From contig CACXNA010000016.1 of the NCBI GenBank assembly GCA_902768985.1, positions 62,001-126,000 on the forward strand: a DNA stretch of 64,000 nt, written 5' to 3'. A model generated the notes under the pieces. The model saw only the letters and a program-made list of their open reading frames with translations, was not told the origin of the DNA and did not search any database. The stretch comes from an uncultured Bacteroidia bacterium (GTDB taxonomy: Bacteria > Bacteroidota > Bacteroidia > Bacteroidales > UBA932). Position 1 is the first letter of the stretch, and every line of letters starts with the position of its first letter. Made by a program: the position numbers and the translations under genes. Of this stretch, positions 1-64,000 are shown piece after piece.

Positions 1-3000
1 CGAAGCCGGGTCTTACCGAAACGGGGAACGCCAGCCTTGTCGGTGTACGCGCAGATCTCGTCGATGCTCGCACCGTCGAAGATCGGGGTGCTGAACTTCA
101 GGCCCAGGCGGGCGCCGGCCCAACCGAGGACCGTCTCGTAGATCTGTCCGAGGTTCATTCGGGAAGGCACGCCGAGCGGGTTCAGCACGATATCCACGGG
201 AGTACCGTCCTCGAGGAACGGCATATCCTCCTGGCGGACGATCTTCGCGACGATACCCTTGTTACCGTGGCGGCCGGCCATCTTATCACCGACGGTGATC
301 TTACGCTTCTTGGCGATGTACACCTTGGCAAGCTGCATCACGCCGTTCGGGAGCTCGTCGCCCACCTTGATCTTGTCCATCTCACGCTTGCAGATCGCCT
401 GCTCGGTCTTGAGGGCGATGCAGTAGTTGTTGATCAGGTCGCGGATCAGCAGGTTGGCGTCCTTGTCGGTCGTCCACTTGGCGGACGTGATGTTGGTATA
501 GTCGATGCTCTTGAGCATCTCGGTGGTGATCTTCTTGTCCTTCGGGATGATCTCCACGCCGTAGAGGTCGGAGATACCGGCGCTCTTGCGGTTCTTCGTG
601 AGGATCACGAGCTTCTGGATGAAGTCGGCGTACAGTTTCTCGGCCTTGCGGTCGAACTCGGCCTGACGCATCTCGAGGCGGGTCTTCTGGTCGTTCTTGG
701 CCTGGCTCTTCTTGCCGGTCTCCTTGGAGAGCTTGGCATAGAGGGCGGTGCCGACGACCGTACCGCTCAGGGACGGGTTGGCCTTGAGGGAAGCGTCCTT
801 GACATCGCCGGCCTTGTCGCCGAAGATGGCCTTGAGGAGCTTCTCCTCCGGGGACGGATCGCTCTCACCCTTCGGGGTGATCTTACCGATCATGATGTCG
901 CCCGGCTCGATGTGCGCGCCGATGCGGACGATACCGTCCTCGCCGAGGTTCTTGGTGGCATCCTCGCTGACATTCGGAATGTCGGAAGTGAGCTCCTCCA
1001 TGCCGCGCTTGGTGTCGCGGACTTCGGTGAGGTACTCATCCACGTGGATGGAAGTGAGGACATCCCACTTCACCATCTCCTCGGAGAGCACGATGGCATC
1101 CTCATAGTTGTAACCCTTCCAAGGCATGAACGCGACCATCAGGTTGCGGCCGAGGGCGAGCTCACCGTTCTGGGAGGCGTAGCCCTGGGTCAGCACCTGG
1201 CCCTTCTCCACCTTGTCGCCCTTGGAAACGATAGGCGAGAGGCAGATCGTGGTGCTCTGGTTGGTCCTGCGGTAGATAGGGAGCTTGTAGACCGTCTCCT
1301 CCGGGGAGAAGCTGACGAATTTTTCGTCCTCGGTCTGCTCGTAGCGGATGCGGATCTCGTTGGCGTCGACATAGGTCACCTCGCCCTTGCGCTCGGCGAT
1401 GAACTGGGTGCGGGAATCCAGGCAGACGCGCTCCTCCAGGCCGGTACCCACGATCGGGGACTCCGGCTTCAGAAGGGGAACGGCCTGGCGCATCATGTTC
1501 GCACCCATGAGGGCGCGGTGCGCATCGTCGTGCTCCAGGAACGGGATGAGGGAGGCCGCGACCGAAGCCATCTGGTTCGGGGCGACGTCCATGTAGTTGA
1601 CCTCTTCCTTGGTGACCACCGGGAAGTCAGCCTCGAGGCGGCACTGGATGCGGTCTTCGAGGATGTTGCCATCGTTGTCCATGCGGACGTTGGCCAGGGA
1701 GACGAGCTTGTTCTCTTCCTCCTCGGCGCTCATGTAGTGGCAACCGGCGGCGGTCAGGTCGACCTTGCCGTCCTTGACGTCACGGTACGGGGTCTCGATG
1801 AATCCCAGCGCGTCGATGCGGGCATAGACGCACAGGGAGGAGATCAGACCGATGTTCGGACCTTCTGGGGACTCGATAGGGCAGAGGCGGCCGTAGTGCG
1901 TGTAGTGCACGTCACGGACTTCGAAGCCCGCGCGGTCGCGGCTCAGACCACCGGGGCCGAGAGCGGAAAGACGACGCTTGTGGGTGATCTCCGCCAGCGG
2001 GTTGGTCTGGTCCATGAACTGGGACAGCTGGCTCGTGCCGAAGAACGAATTGATCACGGAAGAGAGCGTCTTCGCGTTGATCAGGTCGATCGGGTTGAAC
2101 TGCTCGCTGTCGCGCACGTTCATGCGCTCGCGGATGGTGCGGGCCATACGGCTCAGACCCACGCTGAACTGGTTGGCCAGCTGTTCGCCGACCGTGCGGA
2201 CACGGCGGTTGGACAGGTGGTCGATATCGTCGACCGCGGCCTTGGAATTGATCAGCTGGATGAGATACTTGATGATCTCGATGATGTCGGTGTTGGTCAG
2301 AACACGCACGTCCGGAGCGATGGTCAGGCCGAGCTTCTTGTTGAGGCGGAAACGGCCGACATTGCCCAGGTCGTATCTCTTCTCCGAGAAGAAGAGCTTG
2401 TCGATGACGTCACGGGCCGTGCTCTCATCCGGCGGTTCTGAGTTGCGGAGCTGTTTGTAGATATAGTTGACAGCGCCGAGTTCGGTGTTGGTAGGATCCT
2501 TCTGCAGGGTGTTGAAGATGATGGCGTACTCGTTGGAGCCCACCTCGTCCTTCTGCAGGAGGATGCTCTTCTCATCGGCTTCGAGGATGGCCTCGATGGT
2601 GTTGTCGTCGAGGATCTCGCCACGGTTGACGATGATCTCGATACGCTCAACGGGGGTCACCTCGCCGGTGTCCTCGTCGATGAAGTCCTCGAACTTGGTC
2701 TTCAGCACGTTGTTGGCGAGCTTGCGGCCCTTGCCGGCCTCCAGGTTCTCGGGCGTCACCTCGATCTCGTCGGCCAGGTCGAAGATATCGATGATGTCTT
2801 TGTCCGCGTTGTAACCGATCGCACGCAGGAGCGTGGTCACGGGCAGTTTCTTCTTGCGGTCGATGTACGCATACATGACATTGTTGATGTCGGTAGCGAA
2901 CTCGATCCAGGATCCCTTGAAGGGGATGATGCGGGCGGAATAAAGCTTCGTGCCGTTGGCGTGCATGCTCTGGTCGAAGAACACGCCCGGGGAGCGGTGG

Positions 3001-3437
3001 AGCTGGGACACGATGATACGCTCGGATCCGTTGATCACGAACGTACCGGCAGGCGTCATGTAGGGAATGTCCCCGAGATAGACGTCCTGCACGCGGGTGT
3101 CGAAGTCTTCATGCTCCGGATCCGTGCACGAAAGGCGGAGTTTTGCCTTGAGCGGGACATTGTAGGTCAGACCGCGCTGCAGGCATTCCTCGATGGAATA
3201 CTTCGGAGGATCGATGAAGTAATCGATGAACTCAAGTTTGTAGTTGTTCCTCGTATCCTCAATCGGGAAGATCTCCTGGAATACCTGGTAAAGGCCCTCG
3301 TTCTTGCGGTTCTCCGGCGTAGTCTCCAGCTGGAAGAAGTCCTTGAAGGACTTGAGTTGCACCTCCAGCAGGTCCGGATACTCCAGGATCTTGGATGTTG
3401 CGAAGTTAATACGCTTGTTTGTTGCCTTTTTTGACAT
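1..3437 (-). CDS. rpoB: RNA polymerase beta subunit (partial, C-terminus beyond window)
   Basis: Beta subunit of core RNA polymerase; it forms part of the catalytic cleft and carries the rifampicin pocket. About 1145 codons are present from the ATG at 3437 ([15 protein letters not shown]). Family members in Bacteroidota are about 1270 residues, so roughly the last 125 residues lie outside the window. Recognisable blocks include [20 protein letters not shown] with [10 protein letters not shown] (rifampicin region, near 1970-2045), which looks wild type, and the GRHGNKG stretch near 270. It lies 117 bp after rplL, behind a terminator-like hairpin at 3486-3522 that may attenuate read-through. 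Identity is certain; only the end is missing. Confidence 0.98.
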
Positions 3438-3485
3438 ATTCTGCCGATGGAAACGGTTGGAAATGAAAGAAAAACTTAAATACGG

Positions 3486-3522
3486 AAAAAAGGTTTAGAG
3501 CCTGATAACCCGGCTCTAAACC
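3486..3522 (-). terminator. Terminator/attenuator hairpin between rplL and rpoB
   Basis: An 11-bp perfect inverted repeat (GGTTTAGAGCC at 3492-3502, GGCTCTAAACC at 3512-3522) with a 9-nt loop is followed on the minus strand by six T (3491-3486). It has the form of an intrinsic terminator, yet sits inside the rplL-rpoB transcript. By analogy with the rplL-rpoB attenuator of E. coli, partial termination would set the ratio of ribosomal protein to polymerase mRNA. Its function here is inferred. Confidence 0.75.
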
Positions 3523-3554
3523 TGTTTGTCCCCGAAAGCAGGGAGAGGTTGGAG

Positions 3555-3929
3555 TTATTTAATCTCAACCTCAGCGCCGGCTTCCTCAAGAGCAGCCTTG
3601 AGGGCCTCGGCCTCTGCCTTGGAAATCTTCTCTTTCACCGTGGACGGGGCACCGTCAACGAGATCCTTCGCTTCCTTCAGACCGAGACCGAGCTCAGTCT
3701 TCACGACCTTGATCACGTTAAGCTTGGCCTGACCGGCATTCTTGAGGATGACGTCGAACTCGGTCTGCTCAGCCTCAGCGGCGCCAGCGGCACCACCCTC
3801 AGCGGCGACGACCACAGCAGCGGCTGCAGGCTCGATACCATACTCTTCCTTGAGGATCTTTGCAAGTTCCTGAACGTCTTTTACAGAAAGGTTAACCAAC
3901 TCTTCTGCAAGGGCTTTAACATCTGCCAT
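3555..3929 (-). CDS. rplL: 50S ribosomal protein L7/L12
   Basis: Stalk protein of the large ribosomal subunit, present as dimers on L10, that recruits and stimulates translational GTPases. The 124-residue product has the N-terminal dimerisation helices ([20 protein letters not shown]), an Ala/Glu-rich hinge around residues 35-55, and the conserved C-terminal domain with KINVIKVVK-like ([19 protein letters not shown]) and [10 protein letters not shown] motifs. Length is normal for the family. It is the fourth gene of rplK-rplA-rplJ-rplL and starts 32 bp after rplJ. Confidence 0.98.
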
Positions 3930-3961
3930 AATTTTATATTTTTTAATTGTTAATATTTTGC

Positions 3962-4564
3962 TTATTCTGCTGCAGGAGCCTCAGCTGCCGGGGCCTCAGC
4001 GGCCGGTGCAGCCTCTTCTGCGGGAGCGGGTGCCGCTTCTGCGGGTTTCGCGGAGGCGATCTTCTCGTCGTCCGCCTTGCCCTCAGATGCGTTCTCGAGT
4101 GCGCTGACGATGTTGCGGATCGGGCTCTGGAGGAGACCGATGATGTCGCCGATGAGCTCTTCGCGGGTCTTGATGGAGGCGAGCTGATCGAGCTTGTCTG
4201 CGCCGATGAAGACACAATCCTGCACATAAGCGCCCTTCACGACAGGCTTCGCAAAGCCTTCACGCTGGAGCTTCTTGATGAGCTTACCAGGCGCGGACGG
4301 GACGTTCGTGTACATGATGGCGGTGTTGCCAACCAGGGTCTCGGACAGGGTCTTGATCTCCTCGTTCTCCAGGCCCTTCAGGACGTGGGCGAACAGGGTA
4401 TTCTTGACAACGCTCAGGACAATGCCTTCGTTGAAGCACTCACGACGGAGCTTGCTCGTCTGACCAGCATTCAGCCCGGCAATATCGGTAATGTAGAAAT
4501 TCGGATACTGCTGAAGCTGCGCTGAGATGCTTTCAATAATTTGACCTTTTGCTTCTTTTTTCAT
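3962..4564 (-). CDS. rplJ: 50S ribosomal protein L10
   Basis: Base of the ribosomal stalk; binds 23S rRNA together with L11 and carries L7/L12 dimers on its C-terminal helix. 200 residues. The N-terminal region ([17 protein letters not shown]) and the conserved RRECFNEGI and [11 protein letters not shown] segments identify the family. The C-terminal 35 residues are an Ala/Pro/Glu-rich low-complexity tail, longer than the roughly 170-residue canonical protein but common in Bacteroidota. It starts 12 bp after rplA. The short spacer leaves no room for the long L10-binding leader known in E. coli. Confidence 0.97.
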
Positions 4565-4576
4565 AATATTGAATTT

Positions 4577-5284
4577 TTACTCAGCACCTTTGGAGAGGAA
4601 TGCCTTGAGATCGATTTTAACACCGGCGCTCATGGTGGAGCACAGGGCTGCGCTCTTCATGTAGGTACCCTTGAGAGCCTGCGGCTTGAGTTTCGCGATG
4701 GCGTTTAGCACCTCCGCGGCGTTCTCGTAAAGCTGCTGGGCGCTGAAGGAAGCCTTACCGATGCCCGTATGAACAATACCGGTCTTGTCGACCTTGAAGT
4801 CGATCTTACCGGCCTTGGAAGCCTTGACGGCAGCGCCGATCTCCATGGTGACCGTACCGGTCTTGGGGTTCGGCATGAGGCCGCGGGGACCGAGGACTTT
4901 ACCCAGGGCACCCACCTTGGCCATCACGGAAGGCGTACAGACGATGACGTCAACGTCCGTCCAGCCACCCTTGATCTTCTCGATGTAGTCGTCCAGACCC
5001 ACGTAGTCGGCACCGGCTTCCTTGGCCTCGTTCTCCTTGTCGGGAGTACAGAGGGCGAGGACGCGCACCACCTTACCCGTTCCGTTCGGAAGGGTGACCA
5101 CGCCACGGATCATCTGGTTGGCCTTACGAGGGTCAACACCGAGGTTCGCGGAGAGCTCGACGGTTGCATCAAACTTAGTAAACGTGATATCCTTTACCAC
5201 CTGGCACGCCTCAGCGAGCGGATACAGCTTGTGAGAATCGAATTTCTCAGCGACTGCTTTCTGATTCTTAGTCAATGTTGCCAT
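4577..5284 (-). CDS. rplA: 50S ribosomal protein L1
   Basis: Large-subunit protein of the L1 stalk, which binds 23S rRNA and helps release E-site tRNA. 235 residues, a typical length. Family hallmarks are [20 protein letters not shown] near the N-terminus, the [12 protein letters not shown] motif in the middle, and the C-terminal [20 protein letters not shown]. It follows rplK with a 14-bp gap, as in the conserved L11 operon. Confidence 0.98.
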
Positions 5285-5298
5285 AACGCGTGTCGATA

Positions 5299-5742
5299 TT
5301 AAAGGTTCTCAGGGAACTCACCGGTGACGGTGATACCCATGCTTCTTGCGGTACCTGCCACCATGCGCATCGCGGATGCGATGGTGAAGCAGTTGAGGTC
5401 CGGCATCTTGCCTTCGGCAATCGCTTTGACCTGGTCCCAGGTGACGGAGGCGACCTTCTTACGGTTCGGCTCACCGGAAGCCTTGTCGATCTTGGCGGCT
5501 TCTTTCAGGGACACAGCCACAGGCGGCTGCTTGACTTCGAAGGTGAAGGACTTATCGGAGTAGACCGTAATGACAACGGGAAGGGTCTTGCCAGCCTGGG
5601 CCTGCGTGGCTGCATTGAAAGCCTTGCAGAAATCCATGATGTTCAAGCCTTTGGAACCGAGTGCAGGTCCTACCGGAGGTGCAGGATTGGCAGCTCCGCC
5701 TTTGATTTGGAGCTTAATGAATCCGGTAACTTCTTTTGCCAT
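5299..5742 (-). CDS. rplK: 50S ribosomal protein L11
   Basis: Binds the GTPase-associated centre of 23S rRNA with L10; the region also senses stringent-response signals in other bacteria. 147 residues, starting [16 protein letters not shown], with the [20 protein letters not shown] signature and the C-terminal [11 protein letters not shown] helix. The start lies 8 bp after nusG. Length and position in nusG-rplK-rplA are canonical. Confidence 0.98.
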
Positions 5743-5750
5743 GATAAATG

Positions 5751-6317
5751 TTATTCTTTAGTTACTTGCGTAAAGCTGAGTTCGAGTTGGGTCTTTCTTC
5801 CAAAGATCACCACAATTACTTTGACCTTGCTCCGGTCTTCCAGAATCTCGTCGACGACGCCGCTGAAACCGCTGAACGGACCGTCCGTGATGCGCACGGA
5901 CTCGCCGATCTCATAATTCACGAGGGTCTCTGCTGCGTTGTCTGCATTCTCGTCCTGAACGCCGAGGATCCGCTGTGCCTCTTCATCACGAATAGGCACC
6001 GGGATGCGCTCGAACTGGGCACCGGTGGTCGTTTTCTTTTCGGTGAGGAAACCGGACATGCCGGGGACAAGGTTGCGGATGATGTTCTCAAGCTTGGCAC
6101 TAAGCTCGGCATGGATCAATACATAACCAGGGAAAAGCAGCTTGTCGACTGCCTTTCTTTTGCCGTTTTTAGTGACAATTTCCTTTTTTACGGGAACCAG
6201 TACCTGAGCTACGGTATCCTGAAGTTCGCTTCTTTCGATCTCTTTCTCGAGATATTCTTTAGCCTTCTTCTCCTTCCCTCCTGCTGCCCGCAGAACGTAC
6301 CATTTCATATCGCCCAT
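5751..6317 (-). CDS. nusG: Transcription termination/antitermination protein NusG
   Basis: Elongation factor that clamps RNA polymerase through its NGN domain and contacts Rho or S10 through its KOW domain. 188 residues: the NGN domain begins [19 protein letters not shown] and contains LLFPGYVLI; the KOW motif is at about residues 135-165 ([20 protein letters not shown]). Two in-frame ATGs lie close together (6317 and 6308); MKWYVLRA from the second is the more conserved start, so the first three residues are uncertain. Sits 12 bp after secE. Confidence 0.96.
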
Positions 6318-6329
6318 AACGAGTCAAGA

Positions 6330-6518
6330 TTACAATGTGTAGATTCCGGTCATCAGAGATTGGAAAGCGAAATCGATCACCCAGAGCACCAGGGCGAGAA
6401 CGATGGTCGTGACGATAACGAGCAGAGCGGAGCTCTGAAGTTTCGCCCACGTCGGCCAAGTCGTCTTCTTGGTGAGCTCGGTGAAAGACTCTTTGCAGTA
6501 ATTGATAAACTTTCTCAT
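6330..6518 (-). CDS. secE: Preprotein translocase subunit SecE
   Basis: Small essential membrane subunit that braces SecY in the Sec translocon. The ATG at 6518 gives 62 residues, MRKFINYCKESFTELTKKTT, with the conserved ELTKKTTWPTWAKLQ amphipathic helix followed by one transmembrane segment (SALLVIVTTIVLALVLWVID). An upstream in-frame ATG at 6575 would add 19 Arg/Pro-rich residues inside the leader hairpin and is unlikely. It lies directly upstream of nusG, as in most bacteria. Confidence 0.95.
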   Translation of the reverse strand: MRKFINYCKESFTELTKKTTWPTWAKLQSSALLVIVTTIVLALVLWVIDFAFQSLMTGIYTL

Positions 6519-6532
6519 CTTTACATTTAATG

Positions 6533-6565
6533 GACGCCGCGAAATGGAAGCGGGAGGGCGGCGTC
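6533..6565 (-). promoter_or_regulatory. Leader hairpin before secE
   Basis: An 8-bp perfect inverted repeat (GACGCCGC 6533-6540, GCGGCGTC 6558-6565) lies between tRNA-Trp and the secE start. It could form a leader hairpin or an RNA-processing site. There is no T-run after it, so it is not an obvious terminator. Confidence 0.4.
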
Positions 6566-6600
6566 TGTTAAACAATTACCAAATCGTAACCTTTGATATT

Positions 6601-6674
6601 TGGCAGGGGAAGCAGGAATCGAACCCACATTGACGGTTTTGGAGACCGCTGAATTACCATTATTCTATTCCCCT
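6601..6674 (-). tRNA. tRNA-Trp (CCA)
   Basis: The minus strand folds as a cloverleaf: acceptor AGGGGAA pairs with TTCCCCT, anticodon loop CTCCAAA gives CCA, and the T-loop is TTCGATT. A genomic CCA end is present at 6603-6601. It lies between tuf and secE, a frequent location for tRNA-Trp in bacteria. Confidence 0.96.
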
Positions 6675-6680
6675 GTATAA

Positions 6681-6708
6681 GGCGGAGCGGGCAAGTGCTC
6701 CCTCCGCC
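6681..6708 (-). terminator. Hairpin downstream of tuf
   Basis: GGCGGAG at 6681-6687 pairs with CTCCGCC at 6702-6708, starting 16 bp after the tuf stop. On the minus strand only a weak TT-A-T follows. It may be a partial terminator or a processing hairpin that separates tuf mRNA from tRNA-Trp. Confidence 0.5.
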
Positions 6709-6724
6709 TTTGTGCTAATCGAAA

Positions 6725-7912
6725 TTAGTCGAGGATCTTGATGACCTGACCGGCACCGACCGTACGGCCACCCTCACGGATAGCGAAACGGAGGTTCTCG
6801 TTCAGAGCAACCGGAGTGATGAGCTGGACGTCGATCTCCACGTTGTCACCAGGCATAACCATCTCGACACCGGCCGGCAGAGTAATCTCACCGGTAACAT
6901 CCAGGGTGCGGATGAAGAACTGAGGACGATACTTGTTGTGGAACGGCGTGTGACGGCCACCCTCTTCCTTCTTCAGAACGTAGATCTGACCGAGGAAGTG
7001 CTTGTGCGGAGTGATGGAACCCGGCTTGGCGATAACCTCACCACGCTTGACTTCCTTCTTGTCGATACCACGGAGGAGGAGACCCACATTGTCACCAGCC
7101 TCACCCTGATCGAGGAGCTTGCGGAACATCTCGACGCCAGTGACGACGGTGCTCTTCGGCTTGTCGTTGAAACCAACGATCTCAGCAGGGTCATTGACGT
7201 GGATGGTACCAGTCTCGATACGGCCGGTAACCACAGTACCACGACCGGTGATGGAGAAGATGTCCTCGATAGGCATCAGGAACGGCTTCTCGTTCTCACG
7301 GACCGGAAGGGGAATGTACTCGTCAACAGCGTCCATGAGCTCCATGACCTTTTCCTCCCACTGCGGCTCACCGTTGAGGGCGCCGAGGGCGGAACCACGG
7401 ATGACGGGAGCGTTGTCACCGTCGAAGTCGTACTTGCTGAGGAGGTCGCGGACCTCCATCTCGACGAGGTCAAGCATTTCCTCATCGTCCACGAGGTCGA
7501 CCTTGTTCAGGAAGACGACCATCTTCGGGACGTTCACCTGCTTGGCGAGGAGGACGTGCTCGTTGGTCTGAGGCATCGGACCGTCGGTGGCGGCGACCAC
7601 GAGGATTGCACCGTCCATCTGGGCAGCACCAGTAACCATGTTCTTCACGTAGTCGGCGTGGCCCGGGCAATCGACATGCGCATAGTGACGATTGGCGGTC
7701 TGATACTCGACGTGAGCGGTGTTGATGGTGATACCACGCTCCTTCTCCTCAGGGGCGTTATCAATCTGATCGAAAGACTTGACTTCGCTCAGACCCTTGG
7801 CAGCGAGCACCTTGGTGATAGCTGCGGTCAGAGTGGTCTTGCCATGGTCAACGTGGCCGATCGTGCCAATGTTGACATGCGGTTTATCCCGCTTGAAAAC
7901 TTCTTTTGCCAT
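6725..7912 (-). CDS. tuf: Elongation factor Tu
   Basis: GTPase that delivers aminoacyl-tRNA to the ribosomal A site. 395 residues, full length. G1 is GHVDHGKTT (residues 19-27), G3 [13 protein letters not shown]4 NKVD, G5 in the RGSALGAL region; domains II (VVTGRIETG) and III ([15 protein letters not shown]) are complete. It lies directly after four tRNA genes, the same order as E. coli thrU-tyrU-glyT-thrT-tufB, and is probably co-transcribed with them from the promoter at 8382-8412. Codon use is strongly biased, as expected for a highly expressed gene. Confidence 0.99.
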
Positions 7913-7969
7913 AATATTACGTTTAAAAGTTTGTTTACAAATTAAAACCGGCTTTTAGACCGGCTTTTG

Positions 7970-8041
<72 letters not shown>

Positions 8042-8050
8042 AATATTTTT

Positions 8051-8125
8051 TGGAGCGGGGTAGGAGAATCGAACTCCCATTTCCAGCTTGGAAGGCTGGC
8101 ATAATAGCCATTATACGAACCCCGC
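8051..8125 (-). tRNA. tRNA-Gly (TCC)
   Basis: Minus-strand cloverleaf: acceptor GCGGGGT/ACCCCGC, anticodon stem CCAGC/GCTGG with loop CTTCCAA giving TCC, T-loop TTCGATT. CCA is encoded at 8053-8051. Confidence 0.95.
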
Positions 8126-8162
8126 ATGTTGGAGTAGTCGTCTTGTCCTACTTCCGCTTTTG

Positions 8163-8245
8163 TGGGCAAGGATGGATTCGAACCACCGAAGGTGAAAACC
8201 AGCAGATTTACAGTCTGCCCCATTTGGCCACTCTGGTACTTGCCC
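8163..8245 (-). tRNA. tRNA-Tyr (GTA)
   Basis: Minus-strand class II tRNA of 83 nt with a long variable arm. Acceptor GGGCAAG/CTTGCCC, anticodon loop CTGTAAA giving GTA, T-loop TTCGAAT. Discriminator A, no genomic CCA. Confidence 0.95.
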
Positions 8246-8270
8246 AATTTATCTTACATTGCTGATCGTG

Positions 8271-8344
8271 AGCCGATGGAGGGAATCGAACCCACGACCT
8301 TGAGATTACAAATCACACGCTCTAGCCAACTGAGCTACATCGGC
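8271..8344 (-). tRNA. tRNA-Thr (TGT)
   Basis: Minus-strand cloverleaf: acceptor GCCGATG/CATCGGC, D-arm GCTC/GAGC, anticodon loop TTTGTAA giving TGT. There is a T-T mismatch in the anticodon stem (TGTGA/TCTCA, pair 29-41) and another in the T-stem (GTGGG/CCCTC, pair 50-64). It is the first gene of the tRNA-tuf cluster. Confidence 0.9.
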
Positions 8345-8381
8345 AATGTATTATTTCAAAGCCCCTAGGTTTTTGGGACTG

Positions 8382-8412
8382 CAAAGATAGGAACAATTTC
8401 CTATTTTCCAAA
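8382..8412 (-). promoter_or_regulatory. Bacteroidota-type promoter of the tRNA-tuf operon
   Basis: On the minus strand TTTG (8412-8409), exactly 19 nt, then TATCTTTG (8389-8382). This matches the Bacteroidota primary sigma consensus TTTG-N19/20-TAnnTTTG. It lies just upstream of tRNA-Thr(TGT) and overlaps the last codons of dxs. Confidence 0.9.
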
Positions 8413-10266
8413 CACTTTTTCCAAACTTTTTTTGATGCCGGCGGCGTCGATTCCGCAAGCCGCTTGCTGCTGGGACTGCGAAGCCTGTGCCACGAAGGCG
8501 TCGGGGATGCCGAGCCCGTCCAGGGTGACGGGGCAGCGGTGGGCGGCGACCCATTCGCTGACGGCGCTGTAGAGCCCGCCGGCGAGGCAGCCGTCCTCGA
8601 CCGTGATGAGGTGGCGGTAGCGGCCCGTGACCGCGGTGAGCAGCGCCTCGTCGAGCGGTTTGAGGAAGCGCATGTCATACACGCCAACGCGTCCGGGCCA
8701 GCCGGCGGCGGCTTCCAGGGCGCGGCTCGCGACCGGGCCAAGCGTGAGGATGGCGACCTCGTCGCCTTCCAGCAGGGCCTCGCCGCGGCCGACTTCGAGC
8801 GCTTCGCCCGCCGCCTGCCGCCAGGGCGCACCTTCGCCCATCCCGCGCGGGTACCTTATAATAAAGGGTCCCGTCTCGTGCTTCCAGGCGGTGTACATGA
8901 GCCGCTTGAGCTGCACCTCGTCGCGCGGCGCGCTGACGGTGATGTCGGGAATGCTGCGGTAGGCGGCCAGGTCGAAGGCGCCGTTGTGCGTGGCGCCGTC
9001 TTCGCCGACCAGGCCGGCGCGGTCGAAGCAGAGCACCACCGGCAGGCGCTGCAGCGCCACGTCGTGGATGATCTGGTCGTAGGCGCGCTGCGAGAAGGCG
9101 GAGTAGATGTTGCAGAACGGTTTCATCCCGCCGGCGGCGAGGCCGGCGGAGAAGGTGACCGCGTGCTCCTCCTCGATGCCCACGTCGAAGAAGCGGTCCG
9201 GGTGGCGCGCCGCGAGGAGGTTCATCCCGCAGCCGGTGGCCATGGCGGGCGTGACGCCGACGATGCGGCGGTCCGCCTCGGCGAGCTCGCAGAGCACTTC
9301 GCCGAAGACGTCCTGGTAGCGGTCGCGCGCATGCGGCGTATGGACCCGTTCGCCGGTGGCGGGGTCGAAGTGGCCGGGCGCGTGCCAGGTCACGGGATCC
9401 GCCTCGGCGGCGGGGTAGCCCTTGCCCTTGACGGTGAGGCAGTGCAGCAGGCGCGGGCCGCCCAGGTCCTTGAGCTTGCGCAGCGTGCGGACCACCTCGG
9501 CGATGTCGTTGCCGTCGATCGGACCGAAATAGCGGAAGCCGAGCGACTCGAACAGGGCGCCGCCGGGCTTGCCGACGAACCAGGACTTGAGGGCGCGCAC
9601 CCAGCGCGAGATGAAGCGCCGGAAGGCGTGGTCGCCCAGCAGATCCCAGATGCGGTTCTTAAAGCGGTTGTAGGAACCGCTGGTGGTGATGTTCAGCAGG
9701 TAGCGGTGCAGCGCGCCCGTGTTGCCCTCGATGGACTGGTTGTTGTCGTTGAGGATGACGAGCAGGTCGGCGCGGCTCTCGCCGGCGTTGTTGAGGCCCT
9801 CGAAGGCGAGGCCGCCCGTCATGGCGCCGTCGCCGATCAGGGCGATGACCTTCTCGTGGCGCTCCTGCATGCGCGTGGCCTCGGCGAGGCCCAGCGCGGC
9901 GGAGATGGAAGTCGAGGAGTGGCCGACGCCAAAGGCGTCAAACGGGCTCTCGTCCCGGTTGGGGAAGCCGCTGATCCCGCCCTTCGTGCGCATGGTGGCG
10001 AAGGCCTCCCGGCGGCCGGTCAGGACTTTGTGGGCGTAGGCCTGGTGGCCTACGTCGAAGACGAACTTGTCGGCAGGGGTGTCGAAGACATAGTGCACGC
10101 CCACAATGATCTCCACGGCCCCCAGGCTGGAAGCCAGGTGGCCGGGATTGTGGGAGCAGACTTCGATGATGTACTGACGCAGCTCGGCGCAGAGCGTGCG
10201 CAGCTGCTCAGTACTGAAGTCCTTGATGTCGGCAGGACTGCTGATTCTGTCGAGGAGTTCGTACAC
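8401..10266 (-). CDS. dxs: 1-deoxy-D-xylulose-5-phosphate synthase
   Basis: Thiamine-diphosphate enzyme that condenses pyruvate and glyceraldehyde-3-phosphate, the first step of the MEP isoprenoid pathway. 621 residues, full length. Visible motifs: N-terminal GHLASSLGAVE, the ThDP-binding ALIGDGAMTGGLAFEGLNNAG block split around residue 150, GNDIAEVV, and the transketolase-like DRAGLVGEDGATHNG near residue 430, then the C-terminal transketolase domain (VEDGCLAGG). It starts 12 bp after an MFS transporter gene and is probably co-transcribed with it. Its 3' end overlaps the tRNA-tuf promoter. Confidence 0.98.
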   Translation of the reverse strand: MYELLDRISSPADIKDFSTEQLRTLCAELRQYIIEVCSHNPGHLASSLGAVEIIVGVHYVFDTPADKFVFDVGHQAYAHKVLTGRREAFATMRTKGGISGFPNRDESPFDAFGVGHSSTSISAALGLAEATRMQERHEKVIALIGDGAMTGGLAFEGLNNAGESRADLLVILNDNNQSIEGNTGALHRYLLNITTSGSYNRFKNRIWDLLGDHAFRRFISRWVRALKSWFVGKPGGALFESLGFRYFGPIDGNDIAEVVRTLRKLKDLGGPRLLHCLTVKGKGYPAAEADPVTWHAPGHFDPATGERVHTPHARDRYQDVFGEVLCELAEADRRIVGVTPAMATGCGMNLLAARHPDRFFDVGIEEEHAVTFSAGLAAGGMKPFCNIYSAFSQRAYDQIIHDVALQRLPVVLCFDRAGLVGEDGATHNGAFDLAAYRSIPDITVSAPRDEVQLKRLMYTAWKHETGPFIIRYPRGMGEGAPWRQAAGEALEVGRGEALLEGDEVAILTLGPVASRALEAAAGWPGRVGVYDMRFLKPLDEALLTAVTGRYRHLITVEDGCLAGGLYSAVSEWVAAHRCPVTLDGLGIPDAFVAQASQSQQQAACGIDAAGIKKSLEKVFGK

Positions 10267-10278
10267 GGTTGTAGGATG

Positions 10279-11646
10279 CTATTTCTTGATGTTCGGCAGT
10301 TCGAGGCCGTAGCCCTTCTTGCTGTCTTCCTTCTTCAGCAGGAGGCTGAAGATGAAGGCCAGTACGCCGAAGCTGGAGAAGACGATCATCGGCACGAAGT
10401 AGCCGCCGGTCGAGTTCCGCAGGGAGCCGATCAGCATCGGGACGAGGCAGAGGCCGATGTTCTGCACCCAGAAGATGAGGCAGTAGGCGGAGCCCAGGAT
10501 CTTCTCGTCGATGATCTTCGGCACGGACGGCCACAAGGCCGCGGGTACGAGCGAGAAGCTCACGCCCAGGATCACGATCAGCGACACGGCCAGCCATTTA
10601 TAAGGGAACAGCGGCAGCACGAACGCGAAGCTCAGGTGGCAGGCGATCATGATGACCGCACCCGCCATCAGCATCGTGGCGCCCTTGCCCTTGCGGTCTA
10701 GGAAGAAACCCAGGAACGGGGTCAGGCACATGGCCAGGATGGGGAAGACGCTGAACAGGCGGGAAGCCGTGGCGGCGTCGATCTGCAGGGTCTCTTCGAG
10801 GAAGTTCGGCGCGTAGCGCTGGAACGGGAAGATGGCGCTGTAGTACAGCACGCACAGCAGGGCCACGATCCAGAACATCTTGCTCTTGAAGATGGCGCCG
10901 AGGTCGCTCACGTGGAATTCGTCCTCCGGGGACTTCTCGTCCGTGGCGAGGCCGGCGGCCACCAGCTGCTTGTCAAACTTGCTGTCCATGACGGCGAAAA
11001 TGATGAAGTTGATCAGGCCGATGCAGAGCAGCGCACCGCAGAAGCCCATCGGAGCCATGACGGATCCGTCAAATTTCGCGGAGATCAGCGGGGAGATCCA
11101 CATCACGGCGAAAACGCCCAGGCGGGCGATGGCCATTTCAATGCCCATGGCCATGGCCATCTCCTTGCCCTTGAACCACTTGGCGAGGATCTTGGAGACG
11201 TTGGTGCCTTCCATCTCGCAGCCGCAGCCGAAGATCATGAAGCCCAGCGAGGCCATCTTGGCGCTGGCGGGCATCTCGACCCACCAGGAGCCGAGCCATT
11301 GGGCGAAGCCCGTGGTCTGGAACCAGTCGCTCACGCCGACGAACTTGATCGCGGCGCCGAAGACCATCAGGCCGGCGGACAGGATGCCGGAGAAGCGCAC
11401 CCCGAGCTTGTCGAGGAGGATGCCGGCGAGGATCAGGAAGCCGCAGACGTTGAGGATGTATTCGGAGGCGGCGTAGGTGCCGAACACGCCGCTATCCCAG
11501 CCGAGCTTGCCCTCGACGAGGGACTTGAGCGGGGACATCACGTCCACGAACATATAGGCGAAGAACATCATCAGGGCGACGAGGACCAGCACGGACCAGC
11601 GCGCCACCCAGTTGTCGTTCATCAGTTTCTGAATCTTTTCAGTCAT
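10279..11646 (-). CDS. MFS transporter
   Basis: Inner-membrane transporter of the major facilitator superfamily. 455 residues with about 12 predicted hydrophobic segments, starting at WSVLVLVALMMFFAYMFVDV. GILLDKLGVRFSG after TM2 fits the MFS loop 2-3 motif, and FLDRKGKGATMLMAG is the equivalent in the second half. The substrate cannot be read from sequence. It lies between ssb (16-bp gap) and dxs (12-bp gap), suggesting one transcript, although no functional link to either is obvious. Confidence 0.88.
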   Translation of the reverse strand: MTEKIQKLMNDNWVARWSVLVLVALMMFFAYMFVDVMSPLKSLVEGKLGWDSGVFGTYAASEYILNVCGFLILAGILLDKLGVRFSGILSAGLMVFGAAIKFVGVSDWFQTTGFAQWLGSWWVEMPASAKMASLGFMIFGCGCEMEGTNVSKILAKWFKGKEMAMAMGIEMAIARLGVFAVMWISPLISAKFDGSVMAPMGFCGALLCIGLINFIIFAVMDSKFDKQLVAAGLATDEKSPEDEFHVSDLGAIFKSKMFWIVALLCVLYYSAIFPFQRYAPNFLEETLQIDAATASRLFSVFPILAMCLTPFLGFFLDRKGKGATMLMAGAVIMIACHLSFAFVLPLFPYKWLAVSLIVILGVSFSLVPAALWPSVPKIIDEKILGSAYCLIFWVQNIGLCLVPMLIGSLRNSTGGYFVPMIVFSSFGVLAFIFSLLLKKEDSKKGYGLELPNIKK

Positions 11647-11662
11647 AATGCTGTGGATTTAA

Positions 11663-12223
11663 CTAGAACGGGAGATCGTCTTTGTCGACGTCGGGAGCGG
11701 CCGGGGCGACGGGTGCGGCCTGCGGCGCGGGCTGCTGGTAGGCCGGCTGCTGATAAGTGGGCTGCTGCGGCTGGGCCGGAGCGGGACGCTGGTAGCCACC
11801 CTGCTGGGGATAGCCGCCACCCTGCTGGGGATAGCCGCCGCCCTGCTGGTCGGCCGGATAGCCGGCGCCGTCGCCTTCGCGGCGGCCGAGGAGCTGCAGC
11901 GTGTCGACGTTGATTTCCGTGGTGTATTTCTCGGCGCCCTGGGCGTCCGTGTATTTGCGGGTGCGCAGCTTGCCTTCGATGTAAAGCTGCGTGCCCTTGC
12001 GGACGAAGCGCTCGCACACGTCGGCGGGCTGGCCCCACGCGACGATGTTGTGCCATTCCGTATTCTCGCGCGTCTCGCCGTTGCGGTCGCGGTAGCGCTC
12101 CGAGGTGGCGAGGGTGAACGTTGCGACTTTCCGGCCCTGGTTGCCGGCGTTGTTTCCTTCGAGGTAACGTACATTGGGGTCTCTTCCAACGTTACCGATC
12201 AGCATGACTTTGTTCAGTGACAT
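11663..12223 (-). CDS. ssb: Single-stranded DNA-binding protein
   Basis: Tetrameric OB-fold protein that coats ssDNA in replication, recombination and repair. 186 residues: OB fold at 1-110 (MSLNKVMLIGNVGRDPNVRY, TEWHNIVAWGQPADVCERFV, LYIEGKLRTRKYTD), then a Gly/Gln/Pro-rich linker containing near-perfect repeats of GGYPQQG (11806-11853), and the acidic tip VDKDDLPF that recruits partner proteins. The linker repeats are 21-bp tandem copies and could vary in number between strains. The start is divergent from aroK. Confidence 0.98.
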   Translation of the reverse strand: MSLNKVMLIGNVGRDPNVRYLEGNNAGNQGRKVATFTLATSERYRDRNGETRENTEWHNIVAWGQPADVCERFVRKGTQLYIEGKLRTRKYTDAQGAEKYTTEINVDTLQLLGRREGDGAGYPADQQGGGYPQQGGGYPQQGGYQRPAPAQPQQPTYQQPAYQQPAPQAAPVAPAAPDVDKDDLPF

Positions 12224-12274
12224 ATTACATAAAATTTAGTTTGACAAGATAGGGATTTTTTGCCGAATTGCGTG

Positions 12275-12282
12275 TATCTTTG
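12275..12282 (+). promoter_or_regulatory. -7 element before aroK
   Basis: TATCTTTG matches the Bacteroidota -7 box and lies 22 nt before the aroK ATG, predicting a leader of about 15-18 nt. No good -33 box is seen at the usual spacing. Confidence 0.5.
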
Positions 12283-12304
12283 CCCGGTAATCTTTCGGAA
12301 AAAG

Positions 12305-12799
12305 ATGACGATTTCCCTCACCGGATTCATGGGCTGCGGCAAGAGCAGCACGGGCCGGGCGCTCGCGGAGCGTCTCGGGGCGCGTTTCATGGACCTGGAC
12401 GCCGAAATCGTCGCGCGCGACGGGCGGACCATTCCGGAAATCTTCCGGGAGGGGGGCGAAGCGGCCTTCCGCGCCGTCGAACTGGAGACGCTGCGCGCCG
12501 TGCTCGATGAGGTGGCCCAGGCGCCGGGCGACGTGGTGCTGGCGCTGGGCGGCGGCACGCTGACCGTCCCCGCTGCGCGGGAAATCATCCTGGCTGAAAC
12601 GGAATGCGTCTTCCTGCGGACGCGCTTTGAAACCATCCGGGCGCGGCTCGGCGCCGCCGACGCCTCGCGGCCGCTCTTCGCCGACGCGGAGGCGCTCTTC
12701 GCCGCCCGCGCGCCCATCTACGCGCAGGCGCCCCATGCCGTCGACACCGACGGCCTCACGCCCGACGCCGTCGCCGACGCCATTCTCGCGCTGCTATAG
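12305..12799 (+). CDS. aroK: Shikimate kinase
   Basis: Phosphorylates shikimate to shikimate-3-phosphate in the aromatic pathway. 164 residues from the ATG at 12305. The Walker A is GFMGCGKSS at residues 6-14; shikimate-binding residues follow in FMDLDAEI, and ALGGGTL is the Walker B region. An upstream in-frame ATG (12260) lies before the -7 box and is not used. aroE, another gene of the pathway, lies 1.2 kb away in a different operon. The stop overlaps the end of the convergent higA by 6 bp. Confidence 0.96.
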   Translation: MTISLTGFMGCGKSSTGRALAERLGARFMDLDAEIVARDGRTIPEIFREGGEAAFRAVELETLRAVLDEVAQAPGDVVLALGGGTLTVPAAREIILAETECVFLRTRFETIRARLGAADASRPLFADAEALFAARAPIYAQAPHAVDTDGLTPDAVADAILALL

Positions 12800-13153
12800 C
12801 CCCAGCATTGCGGCAGGGGCGATGCCGAGGGCGAGGCAGAGACGACTCGCGATGCGCAAGGTGGGCTCTGCCCGACCAGAGACATAATCATTCACACGTG
12901 AAGGGCTGACCCCGATTTTGGAGGCCAGCTCTTTTTGTGTCAACTGCTTCTCGATCAACGACGCCTGGATCAATTCGGCCGGCGTCGGCTTCTCGATGGG
13001 AAAGTGTTCCTTCTCGTATTCGATGACGATATCGGAGTAGATGGAGAGCTCCACCGCCTTCTCCTCGTTAGGATCCTCCCCATTGACGACAGGCAGCAGG
13101 TCCTCAATGCGCTCCAGCGCATACTGATACTGCATTTCGGTAATCCTTCCCAT
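12794..13153 (-). CDS. higA: HigA-type antitoxin, XRE-family HTH
   Basis: Antitoxin and probable autorepressor of the neighbouring HigB. 119 residues. The C-terminal half is a HTH_XRE domain (LTQKELASKIGVSPSRVNDY, then VSGRAEPTLRIASRLCLALG); the N-terminal half is an acidic helical region typical of HigA proteins paired with HigB. It follows higB by 3 bp, the usual toxin-first order of this family. The ATG at 13153 is used; a second in-frame Met, MQYQYALERI, lies six codons downstream. Confidence 0.9.
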   Translation of the reverse strand: MGRITEMQYQYALERIEDLLPVVNGEDPNEEKAVELSIYSDIVIEYEKEHFPIEKPTPAELIQASLIEKQLTQKELASKIGVSPSRVNDYVSGRAEPTLRIASRLCLALGIAPAAMLGL

Positions 13154-13156
13154 GGC

Positions 13157-13456
13157 TTATATGGTTGATGCGTCTATCTTATCGTATTCTTTATGCGTCC
13201 CGACAAAACGGATGAAAAGGTATCCCATCATGAATTTTGCCACGACCACCAGCCGGTACTTGTTCCCGCCAATATTGAAAACATAGTGCTGGTTGCCGAC
13301 GTAGTCCGCTGTCGCGAAATCCTTCCGGATATCTGTCAGCCCTGTCCATTGGGCCTCTTCTGCGATGGAATACCATCGCTCCAGGGGCGCCTTGGCGTCC
13401 TCCCGTCCGGGCTGGCTGTAGAAGTCCTTCAACTTCCTGTGCGACACGATTCTCAT
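13157..13456 (-). CDS. higB: HigB-type mRNA interferase toxin
   Basis: RelE-fold ribosome-dependent endoribonuclease that cleaves mRNA when HigA is degraded (family knowledge). 99 residues. The diagnostic block is NQHYVFNIGGNKYRLVVVAK followed by the C-terminal GTHKEYDKID, matching the HigB family closely. Toxin first, antitoxin second, under the promoter at 13476-13506. No sign of inactivation is seen. Confidence 0.9.
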   Translation of the reverse strand: MRIVSHRKLKDFYSQPGREDAKAPLERWYSIAEEAQWTGLTDIRKDFATADYVGNQHYVFNIGGNKYRLVVVAKFMMGYLFIRFVGTHKEYDKIDASTI

Positions 13457-13463
13457 TTCTCCG

Positions 13464-13506
13464 TCTTTGTCATCGCAAAGATAGAGAATCTTTTGAAATC
13501 CGCAAT
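13464..13506 (-). promoter_or_regulatory. higBA promoter with overlapping palindrome
   Basis: On the minus strand TTG (13505-13503), 19 nt, then TATCTTTG (13483-13476). An inverted repeat TCTTTG-N6-CAAAGA (13464-13469 and 13476-13481) covers the -7 box and the start region, as expected for a HigA operator. Its use as an operator is inferred. Confidence 0.7.
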
Positions 13507-13530
13507 TATCAACCGGAAAAATTCGATGTT

Positions 13531-13989
13531 TTAGAATTCGAAAAGATACAGTCCCGTCTCCTCGTCGAACCTGCGGCCGACTTCGGTGTCGCCGAATTTA
13601 TCGACGAGCAGCTCGCAGGCGCCGTTGACGCGGGCGCTGAGGAGGTGGCCGCCGACGCAGCTGTAGTCGGCGCGGCTGCAGGTCGCGTGGACGTGCAGGT
13701 AGACCTCCTTGTCCTTGTGAGAGATGTTGCCGGTGATGTTGGTGATCTCCATCTGCTCGGCGAAAGTCTTGTCCACGTACTGTTTCGTGGCGGGGTCGTA
13801 CAGGCGGAAAGTCGCCTCGCTGATGGCGCCGATGCCCGTCACCTGGCCGGTGATGATGCGGGCGTGCTTGCAGAAGGCGGTAAGGGCCTCCATCAACTCC
13901 ACATGATTGTCCAGGCTGACGATATAGCGCTTGTTGCCGTCCTCGAAGAGGTTGGAGCTGATGCGCTTGACTTTCTTGTACTTATACAT
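13531..13989 (-). CDS. PPC/DUF296 domain protein
   Basis: Single-domain protein of the PPC (plants and prokaryotes conserved, DUF296) family, which forms trimers; in plants the domain accompanies AT-hooks, while bacterial roles are poorly known. 152 residues covering the whole domain: YIVSLDNHVELMEALTAFCK, ITGQVTGIGAISEATFRLY, HVHATCSRADYSCVGGHLLS. The conserved His/Cys positions around HVH and GGH could bind a metal. It is the last gene of lysS-trmH-aroE-PPC, 8 bp after aroE. Confidence 0.85.
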   Translation of the reverse strand: MYKYKKVKRISSNLFEDGNKRYIVSLDNHVELMEALTAFCKHARIITGQVTGIGAISEATFRLYDPATKQYVDKTFAEQMEITNITGNISHKDKEVYLHVHATCSRADYSCVGGHLLSARVNGACELLVDKFGDTEVGRRFDEETGLYLFEF

Positions 13990-13997
13990 AGTGACAC

Positions 13998-14666
13998 CTA
14001 TTTCGCTTCGGAGAAAACCTTCGCCATCGCGGCGGCGTCCGGCTGCTCGCCCGTCATCAGGGCGTAGCCGGTGACGGCCTGGGCGAGAAGCCAGGCGGAG
14101 CCGGGGATGTAGCCCGGACGGCCCGCGAGGCAGGGATCTTTATAATTCGCTTCCAGCAGATGGGCGCAGTCGAGGCGGTCGATGCCTTCGACGGCGCGCG
14201 GAAGCGTGTAGATGATGATGTCCGCGGACACGCCGCCGGCCACTTCCGCGTGGCGGTAGAGGCGGGTGTCCAGGCCGAGGTCCTCGGCGGCGGCGAGGGC
14301 GGCCTTGCCGGCGCCGCCGAAGCCGATCACGGCCGCGGTACGGCAGCCGAGCGGCTCGAGCAGCGATTTCACGCCGCGATAATCGGAATTATACGCCTTC
14401 GTCCCCTCCGGCGTCTTGACGACCAGGTTCGTGGCGCCGACGCGCTCGCTTTCGGGGCTGCGCCAGTCCACGCGGGCGTAAGCGTCGCCCTTGAAGGGGG
14501 CCGTGATGTTGATGGCCTTGTAGTCCGCGAGGAAGCGGGCCCAGGCCACATCGAAGTCGGGCGTCTCGATGAGGTCGTAGCGGTATTTCCCGCCGTAGGC
14601 GGCGGTGAACAGCGCGGGGCTGGAGGAATGGGCGATGGGATGCCCGATGAGGCCGAATTTATCCAT
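13998..14666 (-). CDS. aroE: Shikimate dehydrogenase
   Basis: NADP-dependent reduction of 3-dehydroshikimate to shikimate. 222 residues from the ATG at 14666, somewhat shorter than the 270-residue E. coli protein, as is usual in Bacteroidota. Substrate pocket: GLIGHPIAHSSSPALF and INITAPFKGDAY; cofactor domain: VIGFGGAGKAALAAAEDLG; SDYRGVKSLL near residue 100. The start is set by its ATGGATAA overlap with the stop of the upstream methyltransferase gene (14661-14659), implying translational coupling; the longer in-frame start at 14690 would overlap more. Confidence 0.95.
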   Translation of the reverse strand: MDKFGLIGHPIAHSSSPALFTAAYGGKYRYDLIETPDFDVAWARFLADYKAINITAPFKGDAYARVDWRSPESERVGATNLVVKTPEGTKAYNSDYRGVKSLLEPLGCRTAAVIGFGGAGKAALAAAEDLGLDTRLYRHAEVAGGVSADIIIYTLPRAVEGIDRLDCAHLLEANYKDPCLAGRPGYIPGSAWLLAQAVTGYALMTGEQPDAAAMAKVFSEAK

Positions 14667-15474
14667 TCTGTCGCTGCCGGACGGCTTCAAAGAGGAGGAT
14701 GGCGGCCGAGACGGACACGTTCAGCGAGTCCAGGCGGCCGAGCATCGGGATACGGATATGGGCGTCGGCGGCTTCGCGCCAGACGGGCGTGAGGCCGGTG
14801 GCCTCCGTGCCCATCACGATGGCAGTGCCGCCGGTCATGTCGCAGTCGTAATAGAGGGAAGAATCCTGCAGCTGGGCCGTCAGGATGCGGATGCCGCGGG
14901 CCTTCAGGAAGGCGATGGCCTCAGCCGAACTGCAGGCCACGCACGGCACCGTGAACACGGCGCCGATCGAGGCACGGATCAGGTTCGGGTTCCAGAGGTC
15001 GGTCAGCGGGTCGCAGATCAGCACGGCGTCCGCGCCGGCCGCGTCCGCGCTGCGCAGCACCGCCCCCAGATTCCCCGGCTTCTCCACCCGCTCCAGCACC
15101 ACAATCAACGGATTGTCAGGCAATACAATATCCTCCAGCTTCCGCTCGGATGTTTTTACTTCTGCAATAACGCCTTCCGTCCCTTCCCGATAGGAGATCT
15201 TTGCATAAACCTCTTCGCTCACTTCAAACACTTTCGTCTGCTCCGTAGCGGAAGCGGCAGCAGCTTTGCAGGACGTCTGGCGAGGCTGGCTGCCGTGGAG
15301 CGAAGGACAGACGAAGATAGTATCTATGGTGAATCCAGCGTCAATGCAATGCTGAAGCTCACGCTGACCTTCGACGACAAAAAGACCGGCCTCGCGCCGC
15401 GCAGACGATTTCTGCTGCAACGCGAGGAGCCGTTTGATCTTCGGATTCGAAGGCGATGTGATGAGCTCCGGCAT
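14659..15474 (-). CDS. TrmH/SpoU-family RNA 2'-O-methyltransferase
   Basis: SAM-dependent ribose methyltransferase of the SPOUT class. 271 residues: N-terminal substrate-binding domain (ITSPSNPKIKRLLALQQKSS), then the catalytic knot with motif 1 (VEKPGNLGAVLRSADAAG), motif 2 (IVMGTEATGLTP) and motif 3 (IPMLGRLDSLNVSVSAAILL). The target nucleotide, rRNA or tRNA, cannot be decided. It lies 13 bp after lysS and overlaps aroE. Confidence 0.93.
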   Translation of the reverse strand: MPELITSPSNPKIKRLLALQQKSSARREAGLFVVEGQRELQHCIDAGFTIDTIFVCPSLHGSQPRQTSCKAAAASATEQTKVFEVSEEVYAKISYREGTEGVIAEVKTSERKLEDIVLPDNPLIVVLERVEKPGNLGAVLRSADAAGADAVLICDPLTDLWNPNLIRASIGAVFTVPCVACSSAEAIAFLKARGIRILTAQLQDSSLYYDCDMTGGTAIVMGTEATGLTPVWREAADAHIRIPMLGRLDSLNVSVSAAILLFEAVRQRQNG

Positions 15475-15487
15475 GGCGGGGTCGGGA

Positions 15488-17032
15488 TTACTCGTCGGCC
15501 TGCTGCTCCTTGTTCTCTTTCTTCAGGACCTTCTCCGGCCGCATCTGCGGGAAGAAGAGGACGTCCTGGATGGTGGTCTGGCCCGTCATGAACATCGTCA
15601 GACGGTCAATACCCATACCCAGGCCGGAAGTCGGCGGCATGCCGTACTCGAGCGCGCGGACGAAGTCCATGTCAATGTACATGGCCTCGTCGTCGCCCTT
15701 GCTCTTGAGCGCGGCCTGCTCCTCGAAGCGCTCCAGCTGGTCGATCGGATCGTTCAGCTCGGAATAGGCGTTCGCCAGCTCCTTGCCGCACACGAAGAGC
15801 TCGAAACGCTCGGTGAGCGTCGGATCGGTGCGGTGGCGCTTGGTCAGCGGAGACATCTCCACGGGATAATCGATGATGAAGGTCGGCTGGATCAGTTTGT
15901 CCTCGCAATAGGTGCCGAAGATGGCGTCGATCAGCTTGCCTTTGCCCATGGAAGGCTCAATCTCGACATTCAGTTTCTTGCAGGTGGCGCGCAGCTCGTC
16001 CTCGTCCATGCCCTTCACATCCACGCCGGCGTACTCCTTGATGGCGTCGAGGATCGGGAGACGGCGGTAGGTGCCGCCGAAATCGACCTCGTTCTCGCCG
16101 ATCTTCACCTTCGTGGTGCCGTTCACCGCGAGGGAGATCTTCGCCAGCATGGTCTCGACGAACTTCATCATCCAGTTGTAGTCCTTGTAGGCCACGTAGA
16201 TCTCCATGCAGGTGAACTCCGGATTGTGCGTCTTGTCCATGCCCTCGTTGCGGAAGTCCTTCGCGAACTCATACACGCCGGCGTAGCCGCCCACGATCAG
16301 GCGCTTGAGGTAGAGCTCGTTGGCGATACGCAGGTAGAGCGGAATATCGAGGGCGTTGTGGTGCGTGATGAAGGGACGCGCGGTGGCACCGCCCGGGATG
16401 CCCTGCAGGATGGGGGTCTCCACCTCCAGGCAGCCGGCGGCGTTGAAATATTCGCGCATCGTCGCGATGATCTTGGCGCGCTTGAAGAACACGTCCTTGA
16501 CCTGCGGATTGACGATCAGATCCACGTAGCGCTGGCGGTAGCGGAGCTCGGGATCCGTGAAGGCGTCGAACACCTGGCCGTCCTGCTCCTTGACGATCGG
16601 CAGCACGCGCAGCGACTTGCTCAGCAGCGTGAGCTCCTTGGCGTGCACGCTCAGCTGGCCGGTCTGGGTGATGAAGGCGAAGCCCTTGATGCCCACGATG
16701 TCGCCGATGTCCATGAGTTTCTTCCAGACGGTATTGTACATCGTCTTGTCCTCGCCGGGGCAGATCTCGTCACGCTTGACGTAGATCTGGATGCGGCCGG
16801 TCTCGTCCTGGAGCTCGCCGAAGGAGGCGGCACCCATGATACGGCGGCTCATCAGGCGGCCGGCGATGCAAATGTCCTGCAGGTTGCCCTTCTCCGGGTC
16901 AAACTCTGCCAGGATCTGCGCCGCGGTGGCGTTGACGGGATACTCGGCCGCAGGGTACGGCTCGATCCCTAACTCTCTCAGTTTCGCCAGCGATTCGCGG
17001 CGGATCAATTCTTGTTCGCTATATTCTGCCAT
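15488..17032 (-). CDS. lysS: Lysyl-tRNA synthetase (class II)
   Basis: Charges tRNA-Lys. 514 residues: N-terminal OB-fold anticodon-binding domain ([20 protein letters not shown]), then the class II catalytic core with motif 1 in the [20 protein letters not shown] region, motif 2 [20 protein letters not shown], and motif 3 [15 protein letters not shown]. Length close to the E. coli enzyme; the roughly 60-residue C-terminal extension seen in some Bacteroides proteins is absent. First gene of lysS-trmH-aroE-PPC, behind a TATTTTTG box only 7 nt before the ATG. Confidence 0.98.
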
Positions 17033-17039
17033 AATGGCG

Positions 17040-17047
17040 CAAAAATA
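17040..17047 (-). promoter_or_regulatory. -7 element of lysS
   Basis: TATTTTTG on the minus strand, ending 7 nt before the lysS ATG (17032). The expected transcription start is at or next to the start codon, so lysS mRNA is probably leaderless or nearly so. Confidence 0.6.
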
Positions 17048-17060
17048 CGAAATTATTTGT

Positions 17061-17068
17061 TATCTTTG
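17061..17068 (+). promoter_or_regulatory. -7 element of recJ
   Basis: TATCTTTG ends 6 nt before the recJ ATG (17075), again predicting a leaderless or near-leaderless mRNA. It sits back to back with the lysS -7 box within a 42-bp divergent intergenic region. Confidence 0.6.
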
Positions 17069-17074
17069 TATGAT

Positions 17075-18808
17075 ATGGCGAAAGAATGCAAGTGGATACT
17101 CAAAGAACCGGCCGACCCCGCGAAGGTCGAACGGCTCGCGACGGAGGTCGGCATCGACAAGGTGCTGGCCGAACTCCTCGTCAAACGGGGCGTCGAAACC
17201 TTTGAGCAGGCCCGCTCCTTCTTCCGCCCCTCCCTGGACGCCCTCCACGATCCCTTCCTGATGAAGGACATGGACAAGGCGGTGGAGCGGCTGCACCGCG
17301 CCATCAAGGGCGGCGAGAAAATCCTGGTCTACGGCGACTATGACGTGGACGGCACGACGGCCGTCGCGCTCGTCTATTCCTTCATCCAGCGCTTCACCGA
17401 CCAGGTGGACTTCTACATCCCCGACCGCTATGACGAGGGCTACGGCGTGTCCTACAAGGGCATCGACTGGGCCGCCGACGGCGGCTTCAAGCTGATCATC
17501 ACGCTGGACTGCGGCATCAAGGCCATCGACAAGGTGGAGTACGCCCGCAGCAAGGGCGTGGAGGTGATCATCTGCGACCACCACCTGCCGGAGGATTCCC
17601 TGCCGAAGGCCGTGGCCGTGCTCGACCCCAAGCGGGAGGATTGCGAGTATCCCTTCGACGACCTGTCCGGCTGCGGCGTCGGCTTCAAGCTCGTGCAGGC
17701 CTATTCGCAGCAGTTCGGCGTGCCGTTCGAGACGCTGATCCCGCTGCTCGACCTGCTCGTGGTCAGCATCTCCTCCGACCTCGTGACGATGGTCGGAGAG
17801 AACCGCATCCTCGCGCACTTCGGCCTCAAGCAGCTCAACGAGAACCCCTGCAAGGGCCTCGCTGCCATGATCACGCTCTCCAACCTGGAGCCGGGGCATA
17901 TTTCCATCGACGACATCGTCTTCAAGATCGGCCCGCGCATCAACGCCGCGGGGCGCATGGAGTCCGGCCGCCTGGCCGTGGAGCTCCTCAAGGCCACCGA
18001 CGCGATGACGGCGATGCGCATCGGCGAGAAGATCAACGAGAACAACAACGAACGCAAGAATATCGACCGGGAGATCACCCAGGAGGCCCTGGAGATGGTC
18101 CAGTCCGGCGTCTGCCTCGCCCACGAGAACGCCACGATCGTCTACAATCCCAAGTGGAGCAAGGGTGTCGTGGGCATCGTCGCCTCCCGCCTCGTGGAGG
18201 CCTACTACAAGCCTACGGTCGTGCTGACCAAGTCGAACGGCTTCGTGACGGGCTCCGCCCGCAGCATCGCCGGCTTCGACCTCTACGAAGCCATCGAGAA
18301 CTGCGCCGACCTGCTGGAGAACTTCGGCGGCCACGTCTACGCCGCCGGCCTCACGCTCAAGGAGGAGAACCTCGAAGAGTTCGCCCGCCGCATGGATACG
18401 TTCATCTCCGGCAAGATCACGTCCGAAATGCTGATCCCGGTGGTGGAGATCGACGCGAAGCTGGACTTCGCGCAGATCACGCCCAAATTCTCCCGCATCC
18501 TCAAGCAGTTCCAGCCCTTCGGGCCCGGCAACAACAATCCGATCTTCATGACGGAGAATGTGTACGACGCCGGCTCGGGCCGCAAGGTCGGCGGGGGCGG
18601 CGTGCACCTCAAGCTGGACCTCATCCAGGAGTCCCAGCCCTACCACCAGATTCCCTCGATCGCCTTCAACATGGCGGACTACTACGACTACATCCGCGAG
18701 GGCAACCCGATCGACGTCTGCTACGCCATCGTGGAGAACTACTACCGCGGCTCCGCATCCATCCAGCTCCGCATCCGCGACATCCGCGAGCGGGAGGATA
18801 TCCTCTAG
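17075..18808 (+). CDS. recJ: Single-stranded-DNA-specific exonuclease RecJ
   Basis: 5'-3' ssDNA exonuclease of the DHH phosphoesterase superfamily, used in RecF recombination and mismatch and base excision repair. 577 residues from the ATG at 17075 (MAKECKWILKEP). DHH motifs: VYGDYDVDGTTAVAL (motif I), LIITLDCGIKA, VIICDHHLPEDSLP (DHH); the DHHA1 domain includes GHVYAAGLTL and the C-terminal OB fold follows. All metal-binding Asp/His positions appear intact. The next gene starts 3 bp downstream. Confidence 0.96.
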   Translation: MAKECKWILKEPADPAKVERLATEVGIDKVLAELLVKRGVETFEQARSFFRPSLDALHDPFLMKDMDKAVERLHRAIKGGEKILVYGDYDVDGTTAVALVYSFIQRFTDQVDFYIPDRYDEGYGVSYKGIDWAADGGFKLIITLDCGIKAIDKVEYARSKGVEVIICDHHLPEDSLPKAVAVLDPKREDCEYPFDDLSGCGVGFKLVQAYSQQFGVPFETLIPLLDLLVVSISSDLVTMVGENRILAHFGLKQLNENPCKGLAAMITLSNLEPGHISIDDIVFKIGPRINAAGRMESGRLAVELLKATDAMTAMRIGEKINENNNERKNIDREITQEALEMVQSGVCLAHENATIVYNPKWSKGVVGIVASRLVEAYYKPTVVLTKSNGFVTGSARSIAGFDLYEAIENCADLLENFGGHVYAAGLTLKEENLEEFARRMDTFISGKITSEMLIPVVEIDAKLDFAQITPKFSRILKQFQPFGPGNNNPIFMTENVYDAGSGRKVGGGGVHLKLDLIQESQPYHQIPSIAFNMADYYDYIREGNPIDVCYAIVENYYRGSASIQLRIRDIREREDIL

Positions 18809-18811
18809 CCC

Positions 18812-19543
18812 ATGAAAACCGGCGGCGTCATTTTCCGTTTCATCCTCGGCCTGTTGCTCGCCTGCGGCGCCATGGCCGCCCTGCTGTATTTCAGCCTTCC
18901 CCTCGACGGGGACTTCCTTTCCGGCGTGTTCGAAGAAGGACCGGCCGGCAAGTTGATGGAGAAGACCCAGGACATCTGGGGCGCCGTCCTGATCGGCATG
19001 AACCTCGTCGCCCTGGCGGGCCTGCTGCTTTGCCCGAAAAAGGGCGTTCCCATTTTCTCCGCCATCTGCGGCGGCCTTCTGCTGTGGGCGCTGCTGGTAA
19101 TCCTGGGCGGCAAGCCGTTCCTGGCCGGGCTCATCCAGTTCGGGCGCATGAACAGCTTCCTGATGATTTCCGGCGGCGTCGTGCTGGTGCTGCTGATGTA
19201 TTTCCTCGGCTCGCGCAGCGTTCCGCTCGTCCGCGCCGCGGAAGGGCTCGGGAACAACTTCCCGCGCGGCATCCGCATCGCCGAGGGGCTGCTGGTCGCC
19301 ATTTTCGCGGGAGCGGCGTTGTACTTCGCCCTCAAGACGATGCGCTGGTATCTGCTGCCCGCTGGCATCCTGCTGGCGCTGCTGCCCGGCACGCTGTGCG
19401 AATGGGCGCTCGCCAAGCGCCGCTCGGGCGTGCGCCTGGGCTACCTCTGCCTGCGGACCCTGCGGGGCATCGGCCTGGTGGCCTTCTGCCCGATCACCGT
19501 CCCCGTGCTGCTCTACGCCCTGTTCTCCTCCCGATCCCGTTAA
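18812..19543 (+). CDS. Hypothetical multi-pass membrane protein
   Basis: Not recognised. 243 residues with about seven hydrophobic segments, e.g. FILGLLLACGAMAALLYFSL near residues 9-28, VLIGMNLVALAGLLLC, ICGGLLLWALLVILGG, MISGGVVLVLLMYFLG, LLVAIFAGAALYFALK and LVAFCPITVPVLLYALFS. Loops are short and basic; there is no enzyme motif. It starts 3 bp after recJ and is surely co-transcribed. It is probably a lineage-restricted inner-membrane protein. Confidence 0.7.
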   Translation: MKTGGVIFRFILGLLLACGAMAALLYFSLPLDGDFLSGVFEEGPAGKLMEKTQDIWGAVLIGMNLVALAGLLLCPKKGVPIFSAICGGLLLWALLVILGGKPFLAGLIQFGRMNSFLMISGGVVLVLLMYFLGSRSVPLVRAAEGLGNNFPRGIRIAEGLLVAIFAGAALYFALKTMRWYLLPAGILLALLPGTLCEWALAKRRSGVRLGYLCLRTLRGIGLVAFCPITVPVLLYALFSSRSR

Positions 19544-19575
19544 AGTCCTGTATAAGTAAAGGAATCATTACCAAT

Positions 19576-19791
19576 ATGAAAGAAGAATTAACATTCTTAG
19601 GAGTCATTTTTTCGCTGTGCCTGATCGTATACGTATATTATTCGGTCATCAAGCGTTTCGTGACTGCGATCAAGGAGAAGAATTACCAGTGGGCGATCAT
19701 TGAACTCGTCACTTTCCTGGCAGTCACCGCCATTTGCGTCTTCGCCGTGAAGCCGTTCCACATGGTTGAACAGGTGGTCTGGATGTTCTAG
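19576..19791 (+). CDS. Small membrane protein (71 aa)
   Basis: Not recognised. MKEELTFLGVIFSLCLIVYV begins a first transmembrane helix; a second is VTFLAVTAICVFAVKPF. A basic loop (KRFVTAIKEKNYQW) joins them. It lies 32 bp after the larger membrane protein and directly before a hairpin at 19792-19808. The clean start, codon use like that of its neighbours and position at the end of an operon support a real gene. Function unknown. Confidence 0.65.
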   Translation: MKEELTFLGVIFSLCLIVYVYYSVIKRFVTAIKEKNYQWAIIELVTFLAVTAICVFAVKPFHMVEQVVWMF

Positions 19792-19808
19792 CCAGGGTGT
19801 TTCCCTGG
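19792..19808 (+). terminator. Hairpin after the recJ operon
   Basis: CCAGGG-TGTTT-CCCTGG starts at the base after the stop codon. There is no T-run, so it may be a weak or factor-dependent terminator. The rest of the interval to 19931 holds no gene I can support. Confidence 0.45.
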
Positions 19809-19931
19809 ATTACCGGTACAAAATAGCGAGAATGGCGTCGGCGATGGCGTCATCCATCCTGTAGCGTTCGATAGCAAGAATTCCGGAACAGAATTCAGCC
19901 GTTTTCTGTAACGGATTATTCGTGGGGCGCT

Positions 19932-22691
19932 CTAGAACAGCGTGGGCTCGTCGAAGAGGTCGCCGGGGAGGTCCGGGACGTCCTCGACTGAGGCGGAAGA
20001 TTCTTCGCTGTCGCTCAGAATGACAGTCCCTTCGTCATTCGCCGGCTCCGACCGGCGAATCTCGTCATCCCCGACCTGCGTGTCATCCCCGACCTGATCG
20101 GGGATCTCCTCCTCTTCCGGTTCATCGACGATGAGCGGCTCCACGAAGCGGACGCTCTTGACCTCGCCGCGCTCGGCGCACTTCTTGCCCTTGGCGGCGT
20201 AGCCCTTCTTGCCGATCCACTCCTCGGCCTCGATGGCCTCGGGCTCCTTGTCCTCCAGCTTCCAGACTACCTCGTAGCGGGCGTGCTTGTCGCCGCTGAG
20301 GTCGACCAGGTAGGATTTGGGGGCGTCGGAGATGAAGCTGAGCGGGGTGTTGTCGCTGACCACGAAGGAGAAGCGCTTGACGTAGAAGCTCTTGACCGCG
20401 CCGTCCCAATAGAGGGCGGTGAAGGTTTTGTCGGGATCGAATTTCTCAATCAGTAGGACGTCGCCCTGGTAGCGGTTGACCAGATCAAAGGAGGTCGTGT
20501 AGAAGGTGCCGTTCTTGAACACGGCGAGCACCTTGTCGTCGTCCTTGAACTGGCCGAGGTACAGGCCGTGGCCGTCCTCGTTGAGTTTCTGGATATCGGT
20601 GTCGTACCAGATGTCCTTGCCGGTGATGGTGCTCACGCCCTTGCTCTTGAGCGTGATGTTGCGGATGGCGTTCTTGCTCACGAGGTTGCCGCGGGCGGTC
20701 TTGCTCTTGACTGCGAGGGTCGAGAAGTCGTACTCGAAGCTGGTCTTCTTGAGCTTCGGCTTGGGCCGCAGGGCCACGCGCACGGTCTCGGCCTCGCCGT
20801 TGTGGTTGGCCGTGAACCAGACGATCTGTGAGCCGGCCGCGCCGGTGGTGATGTCGTATTCCTTGTCGCGCGTGATCGAGGTCACGGCAAAGCGCTTCGC
20901 GTAATAGATGGAGCTCTTGCCTTCGCGATAGATGACGTTGTAGATGGTGCGGGAGTCGCCGCGGTTGAACAGGCCCACGTACAGCAGGTCCTTGCCGAAG
21001 AAGGCCTTGTCCTCCACCTTGGTGATGCGGTACTTGCCGTCCCGGCCGATGACGATGATCTCGGAGAGGTCGGAGCAGTCGCAGAGGAATTCGCCCTCGT
21101 CGCGCTTCAGGCCGATGCCTACGAAGCCCTCCGCGAGGTTGGCGTAGAGCTTGGCGTTGTTGTTGATGACCTTGGTGGCGGCGATGGTCTCGAAGCCCGT
21201 GAGCTCGGTGCGGCGCGGATAGTCCTTGCCGTACTTCTTCTTCAGGGCCTTGAACCAGTCTATGGTATAGCGGTCGATGTGCTCGATGTTGTCGCGCACG
21301 ACGGCCATCTGCTCCTCCAGGGCGAGGATCTTCTCGTCGATGGCCTTGGTGTCGAACTTGGAGATCTTGCGGACCGGCTTCTCCACGAGCTTGAGGATGT
21401 CGTCCAGGATGATCTCCCGGCGGAAGAGATCCTGGTAGTTCTTCATCTGCGTGAAGATGTCCTGGATCTGCGTCTCCCAGTCCTTCTGGTCCTGCTCGAG
21501 GACCTTGTAGATGCGGTTCTCGAAGAAGATGCGCTCCAGGGAGCTGTAGTGCCAGTCGGCCTCGAGCTCATCCAGCTTGATCTGCAGCTCCTGGAGCAGC
21601 AGGTCGCGGGTGTGGTAGGTGCCGTACTCGAGGATGTCGTTGACCGTCAGGAACTGCGGTTTGTTGTCCTTGATCACGCAGGCGTTCGGCGCGATGTTGA
21701 CCTCGCAGTCCGTGAAGGCGTAGAGGGCGTCGATGGTCTTGTCCGGGGAGACGTCGTTGGGCAGGTGGATGAGGATGTCCACCTTGTCGGTGGTCATGTC
21801 CTCGATCTTCTTGATCTTGATCTTGCCCTTGTCCTTGGCCCGGAGGACGGAGTCGATGATGTCCTTGGTGTATTTCCCGTAAGGGATTTCCGTGATGGCC
21901 ACGGTGTTCTTGTCGATCTTCTCGATGCGGGCGCGCACCTTGACGGAGCCGCCGCGCTTGCCCTGCATGTACTTGCTGCAGTCGGCGAAGCCGCCGGTGG
22001 GGAAGTCGGGATAGATTTCGTAAGGCTTGCCTTCGAGGATGGAGACGGAGGCGTCGAGCAGTTCGTTGAAGTTGTGCGGAAGAATCTTGGATGCGAGACC
22101 CACGCCGATGCCCTCCGTGCCCTGCGCGAGCAGGAGCGGGAAGCGCACCGGGAGCTCGGTCGGCTCCTGGTTGCGGCCGTCGTAGGAATTCATCCAGTGC
22201 GTCACCTTCGGGTCGAAGACCACCTCCTTGGCGAACTTGCTGAGCCGGGCCTCGATGTATCGCGGCGCGGCGTTGGAGTCGCCGGTGAGGATGTTACCCC
22301 AGTTTCCCTGGCAGTCCACGGTGAAGCCTTTCTGGCCCAGCTGGACGAGGGCGCCGAGGATGGACTGGTCGCCGTGCGGATGGTACTGCATGGCCTGGCC
22401 GACGATGTTGGCCACCTTCGTGAACGCGCCGTCGTCCATCTTGTACATGGCGTGCAGCACGCGCCGCTGCACGGGCTTGAGTCCGTCCACGATGTGCGGC
22501 ACGGCCCGGTGCAGGATCACGTACGAGGCGTAGTCCAGGTACCAGTCCTTGAACATGCCGGAGAGCTTGAACTTGTGTGCGTCCGCCTCCAGCATCTTGT
22601 CAAAACGGCCCGAGGATTCCCCTTCGTCGTCAATGACCTTGTCGTCGTCTTCGATGATCTCTTCTTCGGTGATGATATTCTCTTCTTCCAT
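19932..22691 (-). CDS. parC: DNA topoisomerase IV subunit A
   Basis: Breakage-reunion subunit of a type IIA topoisomerase. 919 residues: an acidic N-terminal stretch, winged-helix domain with DYASYVILHRAVPHIVDGLK, the VANIVGQAMQYHPHGDQSI region equivalent to the quinolone pocket, and the catalytic Tyr in NAAPRYIEARL. The C-terminal half is a beta-pinwheel-like region. The Bacteroidota-type sequence with YHPHGD favours ParC over GyrA; parE is not in the window. The tail (about residues 860-905, DNA 19993-20110) is encoded by intergenic-type palindromic repeats inserted in frame. Last gene of exbB-exbD-tonB-rluB-era-parC, 7 bp after era. Confidence 0.93.
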   Translation of the reverse strand: MEEENIITEEEIIEDDDKVIDDEGESSGRFDKMLEADAHKFKLSGMFKDWYLDYASYVILHRAVPHIVDGLKPVQRRVLHAMYKMDDGAFTKVANIVGQAMQYHPHGDQSILGALVQLGQKGFTVDCQGNWGNILTGDSNAAPRYIEARLSKFAKEVVFDPKVTHWMNSYDGRNQEPTELPVRFPLLLAQGTEGIGVGLASKILPHNFNELLDASVSILEGKPYEIYPDFPTGGFADCSKYMQGKRGGSVKVRARIEKIDKNTVAITEIPYGKYTKDIIDSVLRAKDKGKIKIKKIEDMTTDKVDILIHLPNDVSPDKTIDALYAFTDCEVNIAPNACVIKDNKPQFLTVNDILEYGTYHTRDLLLQELQIKLDELEADWHYSSLERIFFENRIYKVLEQDQKDWETQIQDIFTQMKNYQDLFRREIILDDILKLVEKPVRKISKFDTKAIDEKILALEEQMAVVRDNIEHIDRYTIDWFKALKKKYGKDYPRRTELTGFETIAATKVINNNAKLYANLAEGFVGIGLKRDEGEFLCDCSDLSEIIVIGRDGKYRITKVEDKAFFGKDLLYVGLFNRGDSRTIYNVIYREGKSSIYYAKRFAVTSITRDKEYDITTGAAGSQIVWFTANHNGEAETVRVALRPKPKLKKTSFEYDFSTLAVKSKTARGNLVSKNAIRNITLKSKGVSTITGKDIWYDTDIQKLNEDGHGLYLGQFKDDDKVLAVFKNGTFYTTSFDLVNRYQGDVLLIEKFDPDKTFTALYWDGAVKSFYVKRFSFVVSDNTPLSFISDAPKSYLVDLSGDKHARYEVVWKLEDKEPEAIEAEEWIGKKGYAAKGKKCAERGEVKSVRFVEPLIVDEPEEEEIPDQVGDDTQVGDDEIRRSEPANDEGTVILSDSEESSASVEDVPDLPGDLFDEPTLF
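19993..20110 (-). repeat. Cluster of palindromic repeats inside the parC 3' end
   Basis: Three repeat types lie back to back within the coding sequence: an ATTCTTCGCTGTCGCTCAGAAT-like unit (about 19999-20026), a palindrome ATTCGCCGG-N6-CCGGCGAAT (20037-20060), and GTCATCCCCGACCTG twice (20064-20078 and 20082-20096), the second completed as the palindrome ATCCCCGA-N5-TCGGGGAT (20085-20105). They add roughly 39 codons in frame, giving VILSDSEES- and IPDQVGDD-like residues typical of translated intergenic repeats. Confidence 0.85.
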
Positions 22692-22698
22692 AGGAATT

Positions 22699-23619
22699 TT
22701 AGTCTTCGTATCCGAATTTGCGCAGTTCGCGCCTGCTCTCCCGCCAGTCGGGATCCACCTTTACGTAAATCTGCAGGAAGACCTTCTTCTGGAAGAAGTC
22801 CTCCATGTCGATGCGGGCCTGGGTGCCCACTTTCTTGAGGGCCGCGCCCTGGCGGCCGATGATGATGCCTTTCTGCGATTCGCGCATCACGTAGATGACG
22901 GCGCCGATGTCATAGCGCTCCGCGCCTTCCTTGAAACTCTCGATGCCCACCTCGCAGCAGTACGGAATCTCCTCCTTGTAGTTCAGCAGGATCTTCTCCC
23001 GGATGATTTCCGAGGCGAAGAAACGGAGGTTCCGGTCCGTGAAGGCGTCCTTGTCAAACCACGGCGGGCATTCCGGAAGCCGTGCGAGGACGGCGTCCAG
23101 AATGCTCTCGAGGTTGAATTTTTCCTGGGCGGAAGCCGGGATGACCGTGGCCGCTGGCAGCTTCTCCTGCCAGTAGGCGAGGAGCTCCGTCACGCGCGGC
23201 TGGTCGCTGATGTCGATCTTGTTGACCACCACGATCACGGGACAGTCCACCTGGGAGAGTTTCTCCACGTATTCGCTGTTCTTGTCGGGGGTCTCCACCG
23301 TGTCCGTGACATAGAGGATGACGTCGGCGTCGCCGATGGCGCCGTCCACGAAATTCATCATGTTCTGCTGGAGGCGGTAGCTGGGCTTGAGGATGCCCGG
23401 CGTGTCGGAATAGACAATCTGCCAGTCCTCGCCGTTCACGATGCCCATGATGCGATGGCGCGTGGTCTGCGCCTTCGCCGTCACGATGGAGAGCTTCTCG
23501 CCCACCAGCGCGTTCATCAGCGTCGATTTCCCGACGTTCGGGTTGCCGATGATGCAAACGAATACACGTAAGCTCCCATCTTCAGAATGTTGGTCTCGCC
23601 CTCGGTGAGGTAGCGCCAC
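22699..23619 (-). CDS. era: GTPase Era
   Basis: Essential GTPase for 30S maturation; binds the 3' end of 16S rRNA by a KH domain. G1 GNPNVGKST, G2 region AQTTRHRIMG, G3 SDTPG, G4 NKID, G5 SAQ; KH domain RESQKGIIIGRQGAALKKVG and the C-terminal KVDPDWRESRRELRKFGY. The start is unclear: the G-domain begins at about 23565, but the only in-frame ATG upstream is at 23619, deep inside the preceding gene, giving a non-family leader (MALPHRGRDQHSEDGSLR). There is no ATG, GTG or TTG at the expected place. A single-base indel or an unusual initiation is possible. Confidence 0.93.
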   Translation of the reverse strand: MALPHRGRDQHSEDGSLRVFVCIIGNPNVGKSTLMNALVGEKLSIVTAKAQTTRHRIMGIVNGEDWQIVYSDTPGILKPSYRLQQNMMNFVDGAIGDADVILYVTDTVETPDKNSEYVEKLSQVDCPVIVVVNKIDISDQPRVTELLAYWQEKLPAATVIPASAQEKFNLESILDAVLARLPECPPWFDKDAFTDRNLRFFASEIIREKILLNYKEEIPYCCEVGIESFKEGAERYDIGAVIYVMRESQKGIIIGRQGAALKKVGTQARIDMEDFFQKKVFLQIYVKVDPDWRESRRELRKFGYED

Positions 23620-24962
23620 TCGCCCTTCTTGAGGCCCTTCTTGGTCAGGCCCGCGAAGTAGACCCGGTCGAGCGCCTTGACATTGTAGCCGAGGGTCTCG
23701 AAGATACGGCGGACGATGCGGTTCTTGCCGGAGTGGATCTCGATACCGAGCTTGCGCTTGTCCTTCTCGTCGATGTATTCGAGCTCGTCGGCCTGGACTT
23801 CGCCGTCGCTGAGTTCGACGCCGGCGAGGATACGGTCAAAGTCTTCCTGGCTCAGCGGCTTGTCGAGGGCCACCTGGTAGATCTTCTTCTTGTCGTAGGA
23901 GGGGTGCGTGAGGCGCTCGGCGATCTCGCCGTCGTTGGTCAGCATCAGCACACCGGTCGTGTTCTTGTCGAGCCGGCCCACGGGATACACGCGCGTGGGG
24001 CAGTTCTTGACGAGGTCCACGACGGTCTTCTCGGCGTGGGGGTCGCTGGCCGTGGTGACGAAGCCCTTGGGCTTGTTCATCACGATGTAGACCTTCTCCT
24101 CGCCCTTGAGGCGCTCGCCGTTGAAGCGGATGTCGTCGGTGAAGATGTTGACCTTCGTGCCCAGCTCGGTCACCACCTGGCCGTTGACGGTCACGACGCC
24201 GGCCTGGATGAGGGTGTCGGCTTCGCGACGGGAGCAGACGCCCGAATTGGCGATGAACTTGTTGAGGCGGACGGTGTCCTGGATCGGCATCGGATACGGA
24301 GCCTCGGCGCTCTCGTTGCCGTTCACGATGGGACGGCGGTTGATCATGCGGTTGATGCCTTCCGTGGATTCACGGGTGAAGTTGGGCTTGCGGCCCGGCT
24401 TCTTGGCGCCGGGTTTCGGACGGCCCTGGCCGCCCATCGGCTTGTGCGGGCCGGCGCTGCGGTGCTCGCCGTAGCTGCTGCGTCCCTCGCTGTTGTACGG
24501 GCGCTGCGGGCGGTCGCCATACTGGCGCGGCTTGCGGTCGCTGTAACCGCCTTCGCGGTTGCTGTAGCCGCCCTCGCGGTTGCTGTAACCGCCTTCACGG
24601 TTGCCGTAGCCACCCTCGCGGCGGCCATAACCGCCTTCGCGGTTGCCGCTGAAATTGCTGCGGCCTTCGCCGTAAGGACGGCGCTCGCCGTCGTCGGAGC
24701 GGCGGGAGCCATAGCTGTTTCCGCTATGGCCGCCGTAGCTGCCGCCGCGGCTGCTGTAGCCACCGTTGTCGCGATGGCCGTAGCCGCCCTGGCGGTTCTC
24801 ACCGTAGGGACGCGGCTTGCGGTCGCCGTAATAGCTGTTTCTCTGTTCGCCGGACTCGCTGTGATGCGCACCGGGCGTGTACTCTACTTTTTCGGATGCG
24901 GGGCGCGGCCCCACGGTTTTCCGCGGTCTAAGTTTTCGGCCTTCTTTGGTAAATTGGTCCAT
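23517..24962 (-). CDS. RluB/RsuA-family pseudouridine synthase with repetitive N-terminal extension
   Basis: Isomerises specific uridines in rRNA. 481 residues from the ATG at 24962. Residues 1-220 are a basic, low-complexity Gly/Arg/Tyr/Ser-rich extension with tandem NREGGY(S/G) repeats. The S4 domain follows (VRLNKFIANSGVCSRREADT), then the catalytic domain with GRLDKNTTGVLMLTND (catalytic Asp in GRLDKNT) and HSGKNRIVRRIFE. The family normally ends near LTEGETNILKM; the last 16 or so residues here (from GAYVYSFAS) are not family-like and overlap era. It lies 4 bp after tonB. RG/GY-rich tails in RNA enzymes usually bind RNA or promote condensation; that role is inferred. Confidence 0.92.
   Translation of the reverse strand: MDQFTKEGRKLRPRKTVGPRPASEKVEYTPGAHHSESGEQRNSYYGDRKPRPYGENRQGGYGHRDNGGYSSRGGSYGGHSGNSYGSRRSDDGERRPYGEGRSNFSGNREGGYGRREGGYGNREGGYSNREGGYSNREGGYSDRKPRQYGDRPQRPYNSEGRSSYGEHRSAGPHKPMGGQGRPKPGAKKPGRKPNFTRESTEGINRMINRRPIVNGNESAEAPYPMPIQDTVRLNKFIANSGVCSRREADTLIQAGVVTVNGQVVTELGTKVNIFTDDIRFNGERLKGEEKVYIVMNKPKGFVTTASDPHAEKTVVDLVKNCPTRVYPVGRLDKNTTGVLMLTNDGEIAERLTHPSYDKKKIYQVALDKPLSQEDFDRILAGVELSDGEVQADELEYIDEKDKRKLGIEIHSGKNRIVRRIFETLGYNVKALDRVYFAGLTKKGLKKGEWRYLTEGETNILKMGAYVYSFASSATRTSGNRR
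24541..24650. repeat. 21-bp coding tandem repeat
   Basis: Five to six degenerate tandem copies of a 21-bp unit (GGTTGCTGTAACCGCCTTCGC type) encode the (N/G)REGGY(S/G) repeats of the pseudouridine synthase N-terminus. All changes keep the frame. It is a likely site of slippage. Confidence 0.85.
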
Positions 24963-24966
24963 CTCT

Positions 24967-25746
24967 TTACTTGAGGTTAAAATAGTAAGTAATTGTTCCC
25001 TCCTGCATGGCGGGAGCATCCGCGCTCATGTTGAAATGGGTTTCCAGCGCTGCTTTTCGCGCCGCTGCAGAGAGGGTCTTGTCTAATACAGTGGTGCCGT
25101 CGCCTCCCGGCACGGCCTTAACTACGTTGCCGTAGTTGTCCACCCAAATGTTCACGACCACGATACCGCTCTCCTGCACGTTGTAGGCCGGCCGGGGGAT
25201 GTTTCCCACGGTGTTTCGGCCCTGGACGTGCGCGTTGGGTTTGCCGTCGGTGCGGCCGGACTCCGTGTTGCCCTTGGCCTGTCCGGCCTTGAAGGCATCC
25301 GTCGCCTCGTCCGCCCCGTGCGGTGCGGTAAGGGTCGTATCTTTTTTGGCCATGCCCGGAAAGGTGGCGCGCGGATCTAACGCGGGCTCTTTCGGCTGCA
25401 CGGCCGGCACCTCGACGTCTCCCTTCGGATCGGGCTGCGTCTGCGGGGTCTCGTTGGGCCGGTCGGCCTCATACGGAGAATCGCTCTGCTGCGCCAGTTC
25501 GACGGGACGCGTAAGGTCAGTCTCCTCCGCCAGCGGCTGCTCGCCCTGCAACTGCTGCTCCAGGATTTCGGGCGCTTCGCTGAAATCGATGAGCATGGGC
25601 TGCTCCTGCGGCGGGGGATAGAGGTACTTCAGGCCGGAGAAGGACACGAGCACGACGGCGCAGACGTGGACGATCCCCGACATGACGATGCCGGTGATCC
25701 TGGCGTTGCGCTCGCGCTGCTGTGCAATTCTCTGGTCGTTCTGCAT
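24967..25746 (-). CDS. tonB: TonB-family energy transducer
   Basis: Couples the proton motive force harvested by ExbBD to outer-membrane TonB-dependent receptors. 259 residues: cytoplasmic N-terminus, one transmembrane helix (ITGIVMSGIVHVCAVVLVSF, residues 17-36), a long Pro/Glu/Gln-rich periplasmic spacer, and a divergent TonB C-terminal domain (NVQESGIVVVNIWVDNYGNV). It lies 3 bp after exbD. A receptor of the type it could energise is at 58875-61526. The domain is weak but the context is decisive. Confidence 0.85.
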   Translation of the reverse strand: MQNDQRIAQQRERNARITGIVMSGIVHVCAVVLVSFSGLKYLYPPPQEQPMLIDFSEAPEILEQQLQGEQPLAEETDLTRPVELAQQSDSPYEADRPNETPQTQPDPKGDVEVPAVQPKEPALDPRATFPGMAKKDTTLTAPHGADEATDAFKAGQAKGNTESGRTDGKPNAHVQGRNTVGNIPRPAYNVQESGIVVVNIWVDNYGNVVKAVPGGDGTTVLDKTLSAAARKAALETHFNMSADAPAMQEGTITYYFNLK

Positions 25747-25749
25747 GGC

Positions 25750-26160
25750 TTATTCTGGCTGCGTGGCCAGGATAACTTTGTAGTGGTTGCGTTTGGCGAT
25801 GTTCATGACCTGCACGATCTCGCCGATCGGCACGCTCTCGTCGGAGAAGATCGAGAAGGTCGGATCCTCTTCGCTCTGGAGCAGGCCCACGAGTTCGTCT
25901 TCCATCTCGGAGAACGCCACCGGGTCCTGGGCGCCGTTGATGTGATACGTATAGCGGTCGTCGCCCCAGTCCTTGATGGAGACGCTCACCGTGGCCTTGG
26001 CGCCCACCTGGCCGGTGCTCTTCGGGAGCAGGAGCTTGAGGGCGTTGGGATTGACCAGGGTGGAAGTCACCAGGAAGAAGATCAGCAGCAGGAACACGAT
26101 GTCCGTCATGGAGGACATCGCGATGTTGGGATCCGCTTTGGTGATTCGCTTGAGGGCCAT
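25750..26160 (-). CDS. exbD: ExbD/TolR-family biopolymer transport protein
   Basis: Proton-channel partner of ExbB. 136 residues with a short cytoplasmic N-terminus, a single transmembrane helix MSSMTDIVFLLLIFFLVTST containing the conserved Asp (in MTDIVF) needed for proton transfer, and a periplasmic domain. Starts 2 bp after exbB. Confidence 0.93.
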   Translation of the reverse strand: MALKRITKADPNIAMSSMTDIVFLLLIFFLVTSTLVNPNALKLLLPKSTGQVGAKATVSVSIKDWGDDRYTYHINGAQDPVAFSEMEDELVGLLQSEEDPTFSIFSDESVPIGEIVQVMNIAKRNHYKVILATQPE

Positions 26161-26162
26161 CG

Positions 26163-26864
26163 CTATTCTGCGTTATTGGCATCGGCGGCGGGCTGCTCGC
26201 CGAGCATGTCCATGAATTTGATGGTCGCGCTCTCCATGCTGTACACCAGGCTGGAGATGCGGGCCGTCAGGAAGTTGTAGCCGAAGTAGGCGAGGATACC
26301 GACGATCAGACCGCCGACCGTGGTGATCATGGCGGTGTAGATGCCGCTCGACAGGAGCGTGATGTCGATGTTGTTGCCTGCGTTGGACATGTTGAAGAAC
26401 GCCTGCACCATACCGATCACCGTGCCGAGGAAACCGATCATCGGGGCGCCGCCGGCGATGGTGGCCAGGTAGGGAAGTCCCTTCTCCAGGCGGGCCACCT
26501 CGACGTTGCCGACATTCTCGATGGCGGCCTGCACGTCGGTGGCGGGCTTGCCGATGCGGGCGATGCCGGCCTCGACCATCCGGGCGACGGGCGCGTCGTA
26601 CTTGCTGCAGAGCGTCCGGGCGGACTTGATCTTCCCTTCGTGGATGTAGTCGCGGATGTCGTTGATGAAATCCTTGTCAATCTTGCCGGCCTGGCGGATG
26701 ATCCACCACTTCTTGCCGAAGATGTAGATGGCGATCACCGACAGGGCGAGGAGCACCCACATGAGCCAGCCGCCTTTCGCGGCCATCTCGAGGAGGGAAT
26801 ACGACATCTCCTGCTGCACGGGGGCAGCCTGGGCGATGACGGTCAGGAGGAACGTAAACAGCAT
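26163..26864 (-). CDS. exbB: ExbB/TolQ/MotA-family proton channel protein
   Basis: Pentameric channel subunit of the TonB motor. 233 residues: three transmembrane helices (LMWVLLALSVIAIYIFGKKW; LATIAGGAPMIGFLGTVIGM; MITTVGGLIVGILAYFGYN). The conserved GFLGTVIGMVQAFF and TTVGGLIVGI segments are present. First gene of exbB-exbD-tonB-rluB-era-parC, behind a strong promoter at 26926-26957. Confidence 0.95.
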   Translation of the reverse strand: MLFTFLLTVIAQAAPVQQEMSYSLLEMAAKGGWLMWVLLALSVIAIYIFGKKWWIIRQAGKIDKDFINDIRDYIHEGKIKSARTLCSKYDAPVARMVEAGIARIGKPATDVQAAIENVGNVEVARLEKGLPYLATIAGGAPMIGFLGTVIGMVQAFFNMSNAGNNIDITLLSSGIYTAMITTVGGLIVGILAYFGYNFLTARISSLVYSMESATIKFMDMLGEQPAADANNAE

Positions 26865-26903
26865 ATTTCAGAATCTTTTGTTAACCAACAATTGCAAAAA
26901 ATC

Positions 26904-26917
26904 TGCCCATTTGGGCA
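26904..26917. promoter_or_regulatory. Palindrome in exbB leader
   Basis: TGCCCA-TT-TGGGCA lies just downstream of the predicted transcription start of the exb operon, four bases from the palindrome over the -7 box. It may be a second operator half or a 5' mRNA hairpin. Confidence 0.5.
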
Positions 26918-26925
26918 TAATCGTA

Positions 26926-26957
26926 CAAAAGTACGATATTTCTTGGATTTATGCAAA
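26926..26957 (-). promoter_or_regulatory. Promoter of the exbBD-tonB operon
   Basis: On the minus strand TTTG (26957-26954), 20 nt, TACTTTTG (26933-26926). The predicted start is near 26920, giving a leader of about 55 nt. The palindrome TCGTAC-AAAA-GTACGA (26921-26936) covers the -7 box. Confidence 0.8.
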
Positions 26958-26981
26958 GTTAGATAACTTCAAGATCTGCTT

Positions 26982-27030
26982 TTCGGAGCGGAGCGACGCA
27001 GGGGGTCCGGGGGAAACGGCCCCCGGTCAT
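26982..27030 (+). repeat. Interspersed GC-rich repeat, copy 1
   Basis: TTCGGAGCGGAGCGACGCAG followed by GGGGGTCCGGGGG and the matching CCCCC arm. A second copy, inverted, is at 51058-51105 with only a few differences over about 48 bp. It lies just past the 3' end of the bat operon. Confidence 0.8.
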
Positions 27031-27038
27031 AGGGAACC

Positions 27039-27086
27039 GGTTGGTTGCCGTCAGATGACCTCCAGGTCAGATGACGGCAACCAACC
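27039..27086. terminator. Long hairpin spanning the batD/E stop codon
   Basis: A 15-bp perfect inverted repeat (GGTTGGTTGCCGTCA 27039-27053, TGACGGCAACCAACC 27072-27086) encloses a tandem GA/GA internal loop and a second 6-bp stem (TGACCT/AGGTCA, 27056-27061 and 27064-27069). The 3' half is the last coding stretch (WLPSSDLEVI) and the stop. It probably protects or ends the bat transcript; no T-run follows. Confidence 0.65.
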
Positions 27087-29666
27087 CTGGCGGCCGTCGG
27101 CGAGTTCGATGTTGCGCCAGGAGCCGACGCTGTCGAGAAGCTTGACCTTGGTGCCCTCGTGGAGCACGAAAAGATCCTTGGCGGAATCGCGGCCCGGGGA
27201 GCTCTGGACCGTGGTCACGGGCCGCGTCACGATGGCGCTGTCGGCCTTGCGGTAGTCCGTGCGCTGCCAGAAGGCGAAGCTCAGGCAGAGCGCCGTCAGG
27301 GCCAGCGCCACGATGCCGCCGATGAAGCCGCCGCGGCGCGCCGCCACGCTGCGTCCCAGCAGGAACAGCAGCACGCAGCCGAGCGTCACGGCCAGCAGCA
27401 CCAGGAACAGCGCCGCCCAGGTGTCGGACGGCAGCAGCCAGCACAGCTTGCGGCCCCAGACTTCCAGGAAGAATTCCGGCACGGCCTCGATCTTGTCCTG
27501 GAGGAGGGTCTGCGCGAAAGCGAGGTTGTAGCGGGCGTCGGCGTAGGAAGGATCGAGCTTGAGCGCCCGCTCGTAATTCAGGATGGCGTGGGCGAGGTCG
27601 TCCTGCTTGAACAGGGCGTCGCCCAGGTTGCAGTACAGCTGCGGGCTCTCCAGCCCGAGCGCACGCAGGTCGGTCCAGGCCTTTGCGGCCGTGGCCCAGT
27701 CGCCGTCGGAATAGGCCGCGACGCCGGCTGTCCAGAGCGAATCGGCGTAGTCGACCTGCTGCGCGGAAGCGAAGTGCGCGGGCAGCAGCAGGAACAGCGC
27801 CAGCAGCGCGGCGGCGCCGGCGCCCGGTTTGCGCGGAGCTCTTCTCATACTTTCATCGATGGCGGAAATGACCGAGACCGCCTGCTCGTAATGGGTGTTC
27901 ATGGCCTCGTGGCCGGCGTCCGGCGCGTAGCGGGCGAACTCGCAGGCGTCCAGCAGGCCGGTGAAATCGGCCGCCAGGGCCTCGGAGACGCCGTTCTCGG
28001 CCAGGCGGGCGGAGATGTTCTCCTTGCTGAGGTCGGCGGCGTCGAGGTTGAGTTTGTCGGAGACGAAGCCCAGCAGGGCGCGGTGCAGCTCTTCGTAGAA
28101 GGCCGTGTAGAGGTTGCCCTGCAGGAAGGAACCTGCCTGGGCGAGGCGCTTGCGCGCCATCTTGGTGGCCGCGCGGTTCTTGCTGCCGACCACGTCCGCG
28201 CGCCGGGCGGCGAGCCCGCGCAGGATGAGCCAGGCATTGAAAGCGAGCACCAGCAGCATGATGGCGGTGATCCAGAAAGCCAGCGAGCCCGTGAAGAAAT
28301 ACCCCACGGACGTGAGCGAACCGGGTTTCGTGGAGATGAAGCGGATGTCGCTGCCGAGGTCGCGCACGTCCTTGGCGCGCGAGGTCTGCACAAGCTGGCC
28401 GCCGGCCGTACCGCCGCCGGTGTCGGCGCCCTTGCCGACCCGCACCGGCAGCTCCTGGCTGCGCAGGGTCACGTATTTGCGCGACGCGAGATCGAAATAG
28501 CTGTATTCCACGGGCCCGAGGACGAAGTCGCCGTGGCTGCGCGGAATGAAGGGATATTCGAAGACCTTGCCGCCCGGCACGTCGGAGGTCTTGACGTCAT
28601 AGACCTCGAAGTCCGGCGGGAAATTGACCTTGGGCGCCTCCAGGAGGGAGGTGTTGCCTGTGCCCGTGACGGTGACGCGCAGCGAGGCGGCGTCATGGGT
28701 AAGCAGGGAATCGCGCGTGAGCGCGGCGCTCATCTTGAAAGAGCCCACGCCCCCGCCGAAGGAGGCGGGCGCGCCGGCCGGCAGGGCGTTGACCTGGATG
28801 GTCATCGGCTGCGTGGTCACGCGCTTGCGGATGGTCTGGTAGTCGTCCTGGAAGAAGTCGTCGAAGATGCTGCCGGTCGAGGGGCGCTGCGTGCGGATGT
28901 TGACCAGGCAGACGAGCTCGGCGGGGTCGATGGTGACCTCGCCCGACTTCTGCGGCACGAGGTTCCAGCTGCGGAGCACGGCGGCGTTGTAGATCTTGTC
29001 GCCGACGTTCTCGCGGCGGAATTCAATCTGGCTGGGCGCCTGGACTTCCTGGCTCCAGAAGCCGTTGAATGTCGGGAATTTGGCATCCTCGAAGCCGGCG
29101 ATGTTGACCCGCTGGTAGAGCTTGAGCGTGGCGGTAACCGTCTCGCCCACCATGACGTTGCGCTTGCTGAGCGTCAGGCGCAGGAACATGTCGTCCGCCG
29201 ACACGGTGCCGGTCTGCGCGCTGCCCTGCTGGGAGCGGCCCTGGCCGGACTGGCCCTGCTGGCTCTGCCCCTGGGCCGCGGCGCCGTCGGTCACGACCTC
29301 GATGGTCGGGCGGGAGGAGACGTATTTTTCGCCCTTGACCGTCGCCTCGGCGGCGGCCAGCTGGAAGCGACCGGTGTTCTTCGGCAGCAGGATGTAGGTG
29401 TAGGTCGTCTGCGAAGAATGGGTGCGCTTGCCGTTGATGATGGAAGTGGAGGAGGAATGGCCCTGCTGCGGGCCCCAGACCAGCTGGAAATCGCTGCCCG
29501 GCTCCCAGTGGAAGTCGCTCGGCTTGTCCTCTCCGCTGATGATGAAGGTCACGTTGAACTGCTCGTTGACGCCCACGAGGTTGGGCGCCTGGACTTTGAG
29601 GGTCGTCTGGGCGAAAGCGGCCAGCGCGCACAGGGCGGCCGCCAGACATGCTATGAGTTTTTTCAT
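27051..29666 (-). CDS. BatD-BatE fusion protein
   Basis: Membrane-anchored protein of the Bacteroides aerotolerance (Bat) operon. 871 residues from the ATG at 29666. Residues 1-20 are a signal peptide (LIACLAAALCALAAFAQ); about 22-600 is BatD, with repeated beta domains and a transmembrane helix near 465 (AFWITAIMLLVLAFNAWLIL). A second signal-like segment follows (AAALLALFLLLPAHFASAQ, about 615-635), then BatE: TPR repeats (YCNLGDALFKQDDLAHAILN), two transmembrane helices and a C-terminal SH3-like domain (VLHEGTKVKLLDSVGSWRNI). batD and batE are normally separate genes, so this appears to be a natural fusion with no stop between them. The start overlaps the batC stop (TGATG). Confidence 0.9.
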   Translation of the reverse strand: MKKLIACLAAALCALAAFAQTTLKVQAPNLVGVNEQFNVTFIISGEDKPSDFHWEPGSDFQLVWGPQQGHSSSTSIINGKRTHSSQTTYTYILLPKNTGRFQLAAAEATVKGEKYVSSRPTIEVVTDGAAAQGQSQQGQSGQGRSQQGSAQTGTVSADDMFLRLTLSKRNVMVGETVTATLKLYQRVNIAGFEDAKFPTFNGFWSQEVQAPSQIEFRRENVGDKIYNAAVLRSWNLVPQKSGEVTIDPAELVCLVNIRTQRPSTGSIFDDFFQDDYQTIRKRVTTQPMTIQVNALPAGAPASFGGGVGSFKMSAALTRDSLLTHDAASLRVTVTGTGNTSLLEAPKVNFPPDFEVYDVKTSDVPGGKVFEYPFIPRSHGDFVLGPVEYSYFDLASRKYVTLRSQELPVRVGKGADTGGGTAGGQLVQTSRAKDVRDLGSDIRFISTKPGSLTSVGYFFTGSLAFWITAIMLLVLAFNAWLILRGLAARRADVVGSKNRAATKMARKRLAQAGSFLQGNLYTAFYEELHRALLGFVSDKLNLDAADLSKENISARLAENGVSEALAADFTGLLDACEFARYAPDAGHEAMNTHYEQAVSVISAIDESMRRAPRKPGAGAAALLALFLLLPAHFASAQQVDYADSLWTAGVAAYSDGDWATAAKAWTDLRALGLESPQLYCNLGDALFKQDDLAHAILNYERALKLDPSYADARYNLAFAQTLLQDKIEAVPEFFLEVWGRKLCWLLPSDTWAALFLVLLAVTLGCVLLFLLGRSVAARRGGFIGGIVALALTALCLSFAFWQRTDYRKADSAIVTRPVTTVQSSPGRDSAKDLFVLHEGTKVKLLDSVGSWRNIELADGRQGWLPSSDLEVI

Positions 29667-30406
29667 CACCAATTCTTTTCTTTCTGACGGGATTTCAGCA
29701 GCGCGGCTTTCTCCTTGTTCACCTTGTCCTGGGTCTCCTTCTCCTTGGCCTGGATGGCACGAAGCATCTGCTGGGCCTGCTGGGGAGAAATCTGGGGCTC
29801 CTGTTGTTGCTGTTGCTGCTTGTCCTGGTTATTCTGGTCCTGCTGCTGATCCTGGTCCTGATTCTGATCGTTGTTCTGATTCTGGTCCTGGTTCTGCTGC
29901 TGGTCCTGGTTGTCCTGGTTTTGATCCTGATTCTGGTCTTGATTCTGATCCTGGTTCTGCTGGTTGTCGCCGCCACCGCCGCCACCCTGCTGGTTCTGCA
30001 GCATCTTCTTGGCGTAGATGTAGTTCTCCTTGGCGTCGAGGTCGCCCGGATCCTGCAGGAGCGCCTGCCGGAAGGCCTCCACGGCTGCCTGGTAGTCCTG
30101 CTGCTGCAGCGCGGCGTCGCCGGCGTTGTAGTGGTACCGGGCCGGCAGGCCCGGCTGCTCCTTCACGCGCTCGAGCGCCTTGGCCGCCCCGGCCCAGTCC
30201 TCCTGGCGGTAGAGCGCGGAGGCGAGGTCATAGTTGGCGGTCACGGAGGTGGAGTCCTTGAGCACCGCCTTGCGGTAGTCGATCTCGGACTCCTTGAAGT
30301 GCCCGCGGCCGAACTTGCGGTTGCCGGCGCGGACGTCGTGTTTGTCCGCCTGCGCGAAGGCAGGCAGGCTGCAGAGTATCAGGAATATGACTAATATCTT
30401 TCTCAT
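29666..30406 (-). CDS. batC: BatC-like TPR protein with Gln/Asn/Asp-rich tract
   Basis: 246 residues. A signal peptide (ILVIFLILCSLPAFAQA) is followed by TPR repeats (about 25-135: YDLASALYRQEDWAGAAKAL, YHYNAGDAALQQQDYQAAVE), then a tract of about 75 residues made almost only of Gln, Asn and Asp (NQDQ repeats) and a charged C-terminal helix (AQQMLRAIQAKEKETQDKVN). BatC-type proteins elsewhere have a shorter Q-rich linker. It starts by ATGA overlap with batB and ends in TGATG overlap with batD. Presumably a periplasmic scaffold of the Bat complex. Confidence 0.88.
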   Translation of the reverse strand: MRKILVIFLILCSLPAFAQADKHDVRAGNRKFGRGHFKESEIDYRKAVLKDSTSVTANYDLASALYRQEDWAGAAKALERVKEQPGLPARYHYNAGDAALQQQDYQAAVEAFRQALLQDPGDLDAKENYIYAKKMLQNQQGGGGGGDNQQNQDQNQDQNQDQNQDNQDQQQNQDQNQNNDQNQDQDQQQDQNNQDKQQQQQQEPQISPQQAQQMLRAIQAKEKETQDKVNKEKAALLKSRQKEKNW

Positions 30407-31404
30407 TCGAACAAGCGCTTTTTGGCCCGCCGCTCGCCGATCAGCATCTCCAGCACGAAGAAGAGCAGCGCGGCGGCGAAGAAATACATATACTGTTCGT
30501 CATACTCCTCGAAGACGACGTTGTTGAAACGCTCGTCCTCGAGCTTGCGGATCTCGTCGAGGATGGGGTTGAGGCCGAATTCCTCGCCGCCCGCGTGGAC
30601 GTAGGCGCCGTTGCCCACGGAGGCGATCTTCTTGAGCGTCTCCTCGTCGAGGCGGGTCACGACGATGTTGCCGTCTTTGTCCTTCATCAGGTCGCCGTCC
30701 TTGGGGATGGGCTGGCCGCGGAGCGATCCGACGCCGATCGTGTAGACGCGGATGCCGGTCGCGGCCACCTCCCGGGCGGCGTCCACGGGGTCGTCCTCGT
30801 GGTTCTCGCCGTCGGTGATGACGATGATGGCGCGGCTCTTCTCGCTCTGCGTGCTGAAGCTCTTGGCCGCCGTCAGGATGGCGTCCCCGATGGCCGTGCC
30901 CTGCACGGGCACCGACTCGGTGTCGATGGAGTTGAGGAACATCTTGGCGGACACGTAGTCCGTCGTGATCGGCAGCTGCACGAAGGAGCTGCCGGCGAAG
31001 ATAATCAAACCGATGCGGTCGCCGTCCAGGCGGTCCACGATGCGGGAAATGGCCAGCTTGGCCCGGGACAGGCGGTCCGGGGTATAGTCCTGGGCGAGCA
31101 TGGAATTGGACACGTCCAGGCAGATCATGATCTCGGCGCCCTTGGTCTCGCGCTCCACGAGCTTGGCGCCCAGCATCGGGCGGGCCAGGCCGACGGCGAA
31201 GCAGGCGAAGCCGAGGCAGAAGAGCACGGTCCGCCACCAGCCTTTGGCGCCGGACCAGGAGGGCATCAGCGCGTCCACGAGCGCCTCCTCGCCGAAGCGG
31301 CGCACGCGGCGCCGGCGGCCGCGCCGCAGGAGGGCGTATCCGAGCAGGATCACCGGGATGAGCAGCAGCAGCCACAGGAAATGGGCACGGGCAAACATCA
31401 ACAT
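30403..31404 (-). CDS. batB: BatB, von Willebrand factor A domain membrane protein
   Basis: 333 residues. N-terminal transmembrane helices (LWLLLLIPVILLGYALL), then a VWA domain with an intact MIDAS motif (CLDVSNSMLAQDYTPDRL; TDG in VITDGENHEDDP) and a C-terminal transmembrane helix (YMYFFAAALLFFVLEMLIGE). Together with BatA it forms the paired VWA proteins of the Bat operon, implicated in aerotolerance or cell-envelope stress. One base separates it from batA. Confidence 0.93.
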   Translation of the reverse strand: MLMFARAHFLWLLLLIPVILLGYALLRRGRRRRVRRFGEEALVDALMPSWSGAKGWWRTVLFCLGFACFAVGLARPMLGAKLVERETKGAEIMICLDVSNSMLAQDYTPDRLSRAKLAISRIVDRLDGDRIGLIIFAGSSFVQLPITTDYVSAKMFLNSIDTESVPVQGTAIGDAILTAAKSFSTQSEKSRAIIVITDGENHEDDPVDAAREVAATGIRVYTIGVGSLRGQPIPKDGDLMKDKDGNIVVTRLDEETLKKIASVGNGAYVHAGGEEFGLNPILDEIRKLEDERFNNVVFEEYDEQYMYFFAAALLFFVLEMLIGERRAKKRLFE

Positions 31405-31405
31405 A

Positions 31406-32389
31406 CTACGGCATCCTCCTCAATAAAAGTACGACCAGCAGTTCGAGCAGCAGGCAGATGAGCGCTGCCACGCCGAAGCGACCGAACAGTTCTTTGTAGA
31501 CGGGGAAGCTGTCCACCGTGGTGCGCGCCTTCTCCATCTTGTTGATCTCTGAATAAATCTCCGCGAGCTTGGTGTTGTCCGTCGCGCGGAAGTAGCGTCC
31601 GCCCGTGGCGTCGGCGATGCCCTTGAGCAGGTCTTCGTCGATCTCGACCTGCACCTTCTGCATCTCCACGCCCCAGGGGGTCATCACCGGGTACGGGGCC
31701 ATGCCGTTGGCGCCCACGCCGATCGTGTAGACGCGGATGCCGTAGGTCTTGGCAATCTCGGCGGCCGTCTGCGGGGCCACCTCGCCGCTGTTGTTGACAC
31801 CGTCCGTGAGCAGGATCACCACGCGGCTCGGCGCGTCGGAATCCATCATGCGCGCCACGGCCGTGGCGAGGCCGTTGCCGATGGCGGTGCCGTCCTCGAT
31901 GAGGTCGGTCTGCACCTCCTTCATCAGGTTGATGAGGGTGGCGCGGTCGGTGGTCAGCGGGCACTGTGTGTAGCTCTCGCCCGCGAAGACCACGATGCCC
32001 ATGCGGTCCGTAGGCCGCTGGGCGATGAACTCGATGGCGATGTCCTTGGCCGCGCTGAGGCGGTCCGGGGTGAAGTCGCGGGCCAGCATACTCGTCGAGA
32101 CGTCCATGGCCAGCACGATGTCGATGCCCTCCGTGTCGCGCTTCTCCACTTCACTGGACGAGCGCGGGCGCGCCAGGGCGATGACGATCAGGCAGAGCGC
32201 CGCGGTGCGCAGCACCATCGGCAGATGCCGGATCACGCCCAGCGGCGAACGGCCGCCCTGCAGCCAGGGCGCCGCCGTCGAGACGCGCAGGTGCGGACGG
32301 CGGCCCGCCAGCTCCCGGTATACGTAGAGCGCGACGAGCAGCAGCGGCACGAGCAGCAGCCAGAGCAGAGACGGATACTCAAAGTTCAT
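31406..32389 (-). CDS. batA: BatA, von Willebrand factor A domain membrane protein
   Basis: 327 residues from the ATG at 32389 (MNFEYPSLLWLLLVPLLLVA). VWA domain with MIDAS (AMDVSTSMLARDFTPDRL, LLTDGVNNSGEV), upstream transmembrane helices and a C-terminal one (AALICLLLELLVVLLLRRMP). The longer in-frame start at 32413 is disfavoured because it runs farther into the upstream gene. Overlaps the preceding gene by 11 bp. Confidence 0.93.
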   Translation of the reverse strand: MNFEYPSLLWLLLVPLLLVALYVYRELAGRRPHLRVSTAAPWLQGGRSPLGVIRHLPMVLRTAALCLIVIALARPRSSSEVEKRDTEGIDIVLAMDVSTSMLARDFTPDRLSAAKDIAIEFIAQRPTDRMGIVVFAGESYTQCPLTTDRATLINLMKEVQTDLIEDGTAIGNGLATAVARMMDSDAPSRVVILLTDGVNNSGEVAPQTAAEIAKTYGIRVYTIGVGANGMAPYPVMTPWGVEMQKVQVEIDEDLLKGIADATGGRYFRATDNTKLAEIYSEINKMEKARTTVDSFPVYKELFGRFGVAALICLLLELLVVLLLRRMP

Positions 32390-33341
32390 GGTCTTCCTTC
32401 TGCTCCTCCTCAAGCACGGTCTGGTAGGTGGACGTCACGAAGCGGACGGCCGTCGGCAGCGCGCGGGCGTTCTCCTCCTGCGAGGCGGTGTGCTTCGCGA
32501 ATTTGACGAAGTCGGCGCACTCGAAGAGTTCCCGCAGCTCCTCGCGCAGCTCCGCCGGCAGGTCTTCCGCCTGCTTGAGCGCGTCGAAGAGCTCGGCCGT
32601 CGTCATCTCCGGCGCATCCACGCCGAAGCGGTCCTCGATATAGTTCTTGAGGGCATCGGTGATGCCCGAATAATAGGATTTCTGCTTGTCCGGCGCCCAG
32701 AACCTGTCGCCGCGCCATTTGTCCAGTTCGCGCAGCGCCACGATGTAGGCGGGGTCCTTCGGCTTGTCCGCACCGGCCTCGCGGCGGCGCCGCAGCTGCA
32801 TCAGGCAGACCGCGAGGATCACGAGCGTGGCCAGCAGCCACAGGCCGGCGATCCAGGGGAGCATTTCGCGGAAGGTCAACGGATAGCGCATCTGCCCCTT
32901 GATGTCGTGGATCTGGAAGGTGGCCGTGTCGACCGGCATCGTTTTCACTTCCATGTCCAGGCCTTCGAAGAGCAGGGTGTCCGTGCCGCGCAGCACGGGG
33001 ATGGGCGGCAGATGGTAGAGGCCCTCCTCGAAGGGGGCCAGCACGATGCTGCCGCGGATGCTGTAGAGCTTCGCGCGCTCCTTGCTGCCCGGCTGGCGGA
33101 CGCGCAGGCGGGCGGTGGTGTCGATCTGCCAGCTGCGCACCAGCGTCAGCGTGTCGTTCGACGCGCCCGAGAAATCGGGCAGCGCGACCGGCGTGCCTTC
33201 CGCCAGGCTGTCCAGCTGGAAGCCGTATTCGAGCTGGTCGGCGATGAGGATGGAGTCCCGCGGCTGGAGCTGCTTCAGGTAAGCCTGCCCCGCCGGGACC
33301 ATGTCCAGCATGGCCGCCAGTATGAGTGTCAACACTTTCAT
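32379..33341 (-). CDS. Bat-operon membrane protein (BatX-like)
   Basis: 320 residues with an N-terminal signal peptide, a beta-rich periplasmic region (about 20-155), one transmembrane helix near 165-185 (MLPWIAGLWLLATLVILAVC) and a cytoplasmic helical region (DPAYIVALRELDKWRGDRFW). Similar proteins lie between the DUF58 gene and batA in Bacteroidota operons, so the context supports a component of the MoxR/Bat system. The DUF58 and batA overlaps (4 and 11 bp) indicate tight coupling. Function unknown. Confidence 0.8.
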   Translation of the reverse strand: MKVLTLILAAMLDMVPAGQAYLKQLQPRDSILIADQLEYGFQLDSLAEGTPVALPDFSGASNDTLTLVRSWQIDTTARLRVRQPGSKERAKLYSIRGSIVLAPFEEGLYHLPPIPVLRGTDTLLFEGLDMEVKTMPVDTATFQIHDIKGQMRYPLTFREMLPWIAGLWLLATLVILAVCLMQLRRRREAGADKPKDPAYIVALRELDKWRGDRFWAPDKQKSYYSGITDALKNYIEDRFGVDAPEMTTAELFDALKQAEDLPAELREELRELFECADFVKFAKHTASQEENARALPTAVRFVTSTYQTVLEEEQKEDHEL

Positions 33342-34240
33342 CTTCGGTTGAACAGGGCCATCAGGCCCTTGACATAATCGTCGTCCGTGGCAATGTCCAC
33401 GTGGTCGACCTGGTATTTGTTCAGCAGGCTCTCCTCCCGGGCGGACAGCTCGGCGAACCAGCGCTCATAGGCGGCGCGGACCTTGCGGCTGTCCGTGTTC
33501 ACCCAGGCGCCCGCGCCGGACTCGCTGTCCTTGATGTGCACGAGGCCCACGGCGGGCAGGGCCCGCTCCCGGGGGTCGTGCACCTGGATGACGCTGAGGT
33601 CGTGGCGGTTCACCGCGACCTTGAGCGCCTCCTCGTAGCGGGGGTTGCCGTCGGCGTCCGTGTCGAGCATGTCGCTCAGCAGGAAGGCCGTACATTTCTT
33701 CTTGATGGCGTTCGTGAGGAACTTCAGCGCGGCGCCGATGTCCGTGCCGTCGGAGGCGGGCTGCAGCTCCAGCATCTCACGGATGATGTGCAGCAGGTGC
33801 GAGCGGCCCTTTCCCGGCGGGATGAATTTCTCGACGCGGTCGGAGAAGAAGAGTGCGCCGACCTTGTCGTTGTTGAGGATGGCGCTGAAGGAGAGCACGG
33901 CCGCGATCTCCGCGATGCGCTCGCGCTTCGTCTCCGCCGCCGTGCCGAACAGGCCCGAGCGGCTCACGTCCACGAGCAGCACCACCGTCAGCTCCCGCTC
34001 CTCCTCGTAGACTTTCACGTACGGGGCGCGCAGGCGCGCCGTCACGTTCCAGTCCATCGAGCGCACGTCGTCCCCCCACTGGTACTCCCGCACCTCGCTG
34101 AAGGCCATACCACGGCCCTTGAAGGCCGAATGGTACTCGCCGGCGAAAATCTGATGGGAGAGCGCCTTGGTCTTGATCTCGATCTTCCTGACTTTCTTCA
34201 GGAGAGCGGTCGCGCTGGTATTAAGGGACGATGACGGCAT
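33338..34240 (-). CDS. DUF58 domain protein
   Basis: 300 residues. The DUF58 signature is at about 45-70 (RGMAFSEVREYQWGDDVRSM, then DWNVTARLRAPYVKVYEEER). The rest is a VWA-like fold with LLVDVSRSGLFGTA, a recognisable degenerate MIDAS. DUF58 proteins regularly sit next to MoxR ATPases and are thought to be their substrates or adaptors. The start overlaps moxR by 20 bp. Confidence 0.93.
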   Translation of the reverse strand: MPSSSLNTSATALLKKVRKIEIKTKALSHQIFAGEYHSAFKGRGMAFSEVREYQWGDDVRSMDWNVTARLRAPYVKVYEEERELTVVLLVDVSRSGLFGTAAETKRERIAEIAAVLSFSAILNNDKVGALFFSDRVEKFIPPGKGRSHLLHIIREMLELQPASDGTDIGAALKFLTNAIKKKCTAFLLSDMLDTDADGNPRYEEALKVAVNRHDLSVIQVHDPRERALPAVGLVHIKDSESGAGAWVNTDSRKVRAAYERWFAELSAREESLLNKYQVDHVDIATDDDYVKGLMALFNRR

Positions 34241-35222
34241 TGATGACCTGATCGATGATCTCTTCCGGGGTCACGTTCTCGGCTTCGGCCTCGTAGGTCA
34301 GGCCGATACGGTGGCGCAGCACTTCCGGGCATACGGCCCGCACGTCCTCGGGGATGACATAGCCGCGGCGCTTGATGAAAGCGTAGGCCTTGGCCGCCAT
34401 CGACAGGCTGATGCTCGCACGCGGCGAGCCGCCGAAGGAGATGAGGTCCTTCAGGTTCTTCAGCCCGTACTCTTCCGGGGTGCGGGTGGCGTACACGATA
34501 TCCACGATATAGCGTTCGATCTTCTCGTCCATGTAGACGTCGCGCACGACGTTGCGGGCGCGGACGATGTCCTCCGGACTCACGACGGCGCTGGCCTTGG
34601 GGAACACGCCGGTGTTGTTCATCCGGATGATGAGTTTCTCCTCATCCTTCTTGGGGTAGCTCACCACGACCTTGAGCATGAAACGGTCCACCTGGGCCTC
34701 CGGGAGGGGGTAGGTGCCTTCCTGCTCGATCGGGTTCTGCGTGGCCATCACGAGGAAGGGCTCCGGCAGCTTGTAGGTCTGGTCGCCCAGGGTTACCTGG
34801 CGCTCCTGCATGGCTTCCAGCAGGGCGGACTGGACCTTGGCCGGGGCACGGTTGATTTCGTCCGCCAGCACGAAGTTGGCGAAGACGGGACCTTTGTGCA
34901 CTTCGAAGGATTCTTTCTTCTGGGAATAGATGAGCGTTCCCGTGACGTCAGCCGGCAGCAAGTCGGGGGTGAACTGGATGCGGCTGAACTTGGCATTGAC
35001 CGCCTGGGACAGGGTGCTGATCGCGAGGGTTTTGGCTAGACCCGGCACGCCCTCGAGGAGGATGTGGCCGTCGGCCAGCATGGCGATCATCAGGTTCTCC
35101 ACGAGGTGCTTCTGACCCACGATGACCTTACCCATCTCCAGGGAGAGGAGATCCACGAAAGCGCTCTCCTGCTGGATGCGCTCGTTGAGCTCCTTGATGT
35201 TTACACTTTCCATATATTTCAT
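34221..35222 (-). CDS. MoxR-family AAA+ ATPase
   Basis: 333 residues. Walker A GVPGLAKTL near residue 55, Walker B FVLADEINRAPAKVQSALLE, sensor 1 ATQNPIEQEGTYPLPEAQVD, and the C-terminal lid with GGSPRASISLSMAAKAYAF. MoxR ATPases act as chaperones that mature or remodel VWA-protein complexes. First gene of the bat operon. The ATG at 35222 is used; MESVNIKEL, three codons later, is an equally good start. Confidence 0.95.
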   Translation of the reverse strand: MKYMESVNIKELNERIQQESAFVDLLSLEMGKVIVGQKHLVENLMIAMLADGHILLEGVPGLAKTLAISTLSQAVNAKFSRIQFTPDLLPADVTGTLIYSQKKESFEVHKGPVFANFVLADEINRAPAKVQSALLEAMQERQVTLGDQTYKLPEPFLVMATQNPIEQEGTYPLPEAQVDRFMLKVVVSYPKKDEEKLIIRMNNTGVFPKASAVVSPEDIVRARNVVRDVYMDEKIERYIVDIVYATRTPEEYGLKNLKDLISFGGSPRASISLSMAAKAYAFIKRRGYVIPEDVRAVCPEVLRHRIGLTYEAEAENVTPEEIIDQVINAVIVP

Positions 35223-35230
35223 TAATTTTG
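35223..35230 (+). promoter_or_regulatory. -7 element of truA
   Basis: TAATTTTG lies 10 nt before the truA ATG and directly after the start of moxR on the other strand, giving a very short leader. The -33 region is weak (TTTA at 35200-35203). Confidence 0.5.
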
Positions 35231-35240
35231 CAGTCAGCTT

Positions 35241-36119
35241 ATGCGCTATCTTGTCAAGCTTTCGTACAACGGCGCGGACTTCTGCGGTTGGCAGATCCAG
35301 CCCGATGCCCCGAGTGTCCAGCAGGCGCTCGAAAGCGCCCTATCCACCCTCCTGCATGCCCCCGTGGCCGTCACCGGCGCTGGCCGGACCGACACGGGCG
35401 TGAATGCAATCGGCTACGTCGCGCATTTTGACGCAGCCGGGGAGCTTGACACGCGTCAGTTATGCTACAAATTGAATGCCATGCTGCCTCGCTCGATCGT
35501 GATTCACGAAGTGGCCGCGGCGGCCCCGGATTTCCACGCCCGCTTTGACGCCACGCGGCGCGAATACACCTACTTCCTGCATCGCGTGAAGGACCCGTTC
35601 GCGGACGCATTTTCTTATCTTTATACCTTCCCGGGGGTGGATTTCGACGCGATGAACGCGGCTGCGGCGGCGCTGCTCGGCCAGCATGATTTCCGCTGTT
35701 TCGAGAAGACGGGCGCCGACTCCAAGACCTCCATCTGCACGGTCACGGAAGCCGCCTGGCACCGCTACACGCCCACGCACCTGCAGCTCACCGGCCGCGA
35801 CGGCGGCGACGACTACTGGTACTTCCGCATCGCCGCCGACCGGTTCCTGCGCAACATGGTCCGCGCCGTCGTCGGCACGCTCCTCGAAGTCGGCCGCGGC
35901 AAGCGCTCCGTCGCCGACTTCCAGTCCCTGATCCTCCCCGCAGATTATAGTCCATCCCCGCGAGGCAGTAGTGCGGGAGCGCCGGATCGCGTCAGCGATT
36001 ATCCGGCCATCCCCCTTAAGGGGGTGCAGGGGGTGAGACTGGATTCGCCGGCAGGGCGAAGCCTGGCCGGCGAATCGGCGCCGGGCAACGCGCTCTTCTT
36101 AAGCGACGTAAATTACTAG
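35241..36119 (+). CDS. truA: tRNA pseudouridine(38-40) synthase TruA
   Basis: Isomerises U38-40 in the anticodon arm of many tRNAs. 292 residues; starts MRYLVKLSYNGADFCGWQIQ. The catalytic Asp is in GRTDTGVNA (about residue 53). Further motifs: FHARFDATRREYTYFLHR, FRIAADRFLRNMVRAVVGTL, and the C-terminal SAPGNALFLSDVNY. The family is usually 245-265 residues; the surplus is about 30 residues (from SPSPRGSSAGAPDR to VQGVRLD, DNA 35950-36040), encoded by repeat-like DNA before the conserved C-terminus. Starts divergently from moxR. Confidence 0.94.
   Translation: MRYLVKLSYNGADFCGWQIQPDAPSVQQALESALSTLLHAPVAVTGAGRTDTGVNAIGYVAHFDAAGELDTRQLCYKLNAMLPRSIVIHEVAAAAPDFHARFDATRREYTYFLHRVKDPFADAFSYLYTFPGVDFDAMNAAAAALLGQHDFRCFEKTGADSKTSICTVTEAAWHRYTPTHLQLTGRDGGDDYWYFRIAADRFLRNMVRAVVGTLLEVGRGKRSVADFQSLILPADYSPSPRGSSAGAPDRVSDYPAIPLKGVQGVRLDSPAGRSLAGESAPGNALFLSDVNY
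35950..36075 (+). repeat. Repeat-derived insert and palindrome in truA 3' end
   Basis: Contains CCCCCTTAAGGGGGTGCAGG with a following GGGGTG (36011-36034), then the palindrome ATTCGCCGGC-N13-GCCGGCGAAT (36043-36075). The latter is the same arm sequence as in parC (20037-20060) and in the following spacer (36147-36218). The reading frame is kept. The conserved truA tail codons themselves lie in the last palindrome. Confidence 0.75.
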
Positions 36120-36146
36120 CCATCGTCAGCCCCACCCTCCATTTAC

Positions 36147-36218
36147 ATTCGCCGGCCTTCCCCCGCGGGCGGCCGGAAATTATTTTTCGTGCAGTTGCTC
36201 AACGCACGGCCGGCGAAT
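36147..36218. repeat. Palindromic repeat copy after truA
   Basis: ATTCGCCGGCC (36147-36157) and GGCCGGCGAAT (36208-36218) form an 11-bp perfect inverted repeat around a 50-bp AT-richer core that contains an additional CCGCGGGCGG stretch. Third occurrence of this arm in the window. Confidence 0.75.
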
Positions 36219-36224
36219 CCCGCT

Positions 36225-36620
36225 AACTGTGGGTGTTTTTTCCCACAGTTGGAGGGGTTTTGGGGAAATATACCTTCCCCATGAAAAGTCCCTCTGATAG
36301 CCACAGAAGGCCGAATCTCTGGTGAAGGTCCCGCCCCTAAAAACAGACCTTCCCCAAATATCGCCTTCACCCCAAGCCTAACCCGACAGGTGTCCAGGAA
36401 ATCGGTCACAGGTGCAAAAAAAGTGGATACCTGTCGGCGAAAACAGTGGAAAACGATAAATATCATGGGGAGGTGTCCAGAAATATTGCGTAGAATGGCG
36501 TTTTCCTGGACACCTGTCAGTATGGGAAATCTCGGTGCCGTTTTTGACGCTTTTTGGCGCCGACCCTGGTTATAAAAGTTGGGTCGGCACCAATTTGGGC
36601 TATTTCCGGTACCGAGATTC
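36225..36620. repeat. Dense inverted-repeat region
   Basis: A non-coding stretch of clearly lower GC than its surroundings, made of successive hairpins: AACTGTGGG/CCCACAGTT (36225-36250), GGGGAA/TTCCCC (36262-36280), GGTGAAGG/CCTTCACC (36321-36371), and a 17-bp perfect pair GACAGGTGTCCAGGAAA (36385-36401) and TTTCCTGGACACCTGTC (36502-36518) with related copies at 36421-36437 (inverted) and 36471-36484 (direct). AATCTCGGTGCCG/CGGTACCGAGATT (36528-36540, 36607-36619) encloses CCGACCC/GGGTCGG. No open frame here looks coding. Confidence 0.7.
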
Positions 36621-36638
36621 CGGGTCAAGCCCGGACTG

Positions 36639-36669
36639 CTTGTTATTCCGCTGATAATTCTTATTTTTG
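36639..36669 (+). promoter_or_regulatory. Promoter of a candidate small RNA
   Basis: CTTG (36639-36642), 19 nt, TATTTTTG (36662-36669). Matches the Bacteroidota promoter in both boxes and spacing. Predicted transcription start is about 36674-36676; no coding gene follows before a terminator. Confidence 0.75.
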
Positions 36670-36671
36670 TG

Positions 36672-36866
36672 ATGCCTCCCGGAAGAGGAGGAGACATATA
36701 GTAATTTAGCATTTGCTATTTATTCGGTTGCCCGAAACCTAGGAAATTTCACTGTCAACCCGGATAGGTCAGTGAATGTCTGCGCGTAGGCGTGGACTCG
36801 ACTTATCTAGTGTTGCGGGCTTCTCAGGGCCTCAGGGCATGGATTGGAAAAGTCCATGCCTTTTTT
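36672..36866 (+). ncRNA. Candidate structured small RNA (about 190 nt)
   Basis: Bounded by a promoter (36639-36669) and an intrinsic terminator (36836-36866), with no plausible reading frame. Local helices: AGACA/TGTCT (36691-36695, 36776-36780) encloses TAGC/GCTA, TTCGG-TTGC-CCGAA (36723-36736) and TTCACTG/CAGTGAA (closing a 15-nt loop with CCCGG), so a multibranch fold is likely. The length and isolated location resemble 6S-type or Bacteroidales-1-type RNAs, but I cannot confirm a family. It lacks the tmRNA, RNase P and SRP signatures I looked for. Confidence 0.6.
36836..36866 (+). terminator. Intrinsic terminator of the candidate small RNA
   Basis: GGCATGGA (36836-36843), 9-nt loop, TCCATGCC (36853-36860), then six T. 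A strong intrinsic terminator on the plus strand. The 36867-37049 stretch after it holds nothing I can identify apart from GGCGCCGCC/GGCGGCGCC palindromic DNA near 36948-36974. Confidence 0.9.
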
Positions 36867-37049
36867 GTTGTGCCCTGCCAGCCCCACCGAGTTAAGTCGC
36901 AAGTGCCATGAGAAGCGCAGCTTATGGCCAACAACACGAATCTTGGCGCCGCCTGGAGCAAAGGCGGCGCCACCGACATTTCCAACTGCCAGATGCTGTG
37001 CAAGACGCATAACCGTGCGAAGGGGAATCGATAATCAGCAAAAAAGCCG

Positions 37050-37057
37050 TATCTTTG
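37050..37057 (+). promoter_or_regulatory. -7 element before the DUF4421 gene
   Basis: TATCTTTG, 23 nt before the TTG start at 37081. No clear -33 box at 19-20 nt. Confidence 0.5.
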
Positions 37058-37080
37058 GGGAGTAAAAAGCTAACCGCATT

Positions 37081-38235
37081 TTGAAATTCAGGTTTTTACT
37101 CCTCTCCACAATCCTCGTCCTGTCGTCCTGGACGGCGTCGGGGCAGACGCGCGGCGTCGCCGGGCTGTGGCAGCGCCTGTGCGGGCCGAACCCCAAGCTG
37201 GACTCCGTCTATATCTTCCAGCCGTACAAGGGCTGGGGCGTGGGCCTGGGCTATGAACTGGCCGACAACGGGGTCAGTATCAATACCCTGGAGGAAATCT
37301 TTTCCAATCCCGTCAAAGCGAAGTTCGACTATCAGATGAGGATGGTTACCCGCCTGGCGCACAGCCTGGGTGTCAACGTGGCCTTCGGCCCGCTCATGGT
37401 GGGATTCATGCGGGAAATCGGTCCCGGCGCGGGGAAAAACAAGGCTTTCTCCTTCCGCTGGGATGCCAATTACTTCTCCCTGAGCGTTCGCCAGGCCAGA
37501 TATTTCGCCAGTCCCGGCGGCACCATGGTCATCGATATCCTGGCGCCGGCGGAGCAGGCTGAAAAGAAGGATGCCATTCCGGTCACCTCCAACCATCTGG
37601 CCGAAACGAGGTCCCTGGTTGTGAGCGGCATGTACGCCTTCAACCGGCACCGCTTCTCGTATCGCGCCGCCTACAACAGCCGCTCGATGCAGCGTCGCAC
37701 GGCCGGTTCCTGGATTGTCGCGGCCCGCTATACCTACGGCCTGACGGTCATCGATCCGGCGGACATCACCTTATTGACCCTGACCAACGGCCTGGGGCAC
37801 TTCATGACCCACCAGGCCTCGGTGGGAGGTGGCTATTCCTTCAACTGGGTCCCGTACCACCGCGACGCCGCCGGCCCGAAGGACCTGCGCGGTCTGCGCA
37901 ACCTGACCGTCAACCTCACGGTCGCCCCGATGCTCACATTCTACAACCGGGTCATCGCGGAGGAATATGTCCAGGAATCATTTCTTAACTATACGAATGA
38001 GATCGAACGCCGTTTCGTCAATGTCGGACACATCTCGCCGAATTTCATCGCGCGGGCCGGCATCTGCTATTCCGCCGGTCATTTCTTCGTGAACGCGTGG
38101 GGAGAATATACCAGTTTCGCCTTCCGCACCGATTCGCGTGAGCAAACGTATTCGAGCGGGAACCGTTACGTCATGTCCCAGCGCGGCGTATACACCGCCT
38201 GGGCCGTCCATCTCCAGCTGAATTACAGATTCTGA
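37081..38235 (+). CDS. DUF4421 family outer-membrane-type protein
   Basis: 384 residues starting at TTG (translated as Met): signal peptide FRFLLLSTILVLSSWTASGQ, then a predominantly beta-strand protein with KGWGVGLGYELADNGVS, YQMRMVTRLAHSLGVNVAFG and a C-terminal aromatic residue (LQLNYRF), as in outer-membrane beta-barrels. DUF4421 proteins are restricted to Bacteroidota and uncharacterised. No ATG lies near; the signal peptide begins exactly at the TTG, which supports this start. Its 3' end overlaps the convergent LD-carboxypeptidase gene by 13 bp. Confidence 0.83.
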   Translation: MKFRFLLLSTILVLSSWTASGQTRGVAGLWQRLCGPNPKLDSVYIFQPYKGWGVGLGYELADNGVSINTLEEIFSNPVKAKFDYQMRMVTRLAHSLGVNVAFGPLMVGFMREIGPGAGKNKAFSFRWDANYFSLSVRQARYFASPGGTMVIDILAPAEQAEKKDAIPVTSNHLAETRSLVVSGMYAFNRHRFSYRAAYNSRSMQRRTAGSWIVAARYTYGLTVIDPADITLLTLTNGLGHFMTHQASVGGGYSFNWVPYHRDAAGPKDLRGLRNLTVNLTVAPMLTFYNRVIAEEYVQESFLNYTNEIERRFVNVGHISPNFIARAGICYSAGHFFVNAWGEYTSFAFRTDSREQTYSSGNRYVMSQRGVYTAWAVHLQLNYRF

Positions 38236-39272
38236 GCGAGCTCAGCGCAGGCGTCCTCCGTCGCGACGGTCTGCGCCTGCCCGGCCACGTCGAAGCGCAG
38301 CGTCGCGCCGTCCGGGCGGACGTCCAGCGTGACGGGTGCGCCCAGGATCAGGGGCAAGTTCACGTCACCGTGGCCGGCGGGGAAGCCGCACAGGACCGGG
38401 ATGTGGCGGTCCCTGAGGTAGCCGCAGATGAGCTCCTCGACGCTGTCAATCTGCAGGTTGGCCTCGCAGTCCGTGAACTCGCCGAGGATGACTCCCTGGC
38501 AACGGTCGAAAACGCCGTTGAGGACCAGCGTGTTGATCATCCGGTCGATGTGGCTCATGTCCTCCTCCACTTCTTCGATGTAGAGGATGATGCCGCCCGC
38601 CAGGGTGGCGTCCGCTTCCGTGCCGAGCACTGGTGAAAAGGTGCTCAGGTTGCCGCCGACCAGCGTTCCCTGGGCGTGTCCGGGGATGCTGAGCGGATGG
38701 GCGGGCACTTCGTACTGCGGGACCGTCCCGGAGAGGAGGTCACGCAGCAGGGTGTTCGTCATGCCGAGGCCGTGGGACTTGGCCATCAGCGAGCACATGG
38801 TGCCGTGGATGCTCATCACCCCGGCGCGGTTCGCCATCCCGTGCAGGGTGGTGATGTCGCTGAAGCCGATGAGCCATTTGGGATGGGCGGCGAATTTCTG
38901 CAGCGGCAGCATCCGCGTCAGGTGGATGGTGCCGTAGCCGCCGCGGTTGCAGAGGATGGCCTTGATCGACTTGTCCTTCAGCGCCCATTTCAGGTCCGCG
39001 AGGCGCTCCTGGTCCGTGCCGGCGTAGTATCCCAGGTACTCCTTGCCCACGTTGGGGCCCAGGACGGGCTCAAAGCCCCACGCGCGGAGGATGGCGGAGG
39101 CGGTGTCCACATTCGCCTTCGACGTGAAGTAGGCGGGGGAGATGAGGGCGATCTTGTCACCGGGCTGCAGGGCGGGCGGCTGCACGCAGGTCAGCACGGC
39201 CTCGGGGCTGATCTCCCGGGCGCAGGACAGCAGCGCGGCCGCTGCGAGAATGAGGGGGAAGAGTTTTTTCAT
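38223..39272 (-). CDS. LD-carboxypeptidase (muramoyltetrapeptide carboxypeptidase), lipoprotein
   Basis: S66-family peptidase that trims the terminal D-Ala from tetrapeptide stems during peptidoglycan recycling. 349 residues. Lipoprotein signal with lipobox LLSC (Cys17). The catalytic Ser is in GFSDITTLHG and the His in AGHGDVNLPL, with Glu in YIEEVEED between. The lipoprotein signal implies periplasmic action, unlike cytoplasmic LdcA of E. coli. Last gene after folC and the alpha-2-macroglobulin gene, 12 bp downstream of the latter. Confidence 0.93.
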   Translation of the reverse strand: MKKLFPLILAAAALLSCAREISPEAVLTCVQPPALQPGDKIALISPAYFTSKANVDTASAILRAWGFEPVLGPNVGKEYLGYYAGTDQERLADLKWALKDKSIKAILCNRGGYGTIHLTRMLPLQKFAAHPKWLIGFSDITTLHGMANRAGVMSIHGTMCSLMAKSHGLGMTNTLLRDLLSGTVPQYEVPAHPLSIPGHAQGTLVGGNLSTFSPVLGTEADATLAGGIILYIEEVEEDMSHIDRMINTLVLNGVFDRCQGVILGEFTDCEANLQIDSVEELICGYLRDRHIPVLCGFPAGHGDVNLPLILGAPVTLDVRPDGATLRFDVAGQAQTVATEDACAELAQNL

Positions 39273-39284
39273 TCGGCAAATGGA

Positions 39285-42200
39285 TTAAGGAGCCACGGTG
39301 ACGGCCGGGCGGCCGTCATCATTAGCGCGGTAGTGCGGAGCATACAGGGATTCAATCACGGGGACGGGACACTGGAAGGTGCCTTCCTGGGTCACGAAGT
39401 ATTCTTCCGTGATCGTCGTATTCTCCTCCGGATAGCTGTCGAACCAGATCTCGGTGCGGTCGGCGAGCACGGTGCGGTAGCCCTGCGGGCTGAAGCTCAT
39501 CCAGCCCGTGATGGAAATCGGGTTGAGGCGCCAGCCGTAGTGGCCGGAGAGCTGGTCCACCGGGCGGAAGGCCGCCGGGCGCGGGGCCGTGAGCCGCACG
39601 AAGCTGCGGTTCTCCTCGTTCCAGATGCGGTAGGTGGCGGTAACCTTGTCGCCGATGTGCAGGACGTCGCCCTCCTGCAGCGTCCGCCCGTCGCGGCTGT
39701 AGCTGCACGCGAGGGTGAAGCCGTTGCCGGCGGCCTTGATCTGCGGGAAGGGCAGGGTGGTCGTGGCGGACAGGGCGACGACCTTCGTCTGGAGGGTCTC
39801 CTCCGTGCCGCGCAGCACGCTGCCGATGGCCTGGATATAGGCGGGATCGTCCTCCCAGTGCTGGGTCTCCTTCTGGACCATGATCCAGAGGCGGATGCCC
39901 TCGGCGACTTCGTTGTGGCCGCAGTCGGTCAGCAGGTCGCAGATGAGCGCATGGGCGTAGAGCTCGCTCTCAAGCAGGCCGCGCCAGGGCATGACGGCGT
40001 TGGGATAATAGATGCCGCCGCTGCGGTGCGGCTCGGCGTACTGGAGGAGCGATTCGATGTCCTTGTCGAGCGAGCGGCTGAGGCGGCCCTTGGCGAAGAG
40101 GGAAATGCCCCAGGCGCGGGCCAGCGCCGTGCCGCCTTCGCCGGTCACGAGGGCGCGCAGGGTCTTCATCCGGCGGGCCTTGGCGAAGACCCGGCCGTTG
40201 AGGCCGCGGACCTTGCCTGGCACGAGGTAGGCCTTGGCCTCCTTGCGGAATTCGCGCAGGCGCTTGCCGGTGGCCTTCGGGGCGAAGTCCACCTCCGGAT
40301 ACAGGGCGCGGACATGGAGGTACTGCTCCAGGCTGAGGCCGCCGCACCAGATGGGCCGCGCGCGGTCGCCGAGGAAGCTGCGGTCGAGGAACTGGACCGC
40401 AGCCGGGATGGCCTCCGCGAGCTGTTTCGGGCAGGCTTCGCCCATGTTGGCAAGCCGCTCCAGCAGGGTGGCGGTGAGGATGGGCGACGAGCTCATGCCG
40501 GCGAACCAGCCGAAGCCGCCGTTGCTGTTGCGGCAGGCGAGGATCTTCTGAACCATGTCGGCGCGCTGCTCCGCCGTGGCGGCGGAACCCGCGGAGCCGG
40601 GGAGACGGTCGATCAGGAAGTTGGCGTAGAGCGCCTCGGACTGGTCGAGCAGGTTTTCGCTCGCCGGCAGGACCTTCTCCGGGACGGCTTCCCGGATCAT
40701 GTCGAGGATGGAAATCTCGCGCAGGGCCGCATCGGCGCCCGCCACGTTGACGAACTGGCCGCGCAGCGCGGCGATGACCGCGTCGCGGTCCATCCCGGCG
40801 AGCAGCAGGGCGGAGTGCGCCTCGGTGATGGTCTGCACGGCCGGGTGGACCGGCATCGTCACGAACACGGCGTCGGAGCCGTAGTCCGCGTTGTCGGGCG
40901 TGAAGCTGATCAGCAGGCCGAGCTCGCGCACCTGCGGGGCCGTGAGCTCGCAGCTGAAGTCGGCCGTGCCGTTCGCGGGGACGCTGAGGTGCTTGCTGCG
41001 CTCGCCCAGCACGGGCGCGGTCTTGTAGTCTTTTCCGTTGAGGAACCGGACGCTGACGCTTCCGGGAATGGGGACGCCCTTGCTGCTGGACACGGTCACG
41101 CGCGCCACGTAGCGGTCGCCCTCATAGAGGAACTGCGGCTGCACGACGGCCACCTTGACCGGCAGGGTCACGACCATCTCCTGGCGGAGCGTGGCGTTGC
41201 GGAAGGCCTTGTCGTGCGCGAAAAGCTGCACATAATAAGTGGAAAGCTTGTCGGCGGTGCTGAAGTTGAACGTTACCACGCCGTCCTTGTCGGCGCGCAG
41301 GAAGGGCTCCCAGGCAATCGTATTGGCGAAATTCTCGCGCACGGGGACATTCTCGATTCCTTCTTGCACTTCCATATCCCGCATGAATACGACGCCGTCT
41401 TCGTCCTCTTCGACCAGCTCGTCCATGACCATGGCCGACTCCACCGCGGCGCCCATCGGCGCAGCTCCCTTGGCCAGGACGTTCCGCTGCCGGCCGTAGC
41501 CCAGGACGGCGTTGTCGAAGCCGAAGGATTCGTCGGTGCCGACGGTGCTCTCGTAATGCACCTGCGGCAGCGAACGCCGGGCCGGGCCGAGGGTGACCCA
41601 GCTGTTGCGCTCGATGGTCTCCGTGCTCTTGTCGAAGACGGTCGCGGCGACTTCCACGCCGGCTGCGGTGAGCAGGGTGAAGCTGTAGTCGCGGTGCGGC
41701 GCCGTGGTGTCCAGGAAGCGCGTGAAGCGCAGCGGCAGCGCGGAGATGACCTTGGGTTTGTACGAGGAGACGGAATAGGTGAAGGACCGCTCGTCGCGGA
41801 ACCAGAACACCTTGAGGATCAGATCTTCCGGATAGTTGGCTTTGCGCGCGAAGCGGATGACCTGCAGGGAGCCGGCCTTGCCGCGCTCGCCGCGCAGGGT
41901 CACGATGCGCTTCTCGAGCAGGCGGTTGCCGTCGCCGTAGAGCTCGACGACGACCCAGGTCGGGCCGGTGGTGGCGCCGACCTGCAGGGCGATGCCGTCG
42001 GGATCGTCGATTTCCTTGAAGAAGGCGCGCACGTCCATGTCGAGGGCCGTGTCGCTGTCGGCGGCCTTGACGAGTTCGATGCTGGCATCGTCGTCATAGC
42101 TTTCGCCCGCGTCGCTGACGGCCGTAGCCGTGGCCCGGATCTCATACAGGCCGGTCGGGAAGCGGGACAAATCGATCGGGAGGGTCTCCCGGTTGGGCGC

Positions 42201-44468
42201 CGTGCCGCTGAGCACGGTCTTGCCCTCGTGGAGCACCTTATACGCAATCTTCAGGGTCGGATGGGTCTGGCCGTTGCCGTAGCCCAGCTGGAAGCGGAGC
42301 TGCGCGACGTCCTCGCCGAGGATGAATCCGCCGCCGTAGCGGTTCACGCTCTCGAAGTGGCCGGGGACACTGTTCTCCATGGAGATCCGGATGGGCAGGT
42401 GGCGGGAGACGCTCACGCTCTTGCTGAATTCCAGCGTCTCACCGGTGGCGTCCGTCACCGTCACGGTCACGGCCACATTGGTGGAATAGAATTCGGCCTC
42501 CGGGGCTTCGAAATCAATTTTGAAATCGCCCGCAGGGCTGAGCGCCAGATCGCCTTCGGCGAGCGTCAGGTTGCGCTCCCGGACCTCGTAGCGGGCCTTG
42601 GCCGTGCCGAGGTTGTGGCCGGAGTAGGAGCGGATGCTGCCCGCGACGGTCACGTTGTCCTTCGGCAAATAGAAGCGCTCGTCGGGCTTCCACGTCAGCT
42701 CGAAGCTGGGCAGCACGAACTCGTCCGCCCGCACCTGCTTGCTGGCGACGGTGCTGCCGCCCTCGCTGACGGCGATCCGGTACATGCCGCCGCGCTCGCC
42801 TTTCTTCAGGACGAAGGCGCCCGCGGCGCTGCCGAACTCATTGGTCGTCAGGTCTTCTTCGCCGATCACCTTGCCGCTCGGGTCGGTGAGCGTGGCGTGC
42901 AGGCGGATGCCCGCCGGGCGGGTGGCGTACTCGTAGGTGCCCTCGTAGAGCAGGACCTTGTAGTGGACCGTCTCGTCGGGATTGAAGGCGCTGCGGTCCG
43001 TCAGGATCATGCCATGGTGGCGGGCCGGGTTGTCGGTGCCGACCGTCTCCCGGGCTTCATAATATAAGTTGTGCTGCGGCGTGGCGCGGCGGCGTCCGTC
43101 GATCGAGGCCACGGCCTGGACGGTCCAGCCCCAGTGCTCCTTCTCCAGGGCTTTGACGAAGGATTCCGGGAGGTAGGTGAAGCCGTCCATCGGCAGGCCG
43201 TAGATCTGGTCCACCTGCTTGTCATCGTCGTCGTAGAGGAAGACGTCGCAGGTCTTGACGGGCTCGCCCGTCAGGTAGTCGGCCACGTAGATGGCGTAGC
43301 TGTCCAGGTCGCGCTTGTGCGCGATGGAGAGGGTGTATTTGCGGTATTCGCTCTCGGTTTCGGCCTTGCCGCCCGTGCACTTCAGGGTGTAGGTCCTGTC
43401 GTCCAGGTCGGGGAGCCGGAGCGTGAGCGTGTCGCGAAGATAGAAGGATTTCCTGGGGTTGTTCACCGTGGTGTTCCACACCTCGCGCTTGCCCTCGAGG
43501 ATGCGGACCTTGACTTCCTGGAGGTTTCGTACCCGCAGGGAGGCGACGCCTTTGGAGACTTCCATCGAGATCTCCTGGGCGGTCAGCGTCTCGAGGATGT
43601 CGTCGGCGTTGCCGGCGCATTCCGCGAGGGCCTTCTCGTCGCCGCTGAACTTCTTGCGCTCGGCGATGAGCGTCTGGCAGTCGAGGGCCAGCTGGCGGTA
43701 GGCCTCGGAGGTGGAATCTTTCTCCCGGCGGAGGAGGCTGTTCCGGTAGGAGAGCATCTGGTCGCGGGCCAGGATGGCGACGGCCTGCCCGGCGTGTGCG
43801 TCCGCAAAGGCGCCCATCTTCTTCAGCCCGTCTTCCGGGCCGTTGCTCTCCCGGCGGGCGAGGCAGAATTCAATCAGGGCGTCGAAGGGATAGCGCCCGG
43901 CGTAACAGGCCTGGATGGCCTGGTTGACGGCTTCGCTCTTCTTGCTCCCGAAGAGGCTCCAGAGGGTGTATTCGTAGTCGTTCGCGATCCGGGGCAGCAG
44001 GAATTCGGAGAAGACGTAGCCCGCGACGTGGCCGTCCCGCCCGTAGAATTCCGGGTTGTGGGCCTGCTCCAGCTGCGCTTTGTGCTCCGTGACGTAGCGC
44101 AGGAGCTCGCCGGTGTCTGAGCGGCCCTGGCGGAGGAAGAAGACGGCGACGGGCTCGCCGAAGGATTCGATGTCCTGGTTGGCCTGGGTGAGCAGCTCGT
44201 CGCGCAGCTTCCAGTTGGAGCTGGCGCGCGCGTCCACGTATTTGAAGGTGGCGTCGTAGTAGTCCCAGGCGAGGTGCTTCTCGGCGGCCTCTTTCTTGAT
44301 CCGCGTGAGGATGTCGGCCTGGTCCTTGGGCCGGTCGGCGTCGACGGCCTTGTCGTACTCCGCCCAAAGCTTGGTGAGCGTGTGCCCGCGGTCGTCTTTG
44401 GCGCAGGCGGAATTAACAAGATTCATGATGGTTATCAGTGTCAGGGTCAGAAACTTAATGGCTTTCAT
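39285..44468 (-). CDS. Alpha-2-macroglobulin family protein
   Basis: 1727 residues. Signal peptide then a possible lipid-anchor Cys (NSACAKDD), a helical/TPR-like N-terminal region (about 30-330), MG domains with an MG2-like FNPDETVHYKVLLYEG (about 515), the bait-region stretch around RNVLAKGAAPMGAAVE, A2M domain FLRADKDGVVTFNFSTADKL, and an alpha-alpha toroid (NSNGGFGWFAGMSSSPILTA). The CxEQ thioester motif is not seen; the equivalent position reads ENLLDQSEAL. Bacterial homologues are thought to trap proteases in the periplasm. Lies between folC and the LD-carboxypeptidase gene, consistent with a cell-envelope operon. Confidence 0.92.
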   Translation of the reverse strand: MKAIKFLTLTLITIMNLVNSACAKDDRGHTLTKLWAEYDKAVDADRPKDQADILTRIKKEAAEKHLAWDYYDATFKYVDARASSNWKLRDELLTQANQDIESFGEPVAVFFLRQGRSDTGELLRYVTEHKAQLEQAHNPEFYGRDGHVAGYVFSEFLLPRIANDYEYTLWSLFGSKKSEAVNQAIQACYAGRYPFDALIEFCLARRESNGPEDGLKKMGAFADAHAGQAVAILARDQMLSYRNSLLRREKDSTSEAYRQLALDCQTLIAERKKFSGDEKALAECAGNADDILETLTAQEISMEVSKGVASLRVRNLQEVKVRILEGKREVWNTTVNNPRKSFYLRDTLTLRLPDLDDRTYTLKCTGGKAETESEYRKYTLSIAHKRDLDSYAIYVADYLTGEPVKTCDVFLYDDDDKQVDQIYGLPMDGFTYLPESFVKALEKEHWGWTVQAVASIDGRRRATPQHNLYYEARETVGTDNPARHHGMILTDRSAFNPDETVHYKVLLYEGTYEYATRPAGIRLHATLTDPSGKVIGEEDLTTNEFGSAAGAFVLKKGERGGMYRIAVSEGGSTVASKQVRADEFVLPSFELTWKPDERFYLPKDNVTVAGSIRSYSGHNLGTAKARYEVRERNLTLAEGDLALSPAGDFKIDFEAPEAEFYSTNVAVTVTVTDATGETLEFSKSVSVSRHLPIRISMENSVPGHFESVNRYGGGFILGEDVAQLRFQLGYGNGQTHPTLKIAYKVLHEGKTVLSGTAPNRETLPIDLSRFPTGLYEIRATATAVSDAGESYDDDASIELVKAADSDTALDMDVRAFFKEIDDPDGIALQVGATTGPTWVVVELYGDGNRLLEKRIVTLRGERGKAGSLQVIRFARKANYPEDLILKVFWFRDERSFTYSVSSYKPKVISALPLRFTRFLDTTAPHRDYSFTLLTAAGVEVAATVFDKSTETIERNSWVTLGPARRSLPQVHYESTVGTDESFGFDNAVLGYGRQRNVLAKGAAPMGAAVESAMVMDELVEEDEDGVVFMRDMEVQEGIENVPVRENFANTIAWEPFLRADKDGVVTFNFSTADKLSTYYVQLFAHDKAFRNATLRQEMVVTLPVKVAVVQPQFLYEGDRYVARVTVSSSKGVPIPGSVSVRFLNGKDYKTAPVLGERSKHLSVPANGTADFSCELTAPQVRELGLLISFTPDNADYGSDAVFVTMPVHPAVQTITEAHSALLLAGMDRDAVIAALRGQFVNVAGADAALREISILDMIREAVPEKVLPASENLLDQSEALYANFLIDRLPGSAGSAATAEQRADMVQKILACRNSNGGFGWFAGMSSSPILTATLLERLANMGEACPKQLAEAIPAAVQFLDRSFLGDRARPIWCGGLSLEQYLHVRALYPEVDFAPKATGKRLREFRKEAKAYLVPGKVRGLNGRVFAKARRMKTLRALVTGEGGTALARAWGISLFAKGRLSRSLDKDIESLLQYAEPHRSGGIYYPNAVMPWRGLLESELYAHALICDLLTDCGHNEVAEGIRLWIMVQKETQHWEDDPAYIQAIGSVLRGTEETLQTKVVALSATTTLPFPQIKAAGNGFTLACSYSRDGRTLQEGDVLHIGDKVTATYRIWNEENRSFVRLTAPRPAAFRPVDQLSGHYGWRLNPISITGWMSFSPQGYRTVLADRTEIWFDSYPEENTTITEEYFVTQEGTFQCPVPVIESLYAPHYRANDDGRPAVTVAP

Positions 44469-44477
44469 AGCGCAATT

Positions 44478-45710
44478 CTAATCAGGGTCAAACAATCCAA
44501 CGGCTTCTGCTACAACAAAATTGCTGCCACCGATGTAAAGGAGGCACCCGGGCGTGCTGCGGGCGGCCTCCAGCGCCTGCCGGACGCCGTCCTTCACATC
44601 TCCGCAGACCATGCAGTCGAAGCCTTCGAGGCGCGCTGCGAGCCGGTCGGCGGGCAGGGCGCGCTCGCCCTTGGGGGCCACGAGGAAATAGCGTGCGTCC
44701 CGCGGCAGCAGGGGCTTGATGCCGTCGAGGTCCTTGTCGGCCATGATGCCGAAAACGATGAGCAGCGGTCGGCCGCTCTCGCGCAGCCGCCGGAAATTGA
44801 TTTCGAGGGCGGGGGGATTGTGGCCGATGTCGCAGATGACCTCGGGATTCTCGCAGAGGCGCTCCCAGCGGCCGCGCAGGCCCGTGCGGGCGGCGGTGTG
44901 CGCCAGCGCCTCGCGGTCGGGCTCGACGCCCAAAAGTTCGAGGGCGGCGAGCGCCGTGCGCAGGTTGGCGGCCTGGCAGGGGCCGGTCAGGTCGGTGTCG
45001 AACAGCTCGACGTCGAAGTCTTCGGCGAAGAAAAGCGGGCAGGGGACCACGCTGGCGCGGGCCTCGAAGACGGGGGCCGTCTCGTCGTCGCGCTGGCCGC
45101 AGAGCGCCGGGACGCCGGGCTTGAAGATGCCCGCCTTCTCGGCGGCGATGGCCCCGCGCGTATTCCCCAGTAACGCGCAGTGGTCCAGCCCGATGCTCGT
45201 CACGACGGCGAGCTCGGGCGTGAGGATGTTCGTGCTGTCCAGGCGGCCGCCCAGGCCGACCTCGATCACGGCCACGTCCACCTGCTGCGCGGCGAACCAC
45301 CAGAAGGCGAGTCCGGTCGTGATTTCGAAGAAGGAAAGGCCTTCCAGCTCGTTTTCCGTGAGGAAACGGAACACCTCCTCGCGGGGAATCATGGACCAGC
45401 CGTCCGGCTCCACGAGTTTGATCCGCTCGCGGAAATCCACCAGGTGCGGCGAGGTGTAGAGGCCGACCCGCAGGCCGGTGGCGGATAGGGCGGCCGCGAG
45501 CATCGAGCTCACGGAACCCTTGCCGTTGGTGCCGGCCACGTGGATGGAACGGAATTGCCGCGCGGGGTGCCCCAGGGCGGCGTCGAAGCGCTCCATGCCG
45601 GCCAGTCCGGGCTTGTAGGCGCCGGCCGTGAAACCGGTGTTCTGCACGCTGGGGTGTCGGTTGTACAGCTCCTCCAGGAGCCGGTTGTATTGCTCGCTTG
45701 TGTAGTTCAT
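44478..45710 (-). CDS. folC: Bifunctional folylpolyglutamate synthase/dihydrofolate synthase
   Basis: Mur-ligase-family ATP-dependent ligase that adds glutamate to dihydropteroate and folates. 410 residues from the ATG at 45710 (MNYTSEQYNRLLEELYNRHP). P-loop GTNGKGSVSSMLAAALS; the omega region SPHLVDFRERIK; VEVGLGGRLDSTNI; and the C-terminal ligase domain with CDIGHNPPALE. Complete and normal length. First gene of the folC-A2M-LD-carboxypeptidase operon. Confidence 0.96.
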   Translation of the reverse strand: MNYTSEQYNRLLEELYNRHPSVQNTGFTAGAYKPGLAGMERFDAALGHPARQFRSIHVAGTNGKGSVSSMLAAALSATGLRVGLYTSPHLVDFRERIKLVEPDGWSMIPREEVFRFLTENELEGLSFFEITTGLAFWWFAAQQVDVAVIEVGLGGRLDSTNILTPELAVVTSIGLDHCALLGNTRGAIAAEKAGIFKPGVPALCGQRDDETAPVFEARASVVPCPLFFAEDFDVELFDTDLTGPCQAANLRTALAALELLGVEPDREALAHTAARTGLRGRWERLCENPEVICDIGHNPPALEINFRRLRESGRPLLIVFGIMADKDLDGIKPLLPRDARYFLVAPKGERALPADRLAARLEGFDCMVCGDVKDGVRQALEAARSTPGCLLYIGGSNFVVAEAVGLFDPD

Positions 45711-45725
45711 AGTTGCAACTGATTC

Positions 45726-45733
45726 CAAATTTA
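45726..45733 (-). promoter_or_regulatory. -7 element of folC
   Basis: TAAATTTG on the minus strand, 15 nt before the folC ATG. The -33 region is not conserved. Confidence 0.5.
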
Positions 45734-45760
45734 GTTAAATTTACACGTTTTTATTACGGC

Positions 45761-46888
45761 ATGGCAGAAAAAACGACAGCGTTGCACGCGATCTACGTCA
45801 TCGACGGAGTGCAGGAAGAATACACGCCTGCGCAGTTGCTGGATGCGGTGACGGAGCCGGAGGGACGGCATTCCCTGGCCGCTCCGGCGGAGGCGCGTGC
45901 GGTGGACGAGACCCTGGACCCGGTGTGCCGGGTGCCGGCGCTCGATCCCGGCTGTATCGATGCCTACCTGGATGCGGTCTGCTCGACGCAGAAGCGGGTC
46001 CCGGCCACGGCGGCCGACGCCTACACCCGCGTCCGCGTGGCCGCGGCGCTCATCGACACGCTGTGGCGCACCGGCCGTTTCCGCCTCGGCGACCTGCGTC
46101 TGGACGCCTCGTGGCGCTGGAACGAGACCCCGGTCGGGGCGCGGGCGGCCTTCTACGATTCCGTCCGCGCGGCGGCGGATTACGTCGACGCCCTCGGCGT
46201 GAAATTCAGCGCCTACCGCTACGCCCGGACGACGGGCGAGTCGGAGCTGACCCTGCGCACCCGCATCACCCGCGAAGCGGACGAGGAGGAGTTCGGCTTC
46301 GTCAGCGAACCCTTCCGCTCCGAGCACCCGCTGCTCGGCGCGCGCCGCTCCTGCCCCGCCACGCTGGCCCCCGACCCGCAGAGCTGGGTCGTGTACATCC
46401 CCTTCGACACCTCCGAATTCCGCCTGGGCGGCTCGCTCTTCGCGCAGGTGCTCGACGTGGGCGGCGGCGCCAGCCCGCAGATTACCGACGCCGACTACTT
46501 CATGGACTGCCACGAAGTGGTCCGGGAGCTGGTGGAGGACGGCATTCTTCTGTCCGCCGCCACGGTGGGCGAAGGCGGCTTGCTGCGGACGGTGAAGCAG
46601 ATGGCGGACAAGGCCGGCCTGGTCGTGGACGTGTCTGACGTGATGCGCGCCTACCAGGAGCAGGACGTGCTGCGCGTCCTCTTCGCCGAGGTGCCGGGCG
46701 CCGTGATCCAAATACAAGATGCAGATTTTGACTACCTGGACGCCGAACTGCTGCTGCAGGATGTCGCCTTCTTCCCCCTGGGCCACCCGGTCCCCGGGCA
46801 GGCGGGCATCCGCGTCAAGGCTTCGGCCAAGTCGGGTATACAAACGATATTGGAATCCCTGATGCAAAACGCGGAAGGGGAGGACTGA
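45761..46888 (+). CDS. AIR-synthase-related protein (PurL/PurM C-terminal-like)
   Basis: 375 residues from the ATG at 45761. The C-terminal half resembles the AIRS_C domain of PurL/PurM/SelD: GGSLFAQVLDVGGGASPQIT, HEVVRELVEDGILLSAATVG and EGGLLRTVKQMADKAGLVVD. The N-terminal part (1-130) is not recognised but carries TRITREADEEE-like charged stretches afterwards. It is far shorter than PurL and lacks the glutaminase, so it is probably not a functional FGAM synthase. It precedes phoH by 11 bp. Assignment rests on the C-terminal motifs. Confidence 0.72.
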   Translation: MAEKTTALHAIYVIDGVQEEYTPAQLLDAVTEPEGRHSLAAPAEARAVDETLDPVCRVPALDPGCIDAYLDAVCSTQKRVPATAADAYTRVRVAAALIDTLWRTGRFRLGDLRLDASWRWNETPVGARAAFYDSVRAAADYVDALGVKFSAYRYARTTGESELTLRTRITREADEEEFGFVSEPFRSEHPLLGARRSCPATLAPDPQSWVVYIPFDTSEFRLGGSLFAQVLDVGGGASPQITDADYFMDCHEVVRELVEDGILLSAATVGEGGLLRTVKQMADKAGLVVDVSDVMRAYQEQDVLRVLFAEVPGAVIQIQDADFDYLDAELLLQDVAFFPLGHPVPGQAGIRVKASAKSGIQTILESLMQNAEGED

Positions 46889-46899
46889 ACCACATATTT

Positions 46900-48240
46900 A
46901 TGGGAAAACCTAAAATTTTCGTGCTGGACACCAACGTGATCCTGCACGACCACAAAGCCATCCGGAAATTCCAGGACAACCATCTCGTGATCCCGGTCGC
47001 CGTGATCGAGGAAGTGGACAAGTTCAAGAAGGGCAACGATGCGCTGTCCTACAACGCGCGTGGCTTCATGCGCGACCTGGACCGCATCACCAACGGCAAG
47101 AGCTTCGGTGCGAACGGCCTGCCGATCGGCAAGGACCTCGGCTGCATCAAGGTCGAGCCCAACCATCCCTTCGAAGGCGAGTATGCCGGCTTCTTCACCG
47201 ACGACATTCCGGACCACCGCATCCTGGCCACGGCCATGTGGGTGCGGGACCACAACCCCGGCACCTTCGTGGCGCTGGTGACCAAGGACATCAACCTGCG
47301 GATGAAGGCCAAAGCCATCGGCATGGCGGTCCAGGACTACTTGACCGACAAGGTCGGCGACGACCAGATCGAAGAGGCGCAGCGCGAGGTGCAGCTGCTG
47401 GACGTGGACGGCATCGTCCTCCAGGAGCTGGCCTACGGGCCGGATGCCTCCATCGACTGGAAGCGTATCCTCAAGGTGCAGCCGAAGGCGAACCAGATGT
47501 TCAAGTTCCGCTGGGAAAAGGGCAACGACGAGCTGGTCTGCGCCCGCTATGACGCTGCGCGCGACCGCGTGGTGCTTGTCAAGAACCGCGAGGCCTACGG
47601 CATCCGCCCGCGCAACGAGGAGCAGAAACTGGCCCTCGACGCGCTGCTGAATCCGAAGGTGGAGCTCGTCTCCCTGACCGGCGGCGCCGGCACGGGCAAG
47701 ACCCTGCTGGCCCTGGCGGCCGCCCTGGAGCAGGAGCGGGACTACGAGCAGATCTACCTGTCCCGCCCGACGGTAATCCTGGGCAACCAGGACCTGGGCT
47801 TCCTGCCCGGCGACCAGAAGGCGAAGATGGGCCCCTTCCTGCAGCCGCTGATGGACAATCTCAACGTGATCAAGAGCCAGTTCCGCCCGACCTCCAAGGA
47901 GGCGCAGCGCATCGACGCCATGCTCACGCAGGAGAAACTGATCATCGAGCCGCTGGCCTACATCCGCGGCCGCAGCCTCGGCAAGTGCTTCTTCATTATC
48001 GATGAGGCGCAGAACCTCACCCCGCACGAGATGAAAACCATTATCACGCGGGCCGGCGAGGGGACCAAGATGGTCTTCACGGGCGATATCTTCCAGATCG
48101 ACCAGCCCTACCTGGACCAGTGGTCCAACGGCCTGACGCACCTGGGGGAGAAAATGTTCGGCCAGCCGCTCTTCCAGCACGTGTTCCTGCGGAAGGGAGA
48201 AAGAAGCGAACTTTCAGAATTGGCGGCAAAATTGCTATAA
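46900..48240 (+). CDS. PhoH-family protein with N-terminal PIN domain
   Basis: PhoH2/YlaK-type protein: a PIN ribonuclease domain fused to a PhoH ATPase/helicase. 446 residues. PIN: FVLDTNVILHDHKAIRKFQD, with acidic residues in VIEEVDKFKKGN and ATAMWVRD. PhoH: Walker A GGAGTGKTLLALAAALEQE (about residues 262-280), Walker B FFIIDEAQNLTPHE, plus the C-terminal QIDQPYLDQWSNGLT. Such proteins act in RNA metabolism; in some bacteria they are paired with an antitoxin, which is not seen here. Confidence 0.95.
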   Translation: MGKPKIFVLDTNVILHDHKAIRKFQDNHLVIPVAVIEEVDKFKKGNDALSYNARGFMRDLDRITNGKSFGANGLPIGKDLGCIKVEPNHPFEGEYAGFFTDDIPDHRILATAMWVRDHNPGTFVALVTKDINLRMKAKAIGMAVQDYLTDKVGDDQIEEAQREVQLLDVDGIVLQELAYGPDASIDWKRILKVQPKANQMFKFRWEKGNDELVCARYDAARDRVVLVKNREAYGIRPRNEEQKLALDALLNPKVELVSLTGGAGTGKTLLALAAALEQERDYEQIYLSRPTVILGNQDLGFLPGDQKAKMGPFLQPLMDNLNVIKSQFRPTSKEAQRIDAMLTQEKLIIEPLAYIRGRSLGKCFFIIDEAQNLTPHEMKTIITRAGEGTKMVFTGDIFQIDQPYLDQWSNGLTHLGEKMFGQPLFQHVFLRKGERSELSELAAKLL

Positions 48241-48301
48241 TGCGAAAAAATTTCGTAAATTCGCGGCCTGATTATAAAGAAGTAATACTAAACCATATCC
48301 T

Positions 48302-51028
48302 ATGTTTGAAGTTAAGAAACGTGTCTATCGCTTTGGTGGCAAGACCGCCGAAGGCGACGGGACCATGCGTGAGCTCCTGGGTGGTAAGGGAGCCAACCTG
48401 GCCGAGATGAGCAAGCTCGGCATGCCGGTGCCTGCCGGCTTCACCATTACGACTGAATGCTGCGCCGAGTACTATCAGCTCGGCGGCGGGTACACCGAGG
48501 AGCTCAAGATGGAGGTCCGCGGTGCCCTCAACGCCACTGAGGCTCTCATGGGCAAGAAATTCGGCGATCCCAACGACCCGCTCCTCGTGAGCTGCCGCTC
48601 CGGCGCACGCAGCTCCATGCCGGGTATGATGGATACCATCCTGAACATCGGTCTGTGCTCCGCGACGATCCCGGGCATGATCAAGAAGACCGGCAACCCC
48701 CGCTTCGTGTATGACGCTTACCGCCGTCTCATCATGATGTACTCTGACGTCGTGATGGAGAAGGCCGAGGGCATCGAGCCCGCCGACGGCCAGGGCATCC
48801 GCCAGCAGCTGGACCGCATGATGGCCGAGCTGAAGGAGAAGAAGGGTTATGCCTCCGATACCGACATCACTGCCGACGAGCTGAAGGACCTCTGCGACCA
48901 GTTCAAGAAGAAGGTCAAGGAAGTGCTCGGCGTCGACTTCCCCGATACCGCCCAGGATCAGCTCTGGGGCTCCATCGGCGGCGTCTTCAAGTCCTGGAAC
49001 GGCAAGCGCGCCATCGCGTACCGCCGCATCGAGAAGATTCCTGATGACTGGGGCACGGCCGTGAACGTCCAGTCCATGGTGTTCGGTAACATGGGCAACA
49101 CCTCCGCCACCGGCGTCGCGTTCTCCCGCAACCCGGCCAACGGTGACAACCGTTTCTACGGCGAGTGGCTGATCAACGCCCAGGGCGAGGATGTCGTTGC
49201 CGGTATCCGCACCCCGAACCCGCTCAACGAAGCTACCAAGAACGATCATAACCGCAACCTCGAGTCCCTCGAGAAGGCGATGCCGAAGGTATACAAGGAG
49301 CTCGACGACATCCGCAAGCGTCTGGAGAATCACTTCCACGACATGCAGGACATCGAGTTCACCATCCAGGAGGGTGTCCTCTGGATGCTGCAGTGCCGTA
49401 TCGGCAAGCGCACCGGTCTGGCCGCCCTGCAGATGGCCGTCGATATGCTCGAAGAGGGCATGATTGATGAGAAGACCGCCGTGACGCGCGTCTCCCCGGC
49501 CCAGCTGGACGAGGTGCTGCACCCGATCCTGAACGCCGCTTCCGAGAAGGAAGCCAAGGTGGTGGCCAAGGGTCTGCCCGCTTCCCCGGGTGGCGCCGTC
49601 GGTACCATCGTCTTCACCTCCGAGGCCGCCATGGAGGCTGCCGCCGCAGGCAAGAAGACCATCCTCGTGCGTGAGGAGACCTCCCCGGAGGACATCCAGG
49701 GCATGCGCGCTTCCGCCGGTATCCTGACGATGCGCGGCGGTATGACCTCCCACGCCGCCCTTGTGGCGCGCGGCTGGGGCAAGTGCTGCATCGTGGGCTG
49801 CGAGGCCATGAAGATCAACTTCGAGGCCAAGACCCTCACCTTCGCCGGTGACAAGAAAGTTTACAAGGAAGGCGACTGGCTCTCCCTCAACGGTGCCAAG
49901 GGCAACGTGTATGCCAAGCAGATCGAGATGATGGACGCCAGCGAGAACCCGACCTTCATCAAGTTCATGACCATCGTGGACAAGTACCGCCGTCTGGGTG
50001 TGCGTACCAACGCCGACACCCCGGAGGATGCCCAGAAGGCCCTCGACTTCGGCGCCGAAGGTATCGGCCTCTTCCGTATCGAGCACATGTTCTACGGCAA
50101 GAACTCCGAGACCCCGCTCGCCAAGTTGCGCAAGATGATCCTCTGCACCACCGACCGTGAGCGCAAGGACGCCCTGGCCGAGCTGGAGCCGTTCATCAAG
50201 GCTTCCGTCAAGAGCACCCTCAAGGTGATGGACGGCAAGCCGGTGGTGTTCCGTCTGCTCGACCCGCCTCTCCACGAGTTCGTCCCGACCACCAAGGAGA
50301 AGACCGCCGAGGTCGCCAAGGAGCTGGGTATCAGCGCCGCTGAGGTGACCCGCCGTGGCGCCAGCCTCCATGAGGTCAACCCGATGATGGGTCTGCGCGG
50401 CGTGCGTCTGCACGTGGCCTACCCGCTCATCGCCGAGACGCAGTACCGCGCCATCTTCACGGCTGTCGCCGAGCTGTGCCGCGAGGGCTTCCACCCGCAG
50501 CCGGAGATCATGATCCCGGTCACGGTGTCCGCCCGCGAGCTGGGCTTCCAGCGCGCCATCTGCGAGCGCATCAAGGCTGAGGTCGAGGTGCACAACGAGA
50601 TGATCATCACCTACAAGTTCGGTACGATGATCGAGATCCCGCGTGCTGCCCTGACCGGCGACCGCATGGCCCGTACCGCCGAGTTCTTCTCCTTCGGTAC
50701 CAACGACCTGACGCAGATGACCTTCGGTTTCTCCCGCGACGACGTGGGTACCTTCATGGGTGACTACCTCGGCCACAAGATCCTCGACGCCGACCCGTTC
50801 CAGACCATCGACACCAAGGCTGTCGGCAAGCTGGTCGAGATCGGTATCCAGGGTGGTCGCGCCCGTCGTCCGGAGCTGAAGTGCGGCGTCTGCGGCGAGC
50901 ACGGTGGCGATCCTGACTCCATCGCCTTCTTCAACAAGATCGGTGTGGACTACGTCAGCTGCTCCCCGTTCCGCGTGCCTATCGCCCGCCTCGCTGCCGC
51001 CCAGGCCGCGATCAAGCAGTCCGAGTAA
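48302..51028 (+). CDS. ppdK: Pyruvate, phosphate dikinase
   Basis: Reversible interconversion of pyruvate, ATP and Pi with PEP, AMP and PPi; in anaerobes it commonly serves glycolysis. 908 residues, full length. Nucleotide-binding domain (GGKGANLAEMSKLGMPVPAG, ARSSMPGMMDTILNIG), the swivelling His domain with the catalytic His in TMRGGMTSHAALVARGWGK, and the PEP/pyruvate-binding domain ending CGVCGEHGGDPDSI. Codon bias is strong, indicating high expression. The 61-bp leader holds a TAAATTCG box at 48257-48264. It ends before a repeat and the terminator at 51117-51150. Confidence 0.98.
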   Translation: MFEVKKRVYRFGGKTAEGDGTMRELLGGKGANLAEMSKLGMPVPAGFTITTECCAEYYQLGGGYTEELKMEVRGALNATEALMGKKFGDPNDPLLVSCRSGARSSMPGMMDTILNIGLCSATIPGMIKKTGNPRFVYDAYRRLIMMYSDVVMEKAEGIEPADGQGIRQQLDRMMAELKEKKGYASDTDITADELKDLCDQFKKKVKEVLGVDFPDTAQDQLWGSIGGVFKSWNGKRAIAYRRIEKIPDDWGTAVNVQSMVFGNMGNTSATGVAFSRNPANGDNRFYGEWLINAQGEDVVAGIRTPNPLNEATKNDHNRNLESLEKAMPKVYKELDDIRKRLENHFHDMQDIEFTIQEGVLWMLQCRIGKRTGLAALQMAVDMLEEGMIDEKTAVTRVSPAQLDEVLHPILNAASEKEAKVVAKGLPASPGGAVGTIVFTSEAAMEAAAAGKKTILVREETSPEDIQGMRASAGILTMRGGMTSHAALVARGWGKCCIVGCEAMKINFEAKTLTFAGDKKVYKEGDWLSLNGAKGNVYAKQIEMMDASENPTFIKFMTIVDKYRRLGVRTNADTPEDAQKALDFGAEGIGLFRIEHMFYGKNSETPLAKLRKMILCTTDRERKDALAELEPFIKASVKSTLKVMDGKPVVFRLLDPPLHEFVPTTKEKTAEVAKELGISAAEVTRRGASLHEVNPMMGLRGVRLHVAYPLIAETQYRAIFTAVAELCREGFHPQPEIMIPVTVSARELGFQRAICERIKAEVEVHNEMIITYKFGTMIEIPRAALTGDRMARTAEFFSFGTNDLTQMTFGFSRDDVGTFMGDYLGHKILDADPFQTIDTKAVGKLVEIGIQGGRARRPELKCGVCGEHGGDPDSIAFFNKIGVDYVSCSPFRVPIARLAAAQAAIKQSE

Positions 51029-51057
51029 ACTCGGCCTGCTTGACGCCTTCGGCGCTA

Positions 51058-51105
51058 ATGACGGGGGGCGTTCCCCCCGAACCCCCTGCGTCGCTTCGCT
51101 CCGAA
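51058..51105 (-). repeat. Interspersed GC-rich repeat, copy 2
   Basis: Inverted relative to copy 1 (26982-27030). The strand-matched sequence TTCGGAGCGAAGCGACGCAG is followed by GGGGGTTCGGGGGG and a CCCCCC arm, and the two copies differ at only a few positions. It lies 30 bp after the ppdK stop. Confidence 0.8.
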
Positions 51106-51116
51106 GCGTCAGCATC

Positions 51117-51150
51117 AAAAAAAGGGGCTCGGAATTTCCGAGCCCCTTTT
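51117..51150. terminator. Bidirectional intrinsic terminator
   Basis: A-rich stretch (51117-51123), 11-bp perfect stem GGGGCTCGGAA (51124-51134) / TTCCGAGCCCC (51136-51146), then TTTT. It works in both directions and serves the convergent ppdK and DUF389 genes. Confidence 0.93.
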
Positions 51151-51169
51151 CTTATTTAATGGATGATGG

Positions 51170-52507
51170 TTACTTGTTGATGACGGTGACGTCGTCGATG
51201 CCCAGGCGGACGCGGAGCCACTGCTCGATGCGCTCGCGTTCGTCGTCCTGCAGCGGCTGGGTGCTGCGGACGATGGCCACGATGGCGGCCGCTGCCTTGC
51301 CGTCGGCGGTTTTCACGCGCTGGCCGCGGGTGAGCGTGACCTCGGTCACGCCGTCATACTGCGCGGCGATCTCGCGGGTGATCAGCTCGGAGGGCAGCTG
51401 CTGCGCCTTGTAGAACTCGATGGCCGTCGAGAGCGAGTCGACCTGGCCGGTCAGGCGCCTGATCTCGTCGTTGTGGCTGTCGATCATGCTGCGGATGAGC
51501 TCCGATTCGGTCATCATCTCGTTCTGGAAGGCGGCGTCCTCGTGGATGACGATCTGGGCGCGCGTGATGCCCATCTCCTCGGCGTTGAGGAAGAGCCGCT
51601 CGCGGGCGGAAGACTCCAGCTTCTCGCCGGCCAGATACAGCTCGAGGGTGGAGGGCTTGGTCTCGATGTCGGTGTGGTAGTCGTAGATGAAGCTCTTGCC
51701 CAGGTTCTTGTTCTGTTGGACGAGGATACGCGCGTTGCGGGCGAAGTTGTTGTCCTTGATCATCTCGATGGCCGAGAGCACGCTCGGGACCAACAGGATG
51801 ATGAGGATCACGGTGATCCAGCGCGCGTTGCGGCGGCGCTTCACCTCATCCTCAGCCACGGGGGTAAAGTGCAGCAGGTAGCGCACCGACACGAAGGTCG
51901 CCAGGGTGATGAAGACGGTGTTGATGATGAAGAGGTAGAAGGCGCCGACGATGAAATGCCAGTCCAGGTGGGCAAAGCCATAGCCGACCGTACACAGCGG
52001 CGGCATGAGGGCGGTGGCGATGGCCACGCCCGGGATCACGGTGCCGCCCTTCTCCTTGCGGGAATTCTCCAGGATGCCGGCGAAGCCGCCGAACAGGGCG
52101 ATGAACACGTCGTAAAGCGTCGGATTCGTGCGCGCCAGCAGCTCCGTCTGCTGCTCCAGCTCGAGCGGCGAGACCAGGTAGAAGAGCGTCGAGGCGAGGA
52201 TGCTGATCACCACCATCACGGCGAAGTTCTTGAGCGCTTCCTTGACCAGCATGGTGTCGTTGGTGCCCAGGCCCAGGCCGAAGCCGAGGATCGGTCCCAT
52301 GACCGGGGAGATGAGCATGGCGCCGATGATCACCGGGATGGAATTGAGGTTCAGGCCCACCGACGCGATGATGATCGCGCACGCGAGAATATAGACGTTG
52401 GGGCCGCGGAAATGGATGCCGTTGCGGATGCTGACCGCCGCTGCGTCAACATCCACGTGGTCCCGCATATTGACCAGGATCCGGAGGAATCGGGTGAACT
52501 TGTTCAT
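51170..52507 (-). CDS. DUF389 membrane protein
   Basis: 445 residues from the ATG at 52507 (MNKFTRFLRILVNMRDHVDV). The DUF389/TIGR00341 core lies at about 35-250: VYILACAIIIASVGLNLNSI, GAMLISPVMGPILGFGLGLG, GVAIATALMPPLCTVGYGFA, with five to six transmembrane helices. The rest (about 260-445) is a soluble domain with coiled-coil potential and a final DERERIEQWLRVRLGIDDVT region. Function unknown in the family; it may be an uncharacterised channel or transporter. The open frame continues upstream only because the opposite strand is GC-rich coding DNA; the true start is set by the TATATTTG box at 52528-52535. Confidence 0.85.
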   Translation of the reverse strand: MNKFTRFLRILVNMRDHVDVDAAAVSIRNGIHFRGPNVYILACAIIIASVGLNLNSIPVIIGAMLISPVMGPILGFGLGLGTNDTMLVKEALKNFAVMVVISILASTLFYLVSPLELEQQTELLARTNPTLYDVFIALFGGFAGILENSRKEKGGTVIPGVAIATALMPPLCTVGYGFAHLDWHFIVGAFYLFIINTVFITLATFVSVRYLLHFTPVAEDEVKRRRNARWITVILIILLVPSVLSAIEMIKDNNFARNARILVQQNKNLGKSFIYDYHTDIETKPSTLELYLAGEKLESSARERLFLNAEEMGITRAQIVIHEDAAFQNEMMTESELIRSMIDSHNDEIRRLTGQVDSLSTAIEFYKAQQLPSELITREIAAQYDGVTEVTLTRGQRVKTADGKAAAAIVAIVRSTQPLQDDERERIEQWLRVRLGIDDVTVINK

Positions 52508-52527
52508 GTGGATTAGTCTTTGTCGTA

Positions 52528-52535
52528 CAAATATA
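52528..52535 (-). promoter_or_regulatory. -7 element of the DUF389 gene
   Basis: TATATTTG on the minus strand, 20 nt before the DUF389 ATG. An identical box faces the other way 13 bp off (52549-52556). Confidence 0.55.
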
Positions 52536-52548
52536 AGGATATAATTGT

Positions 52549-52556
52549 TATATTTG
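52549..52556 (+). promoter_or_regulatory. -7 element of the EF-hand membrane protein gene
   Basis: TATATTTG, 32 nt before the ATG at 52589. With the inverted copy at 52528-52535 it forms a divergent promoter pair. Confidence 0.55.
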
Positions 52557-52588
52557 TGGATACTGAATAACCAAAATAAACCCACAAT

Positions 52589-54814
52589 ATGGCAAAGAAA
52601 CAGACGAACGGCTATCCCTGGAAATTCTGCTCGCTGGGCGGAGTGGTCCGGGTGAACATCACGTCGGGCGAGGACATCGCCCACCTGGGCGAGTTGGACC
52701 AGAAACTCTGGACGGTCCTGAGCTGCCCGACGAAGGATCTGGAATTCGACGAGCAGACCCTGAAGCTGATCGATACCGACGGCGACGGGCGCGTGCACGT
52801 GCAGGAAGTCGTCGCCGCCGCGCAGTGGCTGACCTCCGTGGTGAAGGACAAGGACGCCATCCTGAAAGGGGAGCGCGTGCTGAAGCTCGACGGGATCAAT
52901 ACGGACTGCGAAGCCGGGCAGACGCTCCTCGCTTCCGCGAAGCACATCCTGCAGAACCTCGGCCTGGAGAAGGACGAGATCAGCGTGGAGGAGGCATCCG
53001 ACAGCGTGGCTATCTTCAAGGGTACGAAATTCAACGGCGACGGCATCATCACGCCCGTCTCCACGGACGACGAGGCGCTGAAGGCGCTCATCGCCACCAT
53101 CGCGGAGAAGGTCGGTTCTGCGACCGACCGCAGCGGCGAGGCCGGCGTCACGGCCGAGCACGTCGAGGCCTTCTACGCGGCCCTCGCGGACTACGCCGCC
53201 TGGCAGGACGCCGCCGAGGCTGACAAGAAGAATATTTTCCCGTACGGGGAGAACACCGCCGCGGCCCTGGCCGCCTGCGAGGCGGTCAAGGACAAGGTGG
53301 CCGACTACTTCATGCGCTGCAAGCTGATCCGCTTCGACGACGCCGTGGCGGGCGCCGTGGACGTGTCTGCCGACCGGGTCGGCGCCATCAGCGACAAGAA
53401 CCTCGCGACGCAGTCCGAGGAGATTGCGACCTACCCGCTGGCGCGGCCGACGAAGGAGGCCGTCCTGCCGTTCGACGCCGTCAACCCGGCCTGGCAGGCG
53501 CAGTTCGCCGCCGTCAAGGCCCTCGTGCTGGACGTCGATTTCCCGAAGGCGAAAGGCATCACGGAAGACCAGTGGCTGGAGGTGCTCGCGAAGTTCGGGC
53601 CCTACCAGGCCTGGGTGGCCGGCAAGAAGGGCGAGGCCGTGGAGGCCCTCGGGACCGAAGAGGTCCACGCCCTGCTGAAGGCGGACCGCAAGGCCGAGCT
53701 GCTCGCGCTGGTCGAGTCCGACAAGGCCCTCGAGGCGGAGTCGCTGGCCATCGACGACGTGAAGAAGCTGATGCTCTACTATCGCGATTTCGCGAAGCTG
53801 CTCCGCAACTACGTCCTCTTTACGGATTTCTATGGCCGCCGGGAGGGCTCCCGCGGCATCTTCGAGGTCGGCAAGCTCTACATCGACGAGCGCTGCTGCG
53901 ATCTCTGTATCCGGGTCTCCGACATGGGCGCCCACGCCGACATGCCCAAGCTCAGCGGCATGTTCCTGCTCTACTGCAAGTGTACGTCCAAGACGAAGGC
54001 TGAAACCATGGATATCGTGGCCGTGATGACCGACGGCAAGACCAGCGACCTGCGTCCCGGCAAGAACGGCCTGTTCTATGCACTGGACGGCAGCGACTGG
54101 GATGCCGTGATCACCAAGGTCGTGGAGAATCCGATCAACCTCAAGGAGGCTTTCTGGAGCCCCTACCGCAAGGTGGCGCGCTTCGTCTCCGAGAAGATCG
54201 ACAAGGCGGCGGCCGACAAGGACGCCGACGCGATGGCCAAGCTGACGGCGGCAGCCGACAGCAAGCCCGCGGAGGCCGCCAAGCAGCCGTTCGACATCGC
54301 CAAATACGCCGGTATCTTCGCCGCCGTCGGCATGGCCATCGGCGCCATCGGCGCGGCATTGGGCCTGATCGGGCAGTCACTCAAGGGGCTGACCTGGTGG
54401 CAGATCCTCGTGGTGATCGCCGCCGTGATGCTCATCATCTCCGGCCCGGCCTGCTTCATCGCCTGGCGCAAGCTGCGCAAGCGCAACCTGGGTCCCGTGC
54501 TCAACGCCAACGGCTGGGCCATCAACTCGCGCGTGCTCGTCAACATCCTCTTTGGCAAGACGCTCACCAGCGTGGCCAAATACCCGAAGCTCAAGCTCGC
54601 CGACCCGTACAAGAAGCGCACGCCCTGGTGGTGCAAGTGCCTGTACTGGCTGATTGCCCTGCTGATCGTCGCCTTCGGCGTCTGCTACTTCACCAACAAC
54701 CTGAAGTGGATGGGCATCGAGCGGAAGGCGAAGACCGAGCAGGTCGAAGAAGCCCCCGCCGCCGAGGAGGAAGCTCCTGCCGTCGAAGAAACCGCACAGG
54801 AAGCCGCAGAGTAG
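52589..54814 (+). CDS. Unrecognised EF-hand membrane protein
   Basis: I do not recognise this 741-residue protein. A canonical EF-hand loop is at residues 62-73 (DTDGDGRVHVQE: acidic at positions 1, 3, 5 and Glu at 12) and a degenerate one near 140-155 (KFNGDGIITPVSTDDE). Residues about 150-420 are Ala/Glu-rich and probably helical. A Cys cluster follows (ERCCDLC, then YCKC about 40 residues on). Three transmembrane helices lie at about 575-600, 610-630 and 690-705 (CLYWLIALLIVAFGVCYF), before a Glu/Ala-rich tail. The glycosyltransferase gene begins after one base, so the two are coupled. It could be a calcium-responsive membrane factor; that is inference. Confidence 0.75.
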   Translation: MAKKQTNGYPWKFCSLGGVVRVNITSGEDIAHLGELDQKLWTVLSCPTKDLEFDEQTLKLIDTDGDGRVHVQEVVAAAQWLTSVVKDKDAILKGERVLKLDGINTDCEAGQTLLASAKHILQNLGLEKDEISVEEASDSVAIFKGTKFNGDGIITPVSTDDEALKALIATIAEKVGSATDRSGEAGVTAEHVEAFYAALADYAAWQDAAEADKKNIFPYGENTAAALAACEAVKDKVADYFMRCKLIRFDDAVAGAVDVSADRVGAISDKNLATQSEEIATYPLARPTKEAVLPFDAVNPAWQAQFAAVKALVLDVDFPKAKGITEDQWLEVLAKFGPYQAWVAGKKGEAVEALGTEEVHALLKADRKAELLALVESDKALEAESLAIDDVKKLMLYYRDFAKLLRNYVLFTDFYGRREGSRGIFEVGKLYIDERCCDLCIRVSDMGAHADMPKLSGMFLLYCKCTSKTKAETMDIVAVMTDGKTSDLRPGKNGLFYALDGSDWDAVITKVVENPINLKEAFWSPYRKVARFVSEKIDKAAADKDADAMAKLTAAADSKPAEAAKQPFDIAKYAGIFAAVGMAIGAIGAALGLIGQSLKGLTWWQILVVIAAVMLIISGPACFIAWRKLRKRNLGPVLNANGWAINSRVLVNILFGKTLTSVAKYPKLKLADPYKKRTPWWCKCLYWLIALLIVAFGVCYFTNNLKWMGIERKAKTEQVEEAPAAEEEAPAVEETAQEAAE

Positions 54815-54815
54815 T

Positions 54816-56018
54816 ATGGCCAAACCGACCGTATTCAATCCGGACAAGGCCAATGTCGGCCTCTTCTGCGAGGTGTTCCCGCCCGTGATGGACGGCGTGT
54901 CCGTCTGCATGGAGAACTATGCCTACTGGCTGCAGAAGAAAGTTGGCGGCGTGGCCGTGGTCACGCCCCACGTCCCGAAGGCGGACTACAGCGTGCATGA
55001 GTATAAGGTCTTCGACTACATGTCCATTCCGGTGCCCAAGCGGCGCCCGTACATGACCGGCATTGCGGCGTTCGACCCGACCTACCTGGCCAAGATCGCC
55101 ACGACGCGCTTCAAGATCGTGCACGCGCATACGCCTTTCTCCGCCGGTTCGGCGGCGCTGAGCATCTCCCGCGCGCAGAAAATTCCGCTCGTGGCCACGT
55201 TCCATTCCAAGTACCGTGACGACTTCAGCAAGATCCTGCCGAAGCTGGTCGTGGATATGATGATCGATTCCGTCGTGGACTTCTTCGAGCGCGCCGACCT
55301 GGTCTGGGTGCCGCAGGAGTCCGTGATCGACGTGATCCGCGAGTATGGCTACAAGGGCCACGTGGAGGTGATGGACAACGGCTCCGACCTCGTGGCGGAC
55401 TATCCCGAGAAATACTTCGTGGAGGCCCGGCAGCGGCTGGGCATCGCCCCGGAGGAGTTCGTGCTGCTCTTCGTCGGCCAGCACGTCTGGCAGAAGAACC
55501 CGCAGCTGACCATCGAGGCGCTCTCGCGCCTGGAGGACGTTCCTTTCAAGATGTTCTTTGTCGGCAACGGCTATGCCGCCGAGGAGATGAAGGCCATGGT
55601 CAGCGAGAAGGGCCTGGACGGCAAGGTGACCTTCGTGGGCACCATCACCGACCGGGCGAAGATCGTCGATTACTACGCCGCCTCCGACCTGTTCGTCTTC
55701 CCGTCGCTCTACGACAACGCGCCGCTCGTCGTACGCGAAGCGGCGGCCCTGCATACGCCTTCCGTGATGGCCATCGGCTCCACGGCCGCGACCATCCTCC
55801 AGGATGGGGAGAACGGCTTCCTCGTGGAGAACGATCCGGATAAACTGGCGCAGCTGCTGCGCGAGCTGATTCATGATCCTGAGCGCGTGCATCGCGTGGG
55901 CGTGCAGGCGTCCAAGACCATCGTCCGCTCGTGGGAAGACTGTGTGGAAGAAGTGATCGACCGCTACAATGCGCTGCTGCGCAGCCGCGGCCTGCCGCTC
56001 ATCGAACGTCCAGCGTAG
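54816..56018 (+). CDS. Glycosyltransferase family 4 protein
   Basis: GT-B retaining glycosyltransferase of 400 residues. N-terminal Rossmann domain with GLFCEVFPPVMDGVSVCMEN and VHAHTPFSAGSAALSISRAQ; C-terminal nucleotide-sugar domain LLFVGQHVWQKNPQLTIEAL, ending DLFVFPSLYDNAPLVVREAA, the E-x7-E-type acceptor. The pattern resembles lipid-linked glucosyl/mannosyltransferases such as diacylglycerol glucosyltransferases; the exact acceptor is unknown. It starts one base after the EF-hand membrane protein, and its last 20 bp overlap the convergent gene. Confidence 0.9.
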   Translation: MAKPTVFNPDKANVGLFCEVFPPVMDGVSVCMENYAYWLQKKVGGVAVVTPHVPKADYSVHEYKVFDYMSIPVPKRRPYMTGIAAFDPTYLAKIATTRFKIVHAHTPFSAGSAALSISRAQKIPLVATFHSKYRDDFSKILPKLVVDMMIDSVVDFFERADLVWVPQESVIDVIREYGYKGHVEVMDNGSDLVADYPEKYFVEARQRLGIAPEEFVLLFVGQHVWQKNPQLTIEALSRLEDVPFKMFFVGNGYAAEEMKAMVSEKGLDGKVTFVGTITDRAKIVDYYAASDLFVFPSLYDNAPLVVREAAALHTPSVMAIGSTAATILQDGENGFLVENDPDKLAQLLRELIHDPERVHRVGVQASKTIVRSWEDCVEEVIDRYNALLRSRGLPLIERPA

Positions 56019-57687
56019 CCTGCGCCGAGACGGCCTCGCCCCGGGCGCTCAGCCCTTCCGCAACCACTTCGAAACGTCCGCTGTAGGCGGGCGTTTTGCA
56101 TTCCAGCTCCACGCTCTCGCCCGGGGCGAGGGTCAGCAGCGGATGCCAGTAGAGCGTCTGTCGGTAGTCCGGGTAGTCGCTGCCGGCGCGGGTGCAGGTG
56201 TAGGCCATGGGCAGGGCGCAGCCCTGGAAGTCCGCGATGCGGACCTGGCTGTCGAACTGCATCGAAGGGAGCGTACCCTTGTAGGTGACGAAATTCGCCA
56301 CGCCCGGGAAGCTCCGGATGCCAAGCAGGTAGTTGTCCGTGTAGATGTCGATGGATTTCACCAGCAGCGGGTCGTAGTCGAGGATCTTCGCGTGGTCGAG
56401 GACCGGGATGCCGTCCAGCAGGACGAGGGCGCTTCCGCGCGGGAAGTAGTAGTTGCCCAGGTAGTCCGGCAGCCAGACCTGGAGGCCCCGCGTGCCGTTC
56501 ATGCGCCGCACGCGCATCTCCGGGATGAATTCGATGAAGAGCTCCTCCATGACGGGGAAGCGGGTGTAGTCGTCGAGGGTGTAGCGCGTGCGATCACGCT
56601 CGTCGAAGATGCGGTGCATCCGGGCGGGCAGGGCCGCGTAGAGGGTGTCGGCGTCGAAATTCTTCTCCAGCTGCATGCCCAGGCCCCGCAGCTCGAGCTG
56701 GCTGGCCCAGCCGGCATACAGCGGCAGCGCCGGGACGTCGCCGGCGGGCAGGTTGCGGAAGGGGCTGATCAGCTCCAGATGGCAGGCCTGGTCGGGTTCG
56801 AGGCCTTCGATTTCCAGAAAGACTTCCCGGTCGCCGTAGATGTTGGAGGTGAAGAAGGTGACCGTGCCGTCTGCGGCGATGGATTCGGTATAGACGTTCT
56901 CGCCGGAGCCCGGCGAGGAGATGAAGGCGTACTTTTCGGTGAGCGTGCCGGCGGGGAGGTTGTCCGCACCCACGACGCGGGCGCGGATGATCTCGCCCTC
57001 GTATTCGGGCACGACGCTCTCGTCGAAGCCCCGGGCGGCGGGCAGGGCGCGGACTTCGCGGACGAAGTCGGCGATGTGCTTGCCCTGCGGCGCAGGGATG
57101 CCGTCGTCGTGGCGGACGCTGAGGCTGAAGCTGACGGCCTCCGCGCCGTCGTTGGTCAGGCGGATGCGCGTGGAGCCGGCGGGCGCGGCGCTGCCGGCGT
57201 CGAGGCGCAGCGCGCCAGTCGCCGGGGTGGCCGCCGGGGCGGCGGGAGCCTCCGGGACAATCTGGACGCCGCCTTCGACGCGGTCGGTGCTGAAGGTGTT
57301 GAAGACGGACAGCGTCCGGACGCCGGAGAGCGGGTCGAAGCCCTCCTCCGAGGCGCCCAGCTGGGTGTAGGCCAGGAGCTTGTAGTTGCCGGTGGGCAGG
57401 GTGGTCGGCAGGGCCAGGAAGCCTGCGCCGCGACCGCCGTCCAGGGCGATCTTGGCCGTCTGGACCATGCCGGAGGCGGAATGGAGCTCTACGTAGGCCG
57501 TTTTGCTGAAGGCGGAGAGCTGACCGGTTCCTGCATCCAGGCACCAGGCGGACAGCCAGACCCGGTCGCCGGCCACGTAGACCTCGCGGTCCGTGGAGAG
57601 GTACACGCGCTCACGCAGCCGCTCCGCACCCTGGAGGGTCAGCAGCGGCAGCAGGAAGAGGATATATATCAATAAGAACTTTTTCAT
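55999..57687 (-). CDS. Secreted beta-rich protein of the TonB-receptor operon
   Basis: 562 residues: signal peptide FLLIYILFLLPLLTLQGAE, then a macroglobulin/MG2-like domain (LSTDREVYVAGDRVWLSAWC), further beta domains, and a C-terminal region with a plug-like feature (PRGSALVLLDGIPVLDHAKI, VKSIDIYTDNYLLGIRSFPG). Similar proteins occur next to TonB-dependent receptors with DUF4249 partners in Bacteroidota. Probably periplasmic or surface-exposed; function unknown. Last gene of the operon; start 9 bp after the DUF4249 gene. Confidence 0.75.
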   Translation of the reverse strand: MKKFLLIYILFLLPLLTLQGAERLRERVYLSTDREVYVAGDRVWLSAWCLDAGTGQLSAFSKTAYVELHSASGMVQTAKIALDGGRGAGFLALPTTLPTGNYKLLAYTQLGASEEGFDPLSGVRTLSVFNTFSTDRVEGGVQIVPEAPAAPAATPATGALRLDAGSAAPAGSTRIRLTNDGAEAVSFSLSVRHDDGIPAPQGKHIADFVREVRALPAARGFDESVVPEYEGEIIRARVVGADNLPAGTLTEKYAFISSPGSGENVYTESIAADGTVTFFTSNIYGDREVFLEIEGLEPDQACHLELISPFRNLPAGDVPALPLYAGWASQLELRGLGMQLEKNFDADTLYAALPARMHRIFDERDRTRYTLDDYTRFPVMEELFIEFIPEMRVRRMNGTRGLQVWLPDYLGNYYFPRGSALVLLDGIPVLDHAKILDYDPLLVKSIDIYTDNYLLGIRSFPGVANFVTYKGTLPSMQFDSQVRIADFQGCALPMAYTCTRAGSDYPDYRQTLYWHPLLTLAPGESVELECKTPAYSGRFEVVAEGLSARGEAVSAQATLDVR

Positions 57688-57696
57688 ACGGGTGCT

Positions 57697-58875
57697 TTAT
57701 CTGTGGTCGTTCGGCCAGTCTTCGGGTTTGGTCTTGGTGCCGCCCAGCTGGCGGCAGTCGATGCAAATGTTCAGGGCCCACATGTAGTGGGTCGGCTCCA
57801 GACCCCCGGTTTCGTAGATGGCCTGGTAGGGGAGATAGCCATGCTTATACCAGTAGTCCATGGAGTCCAGCTGGTTGACGGAGACCTTCTCGTCGAAGCG
57901 CTCAAAGAGCTTGCCCGGCACGTAGTAGCCGGCCACGCTGTTGTCATAGTACATCGAGGCCTCGGCCTGGACGGCGGCGTTGAGGTAGCCCATCACCTGG
58001 ACCGTCGGGTCCGAGATGCAGTGCACGTTGCTCGCCATCTCGCTGGGCGTCGGGGAGAAGATGGATCCCTGCCCCTCGGAATTCTGCTGCATGTTGTACC
58101 AGTAGTTGTAGGCGTTCTCGCTCATGCCCTCCAACTTAACATCGATGCGGTACATCACCTGCAGGCGCTTGTTGTCCAGGGGGATGGTGTAGAAGGCCAG
58201 CTCCTCGAAGCGGTCCTCCGTCTGGTTGGCCGTCGAGAAGATGTTGATCTGGGAGGAGTTGGCGGAATTCCAACAGTAATACAGGGTGGCCCCCTCGTAG
58301 TAGTCGACCTGCTTCAGCTGCGGCTTGTACTCGAACCAGGTGGGGATGTCGCTGTGGTATTCCCAGGTCTCGGAGAAGCTCCAGCGGAAGTGGTGCGAGC
58401 CGTTGCAGTGCATGCTCAGGCCGATCCAGAGTTCGCCGTAGTCCGGATGGTGGCTGTAGGTGAGGCCGTCGATCGTCGGCGCGGGCATCGGGGTCAGCCA
58501 GTCGGACTCGAAGATGTTGGCGGTCTGTCCGCCTACGTTGTGCGTCTCCAGGTGGAGGCGGTAACGCTGGCCTTCCTTCAGCGAGCGGGTGTCGAAGGTC
58601 AGCTGGCTGGTGCCGCCACCCTCGATCCGGGTGCCGTCTTCGCCCTCGACGTAACCGGTGGCGAGGACGGGAGCCGTTTCGCTGTCCTCCGTGCCGAAGG
58701 GGCGCACATAACTCAGGTTGACCTGGGTGATGCCGCCGACGTGGATGTCGCCCTCGACGACGAGGGGCAGTTCGCCGTCCTGCTTGAGATCAACCTCGTA
58801 CGGATACACACAGGCGGCTGCGGCAAGCAGCGTGGCGGCCAGGGCCGCGATGCGGGAAAGATATTTCGTAGCCAT
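57697..58875 (-). CDS. DUF4249 lipoprotein
   Basis: 392 residues. Lipoprotein signal with lipobox AAAC (Cys22), then the DUF4249 region (PYEVDLKQDGELPLVVEGDI, VNLSYVRPFGTEDSETAPVL), a beta-sandwich-like domain, and a C-terminal KTKPEDWPNDHR. DUF4249 proteins are found next to carboxypeptidase-regulatory TonB-dependent receptors, suggesting a surface lipoprotein partner; the ligand is unknown. Overlaps the receptor gene by one base. Confidence 0.88.
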   Translation of the reverse strand: MATKYLSRIAALAATLLAAAACVYPYEVDLKQDGELPLVVEGDIHVGGITQVNLSYVRPFGTEDSETAPVLATGYVEGEDGTRIEGGGTSQLTFDTRSLKEGQRYRLHLETHNVGGQTANIFESDWLTPMPAPTIDGLTYSHHPDYGELWIGLSMHCNGSHHFRWSFSETWEYHSDIPTWFEYKPQLKQVDYYEGATLYYCWNSANSSQINIFSTANQTEDRFEELAFYTIPLDNKRLQVMYRIDVKLEGMSENAYNYWYNMQQNSEGQGSIFSPTPSEMASNVHCISDPTVQVMGYLNAAVQAEASMYYDNSVAGYYVPGKLFERFDEKVSVNQLDSMDYWYKHGYLPYQAIYETGGLEPTHYMWALNICIDCRQLGGTKTKPEDWPNDHR

Positions 58876-61526
58876 CAGAATTTTAGGTTGAGGTTGATAT
58901 ACGGGATCGGGCAGGCGAAGACGGAGAGCATGTAGCTGTCCGTCCCGTTGAAGAAGATCGAGTAGGCGTTCTTGCGTGCGGTCACGTTGTAGACGCCGAT
59001 GGTCCAGGACATGTGCGAGAACTGCTTGAGATAATGGCCGGGCTCGATGTTGATGGCGAGGTCCAGGCGGAAGTAGTCCGGGATGCGGTAGGTGTTGCGC
59101 TCCGAGTAGGCGATGCGCCAGCCGCCGCCGTACTGGAAGGTGCCGATAGGCAGCGTGACGGGGCGTCCGGTGGCATAATCGACGTTGGCGGAGATGGAGA
59201 AGCGGTGGGTGAACTTGTAGTTGCCCGTGAGCTTGAACTCGTGCGGCTTGTCGTGCGGCGCGTTGTACCAGGCGCCGCCGTTGATGGTCTCCACCCCGCG
59301 GTCCACCATCTCACGCAGCAGCGAGCGGGAGTAGGAGTAGGACAGCCAGCCGGTGAGCTTGCCGGAGGTCTTCTTGACCATGAATTCCACGCCGTAGGCC
59401 TTGCCGTAGGTCTCCACGAGGTCGTCGGCGAGGTGGTCGTTCATCAGGGTGGTGGCGCCGGACTTGTAGTCGAGCTGGTGCGCGGTGCGCTTGTAGTAAC
59501 CCTCCAGGGTCAGGTCGACGGTGCCGTTCGCGACGGTCCAGTACAGGCCGGCGGCGGCCTGCCAGCCGGTCTGCGGCCGGATGCGGTCGGAGGACAGCTG
59601 CCAGGTGTCGATCGGGGAGATGGAGGAGGTGTTGGAGATGAGGTGGATGTGCTGGCTCATCGTGTTGAATCCGGCCTTGAACGAGAGGTTGTCGCGGAAG
59701 GAATACTTGCCGGACAGGCGGAACTCGGGCGTGAGGTAGAACTTGGCGGGATTCAGGGCCAGCAGGCCGCTCAGGCGGACGCCGGCCTCGAGGGTCAGCG
59801 CGGGCGTGACGGTCCAGCTGTCGCTGGCGAAGATGGCGGGCTCCACGGCCTGCTGGCGGTCGAGCGACCAGCGCTTGACCAGCGATTCGCCGGAGTAGAG
59901 CGGTGCCATGATGCCGGGCATCAGGTTGTAGTAGGTGGTGTTGAGGCCGAACGACAGGTCGTGGGCGTCGGCCACCGTGTAGCGGAAGTTGGCTTTGACG
60001 AAGCCCTGGCGGATCTTGGTGTCCACGCTGTAGCCGGACTTCTGGTTCTCGCCCAGGCTGTTCTCCAGCCGGGCGCCGTACTGGTCGTAACCCGCGACGG
60101 TCGTGAGGTTGAGGCGGCTGCCCAGGCGGCTGCGCCATTTCACGGACGCGTTGAGGTTGGCGTAGCGGAAGGCCGGGTCGCGCGAGAAGTCGAAGCCGTC
60201 CCGCGACCAGTAGAAGTAGGCCTGGAGCGTATTGTTCTCATCGACCTTGTGGGTCAGGGACGCGTTGATGTCACTGAAGGAGGCCCGTCCGCCGGCGTAC
60301 TCGCTGGTCTTGGGCAGCAGGTTCAGCATCCAGTTGGAATAAGTGGTGCGCCCGCCCAGCAGGAAGGTGGTCTTGCCCTTGACGAGCGGACCCTCGAGGT
60401 GAAGGTGGCTGGTCAGCAGGCCGATGCCCAGCGAGCCGGCGAGCTTGTTGGCGTTGCCCTCGCGGCTGCGCACGTCGAGCACCGAGGAGATGCGCCCGCC
60501 GTACTCGGCGGGGATGCTGCTCTTGTAGAGCTCCACTTCGCTGACGACGTCGGGGTTGAACGCCGAGAAGATGCCGAACAGGTGCGTGGGGTTGTAGATG
60601 GTGCCGTCGTTGAACAGGATGAGGTTCTGGTCGGCGGAGCCGCCGCGGACGTTGAAGCCGCTGGACGCCTCGCCCACGGACTTGACGCCCGGCAGGGTGA
60701 GGACGGCCTTGATGATGTCGCCTTCGCCGAAGGCGCTCGGGATCTTGTTGATGACCTCCATGCGGACGCGCTCGATGCCCATCATCGCGTTGCGGTGGTG
60801 GGAGACCGCGTCGGCGGAGACCACGGCGCCCGTCAGGGCGAGGACCTTCTCCTTCATCACGACGTCGAGCACGCCGTCGTCCCAGACCTTGAGGGTGAGG
60901 TGCATGTCCTCGAGCGAGTAGCCGCTCAGGTTGAGCAGGTTGTCGCCCACGGGCAGGGCCAGGCGGTAGAAGCCGGCGGCGTCGGTGACGGTGTAGGCGC
61001 CGGTCTTGTCGTCGTAGACGGACACGCCCACGAGGGGCTCGCCGCTGGCGACGTCGCGGATGTGTCCGCTCAGGTACACCTTGCCGTGGCGGTTGGCGCT
61101 GGTCTCGCCGATCTCGTAGACCTTGTTCTGGAAGGTCACCACGGCGCTCTGCTCGGCGAGGTACTGCTGCAGGCCGCTGTCGTCGCTGAGGCGGCCGACG
61201 CCGTCGTCGAAGTAGCCGGCGGGCAGGGAGGCGAAGACGGACTTGCTGTGCAGGATGAAGCGGGCGGAGCCGTAGCTGCTGACGATGTAGCCTTTCTCGC
61301 GCAGGGCGTCGAAGGCGGCCTCGAGGAACTGCGCGCGCGGGGCGCTCACGCTGAAGGTGGCCTGCTCGGCCTCGTCCTTGACGAAATAGATGTCGGGCTG
61401 GAACTCACTGCGCAGGAAGCGCACGAGCGAGTCCAGCTCCACGCGCTTGACCTCCAGGAGGTCCTGCGCGGACAGGCTGGCGCCCAGGGAGAGGGCCAGC
61501 AGGAGGGGAATCAGGACTCTTCTCAT
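58875..61526 (-). CDS. TonB-dependent receptor with carboxypeptidase-like regulatory domain
   Basis: Outer-membrane transporter energised by TonB. 883 residues: signal peptide (LIPLLLALSLGASLSAQ), an N-terminal STN/secretin-like domain (about 20-95: FQPDIYFVKDEAEQATFSVS), CarboxypepD_reg-like beta domain (about 150-230: LSGHIRDVASGEPLVGVSVY), plug (about 240-350: VGEASSGFNVRGGSADQNLI), and a beta-barrel ending in the aromatic-terminated YINLNLKF. The barrel family is usual for DUF4249-linked receptors. The substrate is not evident. Its start overlaps the upstream gene by 4 bp (ATGA). Confidence 0.95.
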   Translation of the reverse strand: MRRVLIPLLLALSLGASLSAQDLLEVKRVELDSLVRFLRSEFQPDIYFVKDEAEQATFSVSAPRAQFLEAAFDALREKGYIVSSYGSARFILHSKSVFASLPAGYFDDGVGRLSDDSGLQQYLAEQSAVVTFQNKVYEIGETSANRHGKVYLSGHIRDVASGEPLVGVSVYDDKTGAYTVTDAAGFYRLALPVGDNLLNLSGYSLEDMHLTLKVWDDGVLDVVMKEKVLALTGAVVSADAVSHHRNAMMGIERVRMEVINKIPSAFGEGDIIKAVLTLPGVKSVGEASSGFNVRGGSADQNLILFNDGTIYNPTHLFGIFSAFNPDVVSEVELYKSSIPAEYGGRISSVLDVRSREGNANKLAGSLGIGLLTSHLHLEGPLVKGKTTFLLGGRTTYSNWMLNLLPKTSEYAGGRASFSDINASLTHKVDENNTLQAYFYWSRDGFDFSRDPAFRYANLNASVKWRSRLGSRLNLTTVAGYDQYGARLENSLGENQKSGYSVDTKIRQGFVKANFRYTVADAHDLSFGLNTTYYNLMPGIMAPLYSGESLVKRWSLDRQQAVEPAIFASDSWTVTPALTLEAGVRLSGLLALNPAKFYLTPEFRLSGKYSFRDNLSFKAGFNTMSQHIHLISNTSSISPIDTWQLSSDRIRPQTGWQAAAGLYWTVANGTVDLTLEGYYKRTAHQLDYKSGATTLMNDHLADDLVETYGKAYGVEFMVKKTSGKLTGWLSYSYSRSLLREMVDRGVETINGGAWYNAPHDKPHEFKLTGNYKFTHRFSISANVDYATGRPVTLPIGTFQYGGGWRIAYSERNTYRIPDYFRLDLAINIEPGHYLKQFSHMSWTIGVYNVTARKNAYSIFFNGTDSYMLSVFACPIPYINLNLKF

Positions 61527-62251
61527 TGCGCTGCGATGTTGAGGACGGCCTTGCAGAAGGCGTCGAAGTCATTGCGGTCGATCGCGGCGGCGTTCACGCC
61601 CCGGCGGATCTCCCGCTTGCGGTCCGGGAAATGGCGGAGCAGGGCGCTCTTCCCCTTGAAGGGGGAGAACTGCCCGGCCGCGTCGCGGAAATAATAGTTT
61701 GCAAAATAGGAGAAATGGCGGACGACGTCGGGACGGTAATTCTCGTCGTAGTAGCCGATCGTGCTGCCGTTGGCGTTGGTCACGGAGTTCTCCAGGCGCT
61801 TGAAGATGTGCTTGTAGACCTGCTCGGAGCCCTGGCCGAAGACTTCGTAGAAGCCTTCCGGCAGGTCGCCGTCGGGGCCGACGCCCACGAAGCGGCGTCC
61901 GTCCAGGGTAATGGACGACACCTGCGCCGGGGTGAGCGCCACGGAGACCGGACTGCCCTCCAGTTGCACGAGCGCGCGCTGTGCGTGCGCGTCAATATTC
62001 AAGGGGACGTCCCGGTAGAGATTTCCTTCGATCACGATGTCCCCGGTCTCGAATGCGGGCTGCGTCCAATAGGGATGCCCGTTGGCGGGGAAGGAGTAGC
62101 GTGCCGCCTGCTTGCCGCGGAAGATGACGGAGCGTTCGCCGGCGGTGGCCTGGAAGGTCTCCAACTCAGCCTGGCCCTGCGCAGAGGCGCTCAGGCAGCC
62201 GACTGATAAGGCAAACACACTACTAAGGGTTAATAAGACTGCTTTTTTCAT
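61523..62251 (-). CDS. Secreted hypothetical protein, first gene of receptor operon
   Basis: Not recognised. 242 residues from the ATG at 62251 (MKKAVLLTLSSVFALSVGCL, signal peptide ending ASAQ). Then a mostly beta protein with TAGERSVIFRGKQAARYSFP, LPEGFYEVFGQGSEQVYKHI and a C-terminal basic helix (LRHFPDRKREIRRGVNAAAI). The start is fixed by a TATATTTG box five bases upstream and by the good signal peptide; longer open-frame starts lack one. It shares a transcript with the receptor and may be its periplasmic or surface companion. Confidence 0.75.
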   Translation of the reverse strand: MKKAVLLTLSSVFALSVGCLSASAQGQAELETFQATAGERSVIFRGKQAARYSFPANGHPYWTQPAFETGDIVIEGNLYRDVPLNIDAHAQRALVQLEGSPVSVALTPAQVSSITLDGRRFVGVGPDGDLPEGFYEVFGQGSEQVYKHIFKRLENSVTNANGSTIGYYDENYRPDVVRHFSYFANYYFRDAAGQFSPFKGKSALLRHFPDRKREIRRGVNAAAIDRNDFDAFCKAVLNIAAQ

Positions 62252-62256
62252 TGGAG

Positions 62257-62264
62257 CAAATATA
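62257..62264 (-). promoter_or_regulatory. -7 element of the receptor operon (predicted leaderless)
   Basis: TATATTTG on the minus strand, with five bases between its last G (62257) and the ATG (62251). The normal start distance would place the mRNA 5' end on or next to the AUG. Confidence 0.6.
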
Positions 62265-62284
62265 ATCATAATAAACCGCAATGC

Positions 62285-62315
62285 TTTGGATTTTCGAGAA
62301 ATATGTCTAAATTTG
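62285..62315 (+). promoter_or_regulatory. Promoter of rpsO-pnp
   Basis: TTTG (62285-62288), 19 nt, TAAATTTG (62308-62315): a near-perfect Bacteroidota promoter. A hairpin TTCCCG-CCA-CGGGAA (62324-62338) follows at the mRNA 5' end. Confidence 0.88.
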
Positions 62316-62375
62316 CACACTTTTTCCCGCCACGGGAAGAAGGAATGAGTATTAACCTTTAATTTTTTTGCTGAG

Positions 62376-62574
62376 ATGGCTGAATATTTGATGCCTGAGA
62401 AGAAGCAAGAGATTTTCGCGAAGTACGGGAAGTCCAATAAGGACACAGGACGTGGTCACCCGTCGTTCCCTTCTCCGCCTCGTCGGTAAGCGCCGTCAGA
62501 TCCTGGACTACCTCCAGGCCATGGACATTGAGAGATACCGTAAGATCGTCAAGGAGCTCGGTCTCCGTCGATAA
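62376..62574 (+). pseudogene. rpsO: 30S ribosomal protein S15, internally deleted and frameshifted
   Basis: S15 binds 16S rRNA early in 30S assembly. The ATG at 62376 reads [25 protein letters not shown], matching the S15 N-terminus, but then leaves the frame and stops after 37 codons. From 62450 another frame ([41 protein letters not shown]) encodes the C-terminal part to the stop at 62574. About 25 codons around the second helix (SPEAQIALFTFRI-like) are missing, a deletion of length 3n+2. S15 is normally 89 residues. Promoter, terminator and neighbour pnp are normal, so an assembly or sequencing error must be considered. Confidence 0.85.
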
Positions 62575-62592
62575 ACGAAATAGGAAAAGGTA

Positions 62593-62625
62593 GGGATGGT
62601 TCCCGCACGGGACCATCCCTTTTTT
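62593..62625 (+). terminator. Intrinsic terminator between rpsO and pnp
   Basis: GGGATGGTTCCC (62593-62604), loop GCAC, GGGACCATCCC (62609-62619) with one bulge, then six T (62620-62625). Probably partial termination of rpsO mRNA ahead of pnp. Confidence 0.9.
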
Positions 62626-62662
62626 GATGAAAGACGTATAAAGACGCAATAGAGAAACAGTA

Positions 62663-64000
62663 ATGAACGTTATCAACAAAAAGATCGAACTCGCGGACGG
62701 CCGCGTGATCGAGATCGAGACCGGCAAACTGGCCAAGCAGGCCGCCGGCTCCGCCGTTGTCAAGATGGGAGGTACGATGGTCCTCGCCACCGTGACCTGT
62801 GCCGACGAAGTCAAGGAAGGCACCGATTTCATGCCTCTCACCGTGGACTACCGTGAGAAGTATTACTCCGCCGGACGTTTCCCCGGCGGTTTCCTGAAGC
62901 GCGAGAGCAAGCCCTCCGATTACGAGGTGCTCATCGCCCGCCTGGTGGACCGCCCCATCCGCCCGCTGTGGCCGGATGATTTCCACCTGGAAGTTTTCGT
63001 GAATATCAGCCTGATTTCCGCCGAGAAGGACATCCAGCCGGATGCCCTCGCCGGCCTGGCCGCTTCCTGCGCCCTCGCCACCTCCGACCTGCCTTTCGGC
63101 GGCCCGGTGTCCGAGGTCCGCGTGAGCCGCATCAATGGTGAATTCGTCATCAACCCGACCTTCTCCCAGATGAAGGACTCCGACCTCGAACTGATGGTCG
63201 CCGCCACCGAGGAGAATATCATGATGGTCGAAGGTGAGATGAACGAGGTGACCGAGCACGACATGCTCGAGGCCATCAAGTTCGCCCACGAAGAGATCAA
63301 GAAGCATTGCCGCGTGCAGAAGGAGCTCATGCACGAGCTCGGCACCGACGTCAACAAGCGCGACTATCCCCACGATCCAGAGGATGAGGAGCTCAAGAAG
63401 GCCGTGCACGACTTCTGCTACGACAAGTGCTACGCCCTCGCCAAGGCTGCCAAGCCCAAGAAGGAGCGTGAGGAAGGCTTCAAGGCCATCAAGGAGGAGT
63501 TCCTCGCCACGATTCCGGAGGAGGAGCTCGAGGAGAAGACCCCGCTCGTGGAGCGTTACTACCACGCCGAGGAGAAGGAAGCCATGCGCAACATGATCCT
63601 CGACGAGGGCATCCGCCTGGACGGCCGCGTCTGCGACCAGGTCCGTCCGATCTGGTGCGAGGTGGACTACCTCCCCTGCGCCCACGGCTCCGCCATCTTC
63701 ACCCGCGGTGAGACCCAGTCCCTCGCGACCGTCACCCTCGGCACCAAGATGGATATGAAGGAGATGGACGAGGTGCTGATCCAGGAGGACCAGCAGTTCG
63801 TGCTCCACTATAACTTCCCGCCGTTCGCCACCGGCGAGGCCAAGCCGCAGCGCGGCCCCGGCCGTCGCGAGATCGGCCACGGCAACCTTGCGATGCGCGC
63901 CCTCAAGCCGGTCGTGCCCCTCGCTCCCGAGAACCCGTACGCCGTGCGCGTCGTTTCCGATATCCTCGAGTCCAACGGTTCTTCTTCCATGGCCTCCGTC
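62663..64000 (+). CDS. pnp: Polyribonucleotide nucleotidyltransferase (partial, C-terminus beyond window)
   Basis: 3'-5' phosphorolytic exoribonuclease. The first 446 residues are present from the ATG at 62663. First RNase PH domain ([52 protein letters not shown]), the helical linker, and the start of the second RNase PH domain ([40 protein letters not shown], with [11 protein letters not shown] at the edge). The KH and S1 domains lie beyond 64000. The rpsO-pnp order is conserved in bacteria. Confidence 0.98.

Follow-up and report, generated by a model that had tools for sequence, protein, structure and literature searches.

A frameshifted rpsO gene in a Bacteroidales genome as a probable assembly misjoin, and a conserved RNA hairpin within the coding region of rpsO

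Metagenome assemblies have been described to contain local errors and contig ends that are not unique, and the exact overlap of nonunique scaffold ends is reported to equal the largest k-mer or one less in both IDBA-UD and metaSPAdes (PMC7111523). Interspecies repeats have been named as a cause of fragmented metagenome genomes (PMC9386100). The gene for ribosomal protein S15, rpsO, is associated with autoregulatory mRNA structures (PMC4137082, PMC4684408, PMC10931766), which in the elements described occupy the leader or the region around the start codon. Stacked G-C and G-U pairs are given as one of two rRNA features mimicked by S15 regulators in a work that also presents leader candidates for ribosomal protein genes of Bacteroidia and Flavobacteria, and whose table rates an S15 leader for Flavobacteria as '?' and has L13 and S4 entries, without S15, for Bacteroidia (PMC7247131).

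Here we report the analysis of a frameshifted rpsO gene in a 64,000-nt stretch of DNA (the window, meaning the whole stretch analysed) on contig 16 of a 2.35-Mb genome of 28 contigs that is 95.18% complete (G000). The case resembles the errors of PMC7111523 in local joins that are probably unsupported and in exact overlaps of about the largest k-mer, and differs from those described there in that a single gene is struck again and again across a genus; compared with the interspecies repeats described in PMC9386100, misjoins within the gene occur besides breaks. The rpsO coding region of this genus also contains an RNA hairpin, an observation separate from the lesion. Like the known S15 elements it is an RNA structure linked to rpsO, and its stacked pairs may resemble the stacked G-U/G-C pair of one S15 recognition site, whereas it spans codons 17-38 and its binding by S15 is putative. 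With the leader candidates of PMC7247131 it shares the phylum and the status of a candidate regulator of a ribosomal protein gene, but it lies outside the leader.

The rpsO lesion and its surroundings

The rpsO gene (62376-62574, plus strand) measures 199 nt including the stop codon, versus 276 nt in intact relatives. Its 5' part (62376-62446, ORF nt 1-71) is in frame from the ATG, its 3' part (62447-62574, ORF nt 149-276, stop included) continues in another frame, and the 77 nt between them (ORF nt 72-148), or 25 codons plus 2 nt, are absent at the join 62446|62447, which causes the frameshift. The reading frame at 62376-62489 opens as the S15 start, and that at 62452-62574 (both plus strand) reads the S15 remainder. 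An earlier note on this DNA had recognised the two ends of S15 in different frames and a loss of about 25 internal codons, and both statements are borne out; the loss, which it had placed at 62448-62452, is present in the letters, but the computed join (best fit to the relative locus L060, 192 of 199 letters, microhomology 0) lies slightly to the left. The position of the join is fixed by the nearest relatives, which read ACACC where G000 reads ACACA. Among the sequences compared, Thr24 is encoded by ACC in these closest relatives and by ACA in 6 of 78 genus genes; had G000 originally possessed ACA, the join might shift within a shared AGG (3 nt).

The same note had pointed to a GGAC repeat around the missing part, and GGAC does occur on both sides of the join, at 62441-62444 and 62448-62451. 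Recombination between direct repeats leaves one repeat copy. Since both copies are present here, the lesion is no scar of a deletion between these repeats, and a role of the repeat in the deletion is unsupported; the computed microhomology is 0.

The promoter, terminator and pnp had been considered intact. This view is supported by a terminator-like hairpin followed by a T run (62592-62620, plus strand) and by pnp, which starts at 62663 and runs as an open ORF of 796 codons (6664-9054 of locus L041, plus strand of the window) past the end of the window at 64000, while the promoter was judged by eye only: the octamer TAAATTTG at 62308-62315 (plus strand) is a possible Bacteroidota -7 box. Elsewhere in the window, a cluster of five tRNA genes lies at 6604-8344 on the minus strand.

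The proposal that another copy compensates for the lesion was followed up by a search of the genome for a second rpsO, which gave a single PF00312 match and no other copy in the 95.18% complete assembly. The missing middle of rpsO was not found elsewhere in G000, where it gave just short matches with E values of 0.1 or worse. A scan of genome contigs with the 18-mer across the junction had nine matches among those listed, with titles from Proteobacteria and Actinobacteria, which we read as chance.

One rival reading of the lesion is a real 77-nt deletion fixed in the species, with S15 lost and ribosomes assembling without it. The lack of any other S15 in G000 is in keeping with such a loss, and S15 can be dispensable, since E. 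coli strains with rpsO deleted are viable, if cold-sensitive (PMC10931766); the statement of the earlier note that a living cell needs S15 was therefore too strong. Against a real deletion, the remaining rpsO codons are undamaged: both retained parts read as S15, with no further disabling change of the kind that a decaying pseudogene would carry.

Recurrence of rpsO lesions across the genus

In a set of 101 genomes of the genus, seen in full, an S15 match was present in 92; rpsO has internal lesions in five (G000, G003, G033, G064 and G092) and runs off a contig end in nine. A larger draw of 400 genus genomes, for which the count rests on the matches listed and 42 genomes picked for weak, partial or absent S15 matches were re-examined, yielded at least 19 internal misjoins in rpsO and at least 27 contig ends inside it, the end being deduced from a clipped locus in five of the 27 (G108, G179, G250, G268 and G355); small in-frame losses may escape the genus counts. 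Internal lesions were absent from all 96 matches in other genera of the family and all 144 matches in other families of the order. No S15 match at all was obtained in 14 of 110 non-genus family genomes and in 2 of 146 other-family genomes, the latter search requiring 95% completeness and the genus search having no such requirement. In the set of 101 genomes, as judged by hit coordinates only, neither S12 (79 genomes with a match) nor L20 (81 genomes) showed an internal split match, and the comparison of rpsO (5/92) with these two genes together (0/160) gives p=0.006. Partial matches were seen in 4 of the 81 genomes for L20 and in 14 of the 79 for rpsL (S12), seven of the latter visibly at a contig start; rpsL is maybe another assembly break point.

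The form of the joins was determined by script as the best fit of 17 lesions to 78 reference genus genes. Deletions, 9 to 77 nt long, account for fifteen of them and duplications, of 14 nt and 35 nt, for the other two; their breakpoints have no common position, and the frame is kept in 6 of 17, which equals the chance expectation. Microhomology is 0 in eight joins, 1 in eight and 3 in one, with a mean of 0.65 versus 0.67 for random joins. The joins are thus blunt and independent of the frame, as misjoining predicts, and they look like blind concatenation, rather than the outcome of repair or selection. The reference set includes L016, itself misjoined (in G064), and the breakpoint of G003, for which it served as reference, is therefore unreliable; without G003 there are 16 lesions, six of them in frame, with a mean microhomology of 0.69. 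L016 was left out of the 44-mer comparison and the tree covariation test described below, and kept in the counts of AAC and AAT codons, of the 17 hairpin pairs and of stacked G-U pairs.

These data bear on a real deletion as well, since at least 18 more genomes have lesions of this kind, which arise irrespective of the frame and are duplications in some cases, and 240 of 240 matches outside the genus are without them; we regard such a deletion as improbable. A slightly smaller probability still is given to a strain mixture, another option of the earlier note, in which deleted and intact cells coexist and only the deleted form entered the consensus, as it would leave unexplained both the duplications and the contig ends and exact overlaps found in the same stretch of other species. 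Lesions and contig ends recur in the genus and 0 of 240 matches outside it are affected, which favours misassembly: judged from sequence comparison, the G000 organism very probably has an intact rpsO, and the lesion, real in the letters, is most probably false in the organism. Of the three options left by the earlier note, misassembly or consensus error is hence strongly favoured by the relatives, while a compensating copy was not found.

Several rpsO loci of the genus show other peculiarities. One full-length S15 match (G383, contig 162, region 2418-2703) was reported with one internal TAA. Two rpsO matches each were found in G030, G123 and G146. In a second rpsO copy on contig 2 of G051 (L095), the 5' part is, by eye, of one clade type and the 3' part of another.

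A shared stretch of rpsO as a place of breaks and misjoins

At sites with the same residue, codon identity among 20 genomes reaches 0.79 in rpsO codons 11-50, compared with 0.55-0.62 for L20 and 0.60-0.65 for S12 in 40-codon windows of the same number of genomes, and 0.44-0.65 for such windows of the 5' part of pnp (9 of the 20 genomes). The commonest 44-mer, at nt 28-71 of rpsO, is carried by 14 of 16 lesion genomes (G003, G064 and G150 being left out), 12 of the 23 genomes with a contig end in the gene and 10 of the 77 with an intact copy (Fisher test, 1.2e-8 and 2.3e-4); since this 44-mer also marks a clade, its association with lesions is confounded by descent. In five split rpsO genes the two contig ends overlap exactly, by 99 nt in G042 and G315, 113 nt in G008, 70 nt in G082 and 45 nt in G353. 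The stretch is thus common to other genomes, and contigs end in it. In one further genome (G382), rpsO contains 115 consecutive N (1718-1832 of L112), probably a scaffold gap.

Recurrent breaks in one gene at first suggested that a mobile element inserts into the rpsO of this genus and that the lesions and contig ends are its traces. This explanation was rejected, and is given hardly any probability, since in all five split pairs that were compared the contigs stop within rpsO and share an exact overlap there; the joins moreover lack a common breakpoint, and no contig with an insert in rpsO was found among those looked at.

We conclude instead that this stretch of rpsO is an inter-species repeat at which assemblers break or misjoin, one gene being hit repeatedly across the genus because its DNA is common to several species. 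The middle of rpsO is near-identical in DNA across species of this species-rich genus, and the assembler of a mixed sample would be unable to thread the shared stretch reliably; contigs would then end within rpsO, or its two sides would be joined without the right overlap, a piece being dropped or doubled at random. We infer a metagenomic origin for G000 and such misjoining as the source of its lesion. Sharing of DNA is not the whole explanation. Identical runs of 55 or more occur in 13 of 190 pairs for S12 versus 17 of 190 for rpsO, yet S12, shared about as often, is without internal split matches, so that a factor beyond shared DNA is needed, perhaps the length of the repeat against the insert size. 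A chimera test with 16 genomes placed G080 (88 and 95%) nearest on the left of the G000 join; to the right of it, the G080 sequence covers the last 123 nt only (98%), G308 is equally close there (98% over 246 nt), and G364 is best over most of that side (95%). A cross-species chimera in G000 is thus unsupported by this test, which is weak, especially for the right side.

What looks like the loss of a core gene can therefore be a repeatable assembly fault, given that S15 seems broken in at least 19 of 400 genomes and cut in at least 27. As breakage of rpsO mimics its loss, statements on gene loss in this genus need reads.

An intragenic RNA hairpin in rpsO

The hairpin is long and irregular, comprises 17 pairs and spans ORF nt 49-112 (codons 17-38), without overlap with the ribosome-binding site or start codon. 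In G000, its 5' arm (ORF nt 49-67) lies at 62424-62442 on the plus strand, and the partner (nt 95-112) falls within the missing stretch. All 17 pairs are formed in 65 of 78 genus sequences and in 16 of 23 from the other genera of the family; of 28 sequences outside the family, 19 form no more than 13. In the 23 sequences from other genera of the family, third positions, too, are near-invariant at codons 17, 19-21 and 34-38. The rpsO block thus appears to be conserved because third positions of codons 17-38 sit in a covarying hairpin, a link that the data show in part.

In an alignment of 48 sequences, 95.7% of the cells pair, versus 38 to 53% when the structure is slid along and 93.1% in shuffles, and the cells changed on both sides number 25 versus 7.9 in shuffles. 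The covariation is clearest for nt 63 and nt 99, at the wobble positions of codons 21 and 33, which change jointly on five branches, out of five and six changes, and always from T-A to C-G or the reverse. Of 3744 third-position pairs, this one has the first rank on the tree (p=1.5e-9), a result that is stable on a tree from the 3' part only and on six bootstrap trees. Within the genus, 3 of 3 AAC codons occur together with a Leu codon that has G as its third base, whose place is taken by A for 74 of 74 AAT codons. Pair 66-96 is weaker (p 0.014, 147th of 3744 on the tree) and fails in 10 of 47 alignment rows. Counted by pairs, those changed on both sides (2 versus 1.4; 207 of 500 shuffles) and further pair types (12 versus 13.1 in shuffles) show no excess. 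The folding stability of codons 1-53 is likewise without excess over within-sequence synonymous shuffles in 13 sequences (mean z -0.24); under another null, nt 46-117 gave a mean z of -1.58 for 23 sequences and a consensus-structure z of -3.06.

A conserved RNA structure is thus tied to rpsO, as in S15 regulators, and at least one G-U occurs among two stacked pairs of the apical stem in 94 of 101 sequences, the pair order relative to rRNA aside. Our best guess is that the hairpin serves as an S15 feedback site inside the coding region; a site of RNA processing or pausing is a possible alternative role. Stated as a tentative proposal, to which we give a little less than even confidence, S15 would bind the codon 17-38 hairpin in this Bacteroidales family and some relatives and throttle its own translation, the operator lying in the body of the message rather than in the leader. 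As part of this operator reading, the hairpin would freeze synonymous sites enough to trip metagenome assemblers across the genus. One leader search took just 25 nt of coding sequence (PMC4137082), and such a limit would miss the hairpin. No S15 element of Bacteroidales came to notice in a limited literature search, and a search of Rfam with the intact gene L060 gave no relevant match, the sole one up to E=5 being sX4 (E=3.7), far below the gathering score. If S15 binds the hairpin, the S15-linked RNA regulators gain an intragenic form, which is directly testable. The hairpin locus can be located in relatives, for example on the minus strand of L060 at 1852-1935 (nt 37-120).
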